Source: a virus. Taken from it: a DNA stretch of 20,767 bases. The stretch is from positions 1 through 20,767 of IMG/VR virus record IMGVR_UViG_3300025151_000381. One strand, given 5' to 3'. A program made the position numbers and the translations under genes. The notes under the pieces were generated by a model, which saw nothing but the letters and a program-made list of their open reading frames with translations, was not told where the DNA came from and made no database searches. This document shows, piece after piece, positions 1 to 20,767 of this stretch (within the stretch, counting starts at the first letter, position 1; every line of letters begins with the position of its first letter).

Positions 1-1
1 T

Positions 2-328
2 GAAGCTACTGATAGTTATACTCATGGAATATATTTTGGAGGTCGTAACACCGAGGGTTCAGGTTATACTAACGGATTTGCTTGTGCACTTGATGAGGTG
101 GCTATTTACAATGAATGTAAGGATTCGGTTGGTACTTTTGCTAGTGAAGTATATAACGGTGGAACTAAATACGACCATACCAAAAATAGTAACCTTGTAG
201 GATATTGGAAATTCAATGAGGGTAGTGGAACTACTGTTATCGACCATTCGACTAATAGTAACAATGGTACATTAACCACAAATGATACGGGACTACCAGA
301 GTGGGTAGAACTAAAAACCTATAATTAA
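2..328 (+). CDS. C-terminal part of LamG-type fibre or adhesin protein (5' end outside window)
   Basis: The frame is open from the window edge and ends at TAA 326-328, so only the last 108 residues are visible. The segment ALDEVAIYNE is the typical closing strand of a concanavalin A-like (LamG/laminin-G-like) jelly-roll domain. About 45 residues later LVGYWKFNEGSGTTVIDHS looks like the opening strand of a second such domain, which stops after only about 40 residues. These domains bind glycans or proteins and are common in phage tail fibres and virion surface adhesins. A receptor-binding or decoration role is inferred from the family. The GTG at 98 is internal to the frame and not the real start. 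The second LamG unit is either truncated or is a terminal repeat remnant. Confidence 0.75.
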   Translation, partial: EATDSYTHGIYFGGRNTEGSGYTNGFACALDEVAIYNECKDSVGTFASEVYNGGTKYDHTKNSNLVGYWKFNEGSGTTVIDHSTNSNNGTLTTNDTGLPEWVELKTYN

Positions 329-338
329 AGGAGTTATA

Positions 339-887
339 ATGGCAAGTTATAGTAAAGAAGCAGAACGACAAAATAAAGTTTTAGGTGACCTTTTAGCGGG
401 TAGAGAACCTGAAAAACGAATAATGGTCGGATACGATAGTGGAAATGAACCACTAAAACAAGGTGATAAAATAGACAGACTTTCAGACATTATGAAAGAA
501 GTAAGGATGCCTTACTTTTGTCCATCTTGTAAAAAGGTAATGAAGAAAAGACTTGATGATAAGTTTTGGAGATTAATGGGACATTGTTTTGATTGTCAAA
601 TTAAAATAGAAAATAAACTTCGTGTTGAGGGTAAGTGGGAAGAATATGAAAAGAAAAAAATATTAGAAAATAAAAAGGCATATTTAAAAGATTTAAAACA
701 AAGTATTGATGAGTTCGAAACTTCAGGAGGTAAGGCTACGTTTTTTAATGAAGTTGGAGTTGATGAGAAAAGTGTGGAAAAAGAGGAATGGTCAATGGGA
801 CAAGAAAATTTTGATAAACTTGTCTCTGAGGCTAGAGAATATATAGAAAAACTTGAATCGGAGTTAGAGAATGAAATTATCGAATAA
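339..887 (+). CDS. Conserved phage protein with Cys4 zinc-ribbon-like motif
   Basis: 182 residues, with a good SD (AAGGAG, 328-333) before the ATG. The middle has a Cys4 cluster, C61-P-S-C64 and C83-F-D-C86, separated by a basic/aromatic stretch (KKVMKKRLDDKFWRLMGH). This looks like a zinc ribbon or treble-clef-like structural zinc site. The second half (about residues 88-182) is charged, probably helical, and rich in Glu and Lys. Similar CPSC...CFDC proteins occur, from memory, near the terminase genes of marine T4-like phages, but I know of no assigned function. Its place two or three genes upstream of gp17 makes a packaging or small-terminase-like role conceivable, but no sequence feature proves it. 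Confidence 0.75.
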   Translation: MASYSKEAERQNKVLGDLLAGREPEKRIMVGYDSGNEPLKQGDKIDRLSDIMKEVRMPYFCPSCKKVMKKRLDDKFWRLMGHCFDCQIKIENKLRVEGKWEEYEKKKILENKKAYLKDLKQSIDEFETSGGKATFFNEVGVDEKSVEKEEWSMGQENFDKLVSEAREYIEKLESELENEIIE

Positions 888-1146
888 AAGAAAACTAATA
901 CTACCTGAGGATATTATATTTGAATTAATGGATATGACTGCAACTCTTGGAGAAGTTGCAGAAGAGTATCATCGTAAGATTGGAAACGATGAGGAAATTG
1001 AAAACGTTTTAGAAGTTTATCATAGAATCATAGATAAGTTAATGAATTTAAATGAGTATGAATCGATTGATGAAAATGGTAAAAAAACAGTTAATCTTGA
1101 AGAACTTGTTCATGGAGCAGGGCTTTCATTTTTAGGAGAAAATTAA
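871..1146 (+). CDS. Small acidic hypothetical protein
   Basis: 91 residues. The start overlaps the previous gene by 17 bases and has its own SD (GGAG, 860-863, 7 bases upstream), which suggests translational coupling. The protein is mostly charged and predicted helical. No transmembrane segment, Cys cluster or catalytic motif is visible. The C-terminus ends in a short hydrophobic Gly-containing tail (HGAGLSFLGEN). I do not recognise the family. It is co-oriented and tightly packed with the zinc-ribbon gene and the membrane protein gene that follows, so it is probably co-expressed with them. Confidence 0.65.
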   Translation: MKLSNKRKLILPEDIIFELMDMTATLGEVAEEYHRKIGNDEEIENVLEVYHRIIDKLMNLNEYESIDENGKKTVNLEELVHGAGLSFLGEN

Positions 1147-1467
1147 ATGAAAAAAGTGTGGAAAGTATTATTAGGTATTATTGGTGGTCTTTTAGCCATT
1201 TTAGGACTTGGTGCAAAAGCTTCTGGTAAGAAGAAAGAAGAAATCAAAAAACTTGATAACGCAATCAAACAAAAGGACAAAGAAGTTAAACAAACCGAGA
1301 AAAAGGTTAAAGAACTTGAGTCAAAAAAACGAGTAAACAAAAAACAAGTTGAAAAACTGAAAAAAGAAGTTAAATCTACAAAGGCAGAGATAAAAAAGGC
1401 TCAAAAGGCAGTTGAAATTGATGATGTAGATGAAGCAGTAAACTTTTTGAAGAAGTTTTCCAAATAA
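1147..1467 (+). CDS. N-terminal membrane anchor plus long coiled coil (possible lysis/spanin-like protein)
   Basis: 106 residues. The ATG directly abuts the previous stop codon, with AGGAG at 1134-1138 as SD. Residues 6-23 form one hydrophobic helix (VLLGIIGGLLAILGLGA) flanked by Lys. Residues 28-90 are almost entirely Lys/Glu heptad-like sequence, predicted to be a long coiled coil. A single N-terminal anchor followed by a long coiled coil is the architecture of inner-membrane spanins, but it also fits other phage membrane proteins. The next gene also encodes a membrane/coiled-coil protein, so the pair may be a lysis cassette. No endolysin is visible in the window, so this is an inference only. 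Confidence 0.65.
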   Translation: MKKVWKVLLGIIGGLLAILGLGAKASGKKKEEIKKLDNAIKQKDKEVKQTEKKVKELESKKRVNKKQVEKLKKEVKSTKAEIKKAQKAVEIDDVDEAVNFLKKFSK

Positions 1468-1485
1468 ACTGATATATATGTATAT

Positions 1486-1863
1486 ATGAAGAATTTAATT
1501 AAAATATTATTATTCACGGGAATAGTTTTTTCACAAGAAAAGACGTATACTTTTACTGAGTCTGAAATTTTGGGTTTTACCAAACAGATTACTGATTTAC
1601 AGGTAAAAGATAGTTTAAACACTAAAACTATTAAAGACTTGGAATCGATTATCAAATTGTTGGAACAAAATGCACAAACAGATTCACTAATAATTACGAA
1701 TAAAAACCTTTCGATTGATGTATTGAAAGAACGTTCAGAAATATTAGAGAAAAAAGTAAAACTTGTGAAACCAAGCTGGTATGAAAATAAGTGGTTGTAT
1801 TTTACATATGGAGTAATTATGACAGCAACGTCTGTAAACCTTGCTGGTCAAATTGTAAAGTAA
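1486..1863 (+). CDS. Exported coiled-coil protein with C-terminal transmembrane helix (candidate spanin)
   Basis: 125 residues. The N-terminus (MKNLIKILLFTGIVFSQ) looks like a signal peptide with cleavage near Ser16/Gln17. Residues 25-95 are coiled-coil-like. Residues 103-120 (WLYFTYGVIMTATSVNLA) form a single C-terminal transmembrane segment. A signal at the N-terminus, a periplasmic helical rod and a C-terminal inner-membrane anchor is the layout of unimolecular spanins such as phage T1 gp11. Those have a lipobox cysteine, and there is no cysteine here, so outer-membrane attachment would have to differ. No SD precedes the ATG. The region before it is an alternating TA tract (1471-1485). The stop codon overlaps the terminase start as TAATG. 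Confidence 0.65.
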   Translation: MKNLIKILLFTGIVFSQEKTYTFTESEILGFTKQITDLQVKDSLNTKTIKDLESIIKLLEQNAQTDSLIITNKNLSIDVLKERSEILEKKVKLVKPSWYENKWLYFTYGVIMTATSVNLAGQIVK

Positions 1864-3440
1864 TGTCTAATAATACAACACCATTAAAAGATGTAATCAA
1901 AACTGAATATGTGAAGTGTGCAAAAGATCCTGCATATTTTATGAAAAAGTATTGTATGATTCAACATCCAATTAAAGGTAAAATACCATTTAGTCTATAT
2001 GATTTCCAAGAATCTACTGTAAATGAATTTCAAGATAATCGTTTTAATATAATATTAAAGGCAAGACAACTTGGTATATCGACTGTTACTGCTGGATATT
2101 CTTTATGGTTGATGACATTCTATCAAGATAAAAATGTTCTTGTGATTGCCACAAAACAAGACGTAGCAAAGAATTTAGTAACAAAAATTCGTGTGATGCA
2201 TGCAAACTTACCGAGTTGGTTGAAACAAAAATGTGTTGAGGATAATAAGTTGAATCTTCGGTATGTTAATGGTTCTCAAGTTAAGGCAGTATCATCAGGA
2301 CCAGAAGCGGCTCGTTCAGAAGCTCTATCATTGTTGATATTGGATGAGGCAGCATTCATCGATAAGATTGATGAGATTTGGACTGCAGCTCAACAAACAT
2401 TAACGACTGGTGGTAGTTGTATTGCACTTTCTACACCAAATGGTGTTGGTAATTGGTTTCACAAAACTTGGGTAGAGGCCGAAGAAGGACGAGGATTATT
2501 TAACTTTATCAAACTTCATTGGACAGTTCATCCTGAAAGAGACCAAACTTGGAGAGATGAACAAGATAACTTATTGGGTATGCAGAGTGCAGCACAAGAA
2601 TGTGATTGTGACTTTATCACTTCTGGTACTTCAGTTATTGATGCACAAATTTTAGAAGAATGTAAAACCAAAACGGTTAAGGATCCTGTAGAAAAACGAG
2701 GAGCGGATAGTAACTTGTGGATTTGGAAACCACCAAACTATACTAAAAATTATGTGGTATGTGCTGATGTTGGACGTGGTGACTCAGCAGACTATTCTGC
2801 ATTCCATGTTATTGATGTAGAGAATGTAGAACAAGTTGCAGAATATAAAGGTAGAATACCTACAAAAGATTTTGGTAATATGTTAGTGAGTATTTCAACG
2901 GAATATAATGATGCTTTACTAATTATAGAAAACAATAATATTGGTTGGGCAACGATACAACAAGTAATAGATAGGGAATATCCTAATCTATTTTATACAA
3001 GTAAAGATTTACAATATGTCGATATTGCTCATCAGATGACAAATCGATATAGAAGTAGTGATAAAAGTATGGTGGCTGGATTCAGTACAACGATGAAAAC
3101 CAGACCATTGATTATTGCTAAACTTGAAGAATATTTTAGAGATGAATCTGTAGTGGTTCGTTCAAATAGATTAGTGGACGAATTATTCACATTCATTTAT
3201 TTAAATAATAGGGCAGAAGCGATGCGAGGATACAATGATGACCTCGTGATGTCTTTTGCAATTGGACTTTGGGTTCGTGATACTGCATTAAGATTACGAA
3301 CTGAGGGAATTGAATTAACAAAAAAGACTCTTGATAGGATGATGGATGTTGATGGTGTTTATAAACCTGAAGAAAATAAATCTGATTATTGGGATATGGA
3401 AGTTAACAAACAAAGAGAGTCCTTAGAGTGGCTCTTATAA
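1863..3440 (+). CDS. gp17: Terminase large subunit, gp17-like (DNA-packaging ATPase and nuclease)
   Basis: 525 residues from the ATG at 1863, which overlaps the upstream stop (TAATG). An in-frame upstream start at 1791 would add 24 residues lying wholly inside the previous gene in another frame, so it was not chosen. The ATPase domain shows a P-loop-like segment K66-ARQLGIST, Walker B LLILD161-E162, and the coupling motif LSTPNG (189-194). The RNase H-like nuclease domain shows the acidic triad at D302 (ADVGRGD), E356 (IIENNN) and D459/D460 (YNDDL). It packages DNA into the prohead through the portal and cuts concatemers. It is shorter than T4 gp17 (610). The P-loop lacks the usual Lys before Ser/Thr and has Ile (GIST). 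K66 may serve instead, as in terminases with a deviant Walker A. The portal gene follows 12 bases later. Confidence 0.97.
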   Translation: MSNNTTPLKDVIKTEYVKCAKDPAYFMKKYCMIQHPIKGKIPFSLYDFQESTVNEFQDNRFNIILKARQLGISTVTAGYSLWLMTFYQDKNVLVIATKQDVAKNLVTKIRVMHANLPSWLKQKCVEDNKLNLRYVNGSQVKAVSSGPEAARSEALSLLILDEAAFIDKIDEIWTAAQQTLTTGGSCIALSTPNGVGNWFHKTWVEAEEGRGLFNFIKLHWTVHPERDQTWRDEQDNLLGMQSAAQECDCDFITSGTSVIDAQILEECKTKTVKDPVEKRGADSNLWIWKPPNYTKNYVVCADVGRGDSADYSAFHVIDVENVEQVAEYKGRIPTKDFGNMLVSISTEYNDALLIIENNNIGWATIQQVIDREYPNLFYTSKDLQYVDIAHQMTNRYRSSDKSMVAGFSTTMKTRPLIIAKLEEYFRDESVVVRSNRLVDELFTFIYLNNRAEAMRGYNDDLVMSFAIGLWVRDTALRLRTEGIELTKKTLDRMMDVDGVYKPEENKSDYWDMEVNKQRESLEWLL

Positions 3441-3452
3441 GTGAGGTAAAAA

Positions 3453-5270
3453 ATGGCTGATAAAACATTATTTGGTCGGTTAAGACGATTATTTAGTACT
3501 AACGTTATAGTAAGAAACGTTGGTGGTAAAAAATTAAAGATTGCCGATACAGATAAATTACAACATGGTGTGAGAAGTCACCTTGTGGATAGATATTCAA
3601 AAATGCATAGTGGGTTGGACTTAATAAGTTCAGGATATTCTACTGTACATCAAGTTATGGCTGCAAGACTTGGATTATTCAAGGATTACGAGACAATGGA
3701 TTCTGATTCTATTATATCAAGTGCTCTTGACATTTATTCAGATGAGTCCACTATGAAAAATCCATACGGACAAGTTTTGGAAATTCAAAGTGATAACGAT
3801 AACATCAAATCAATATTACATAATTTATTTTATGATATTATGAATATTGAATTCAATCTCTGGCCTTGGGTAAGGAATTTAACTAAGTATGGTGATTTCT
3901 TTTTACACTTAGATATAAGTGATAAGTATGGAATTACAAACGTTATACCTCTTTCTCCATACGAAGTCATTCGAGCTGAGGGAGAAGATCCTGAAAATCC
4001 ATACTATACTAAATTTTATTTAGAAACGATGGAATCAACACATCCATACTTACATAAGGCTCAATCTGGTGTAGGTAAAGTTGAGTTTGAAAACTTTCAA
4101 ATTGCACATTTTAGATTATCGAGTGATAGTAATCTTTTACCTTATGGTAAATCAATGTTAGAGGGAGCTAGAAAAGTTTGGAAACAAGTTACCTTGATGG
4201 AAGACGCTATGTTAATACATCGTGTAATGAGAGCACCAGAAAAGAGAGTGTTTAAAGTTGATATTGGAAACATACCACCAAACGAAGTTGATAATTATAT
4301 GCAAAGAATCATCAACAAGATGAAGAAGACACCATTCATTGATGATAAAACAGGTGACTATAACTTGAAGTTCAACATACAGAACTTAACAGAAGATTTC
4401 TTTATGCCAGTTCGAGGTGGAGATAGTGGAACGTCAGTTGAGTCATTACCAGGAATGCAATATGAAACTACAGATGACTTAGAGTATTTAAAAAATAGAT
4501 TGTTGGCAGCACTTCGTGTCCCAAAGGCATTTCTTGGATATGAAGAATCACTTGGTAGTAAAGCAACATTGGCAGCTGAAGATGTTAGATTTGCTCGTAC
4601 AATTGAAAGAATACAGAGAATTATAACAAGTGAATTAACAAAGATTGCAGTTGTTCATTTATATTCACAAGGATTTACTGATGAAGAGTTGGTCAATTTT
4701 GAATTAAATCTAACTAACCCATCTACAATCTATGAACAAGAGAAGATTGAATTGTGGAGTAATAAGGTTAATTTAGCTCGTGATGTAAAAGATAATACTT
4801 TAATGTCTGCAGATTGGATTTATAAAAATGTATTTAATTTTACAGACGACCAAGTTCAAGATATTGAAAACGGAATAGTAAAAGACCAAAAACAAAAGTT
4901 TAGATATTCTCAGATTGAACAAGAGGGTAATGATCCTGTTAAGAGTGGAGATGCAGTTGGTACACCAAGTGATTTGGCAGCAATTGGTACTTCTGGTGAT
5001 GAGGGAGCTCCTGATGCACCAGATGCAGTTGGTTCTATATTCGACCAAGAGAATATGGGAAGACCTAAAGAAGTACCAAGTTATTCCAAAGATGGAAGTG
5101 CTAGAGGTAGAGATCCTTTAGGTAAGGTTAGACCACAACTAGCATTGTCTCACTATGATTCTTTGAAACAATCAGGATTAAAGTCTAATTCTGTCAAGGA
5201 AATACTTAAAGAAACAAATGAATCAGAAGAAATATCAAATGAATATGATGAATTTGTTAAAAAAGATTAA
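3453..5270 (+). CDS. gp20: Portal vertex protein, gp20-like
   Basis: 605 residues, SD GAGG just upstream. The sequence is that of a T4-family portal: a basic N-terminus, MDSDSIISSALDIYSDEST (82-100) near the start of the wing region, and a central segment containing LKNRLLAALRVPKAFLG, typical of the stem/crown transition of this family. The dodecamer forms the DNA entry gate, nucleates prohead assembly and docks gp17, then the neck. The protein is about 80 residues longer than T4 gp20 (524). The extra length is largely a C-terminal low-complexity tail (from about residue 490), rich in Gly, Asp, Pro and Ser, ending in a charged helix. Its immediate neighbour gp17 supports the call. Confidence 0.96.
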   Translation: MADKTLFGRLRRLFSTNVIVRNVGGKKLKIADTDKLQHGVRSHLVDRYSKMHSGLDLISSGYSTVHQVMAARLGLFKDYETMDSDSIISSALDIYSDESTMKNPYGQVLEIQSDNDNIKSILHNLFYDIMNIEFNLWPWVRNLTKYGDFFLHLDISDKYGITNVIPLSPYEVIRAEGEDPENPYYTKFYLETMESTHPYLHKAQSGVGKVEFENFQIAHFRLSSDSNLLPYGKSMLEGARKVWKQVTLMEDAMLIHRVMRAPEKRVFKVDIGNIPPNEVDNYMQRIINKMKKTPFIDDKTGDYNLKFNIQNLTEDFFMPVRGGDSGTSVESLPGMQYETTDDLEYLKNRLLAALRVPKAFLGYEESLGSKATLAAEDVRFARTIERIQRIITSELTKIAVVHLYSQGFTDEELVNFELNLTNPSTIYEQEKIELWSNKVNLARDVKDNTLMSADWIYKNVFNFTDDQVQDIENGIVKDQKQKFRYSQIEQEGNDPVKSGDAVGTPSDLAAIGTSGDEGAPDAPDAVGSIFDQENMGRPKEVPSYSKDGSARGRDPLGKVRPQLALSHYDSLKQSGLKSNSVKEILKETNESEEISNEYDEFVKKD

Positions 5271-5301
5271 CATAATAAATGTATAATTATTTGAAGTTTT
5301 T

Positions 5302-5310
5302 ATATTTATA
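5302..5310. promoter_or_regulatory. Intergenic ATATTTATA element (candidate late-promoter-like site)
   Basis: ATATTTATA lies in the 76-base gap between the portal gene and the next gene, 36 bases before the start at 5347. The same nonamer recurs in other gaps (11402, 14457, 19261, and with one change at 10295). Read on the - strand it is TATAAATAT, which contains the T4 late-promoter consensus TATAAATA. Read on the + strand it would be an unlisted element ahead of a + strand gene. Direction and function are not settled by sequence. Confidence 0.4.
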
Positions 5311-5346
5311 TATGTACGAAAAATATACAGATTAATGGAGCGATTG

Positions 5347-6225
5347 ATGTCCTATAATAAAAAGCATAACAAAATAAAGAATACGGGTATTCTTTTTGAA
5401 TTACTTACTCGACAAATCACGGTAGATGTGTTGAACAACGAAAAAGACAGTTCTTCTATAAAAATTTTAAAAGAATTTTTTAATGCAAACACAGAATTGG
5501 GTAAGGAAAATGAACTTTATAAGATTTTGACAGAAAAGAAATATAAAAGTGCTAAACACTCAGAGATATTGATTGAAGCTGTCATTAAAAATCGCAGAAA
5601 ATTATCAAATCGTAGACTAAGAAACGAAAAATATAATTTAATCAAAGAAATTAAACGTAGTTACGATACAAAAGATTTTTTCAATACTAAATTACCAAAC
5701 TATAAAGTCTTGGCATCAATTTATAATATATTTGAAGGTGAATCTGCACGTGAAAGTTACGGGCCAGTAATTGAGACTGATAGTAAAGTAGTTGTAATGG
5801 AAAATATCACAAATCAATCGTCAAATAAGTCAAAAAATCTATCAGAAAAGTCTTACAAATCGTACGAAACACAAGAGGAAGACATTAGACTTTTGACATA
5901 TCAACTATTAGTTGATAAATTCAATAAAAAATATAGTAATCTAAATGAATCACAAAGAAATTTGTTAAGAGAATACATTAACAATTTATCAAACACTAAT
6001 TCTTTGAGAGAATTCATAGATGCTGAAGTTATTAAAGTTAGAAAAGTTTTATCACAACACTTAAATAGAGTGGATGATAAAATAACAAAAATTAAGTTGA
6101 CCGAAGCAATTGCTCATACAGATAATGCTACTGGTGGAAAACGTGTAAAAGATTCTCACGTTGTATCTTTAATGAGATATTATGAATTAGTTAAGGAATT
6201 AGAAAATGTCCACGAAGATAAGTAA
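5347..6225 (+). CDS. Helical head-region protein between portal and protease genes
   Basis: 292 residues from the ATG at 5347. An in-frame ATG at 5335 is less likely, because GGAG (5337-5340) lies at an ideal 6 bases before 5347 and poorly serves 5335. The protein is strongly charged, probably all helical, and has the conserved-looking N-terminal segment NTGILFELLTRQITVDVL. From memory, proteins with this N-terminus occur in marine T4-like phages, without known function. It occupies the place where T4 carries the prohead core genes 67 and 68 (between 20 and 21), but at 292 residues it is much larger than either and shows no clear similarity. It overlaps the next gene by 20 bases. Confidence 0.8.
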   Translation: MSYNKKHNKIKNTGILFELLTRQITVDVLNNEKDSSSIKILKEFFNANTELGKENELYKILTEKKYKSAKHSEILIEAVIKNRRKLSNRRLRNEKYNLIKEIKRSYDTKDFFNTKLPNYKVLASIYNIFEGESARESYGPVIETDSKVVVMENITNQSSNKSKNLSEKSYKSYETQEEDIRLLTYQLLVDKFNKKYSNLNESQRNLLREYINNLSNTNSLREFIDAEVIKVRKVLSQHLNRVDDKITKIKLTEAIAHTDNATGGKRVKDSHVVSLMRYYELVKELENVHEDK

Positions 6226-7339
6226 AAAAACTTTTAAAGAGTTATTACGAAAACTCATCCAACGTGAAATAGAGGAAGTATCAACCACTGCTAATGTACC
6301 TGGATATGAGACACCAAATGCATTTAGTGGTAAAGGTAAAGATAGAAGAGATTCTGTTGCAAGTGGTAGTGGATATGAAAAGATAGATGAAGCAGATGAC
6401 CACGAAGGAAAGATGGCAAAGGCTCAGTTAGAAAGAAGTATGGAATATGCTGGGATGATTTACAAAATGATTGGTAATGTTGATACTGATGGTGATGGTG
6501 AAGTTAATTTTCCATCATGGGTACAATCATATTTGACAAAATCTCAAGATTATTTACAAAGTGTATATAATTACTTAGATGGTAAAGATGGATTAGATGA
6601 TAAATTTCAAAAAGAAGAATCAGTAAATGAAGCTGTATTAACTATTAGTTATCAACCAATCTTTGATGCGGATAAAAAAGACAAGTTAGAAAAGATAGCG
6701 AAGAAATCTGGTTTAGCCATTAGAAGTAGAGGTAAACAAGGATTTACAGTTGATGGTAAAAGGGCCAATGTAGAAAAATTTATAAAAGCAACTCGTGGAA
6801 TGATAGAAGTTAAGGAATCCGTAAATGAAACTTTACCCAATAGGGTTTGGATGGATCTTCGAAAAAAATATAGTACGAATGAATTAAAAAGATTTTTTAA
6901 AGAGGGACTACCAACTAAATTAAAAGATAAATACAAAAAATTAAAAGATGAACCAGAAACAGATGCCGGAAAAGATTTCGGAATTCATCATAAAGGTTCA
7001 ATGGGAGCTGATAAAATGGGAAGACTGGCAGAACCCGACACTTATGATTGGGATGATGATGATAAAGAAAAAGGTGGACATCAAAAAGAAAAAGACAAAA
7101 AGAAAAAAGGTTATGAGCCAGTAAAAGAAGATGCTAAAGACGTAGCTAAAGCAAAAAAAATTACACGTGAATTAGAAAAAATTGAAGGTAAATATCGTAA
7201 ATCCATGTATAATTTATCCGATAGATTACAGGCAGATCCTAAAAATCACAAGTTACAAGATGAATTGGTAAAATCATATACAAAGAATGTAACATCTTTT
7301 ATGAGAGATATGATTAAAATAACTAAAAGGATGAAATAA
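6206..7339 (+). CDS. Mosaic prohead-core/internal-head candidate protein with repeated ESVNE motifs
   Basis: 377 residues, starting inside the previous gene (20-base overlap, AAGGA upstream) and sharing one base with the gp21 start (TAATG). The basic amphipathic leader (about 8-24, KTFKELLRKLIQREIEEV) resembles an N-terminal targeting peptide. Residues 70-126 form a helical module ending WVQSYLTKSQDYLQSVYNYLDG, which from memory recurs in marine T4-like phage proteins. An acidic loop DTDGDGEVN (93-101) inside it recalls an EF-hand but lacks the usual Glu at position 12. A compact module (about 144-203) follows, bracketed by two ESVNE motifs (138-142, 204-208), then a Lys/Asp-rich low-complexity part and a helical C-terminus. 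Possible gp21-type sites ([L/I]-x-E) include IDE62-A63. An internal or scaffold protein is my inference. Confidence 0.75.
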   Translation: MSTKISKKTFKELLRKLIQREIEEVSTTANVPGYETPNAFSGKGKDRRDSVASGSGYEKIDEADDHEGKMAKAQLERSMEYAGMIYKMIGNVDTDGDGEVNFPSWVQSYLTKSQDYLQSVYNYLDGKDGLDDKFQKEESVNEAVLTISYQPIFDADKKDKLEKIAKKSGLAIRSRGKQGFTVDGKRANVEKFIKATRGMIEVKESVNETLPNRVWMDLRKKYSTNELKRFFKEGLPTKLKDKYKKLKDEPETDAGKDFGIHHKGSMGADKMGRLAEPDTYDWDDDDKEKGGHQKEKDKKKKGYEPVKEDAKDVAKAKKITRELEKIEGKYRKSMYNLSDRLQADPKNHKLQDELVKSYTKNVTSFMRDMIKITKRMK

Positions 7340-7959
7340 TGAGAGAACTTATAGTTGATTATATTCCATTTGAAGTATCACCTCAACAAATAAATGAGGC
7401 CATGAAAGAAAACAATGGTAAGTTGGTAGTTAAAGGTGTATTACAAAGAGCGGATGCAAAAAATCAAAATGGAAGAGTATATCCAAAAGATATTTTACAT
7501 CGAGAGGCAAAAAGTTATGATGAAAACTTTATAAAACAATCTCGTGCTATGGGTGAACTTGACCATCCTGATAGTTCAGTTGTGAACTTACAGAATGTAT
7601 CACACAACGTTACAGAAATGCATTTTGAGGGTGATAATCTATTAGGAACAGTTGAAATCCTAACTACACCAAGTGGTAACATTTTAAGAGAATTATTTAA
7701 GAATGGTATCAAATTAGGTATAAGTTCTCGTGGTATGGGTTCAGTAGAGACTGTTACTGAAGATAATGGTGGACAAGTAATGAAAGTTGGAGATGATTTT
7801 GAACTTATAGCGTTTGATTTTGTATCAAATCCATCTACACACGGAGCTTTTATGCATCCACTACAAGAAAGTGTTGATAAGTCTCAAACACAAGGTAGAA
7901 CTTGTGGTACGTATTGTAAGGCAGAAGATATAATTAACAAAATCATACGAGGAGAGTAA
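7339..7959 (+). CDS. gp21: Prohead core protease, gp21-like (peptidase S77 family)
   Basis: 206 residues. The ATG overlaps the previous stop by one base, with AAAGG upstream. The protein has the phage prohead serine protease layout: NGRVYPKDIL near the N-terminus, the catalytic-His segment MGELDH76-P-D-S-S, the nucleophile segment LGIS129-S130-R-G, and FDFVSNPS (159-166) with a possible acidic partner. Length matches T4 gp21 (212). In T4 this enzyme sits in the prohead core, cleaves scaffold and capsid proteins after [L/I]-x-E, and then destroys itself. An INE20-A site near its own N-terminus and a Cys-containing C-terminal tail (residues 186-206) could be self-processing regions. The surrounding small genes encode likely substrates. 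AGGAG at the gene's end serves the next gene. Confidence 0.93.
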   Translation: MRELIVDYIPFEVSPQQINEAMKENNGKLVVKGVLQRADAKNQNGRVYPKDILHREAKSYDENFIKQSRAMGELDHPDSSVVNLQNVSHNVTEMHFEGDNLLGTVEILTTPSGNILRELFKNGIKLGISSRGMGSVETVTEDNGGQVMKVGDDFELIAFDFVSNPSTHGAFMHPLQESVDKSQTQGRTCGTYCKAEDIINKIIRGE

Positions 7960-7960
7960 A

Positions 7961-9193
7961 TTGCCTTCACGTTCTAAAGCCCAACAAAGATTTATGGGTA
8001 TGGTTCATGCTCTTAAAAAAGGAGAAATGAAACCAAGTGATGCCTCACCCGAAGTTAAGAAAGCTGCAGATTCTATGACGAAAAAATCCACAAAAAAGTA
8101 CGCTTCAACTAAACATAAGGGTAAACCAGAACGTGTTTCAAAGGAAGTGGTTAAAAAACTCGGTGAAATGATTAAACAAGAGGTCGCCAAACGAGATTAT
8201 AAGGCAGAATATAAAAAATTTCAATCATCTACAAAGATGAAAAAGTATAGGGCAGAATTAAATAAGTATAATAGACAAAAAGGTACTTATGGTAATGGTG
8301 ATGGTAAAGATGCATCACATAAGGGAGGAAAAATCGTGGGATTTGAAGCACAATCTAAAAATAGAGGAAGAGCTGAAAAGAGTCGATTAAAAAAAGAGAA
8401 TATGGGTAAGCGTTGTACTGTAAAAGAAGTATCAAAGTGGTTAAAAACACTTGAAGAATTTAGATATAGAAAAGTTCGTAATGTTGATGCACGAAGAGTT
8501 GCAGCATTTGTAAATAATGGAATGAACGAAGAGGAATTACCTACAAGTCTACAGAAAAAGTGGGAACACAAAAAATATGGTAGAGAAAAACATTTGGCAA
8601 ACAAATATATTGAAACCATATTAAATGTATCTTTGAAAGAATCCGTAAATGAAAGAAAAAATCCAAAAAGAGAAAGAGCTAAAAAAAGTTTTATAAAAAA
8701 TTTACAAAAAACAGAAAAAACCATTAAAAGAGTTAAACAATTTGCAAAATCAAATGAATGGGGTGCAATTAGTAGTTTTATTGAAGATGACCTTGTATAT
8801 GATATGACCGCTTTAAAAAATGACATTGATACTATTATATCAATGCCAGTTGATGAAGCCACATCTTTAGGAGCTGATATGCTTTTAGGTGGTATAGTAA
8901 GTGTAATTAAAAAAGCAGGTATGAGACCTAAGACAGCTAAAATGATGGGTGGTGGATTTAAAGTCAGTAAAAGAGATAAGGTTGGATTTAAAATTGATGT
9001 TGAGATTCGTGGTATGGATAAAAAGAAAACATTCCCACTACAATTCGAAACTGAAAGAGGTATGTTATACGTAGTGATTAAAAACAAACCAATCAAATTA
9101 GGTAAATACACAATGGTTAGACAGGCAGCTCAAAACTTAAAAAAGGTAGGAACGGCTTTGATTGGTGATAAAGACGTTAAAAGGATAGCATAA
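7961..9193 (+). CDS. DUF3008-type N-terminus fused to several phage modules; head-region protein
   Basis: 410 residues from a TTG start at 7961, supported by AGGAG/GGAG within 7949-7954 and by the family start MPSRSKAQQRFMGMVHAL, which matches the small DUF3008 family (residues 1-60, including STKHKGKPE at 50-58). A basic segment (79-145) follows, with YKKFQSSTKMKKYRAELNK and GDGKDASHKGG, resembling a degenerate module seen in other phage proteins. Next come a helical part (150-224), LKESVNE (225-231), a Lys-rich coil, and a C-terminal beta-rich domain of about 100 residues. The DUF3008 unit is often a stand-alone protein. Its fusion inside a head gene cluster and the ESVNE motif shared with the gene at 6206 suggest a mosaic internal virion protein. 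Function is unknown. Confidence 0.75.
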   Translation: MPSRSKAQQRFMGMVHALKKGEMKPSDASPEVKKAADSMTKKSTKKYASTKHKGKPERVSKEVVKKLGEMIKQEVAKRDYKAEYKKFQSSTKMKKYRAELNKYNRQKGTYGNGDGKDASHKGGKIVGFEAQSKNRGRAEKSRLKKENMGKRCTVKEVSKWLKTLEEFRYRKVRNVDARRVAAFVNNGMNEEELPTSLQKKWEHKKYGREKHLANKYIETILNVSLKESVNERKNPKRERAKKSFIKNLQKTEKTIKRVKQFAKSNEWGAISSFIEDDLVYDMTALKNDIDTIISMPVDEATSLGADMLLGGIVSVIKKAGMRPKTAKMMGGGFKVSKRDKVGFKIDVEIRGMDKKKTFPLQFETERGMLYVVIKNKPIKLGKYTMVRQAAQNLKKVGTALIGDKDVKRIA

Positions 9194-9537
9194 TGATTAA
9201 GTTAAAAAGTTTAATAAAAGAAAATTGTGGGTGTGGGGATAGTTGTTGTTCTACAAAAGAACAAATTAATGAGAAAAAAGAATTTAAAGGTAATCTACAA
9301 ATGATTGCATCAATGAATAAAAAGAAACATGACTCAACGATAGCAAGAATAGAAGTTGCAGATAGATTACCACACAAATCAATGTCACAAGTTTACAACC
9401 ATATTTATAAGTTAGAATTAAATCTAAACTATCCACCAGCGTTAAAAAAGGTTCGTGATTTAGCAGATAAAAATTTATTTAAACTTGTTAAGGGAATGGT
9501 AAGTAATTCCGATGAAGTAATTAAAGCATTAAAATGA
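9193..9537 (+). CDS. Small head-region protein with putative capsid-targeting leader and Cys cluster
   Basis: 114 residues; the start overlaps the previous stop (TAATG). The leader MIKLKSLIKE-N resembles those of the genes at 9534 and 10324 and ends in I-K-E, a gp21-type cleavage site. Directly after it is a cysteine cluster, CGCGDSCC (12-19), then a second I-N-E (25-27). If both sites are cut, a Cys-rich peptide of about 17 residues would be released. The remainder (about 28-114) is a compact, helical, basic domain. T4 internal proteins IPI to IPIII use a short N-terminal leader of this sort for packaging in the head. The analogy is structural, with no homology claimed, and the role is inferred. 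Confidence 0.7.
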   Translation: MIKLKSLIKENCGCGDSCCSTKEQINEKKEFKGNLQMIASMNKKKHDSTIARIEVADRLPHKSMSQVYNHIYKLELNLNYPPALKKVRDLADKNLFKLVKGMVSNSDEVIKALK

Positions 9538-9887
9538 TTAAGTTAAACGAAATACTCAAAGAATCATTACAACTACCAAATGGAAAACAAATCCAAATGG
9601 GTAAAATTTTTACTGGTCAAGGAAAGGCATTTGTAAAAGAAGAAGATTTAAATGAGGAAATAATACCATTATCAAAGTCAGATATAAAAAAGATGGAACG
9701 GGCCTCTCAAAAATTAATTAAAGATTTAGAAACGTTTTTAAAAGTATGGAAGAAAAAACATAAAGTTTCTGTAAGTGATCCCGTTTTGTATGATACTTCT
9801 AAAGAGTGGGAAGGTGTTATACGAGATTTAAAAATTAAATTTGGTGGTTGGTTTGGTTTTGTTTACGATAGTGATTATGTAAAGTGA
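9534..9887 (+). CDS. Small head-region protein with putative capsid-targeting leader
   Basis: 117 residues; its start overlaps the previous gene by 4 bases (ATGA), implying coupled translation. The leader MIKLNEILKE-S is nearly the same as that of the gene before it and ends in L-K-E, fitting the [L/I]-x-E rule for T4 gp21. A second match, L-N-E, sits at residues 39-41 (EEDLNEEII). Between them is a short Gly-containing stretch with KIFTGQGKAF. The mature part would be helical and basic with an aromatic C-terminus (FGGWFGFVYDSDYVK). I do not recognise the domain. Packing into the head followed by processing is an inference from the leader and neighbours. Confidence 0.7.
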   Translation: MIKLNEILKESLQLPNGKQIQMGKIFTGQGKAFVKEEDLNEEIIPLSKSDIKKMERASQKLIKDLETFLKVWKKKHKVSVSDPVLYDTSKEWEGVIRDLKIKFGGWFGFVYDSDYVK

Positions 9888-9895
9888 GGTATTAG

Positions 9896-10291
9896 ATGAA
9901 TTATACAAAAAATATGTGGGACAATTGGAAAGACTTTAGATTAGACGAAGAATCTGATGATTTAACCAAATTATTTGAAGAATTTCAAAAAAAAGGTATT
10001 GAAGAGTTTTCTGCATATGGAACTACATTTTCCAGTAAAGAAGCACAACAACAAGTAGAGTCTGACGTTAAGGCAATGGGTAAGATTTTTAATAAAGCTT
10101 CACAAAAAAGTATTAAAATAATGTTAGATGGAGTAAAGGGTGGTCGATATGACGCTATGGATATGATTCGTGGTATTAAGAGTGGGCCAGTCAGAGACAC
10201 AAGTATGGGTGTTAGAGAAATGTTAAGTGTTTTGTGGAATAAAATTGACAATAGATTTAGAAAATATTTAGGCGGTAAAAAACGTAAGTAG
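9896..10291 (+). CDS. Small head-region protein, helical, possible gp21 substrate
   Basis: 131 residues with SD GAGG. The N-terminus differs from the two genes before it (MNYTKNMWDNWKDFRL) but also reaches a [L/I]-x-E match, L16-D-E18, before an acidic stretch. The rest is helical, basic toward the end and closes with a Lys/Arg tail (GGKKRK). A Gly-rich turn (KGGRYDAMDMIRGIKSG) is the most distinctive segment. No known domain is recognised. A basic protein of this size next to the protease and scaffold genes would fit a DNA-associated internal protein, but this rests on context only. Confidence 0.65.
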   Translation: MNYTKNMWDNWKDFRLDEESDDLTKLFEEFQKKGIEEFSAYGTTFSSKEAQQQVESDVKAMGKIFNKASQKSIKIMLDGVKGGRYDAMDMIRGIKSGPVRDTSMGVREMLSVLWNKIDNRFRKYLGGKKRK

Positions 10292-10294
10292 TTT

Positions 10295-10303
10295 ATATTT
10301 ATT
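10295..10303. promoter_or_regulatory. Intergenic ATATTTATT element (variant of recurring late-promoter-like site)
   Basis: This one-base variant of the recurring ATATTTATA element occupies most of the 32-base gap before the gene at 10324, followed by a strong SD (TTAGGAG). The - strand reading is AATAAATAT, close to the T4 late-promoter consensus. It starts the last gene before bS21. Function is inferred from recurrence only. Confidence 0.35.
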
Positions 10304-10323
10304 ACCGAATTAGGAGAAAAAAA

Positions 10324-11154
10324 ATGGCAAAGTTAAAAGATATAATCAAAGAAAATTTTTCACTTGTGGGTGGAGTTGTTAGTGTACCTGCAATTGGTGG
10401 TACACCAAGTAAGGGTTTAACCGATATCGTAGAAGATATTTACGGAACAAACTCTGAAAAGGTTTCTGCTAAAGAAATAAAAGAAGCAATGAAAACTTTT
10501 TCTCAGTTAGGTAGAACTTTACAAACAGAAAAGAATTTAAAAGAAATTGCAAATTCTCTATCTACTATTGCAACAAAAGCAAAAACCTACACATTAAGTG
10601 AGACAGAAGATTGGTTTGATAAAGTTACCGTAAATCGTAACATGAAAGAATTAACAAATTTATCAAAATCTTTTAACAAAATTGCATCAGAAGCTCAGTC
10701 TCTACAAGAAAGAATGAGTGCTTTATATGAAGATATGGGACACGTTATTGGTCGTTACTATGAAATAAGTGATGAAGATGACCATCCAGAAGGACATGGA
10801 GAAGAAAATATCGAAGAGGGAGATTACGAAGAGTTCTTCCAAAAGGCAATGGATAAGTTTGGTATTAAATCACCAGCAGAACTTGATGATGATAAAAAGA
10901 AAGAGTTCTTCAATTATGTAGACAAAAACTACAAAGCGAAGTCTGAAGGTAACTTATCTGAAGCAAAATTTGCAGTAAGTTTTGAACTTGGTCAAGGTGG
11001 AGATGGAACTATTATTGTAGATGCATCAGGATCAGGACAGGCAAAGGCAATAGTAGCAAAACAATTAAAAAAAGGTCTAAAGGCAGTTAAAAGTGTAAAG
11101 AGAGTTCAGTCAGGATTTGGAAAACAAATAGATAAGAAACTCGGAGACGACTAA
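10324..11154 (+). CDS. Head-region protein with putative capsid-targeting leader and processed C-terminal domain
   Basis: 276 residues, SD TTAGGAG. The leader MAKLKDIIKE-N matches those of the genes at 9193 and 9534 and ends in I-K-E. A helical region (about 30-150) follows, with an acidic His-containing linker (EDDHPEGHGEENIEEGDYEE). A helical segment (about 165-205) leads to a good gp21-type site, NLSE213-A214. The last 63 residues form a predicted alpha/beta domain with a Gly-rich turn (FELGQGGDGTIIVDASGSG) and a very basic end. Cleavage after LSE would free this basic domain inside the head. The overall pattern fits a prohead core or internal protein. I cannot name a family. Confidence 0.72.
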   Translation: MAKLKDIIKENFSLVGGVVSVPAIGGTPSKGLTDIVEDIYGTNSEKVSAKEIKEAMKTFSQLGRTLQTEKNLKEIANSLSTIATKAKTYTLSETEDWFDKVTVNRNMKELTNLSKSFNKIASEAQSLQERMSALYEDMGHVIGRYYEISDEDDHPEGHGEENIEEGDYEEFFQKAMDKFGIKSPAELDDDKKKEFFNYVDKNYKAKSEGNLSEAKFAVSFELGQGGDGTIIVDASGSGQAKAIVAKQLKKGLKAVKSVKRVQSGFGKQIDKKLGDD

Positions 11155-11171
11155 ACGAAAAGAGGTTATAA

Positions 11172-11375
11172 TTGATTGAAGTAAGATTGAAAAGAAACGA
11201 ATCTATTGAGAGAGCAATTTCAAGATTCAAGAAGAAAGTTAAAGAGAGTGGTTTTTTGTTTGAGTTAAAAGAAAGACAATACTACACTAAACCATCCGAA
11301 GAACGAAGAGAAAAGAAAAATAGAGCTAAAAGACGTAATTATTATCAACGATTACGTGACGAAAAAAGTTTCTAA
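11172..11375 (+). CDS. rpsU: Ribosomal protein bS21 (phage-encoded)
   Basis: 67 residues from a TTG start at 11172 with AGAGG 6 bases upstream. Starting at TTG gives MIEVRLKRNESIERAISRF, the full bS21 N-terminus. The family signature is present: a short beta start, the helix ERAISRFKKKVKESG, the segment E-L-K-E-R-Q-Y-Y-T-K-P-S-E-E-R-R (31-46), and an Arg/Lys-rich helical tail. Length matches bacterial S21 (about 65-71). In bacteria bS21 binds the 30S platform near the anti-SD region and affects initiation. Phage copies are known in marine viruses, including pelagiphage HTVC008M. It probably exchanges onto host ribosomes to favour phage mRNAs, which is an inference. It sits 17 bases after a head gene and just before the gp22/gp23 leader. 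Confidence 0.93.
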   Translation: MIEVRLKRNESIERAISRFKKKVKESGFLFELKERQYYTKPSEERREKKNRAKRRNYYQRLRDEKSF

Positions 11376-11401
11376 TTTTCATAGTTTTTTAATATAAGTA
11401 T

Positions 11402-11410
11402 ATATTTATA
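11402..11410. promoter_or_regulatory. ATATTTATA element in gp22 leader (candidate late-promoter-like site)
   Basis: This copy of the recurring intergenic nonamer lies 112 bases before the scaffold gene, in the longest gap of the window (11376-11522). It is followed by a hairpin (11421-11456) and an AT-rich tract. The position would give a long structured leader for the gp22-gp23 transcript if it were a + strand promoter. Its - strand reading TATAAATAT matches the T4 late consensus, so orientation is uncertain. Confidence 0.4.
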
Positions 11411-11420
11411 TAAAACGAAA

Positions 11421-11456
11421 TACACTATCGTATATTCCTATACATCATATAGTGTA
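11421..11456 (+). promoter_or_regulatory. Nested inverted repeat (hairpin) in gp22 leader
   Basis: TACACTAT (11421-11428) pairs with ATAGTGTA (11449-11456). Inside it GTATA (11430-11434) pairs with TATAC (11439-11443) around a TTCC tetraloop. The two stems are separated by an uneven internal loop (1 against 5 bases). There is no U tract after it, so it is not an intrinsic terminator. It could be a transcript-stabilising or regulatory structure at the 5' end of the scaffold/capsid mRNA, or an operator-like dyad. AT-richness makes chance dyads more likely. Confidence 0.45.
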
Positions 11457-11522
11457 CCTAATTAGTAATTAATTTAATTATAGTTCCCAATAACTATACT
11501 GAAATCCAAATGGAGAAACATA

Positions 11523-12680
11523 ATGGATGACTTATTGAAAGAAGCCATCGCAGATGCAAAAGCAGTTCGTGAAACAGCTCTTGCTAATGCTAAAATGGCA
11601 CTTGAAGAAGCATTTACTCCACGTTTAAAGTCAATGTTAGCTCAGAAAATTCAACAAGAAATCGAAGATGAAGTTGAAGATGAAGAAGAAGTTTCTGAAA
11701 TCGAAGATGAAGAAGAAGAAGCAGAAGCTGAAGAAGCTCCTGTAGAAGAACCATCTGATGAAGAAGAAGTTTCTGAAGTCGAAGATGAAGTTGAAGATGA
11801 AGAAGAAGTTTCTGAAATCGAAGATGAAGAAATGGAAGACGAAGAAGAAGTTTCTGAAGAATATGAAGATGAAGATACTGAAGATGGTCACGAAGAAGTC
11901 GAAGAAGGTGAATCACATGATGAAGATGAAGAAGAAGTGACTGAAGTTGAAGACGAAGAGGAAGAAGTCGAAGAAGACCTTGACCTTGAATCTATCTTAA
12001 AAGAGCTAGAAGACGAAATCGAAGACGAAGAGGAAGAAGAAATCGAAGAAAACGATGTATCTTCTGATATCGGTGATGCCGATAACAAAGTTGCTGACGA
12101 CGCAGCTGATTCATCTGAAACTGGTGCTCAGGGTCCTGAAGGCGAAGGTTCTGATAAACCTGAAGGTTCAGAAAACTCTGATGACGAAAAAGTTGATGAC
12201 TTGACAGAAGTTGAAGACGAGGGTGAAGAAGTTGAAGAAGATGTCGATTTAGACGAAGTTCTTAAAGCTTTATCCGAAGTTGAAGATGAAGACGAAGACG
12301 GAGACGTGGAAGAAGTTGCTAAACTTAAAAAAGAAGTTTCAGAACATAGAGATGTTGTAAAATATCTACGTTCTAAGCTTAATGAAGTTAACTTATTGAA
12401 CGCTAAATTATTATTCTCAAATAAACTATTTAGAGCGTTTGGTTTAAGTAACGAACAGAAAATGAAAGTTGTTGAGACTTTTGATAGAACTAAGAGTATC
12501 AGAGAGATTAAACTTGTGTACACTACATTAGCAGAGTCTTTCCAAGGCACTCGTGCACCTATCAAAGAATCAAAAGGTTCATCTTCTAAAGCAGTTGCTT
12601 CAACTAAACCAGTTAAAGAAGTAATTACTGAGTCTGATGATATTAAGAACAGATTCAAGAAGTTAGCAAACATAATTTAA
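11523..12680 (+). CDS. gp22: Prohead core scaffold protein, gp22-like
   Basis: 385 residues, SD GGAG. The N-terminus (LLKEAIADAKAVRETALANA, residues 4-23) begins a helical region, and the C-terminal helical domain (about 265-370) includes LFSNKLFRAFGLSNEQKMK. Both fit scaffolds of T4-like phages encoded directly before gp23. Between them lie roughly 220 residues dominated by Glu and Asp in EEEVSEIEDEE-type repeats, far longer than expected for T4 gp22 (269 total). The protein would form the prohead core and be degraded by gp21. Candidate [L/I]-x-E sites include LKE7-A, LEE-A and IKE-S. The coding DNA contains an exact 50-base direct repeat. Codons favour C-ending Asp and GAA Glu, as in the next gene. 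Confidence 0.9.
   Translation: MDDLLKEAIADAKAVRETALANAKMALEEAFTPRLKSMLAQKIQQEIEDEVEDEEEVSEIEDEEEEAEAEEAPVEEPSDEEEVSEVEDEVEDEEEVSEIEDEEMEDEEEVSEEYEDEDTEDGHEEVEEGESHDEDEEEVTEVEDEEEEVEEDLDLESILKELEDEIEDEEEEEIEENDVSSDIGDADNKVADDAADSSETGAQGPEGEGSDKPEGSENSDDEKVDDLTEVEDEGEEVEEDVDLDEVLKALSEVEDEDEDGDVEEVAKLKKEVSEHRDVVKYLRSKLNEVNLLNAKLLFSNKLFRAFGLSNEQKMKVVETFDRTKSIREIKLVYTTLAESFQGTRAPIKESKGSSSKAVASTKPVKEVITESDDIKNRFKKLANII
11664..11830 (+). repeat. Exact 50-base direct repeat within the gp22 acidic region
   Basis: Positions 11664-11713 and 11781-11830 are identical over 50 bases, spaced 117 bases (39 codons) apart, so the reading frame is kept. Partial copies of the GAAGAAGAAGTTTCTGAA core lie at about 11761, 11843 and 11931. 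The repeats encode acidic EDEEEVSEIEDE-like units. Identity at wobble positions indicates recent duplication or recombination, and not just selection for acidity. Confidence 0.9.
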
Positions 12681-12705
12681 AACTACTCTTATTGGGAGAA
12701 ACGTA

Positions 12706-14364
12706 ATGAGTAAAAATACAAACACAATTGAAAAGTTGATGGATGGTTATAATCCACAACGTCAATTGATGGAACAGACCCGTAAGTTAGTTAAGAAGTG
12801 GGAGCCAACAGGCCTTTTAGAAGGTATGGATAAAGACCACGAAGTAAACGGAATGGCAGTTCTTCTTGAAAACCAGGCTCGTCAGTTAATTGATGAGGCT
12901 TCAAGAACTGGTACATCAGCAAACTCTGAAGAGTGGAGCGGTGTAGCACTTCCTTTAGTTCGTAGAATCTTTGGTGAATTAGCAGCACAGGAATTCGTTT
13001 CTGTTCAGCCTATGAACCTACCTTCAGGACTGATCTTCTATCTTGACTTTAAATACGGAACTAACCAAACAGCTAACCATACTGAGAACTCAGATGTTCA
13101 TGGTAACACATCTGGTTCAAACACAGACGCTACAGGCGGTCTATATGGTGCTGGTAAATTTGGTTACTCAATCAACGACCAGACCTCAGACGCACTAACT
13201 ATTGGTGCAGCAGTTGCAGATAATGCATTTACAACTGGTTCTGTAGTTTGGCAAGATGTTGATTTTGAACCAGACCTATCTGCTTCTGTTGCTCTTGGCT
13301 CAGACGCTGATAACGGTCTTGTTAAGATTACCGTTGATGGAACAAACGACCTAGCAAACCACGATGTTGAAGGCTTTAGAGCATTCACAATTAGTGGTTC
13401 TGGTATCGACGCGTTCTATCCAGCACACACTACAAGGGATGAGTCTAGCACAGACGTAACCTTTATCGCATTGAAATCACAAGCTGCTGTACCAAGTGGA
13501 ATCGTTGTGAAATATCACAAAGAAGCTGCTAACAACTACACACGTGGTGATTTTGAAGCAACAACAACTCAAATTGATGGAAATCCTGAATCAGATATCG
13601 ACATTCCTGAATTAGATATTGCAATGAAGAGTATTCCGATAATCGCGAAGACTCGTAAGTTAAAAGCAGTCTGGACTCCAGAACTTGCTCAAGACTTGAA
13701 TGCTTATCATTCAGTTGATGCTGAAGCAGAATTGACAGCACTTCTTTCTGAATACATCTCAATGGAAATCGACCTTGAAATCCTTGATATGTTGTTTGCA
13801 AACACAAACGCAAAGAAAGAAAAGTGGTCAGCAAGAGTTGGATATGAGTACAACACATCAACTTCGTTGTTTGCAGAGTCCTCAGCTAACTCAAACGCTT
13901 ACACTAAAGGTGAGTGGTTCCAAACACTTGGAAACAAGATACAAGCTGTATCAAACGCAATCCATCAGAAAACTCTTAGAGGTGGTGCTAACTTCTTGGT
14001 CGTAAGTCCAGAAACAGCAACAATCATCGAGAGTATTCCTGGATACGCTGCAGATACTTCTGGTGAAGCAACTGAGAAATCATTTGCTATGGGTGTACAA
14101 AGAGTAGGTGCTCTTAATAACAGATATACGGTTTATAAGAACCCATATATGTTAGAGAACAAAATCCTCGTTGGTTTCCGCGGAAGTAACTTCCTCGAAA
14201 CTGGAGCGGTTTACGCACCTTACGTACCGTTGATAATGACACCTCTTGTTTACGATCCTAAGAACTTTACTCCAAGAAAAGGCGTCATGACCAGATACGC
14301 TAAGAAGATGGTCAGACCTGAATTCTATGGTGAAGTTGTCGTAGCAGATGTAAACTACGTTTAA
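12706..14364 (+). CDS. gp23: Major capsid protein, gp23-like (HK97 fold)
   Basis: 552 residues, SD GGGAG. The layout is that of T4 gp23: a helical N-terminal region, then QLIDE64-A65, which fits the [L/I]-x-E prohead protease rule and lies at the same place as the T4 cut (Glu65). Next come the family segments VRRIFGELAAQEFVSVQPMN (84-103) and PSGLIFYLDFKYG. A variable Gly/Ser/Asp-rich part (about 117-285) probably corresponds to the insertion domain, and a conserved C-terminal half ends KGVMTRYAKKMVRPEFYGEV. It forms the hexamers of the shell. No separate gp24 vertex gene follows. Codon choice is enriched in C-ending codons (AAC, GAC) compared with neighbours, fitting very high expression. 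An intrinsic terminator follows. Confidence 0.97.
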   Translation: MSKNTNTIEKLMDGYNPQRQLMEQTRKLVKKWEPTGLLEGMDKDHEVNGMAVLLENQARQLIDEASRTGTSANSEEWSGVALPLVRRIFGELAAQEFVSVQPMNLPSGLIFYLDFKYGTNQTANHTENSDVHGNTSGSNTDATGGLYGAGKFGYSINDQTSDALTIGAAVADNAFTTGSVVWQDVDFEPDLSASVALGSDADNGLVKITVDGTNDLANHDVEGFRAFTISGSGIDAFYPAHTTRDESSTDVTFIALKSQAAVPSGIVVKYHKEAANNYTRGDFEATTTQIDGNPESDIDIPELDIAMKSIPIIAKTRKLKAVWTPELAQDLNAYHSVDAEAELTALLSEYISMEIDLEILDMLFANTNAKKEKWSARVGYEYNTSTSLFAESSANSNAYTKGEWFQTLGNKIQAVSNAIHQKTLRGGANFLVVSPETATIIESIPGYAADTSGEATEKSFAMGVQRVGALNNRYTVYKNPYMLENKILVGFRGSNFLETGAVYAPYVPLIMTPLVYDPKNFTPRKGVMTRYAKKMVRPEFYGEVVVADVNYV

Positions 14365-14415
14365 TTAATTTAAACTTAGTTGTCATTTAGAGGTGATCTT
14401 TGTCATCTCGAATTT

Positions 14416-14447
14416 AAAAAGGGTGGGAGTTTTTCTCACCCTTTTTT
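14416..14447 (+). terminator. Intrinsic terminator after gp23
   Basis: AAAAAGGGTG (14416-14425) pairs perfectly with CACCCTTTTT (14437-14446), and the T run continues to 14447. The intervening 11 bases (14426-14436) form the loop, with a possible extra AG/CT pairing inside. It lies 51 bases after the capsid stop codon and separates the capsid transcript from the neck genes. It is the only strong intrinsic terminator I see in the window. Confidence 0.92.
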
Positions 14448-14456
14448 ATTGCTTTG

Positions 14457-14465
14457 ATATTTATA
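14457..14465. promoter_or_regulatory. ATATTTATA element after the gp23 terminator (candidate late-promoter-like site)
   Basis: This copy of the recurring nonamer lies 10 bases after the terminator T run and 42 bases before the gene at 14508. It is followed by TTTAGATATATC and an SD (TTAGGAG). A terminator followed at once by this element is the strongest positional hint that it starts a new transcription unit on the + strand. The - strand reading again matches TATAAATA. Confidence 0.45.
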
Positions 14466-14507
14466 TTTAGATATATCTAATTAATTTCTTAATATTAGGA
14501 GAAAAAT

Positions 14508-14996
14508 ATGGCAAACTTAAAAGTAACTATCAGAGAAGAGTTGACTTTAAATGGTTATGATCAGGGTGCTAAAAACACTTTATCAATTTCAGATATAGAT
14601 GAAGTGTTTAAAAGAATAGTTACGTGTCCTGCTAATAATGAAACTACTATAGCAAGATTTAGAAGTTCTGTTGGAAATGCAAGTGGTACTGCTACTTTTG
14701 ATTCAGCATTAGATGTTCAAGATGTAAAATATGTTAGAGTTACTAATTTAGATGGTTCTAATAGTTTAACTTTAAGTTTACAAGTAGAAGTTGGTGAAGA
14801 TGATTCAGGAGCCGATACTTCAGCTAGTGTTTTAGTAGAAGCTGGTAAAAGTTTTGTTATGGGTTCTCCACATGATGGTATAAGTTTATCTGATGCTAAC
14901 GCCAATTTAGTTACAGACCTTGTAGATTTAGATAGTTTAGTGGTTCAACCTGGTAGTAATTCAGTAAATGTTGAAGTATATATTGCTTCAGCGTAA
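14508..14996 (+). CDS. Small beta-rich structural protein after the capsid gene
   Basis: 162 residues, SD TTAGGAG, under its own candidate promoter after the gp23 terminator. The sequence starts MANLKVTIREELTLNGYD. It is rich in Ser, Val, Asp and Gly with alternating hydrophobic residues and no helices of note, suggesting a beta sandwich. Segments TCPANNETTIARF (about 44-56) and VRVTNLDGSNSLTLSL resemble TCPASTTGVVHAV and VYVSNIDGTNDATFNL in the gene at 19753, so the two may share a fold. From memory, relatives occur in uncultured marine myoviruses without a function. Placement between gp23 and gp13 makes a capsid-decoration or neck-associated role possible but unproven. Confidence 0.78.
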   Translation: MANLKVTIREELTLNGYDQGAKNTLSISDIDEVFKRIVTCPANNETTIARFRSSVGNASGTATFDSALDVQDVKYVRVTNLDGSNSLTLSLQVEVGEDDSGADTSASVLVEAGKSFVMGSPHDGISLSDANANLVTDLVDLDSLVVQPGSNSVNVEVYIASA

Positions 14997-15019
14997 AATT
15001 ATAGTTTAGGAGAAAAAAA

Positions 15020-16189
15020 ATGGCAGTTGTATTATGGCAAGGTAGTTCCAGTTTTACTTCAGATGATACGCCTTGGGGATTGTATGATGACGATAGTTCG
15101 TTTTCATCAGATATAGATAAATTTGCAAGTTGGGCAGCAAGACGATTGGGTTACCCTATAACTGCCGTAGAATTAACTTCAGGTTCTTTTTACGCTTGTT
15201 TTGAGGAATCTGTTTCTGAATATTCCGCTCAAGTTAATCAATTTAACATAAAAGACAATCTTTTAAGTCTAAAAGGACAATCAACGGGTTCTAATTTAAC
15301 ACATAAAAGACTTTCAAATACAATGGGAGAACAGATATTTTTGTCTGAAACCTATGGAACTGAGGCTCAAGTAGGTGGACAAGTCGAAACCTATACAAAT
15401 AAAATTACTCTTTCTCAGTCTGTACAAGAATATGATTTGAATGAATTAATTGCAGACCTTAGTGGTAGTGGAGCAGGTACAGGTGGAGCTATAGAGGTAA
15501 AGAGAGTATTTTATGAAGCAGATCCTGCTATCACGAGATACTTTGATCCGTATGCAGGTACAGGTCAACAAACAAACAATATGTTGGATGCATTTGGATT
15601 CGGTGGTTCTTCACCAGCAATAACATTTATGTTACAACCAGTATATGCAGACTTGTTAAGAGTTCAAGCAATAGAATTTAATGACCAAGTTAGAAAATCT
15701 GCATATTCTTTTGAGATTCGTAATAATAAGTTAAAAATATTTCCAACTTGGACAAGTGATTCTACTGGTAGTATGTTTATAGAGTGGTCAAGAGTAGATG
15801 ATAGAGATAAAGTATTGAGAACTCGTTATAGTGGTTCAGCGGATACAATATCAGATATCAGTAATGCTCCATATGATAATATGAAGTACGGACATATTAA
15901 TGATGTTGGTAAACAATGGATTCGTAAGTATGGATTGGCATTATCAAAAGAATTATTGGGTATGGTTCGTAGTAAATACGGAACTATTCCTATTCCTAAT
16001 TCAGAAGTTAGTTTAGATGGTGAAACATTAAGAGCGGAAGCAACTGCTGAAAAAGAAACATTAATAGAACAATTGAGAGAAATGTTAGACCAAACAAGTC
16101 AAAGGGCATTGTTAGAGGCCGATCAAGAAGCTTCGGAACATCTTCAATCAAAATTAAACAAAGTTCCAATACCAATTTATATAGGATAA
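15020..16189 (+). CDS. gp13: Neck/head-completion protein, gp13-like
   Basis: 389 residues, SD TTAGGAG. The N-terminus includes WAARRLGYPITAVELTSGSFYACFEESVSEYS when read from about residue 38 in two adjoining stretches, a pattern I associate with gp13-like neck proteins of marine T4-like phages. Further on are YGHINDVGKQWIRKYGLALSK-type sequence, typical of this family, and an Ala/Glu-rich helical end (about 335-375). gp13 and gp14 form the neck that seals the portal after packaging. T4 gp13 is 309 residues, so this one is longer. The next two genes match gp14-like and gp15-like proteins, which supports the assignment. Confidence 0.8.
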   Translation: MAVVLWQGSSSFTSDDTPWGLYDDDSSFSSDIDKFASWAARRLGYPITAVELTSGSFYACFEESVSEYSAQVNQFNIKDNLLSLKGQSTGSNLTHKRLSNTMGEQIFLSETYGTEAQVGGQVETYTNKITLSQSVQEYDLNELIADLSGSGAGTGGAIEVKRVFYEADPAITRYFDPYAGTGQQTNNMLDAFGFGGSSPAITFMLQPVYADLLRVQAIEFNDQVRKSAYSFEIRNNKLKIFPTWTSDSTGSMFIEWSRVDDRDKVLRTRYSGSADTISDISNAPYDNMKYGHINDVGKQWIRKYGLALSKELLGMVRSKYGTIPIPNSEVSLDGETLRAEATAEKETLIEQLREMLDQTSQRALLEADQEASEHLQSKLNKVPIPIYIG

Positions 16190-16193
16190 TCAA

Positions 16194-16682
16194 ATGGCAA
16201 GTAGATTTTGGCCTGTAAAAGATACAGACTTAGCTAAACATTTTAATGATGAGCTTGTAGGTAATTTAACTAAAGATGATTGTAGTATTATCGGACAAGA
16301 AGTTATTTTATATCGTATTGCTCCATATGATACACAAACAAATATGTATGGTGAGGCAGGTGAAACTGGAAAAGTATATAAAGCAGGTGTTAAGTTGTTT
16401 TGTATTATAGATTCACAAGATTTTGATTGGAATACAGATGAATTTGGGCCAGATACAAGACAAGAAGTTACATTTGCATTTCAAAGAGATATGTTGATTG
16501 ATGTAAACTTTAGACCAGATATTGGTGATATAGTGAGTTGGAATGATGGATATTTCGAAATCAACGGAACAAATGAAAATCAATTAATCGGTGGTCAGAC
16601 TGGTAATAATTGGACTATTAGTTGTACTGCACACTTATCAAGAATTAATACACTTAATATTGAGAGAACAAGGGCGTTTTAA
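16194..16682 (+). CDS. gp14: Neck protein, gp14-like
   Basis: 162 residues, with AGGA upstream of the ATG and a one-base stop/start overlap with the next gene (TAATGG). The protein is compact and beta-rich: ILYRIAPYDTQTNMYGEA (about 40-57), then FCIIDSQDF and VTFAFQRDMLIDVNFRPDIG, then IGDIVSWNDGYFEINGTNEN. This fits head-tail connector proteins of the gp14 type in marine T4-like phages. It is shorter than T4 gp14 (256). Its location between gp13-like and gp15-like genes is the T4 order. In T4, gp14 joins gp13 at the neck and provides the docking surface for tail and whiskers. Confidence 0.72.
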   Translation: MASRFWPVKDTDLAKHFNDELVGNLTKDDCSIIGQEVILYRIAPYDTQTNMYGEAGETGKVYKAGVKLFCIIDSQDFDWNTDEFGPDTRQEVTFAFQRDMLIDVNFRPDIGDIVSWNDGYFEINGTNENQLIGGQTGNNWTISCTAHLSRINTLNIERTRAF

Positions 16683-18370
16683 TGGCAAGACAAAAACCAA
16701 TATCACGTAGGGCAAGACGAGATTTACATTCAATAGCATTACGTGAAGATTTTAATAGAGCTCGAGAACTTAGACGAGATAAAGACGACCAAAAGAATTT
16801 ATCAGTTTCTATTTTGGATATGGATAGTGCTATCATGTACTATTTCAATGAAGTTATAAGACCGACTGTAAAAGAAAATAAAGAAACTGTCAAGGTTCCT
16901 GTTTTGTATGCTTCACCAGAACGTTGGGTGAGTATCCAAAAACGTGGATTCATGAGGGACAAAAAACAACAATTAATTGTTCCAGCGATTGTGTTTAAAA
17001 GAACAAGTATAGAAAAAAATGAAAATATACCAATTGATAAATTAGATGCAAATCGTCCTAATAATTTTATGACATTCCAACAAAAGTATTCTCAGAGTAA
17101 TCGATATGACCAATTCAGTAGAACAGTTGGAATTTCACCTAATAAAGAATTTTATAACGTTGTTATTCCTGACTATGTTAATTTAAATTATGAGTTTACG
17201 ATTTGGACAAGTTATATTGACCAAATGAACAAATTGGTTGAACGAATAAATTATACGGATGGTGCATATTGGGGTGAACCTGGTAAGATGAGATTTAGAA
17301 CAGCGATTCAGAATTTTACTGATGCAAGTGAATTAGATGCACAAGAAAGATTAGTAAAGACAACGTTTGAAGTTCAGATGATGGGGTATATCATACCTGA
17401 GGAATTTAACAATTATGTAACAACAAAAAGACAACTCACACCAAAACGATTGATTTTCAACGTGGATGCTGAGAAAACAAGAGACCAATTGGTTGAGAGT
17501 AAAGAGGAAGGTCAGTCTGTTAGTATACAAGAAACACAAGATTTATTCTCTATAAGTGTTTCTAATCCATTTACTATGACGGCTGGAACTGGTGTCACAT
17601 TATCAAGTAATGGTGCGTCTTTTGATGGTTCTTCGGCTTTAACACAAACCTTTTCTATCGGACAAGATGTTGCAACCACAGCAGATGTTACCTTTGCAGA
17701 AGTTAGTGCCAGTACAATAGTACTCGGTAATCCAACCACTTGGAGTTCTGCAGGAATTAGTGGGAGTCTTTCAGTAACGGGTTCGTTAGTTACCTCTGGT
17801 GATTTAACTGTAAATGGTAATACAACTATTTTAGGTACTTTAACAGCACAAGAATTTCACACAACATTCACCTCAGCATCTATTATATTTGAAAGTGGTA
17901 GCACTAAACTTGGTGATACTGTAGATGATACACACGAAAGAACTGGTAGTATGACGTTAAGTGGTTCATTTAGTTTAAATGGATACCAAGTAAATGAAAT
18001 CAGTAATGATACTGCTTTAACAGACCAAAGTTCTACAGCTCTTGTTACAGAATATGCAGTAAAACAATATGGTGGAAGTTTAACTACTGACCAATCATAT
18101 TTAAGAAAACAATTTCATAAAACCGCGACCACAATTCTAAGTAATAATACGGCTAGTTTTAACGCGGTAACTGCATCTGCACCAGCTACATTAACGAGCA
18201 CAAATGAGGGTGATTTTATATTCTTTATCAATGGTCAGTATATGGAACATGATGCTTTGACTGTTGCACAAAGTGGTTCTCAGTTTTTACTACAAGTTGA
18301 TACAGGTAGTATCGGATATTCATTAGAAAGTGATGATGAAATTTTAAGTATCGGTAAATTTAATTCGTAG
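16682..18370 (+). CDS. gp15: Tail terminator gp15-like protein fused to a C-terminal fibre domain
   Basis: 562 residues, one continuous frame. Residues 1-285 look like a T4 gp15-type tail-sheath terminator: MDSAIMYYFNEVIRPTV (47-63), KVPVLYASPERWVSIQK (71-87), then IVPAIVFKRTSI (99-110), with a beta-rich end (VQMMGYIIPEEF, 231-242). T4 gp15 is 272 residues, so the gp15 part alone is full length. Residues 290-562 are Ser/Thr/Gly-rich fibre sequence: FSIGQDVATTADVTF (324-338), repeated TSGDLTVNG-like strands, and a module FESGSTKLGDTVDDTHERTG (403-422). The same domain forms the whole next gene, and both end GKFNS. A hexameric terminator carrying six fibre domains at the neck would be unusual. 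The fusion is seen directly, its function is inferred. Confidence 0.82.
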   Translation: MARQKPISRRARRDLHSIALREDFNRARELRRDKDDQKNLSVSILDMDSAIMYYFNEVIRPTVKENKETVKVPVLYASPERWVSIQKRGFMRDKKQQLIVPAIVFKRTSIEKNENIPIDKLDANRPNNFMTFQQKYSQSNRYDQFSRTVGISPNKEFYNVVIPDYVNLNYEFTIWTSYIDQMNKLVERINYTDGAYWGEPGKMRFRTAIQNFTDASELDAQERLVKTTFEVQMMGYIIPEEFNNYVTTKRQLTPKRLIFNVDAEKTRDQLVESKEEGQSVSIQETQDLFSISVSNPFTMTAGTGVTLSSNGASFDGSSALTQTFSIGQDVATTADVTFAEVSASTIVLGNPTTWSSAGISGSLSVTGSLVTSGDLTVNGNTTILGTLTAQEFHTTFTSASIIFESGSTKLGDTVDDTHERTGSMTLSGSFSLNGYQVNEISNDTALTDQSSTALVTEYAVKQYGGSLTTDQSYLRKQFHKTATTILSNNTASFNAVTASAPATLTSTNEGDFIFFINGQYMEHDALTVAQSGSQFLLQVDTGSIGYSLESDDEILSIGKFNS

Positions 18371-18378
18371 GGAGTAAA

Positions 18379-19233
18379 ATGGCAAAAAATTTATTTCAAT
18401 TTAGAAATCCATTGACATTCTCTGGTTCAAGTGGTTTTACCGTCAATAATGCAGGTGTTAATATAACTGGAGTCGATAGAAAAGATTTCGTTTTCAGTAT
18501 TGGTCAAGATGTATCCTCTACCTCTGATGTGACTTTTAATCAAGTAACACCAGATAAAATTATAATAGGTTCTGTAGATTCAACACATATAGTGTGGACA
18601 GATAAATCTGTTTCTGCTTCTAATGGCACATTGACTCAAACAGCTGGTGAATTTTTTAATATTAGTGGTGATTTAACTGTTCCTAACTTAACATTAACAG
18701 GTGAATTTACAACTGATAAAATAGAGGCACAATTAACTGGTTCGAGTACAATTTTTGAAAGTGGTAGTACAGAGTTTGGAGATACGATAGATGATACTCA
18801 TGAAAGAACTGGAAGTTTATCCATAAGTGGTTCTTTTAGTTTAAATAATTTTTTAGTTGATGAAATTTCTAATGATACTGCAGATGATGGTGGGAGTCAA
18901 ACTGCACTCTCAACTGAAAAGGTAGCTTATAATGCATTTGGTGACCAGACACCTGGATTTGAATTTACGAGAAAGAAATTTGCACATACTGGTAGTTTTG
19001 TAAGTTCCACTACCTCAAGCTTTACTGCTGTAACTGCATCAAAAGTTGAAACATTAGATGGAGTAACTAAACACGATTTTATGTTTTTTAATAAAGGGAT
19101 GTTAATGGAATATGACGCATTAGATATAGAACAAAGTGGTTCAACTTTATTATTAAAAATGAATATTGGTTCAATGGGATATGGATTTGATAATAATGAC
19201 GAAATAGTGGGTTGGGGTAAATTTAATTCGTAA
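18379..19233 (+). CDS. Fibre-like structural protein, paralogue of the gp15 C-terminal domain
   Basis: 284 residues, SD GGGAG directly after the previous stop. It aligns along nearly its whole length with residues 290-562 of the protein before it. NPLTFSGSSGF matches the NPFTMTAGTGV segment, FSIGQDVSSTSDVTFNQV (39-56) matches FSIGQDVATTADVTFAEV, and FESGSTEFGDTIDDTHERTG (126-145) matches the DDTHERTG module. Further matches are EISNDTA, HDFMFFNKG, and the end NNDEIVGWGKFNS. The pattern indicates tandem duplication with loss of the gp15 part in this copy, or capture of a free fibre by gp15. The DDTH module recurs in the fibre gene at 20089. A neck or tail fibre role is inferred. Confidence 0.82.
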   Translation: MAKNLFQFRNPLTFSGSSGFTVNNAGVNITGVDRKDFVFSIGQDVSSTSDVTFNQVTPDKIIIGSVDSTHIVWTDKSVSASNGTLTQTAGEFFNISGDLTVPNLTLTGEFTTDKIEAQLTGSSTIFESGSTEFGDTIDDTHERTGSLSISGSFSLNNFLVDEISNDTADDGGSQTALSTEKVAYNAFGDQTPGFEFTRKKFAHTGSFVSSTTSSFTAVTASKVETLDGVTKHDFMFFNKGMLMEYDALDIEQSGSTLLLKMNIGSMGYGFDNNDEIVGWGKFNS

Positions 19234-19260
19234 ATACCACATTGGTTTTACCATTTGTTG

Positions 19261-19269
19261 ATATTTATA
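19261..19269. promoter_or_regulatory. ATATTTATA element before the small zinc-finger gene
   Basis: This copy of the recurring nonamer lies in the gap after the fibre paralogue, only 3 bases before the ATG at 19273. As a + strand -10 element it would give a leaderless transcript for that gene, or serve the genes from 19532 onward. As a - strand site (TATAAATAT) it would fire against the operon. Function unknown. Confidence 0.35.
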
Positions 19270-19272
19270 AGT

Positions 19273-19563
19273 ATGAGAAAAAGAAGTTGGCCCAATAGAA
19301 AAAATCGTCCGTGTCCTGATTGTGGGAAGATGTTAACATACACAAGAAAAGATACTTTTGATAGGGCAGTAGGTAATAATTCAGTTTGTAAGTCTTGTGC
19401 ACAAATGGACAGAAAACTTACATTAGAAACTATTGAGAAGATGAAACAACCCAAGACCATTGAACACAAGAAGAAAATTTCTCGTAGTATAGAACAATGG
19501 TGGGAAGAACGTAAACAACAAGAGATAAACTATGGCTTTAATAGACAGCAAACAACTAAGTAA
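19273..19563 (+). CDS. Small zinc-finger protein with NUMOD3-like segment (possible homing-endonuclease remnant)
   Basis: 96 residues from the ATG at 19273; a TTG at 19255 would add six residues, with no better SD. The N-terminal part has CPDC (residues 14-17) and CKSC separated by about 25 residues, a Cys4 zinc-binding arrangement. It is followed by TIEKMKQPKTIEHKKKISRS, which resembles the NUMOD3 DNA-binding motif found in GIY-YIG and HNH homing endonucleases, and then a basic Trp-containing tail. No nuclease motif (GIY-YIG or HNH) is present. It may be the DNA-binding remnant of a homing endonuclease inserted among fibre genes, or a small regulator. Its 3' end overlaps the next gene by 32 bases, and its style differs from the Ser/Gly-rich neighbours. 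Confidence 0.7.
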   Translation: MRKRSWPNRKNRPCPDCGKMLTYTRKDTFDRAVGNNSVCKSCAQMDRKLTLETIEKMKQPKTIEHKKKISRSIEQWWEERKQQEINYGFNRQQTTK

Positions 19564-19750
19564 AGACCTTTCAGGTTCCTTTGGAATTAATACAGGTTCA
19601 CTTTTTATAAGTGGTAGTGAAACACCCACGAGTGGAGATTATGTATTAGTTACAAGTGGAAGTGTAAATACGGCAGGTGGTCGTGTTTTTGAAGAGGGAA
19701 CAAGTGTTGTGGATACTGCTACAGCGTTGTCCATAGTATTTGGAGGATAA
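19532..19750 (+). CDS. Small Ser/Gly-rich structural protein
   Basis: 72 residues. The ATG lies inside the end of the zinc-finger gene, 32 bases before its stop, with only a weak purine-rich SD (AAGAGA). The sequence LSGSFGINTGSLFISGSE (13-30) is of the same Ser-Gly-Ser beta type as the fibre genes nearby, and the C-terminal half (TSGSVNTAGGRVFEEGTS) is also beta-like. It is probably a minor virion component. No specific family is recognised. The overlap suggests that this gene was here first and the zinc-finger gene was inserted or extended over its start. Confidence 0.65.
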   Translation: MALIDSKQLSKDLSGSFGINTGSLFISGSETPTSGDYVLVTSGSVNTAGGRVFEEGTSVVDTATALSIVFGG

Positions 19751-19752
19751 TA

Positions 19753-20079
19753 ATGGCACAAACCTTTACAAGTGCAGCAACAGGTTCAAGTACGACAATA
19801 ACACCACTTTATACTTGTCCCGCAAGTACAACTGGTGTTGTTCACGCCGTGTATGTGAGTAACATAGATGGAACTAATGATGCTACGTTTAATTTGTCAG
19901 TTAGTGGAAGTGCTAATTTTCAAACAAGAAGATTTTTGATGAAAACCGTTGATGTACCAGCAGATTCAACCGTAGTGTTGGAAAAACCAATTAATTTGGG
20001 AGCGGGGGATAAATTAGAAACTCAAGCTTCCGCCGATAATGATGTTGATGTATTTGCAAGCATATTAGAGATAACATAA
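19753..20079 (+). CDS. Small beta-sandwich virion protein
   Basis: 108 residues, with GGAGG upstream and 2 bases after the previous stop. The sequence runs from TSAATGSSTTITPLYTCPAS through VHAVYVSNIDGTNDATFNL and VPADSTVVLEKPINLGAGDK to a final VFASILEIT strand. This is a recognisable phage structural pattern: TITPLYTCPASTT, then V-N-D-G-T-N, then an AGD turn. From memory it is widespread in marine myoviruses near neck and baseplate genes. It resembles the 162-residue protein at 14508 in the TCPA and N-[IL]-D-G-[ST]-N segments. Function is not known; a decoration or fibre-attachment role is possible. Confidence 0.75.
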   Translation: MAQTFTSAATGSSTTITPLYTCPASTTGVVHAVYVSNIDGTNDATFNLSVSGSANFQTRRFLMKTVDVPADSTVVLEKPINLGAGDKLETQASADNDVDVFASILEIT

Positions 20080-20088
20080 GGGATTTAA

Positions 20089-20767
20089 ATGGCTGATTCT
20101 CTACAAAGACTTGGAATAAACCATCTCAACCATAAACTTAAAGTTAAAAAAGGTGGGATTGAAGTTACTAATGGGAACATTAGTGGTTCTTCTACTACAA
20201 CTGGTTCATTTGGTAGAGTAGAAACTTCTGGTGATATAGTTACTATAAGTGGAAACATAAGTTCAAGTGCCAATATAACAGGTAATATTGTAAATGTAAA
20301 TACAAGAGTTAAAGCTATTGGTTCTTCCGTAGAGTTTGCCGGTGATACATTAGATTTTGTAGATGGTAGTTCTACAAATAGACTTTTCAAAGGAACATCA
20401 GGTGGTTCTTTTGAAGCGTATCACTCAGGTAATAAAAAATTAGAGACATCAACTGATGGTATAACTGTAACTGGAAACATGACCACAACTGGTGATGTAA
20501 TCGTTGCAGGAATAACTTCAAGTGGTGATATAGTAACTCAAGGTGATGTTATAGCACAAAATTATATTGTTAGTTCATCTGTAACCTATATGACACAAAG
20601 TTTTGCTAGTGGTAGTAATATTTTTGGTAATTCTATGGATGATACTCATGTGTTTAGTGGTTCTTTGGATATTACTGGTTCAAACTTTATATCTGGTACT
20701 TTAAATGTACAATCAGAAGGAGTATATTCAAGCTCGACAGCCATTTTTACCAACAATATTACAAATG
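20089..20767 (+). CDS. Tail-fibre-like protein (3' end outside window)
   Basis: 226 residues are visible, beginning MADSLQRLGINHLNHKLKV with GGGA upstream, and the frame is open at the window edge. It consists of short beta repeats of the form TSGDIVTISGNI, TGNMTTTGDVIVAG, SSGDIVTQGDVIAQNYI. Near residues 159-200 is NYIVSSSVTYMTQSF followed by FGNSMDDTHVFSGSLDITGS, the same DDTH module seen in the gp15 fusion and its paralogue. Repeating turns of this type form trimeric beta-helical fibres in phages. It is probably a tail or neck fibre or its assembly-guiding part. The receptor end would be downstream. Confidence 0.82.
   Translation, partial: MADSLQRLGINHLNHKLKVKKGGIEVTNGNISGSSTTTGSFGRVETSGDIVTISGNISSSANITGNIVNVNTRVKAIGSSVEFAGDTLDFVDGSSTNRLFKGTSGGSFEAYHSGNKKLETSTDGITVTGNMTTTGDVIVAGITSSGDIVTQGDVIAQNYIVSSSVTYMTQSFASGSNIFGNSMDDTHVFSGSLDITGSNFISGTLNVQSEGVYSSSTAIFTNNITN

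Follow-up and report, generated by a model that had tools for sequence, protein, structure and literature searches.

Fusion of a gp15-type tail terminator to a fibre in aquatic T4-like phages

Results

Genes and features of the locus

We analysed a viral metagenomic contig of 20,767 nucleotides (IMG/VR record IMGVR_UViG_3300025151_000381), called the window below. Its head and neck gene cluster is T4-like. Terminase, portal and gp23 genes are followed by a gp13-like adaptor, a 162-aa protein and a gene in which a gp15-type domain and a fibre are joined (Table 1). The AlphaFold2 model of the fused protein has a fairly confident core (about residues 42-237) and, beyond a linker of low confidence (238-290), a fibre that is rich in beta structure and stands apart from the core. 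Aligning fused and unfused gp15 copies, we found the TTxKxLTPKKxIF stretch conserved across both. The 162-aa protein takes the position of gp14 without a detectable relation to it; as a gp14 candidate it was rejected, since hhalign against T4 gp14 showed zero similarity.

Table 1. Coordinates of the fused gene, its parts and the neighbouring neck and fibre genes in the window.
Feature	Position	Strand	Basis or remark
Complete fused gene (gp15-type tail terminator and fibre), 562 aa	16682..18370	+	ATG start, one frame, zero internal stops
gp15 / tail sheath stabiliser domain, residues 1-262 (AlphaFold2 core about 42-237)	16682..17467	+	PF16724, hhalign, Foldseek
Putative C-terminal sheath-binding arm TTxKxLTPKKxIF, residues 247-262	17420..17467	+	Alignment and analogy (E217, 812 and Milano terminators)
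Variable linker, residues 263-290	17468..17551	+	Low pLDDT; dN/dS 0.45-0.70 (two comparisons)
Fibre shaft, residues 291-437, short beta strands	17552..17992	+	
Helical module EISNDTxLxDxSxTALVTExAVKxY, residues 438-466	17993..18079	+	Missing from fusions without the downstream paralogue; local divergence hot spot
C-terminal tip domain (..FFINGQYMEHDAL..SIGYxLESDDEI..GKFNS), residues 467-562	18080..18367	+	
Free fibre paralogue, 284 aa, 47% identical to the fused fibre	18379..19233	+	
162-aa neck protein, gp14 position	16194..16682	+	Name positional
gp13-like head-tail adaptor Ad2, 389 aa	15020..16189	+	phrog_211, E=7e-11
Long fibre gene, start only (runs off the window)	20089..20767	+	Homologue of a fibre fused to gp15 elsewhere

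The N-terminal part is a gp15-type tail terminator domain

Residues 1-262 are a tail terminator domain of the T4 gp15 type and belong to that family. Searched with the domain alone, PF16724 scored 27.6 bits, above its curated cut-off of 25, while the whole ORF stayed just under it (22.2 bits, E=9e-5). The same profile matched 20 of 23 relatives at E<=0.01, and hhalign against T4 gp15 gave Prob 94 and E=1e-7. When the AlphaFold2 model was compared with the PDB by Foldseek, ranks 1-6 were all T4 gp15 (E 4e-8 to 6e-7). The gene also lies where gp15 is expected, in the order gp13-like adaptor, 162-aa protein, gp15. A phmmer search of the full ORF against the PDB returned no match and a profile search reached gp15 at E=0.05 only, so structure comparison was needed to arrive at this assignment. 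The initial annotation had called residues 1-285 gp15-like. The family assignment stands, but the conserved domain ends at about residue 262; T4 gp15 is indeed 272 aa long, as was said there. Matches to Ycf9, NLPC_P60 and Sec20 fell below their cut-offs and were taken as chance.

The fusion is conserved and under purifying selection

The window is a metagenomic contig, in which a gene of this kind could in principle stem from chimeric joining of sequences or from a stop overlooked near codon 285. A first scan of IMG/VR gave 276 relatives, of which 80 were kept, and the gp15 part and the fibre lay in a single frame in every one of these 80 loci (78 complete, two cut by contig ends). They come from many metagenomes, and fused relatives range down to about 50% identity. 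Both the unbroken frame that had been claimed for the window and the recurrence of the fusion in related contigs are thus borne out. A related fusion occurs in an independent, cultured phage: in gp057 (463 aa) of Flavobacterium phage immuto, the gp15 part matched at E 5e-91 and the C-terminal tip matched separately at i-E 1e-4. Among close relatives, purifying selection acts on the gp15 domain, the shaft (dN/dS 0.16-0.28) and the tip (0.10-0.18), and the linker is relaxed. The 80 loci, the immuto protein and purifying selection along the whole gene rule out an assembly or frameshift artefact, to which we give virtually no chance.

A widespread group of aquatic T4-like phages has surface-fibre modules on the free end of the protein that should form the ring capping the contractile tail. 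Two of the three relatives found in GTDB genomes sit in Flavobacteriales MAG contigs, a weak hint at the host. One 305-aa ORF (L154) was set aside as a contig-end artefact. We do not favour the idea that the prohead protease cuts the linker, because the IQE of the window linker is not conserved in L006 or L007.

The fibre domain

Modelled alone from 127 sequences, the fibre reached a mean predicted confidence (pLDDT) of 84. This model had no significant fold match in the PDB (best E 0.06); weak matches to the HRP29 tail and to CBA120 TSP4 domains serve as leads only. Three PHROGs named as tail fibres were each matched by one of the 127 members at E<0.01. For the fibre of the window itself, profile searches detected neither a lectin nor an enzyme domain.

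A free fibre paralogue accompanies the long form of the fusion

To relate the fused fibre to the downstream paralogue, we used the 78 complete window-type fusions with sufficient downstream sequence. The paralogue was present in 69/69 loci, not independent of one another, in which the C-terminal part was at least 294 aa (long form) and in 0/9 in which it was at most 265 aa (short form). The short form is without the helical module and has a different shaft, which resembles the neighbouring long fibre gene; it requires at least four changes on well-supported branches of the tree. If the phrase "made without a separate fibritin" in the initial annotation is read as no separate fibre protein, it is not supported, since the window-type long form always came with the free paralogue. 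The paralogues of six relatives (L007, L039, L053, L057, L060 and L079) are about 490-510 aa long, with an added LamG/ConA-like lectin domain (PF13385) as their C-terminal end.

The 29 codons of the helical module diverge sharply among otherwise near-identical phages, as seen from the corresponding region of L004 and L005. Between the window and L004, dS is 0.63 in the module, against 0.04-0.09 in the gp15, shaft and tip domains. This pattern suggests local recombination at the module.

Fused and unfused copies of gp15

Six contigs, of 94, 101, 132, 132, 165 and 216 kb and not known to be complete, encode a contractile sheath; in each of them the fused gene is the only gp15 found. In 15 of the first 80 loci, the fused gene comes immediately after an unfused gp15 of 258-278 aa. 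Such tandem copies are nested in at least four separate places of the tree, which means repeated origin or homogenisation by gene conversion. In the lineage of the window, it is the 162-aa neck protein that stands next upstream, and a second gp15 is absent there.

Different fibres occupy the C-terminus of gp15

Within the clade, at least five different fibre modules are found on the gp15 C-terminus. Neither these other fusions nor the second, unfused gp15 of many relatives had been noted in the initial annotation. One of the modules, type B, is a domain of ~195 aa; in L167, L170 and L172 it has its own gene, which follows immediately on an unfused gp15 (about 32-52% identity). Another is a domain ending in LGxLG..DLGDGF. 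A fibre of ~615 aa is joined to gp15 in the contigs L264 and L265, at the same junction in both. In six contigs (L174/L186, L185, L187, L189, L190 and L198), a fibre of ~820 aa brings the gp15 protein to 1086-1187 aa. The ~820-aa fibre is a free gene in most relatives, normally encoded nearby; free counterparts are known for this fibre, for the ~615-aa fibre and for the type B domain. In the window, the homologue of the ~820-aa fibre begins at 20089; over 100 aa it shares 83% identity with a 1219-aa protein of L005, which in turn is homologous to the C-terminal part of L174 (L251). In this clade, the gp15 C-terminus is probably a general docking port into which lineages swapped different fibres. 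A weak PF03497 match in the N-terminal part of a relative's long fibre (18.5 bits, cut-off 25) was taken as chance.

Two small genes stand in the fibre cluster. A 102-aa protein (19255-19563; MRKRSWPNRKNRPCPDC..) has a weak zinc-ribbon match and recurs among the fibre genes at the same place in relatives. A 108-aa phrog_1276 protein (19753-20079) is likewise recurrent in the relatives' fibre cluster.

Discussion

In the solved contractile tails of E217 (PMC10329688), 812 (PMC12886913) and Milano (PMC10491603), the terminator sends its C-terminal strand outward to complete a beta-sheet in the uppermost ring of the sheath. By analogy, the TTxKxLTPKKxIF stretch is a candidate sheath-binding arm, and a fibre placed after such an arm would emerge on the outside at the tail-neck junction. 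The model that we favour, and hold to be reasonably probable, builds on the fusion and its conservation, the gp15 homology and fold, the single copy in long contigs, the diversity of modules and the paralogue linkage. The gp15 domain would form a hexameric ring atop the tail, its conserved arm would clip into the outer side of the top sheath ring, and the flexible linker would project the fibre outward at the tail-neck junction. There the fibre would most likely co-assemble with the free paralogue, for example as mixed trimers, such that six anchored chains would seed several fibres. These would form a collar round the neck and serve as accessory adhesins or hold longer fibres. The ring of fibres and the adhesion or fibre-retraction apparatus of the initial annotation are hypothetical.

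An unfused gp15 could instead be the terminator, with the fused copy a separate neck or tail accessory protein; genomes like that of the window would then keep an unfused copy elsewhere. The unfused genes directly upstream of the fused one, nested in several places of the tree, agree with such a division of labour. However, the sheath-bearing contigs of 94-216 kb carry the fused copy only, and in the window lineage the 162-aa protein stands upstream with no second gp15, which makes this division quite improbable. A lone fused gp15 beside a sheath gene argues that the fusion does the terminator's job and that the fibre should sit at the tail-neck junction. Probably, therefore, it is the fused protein that terminates the tail; in genomes that also have an unfused gp15, it may instead play an accessory part. 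As for what the fibre does there, neck decoration that lends stability is common in phages (PMC10491603, PMC12886913). The fused fibre might accordingly be a collar of purely structural use, giving the tail-neck joint stiffness or protection as the Milano collar or the decoration proteins of phage 812 do, and bind no host. That the window fibre itself has no detected lectin or enzyme domain fits such a brace. Against it stands the LamG/ConA-like domain on the paralogue of six relatives, which favours adhesion. The modules are also swapped and locally variable, and in other lineages they comprise the ~615-aa and ~820-aa fibres, all of which suits adhesins better than a brace; we consider a purely structural collar unlikely.

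Co-assembly of the fused fibre with the paralogue is the part of the favoured model that meets the strongest competitor. The linkage of helical module and paralogue would fit an assembly of the two through the module. A single recombination event that removes both could likewise explain each case: recombination through shared shaft repeats would delete them together, and the link would have no function. The shaft of the short forms, which differs and resembles the adjacent long fibre gene, speaks for such deletions, as does the concentration of divergence at the helical module. If module and paralogue were uncoupled, however, long forms lacking the paralogue would also be expected, and none was seen among the 69 loci, which are not independent. 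We give this reading a substantial chance, though not the better one. A broader proposal is that in this clade fibres are mounted chiefly on the terminator, rather than on the baseplate or gp13. The fibres of the locus, among them the ~820-aa one whose gene stands free in the window lineage, would attach to the port at the terminator's C-terminus, by a covalent link in some lineages and without one in others, and host recognition may begin at the neck. We put this forward tentatively and think it rather doubtful.

The comparison with T4 shows both kinship and difference. The window protein shares with T4 gp15 (PF16724, PHROG 227) the family, the fold and the place in the neck cluster after gp13. 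Unlike it, the window protein does not end without a fibre at 272 aa but adds a linker and a 270-aa fibre. The whiskers and collar of T4, made of fibritin (wac), would be comparable in place, as fibres round the neck. Fibritin, however, is a separate coiled-coil trimer with a C-terminal foldon, whereas the window fibre is beta-rich and a covalent part of gp15; profile searches detected no similarity of the window fibre to fibritin. T4 whiskers bind domain III of gp13 (PMC12270204), so anchoring here would differ from theirs. An older account has a fibritin loop touching gp15 (PMC3004832).

Among other phages, immuto gp057 (NC_055915) combines a gp15 domain and a related tip in one protein of a cultured phage; its C-terminal part is much shorter (about 146 aa past the gp15 match), and it is annotated as a hypothetical protein. 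A 450-aa ORF of Vibrio phage phi-pp2 likewise has gp15 with a long repetitive C-terminal extension, but the repeat is different and looks unrelated, and a separate wac gene lies upstream. Adhesin-type domains at the neck are also reported for the neck passage structures of 936 lactococcal phages, which carry carbohydrate-binding modules (PMC6669499), and for the collar spikes of XM1. The accounts present these as neck proteins in their own right, with no place in the terminator.

Long gp15 proteins occur unremarked in GenBank and BFVD. In the literature that we searched, which covers few subscription journals, a tail terminator with a built-in fibre is undescribed, and a proteome of immuto was not found. 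If true, the favoured model would mean a neck whose terminator and fibres are built as a single polypeptide. Unfused pairs, tandem copies and several fused modules would then make up a natural series from which neck-fibre attachment can be worked out. The fusions also predict which free fibre proteins of relatives dock at the neck, and immuto, a cultured member with a related fusion, makes direct imaging of the virion possible.

Other genes in the window

The window edge cuts a gene at 2-328, leaving the C-terminal end of a protein that looks LamG-like by eye and has a weak DUF4983 match. Three adjacent proteins (9193-9537, 9534-9887 and 10324-11154) have similar starts, MIKLKSLIKEN, MIKLNEILKES and MAKLKDIIKEN. 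We take these starts to be possible capsid-targeting leaders ending in an (I/L)xE protease site, comparable to those of T4. Between the protease and gp23 lies a protein with long acidic repeats (11523-12680; EVEDEEEVSEIED..), which by its position is probably the scaffold.
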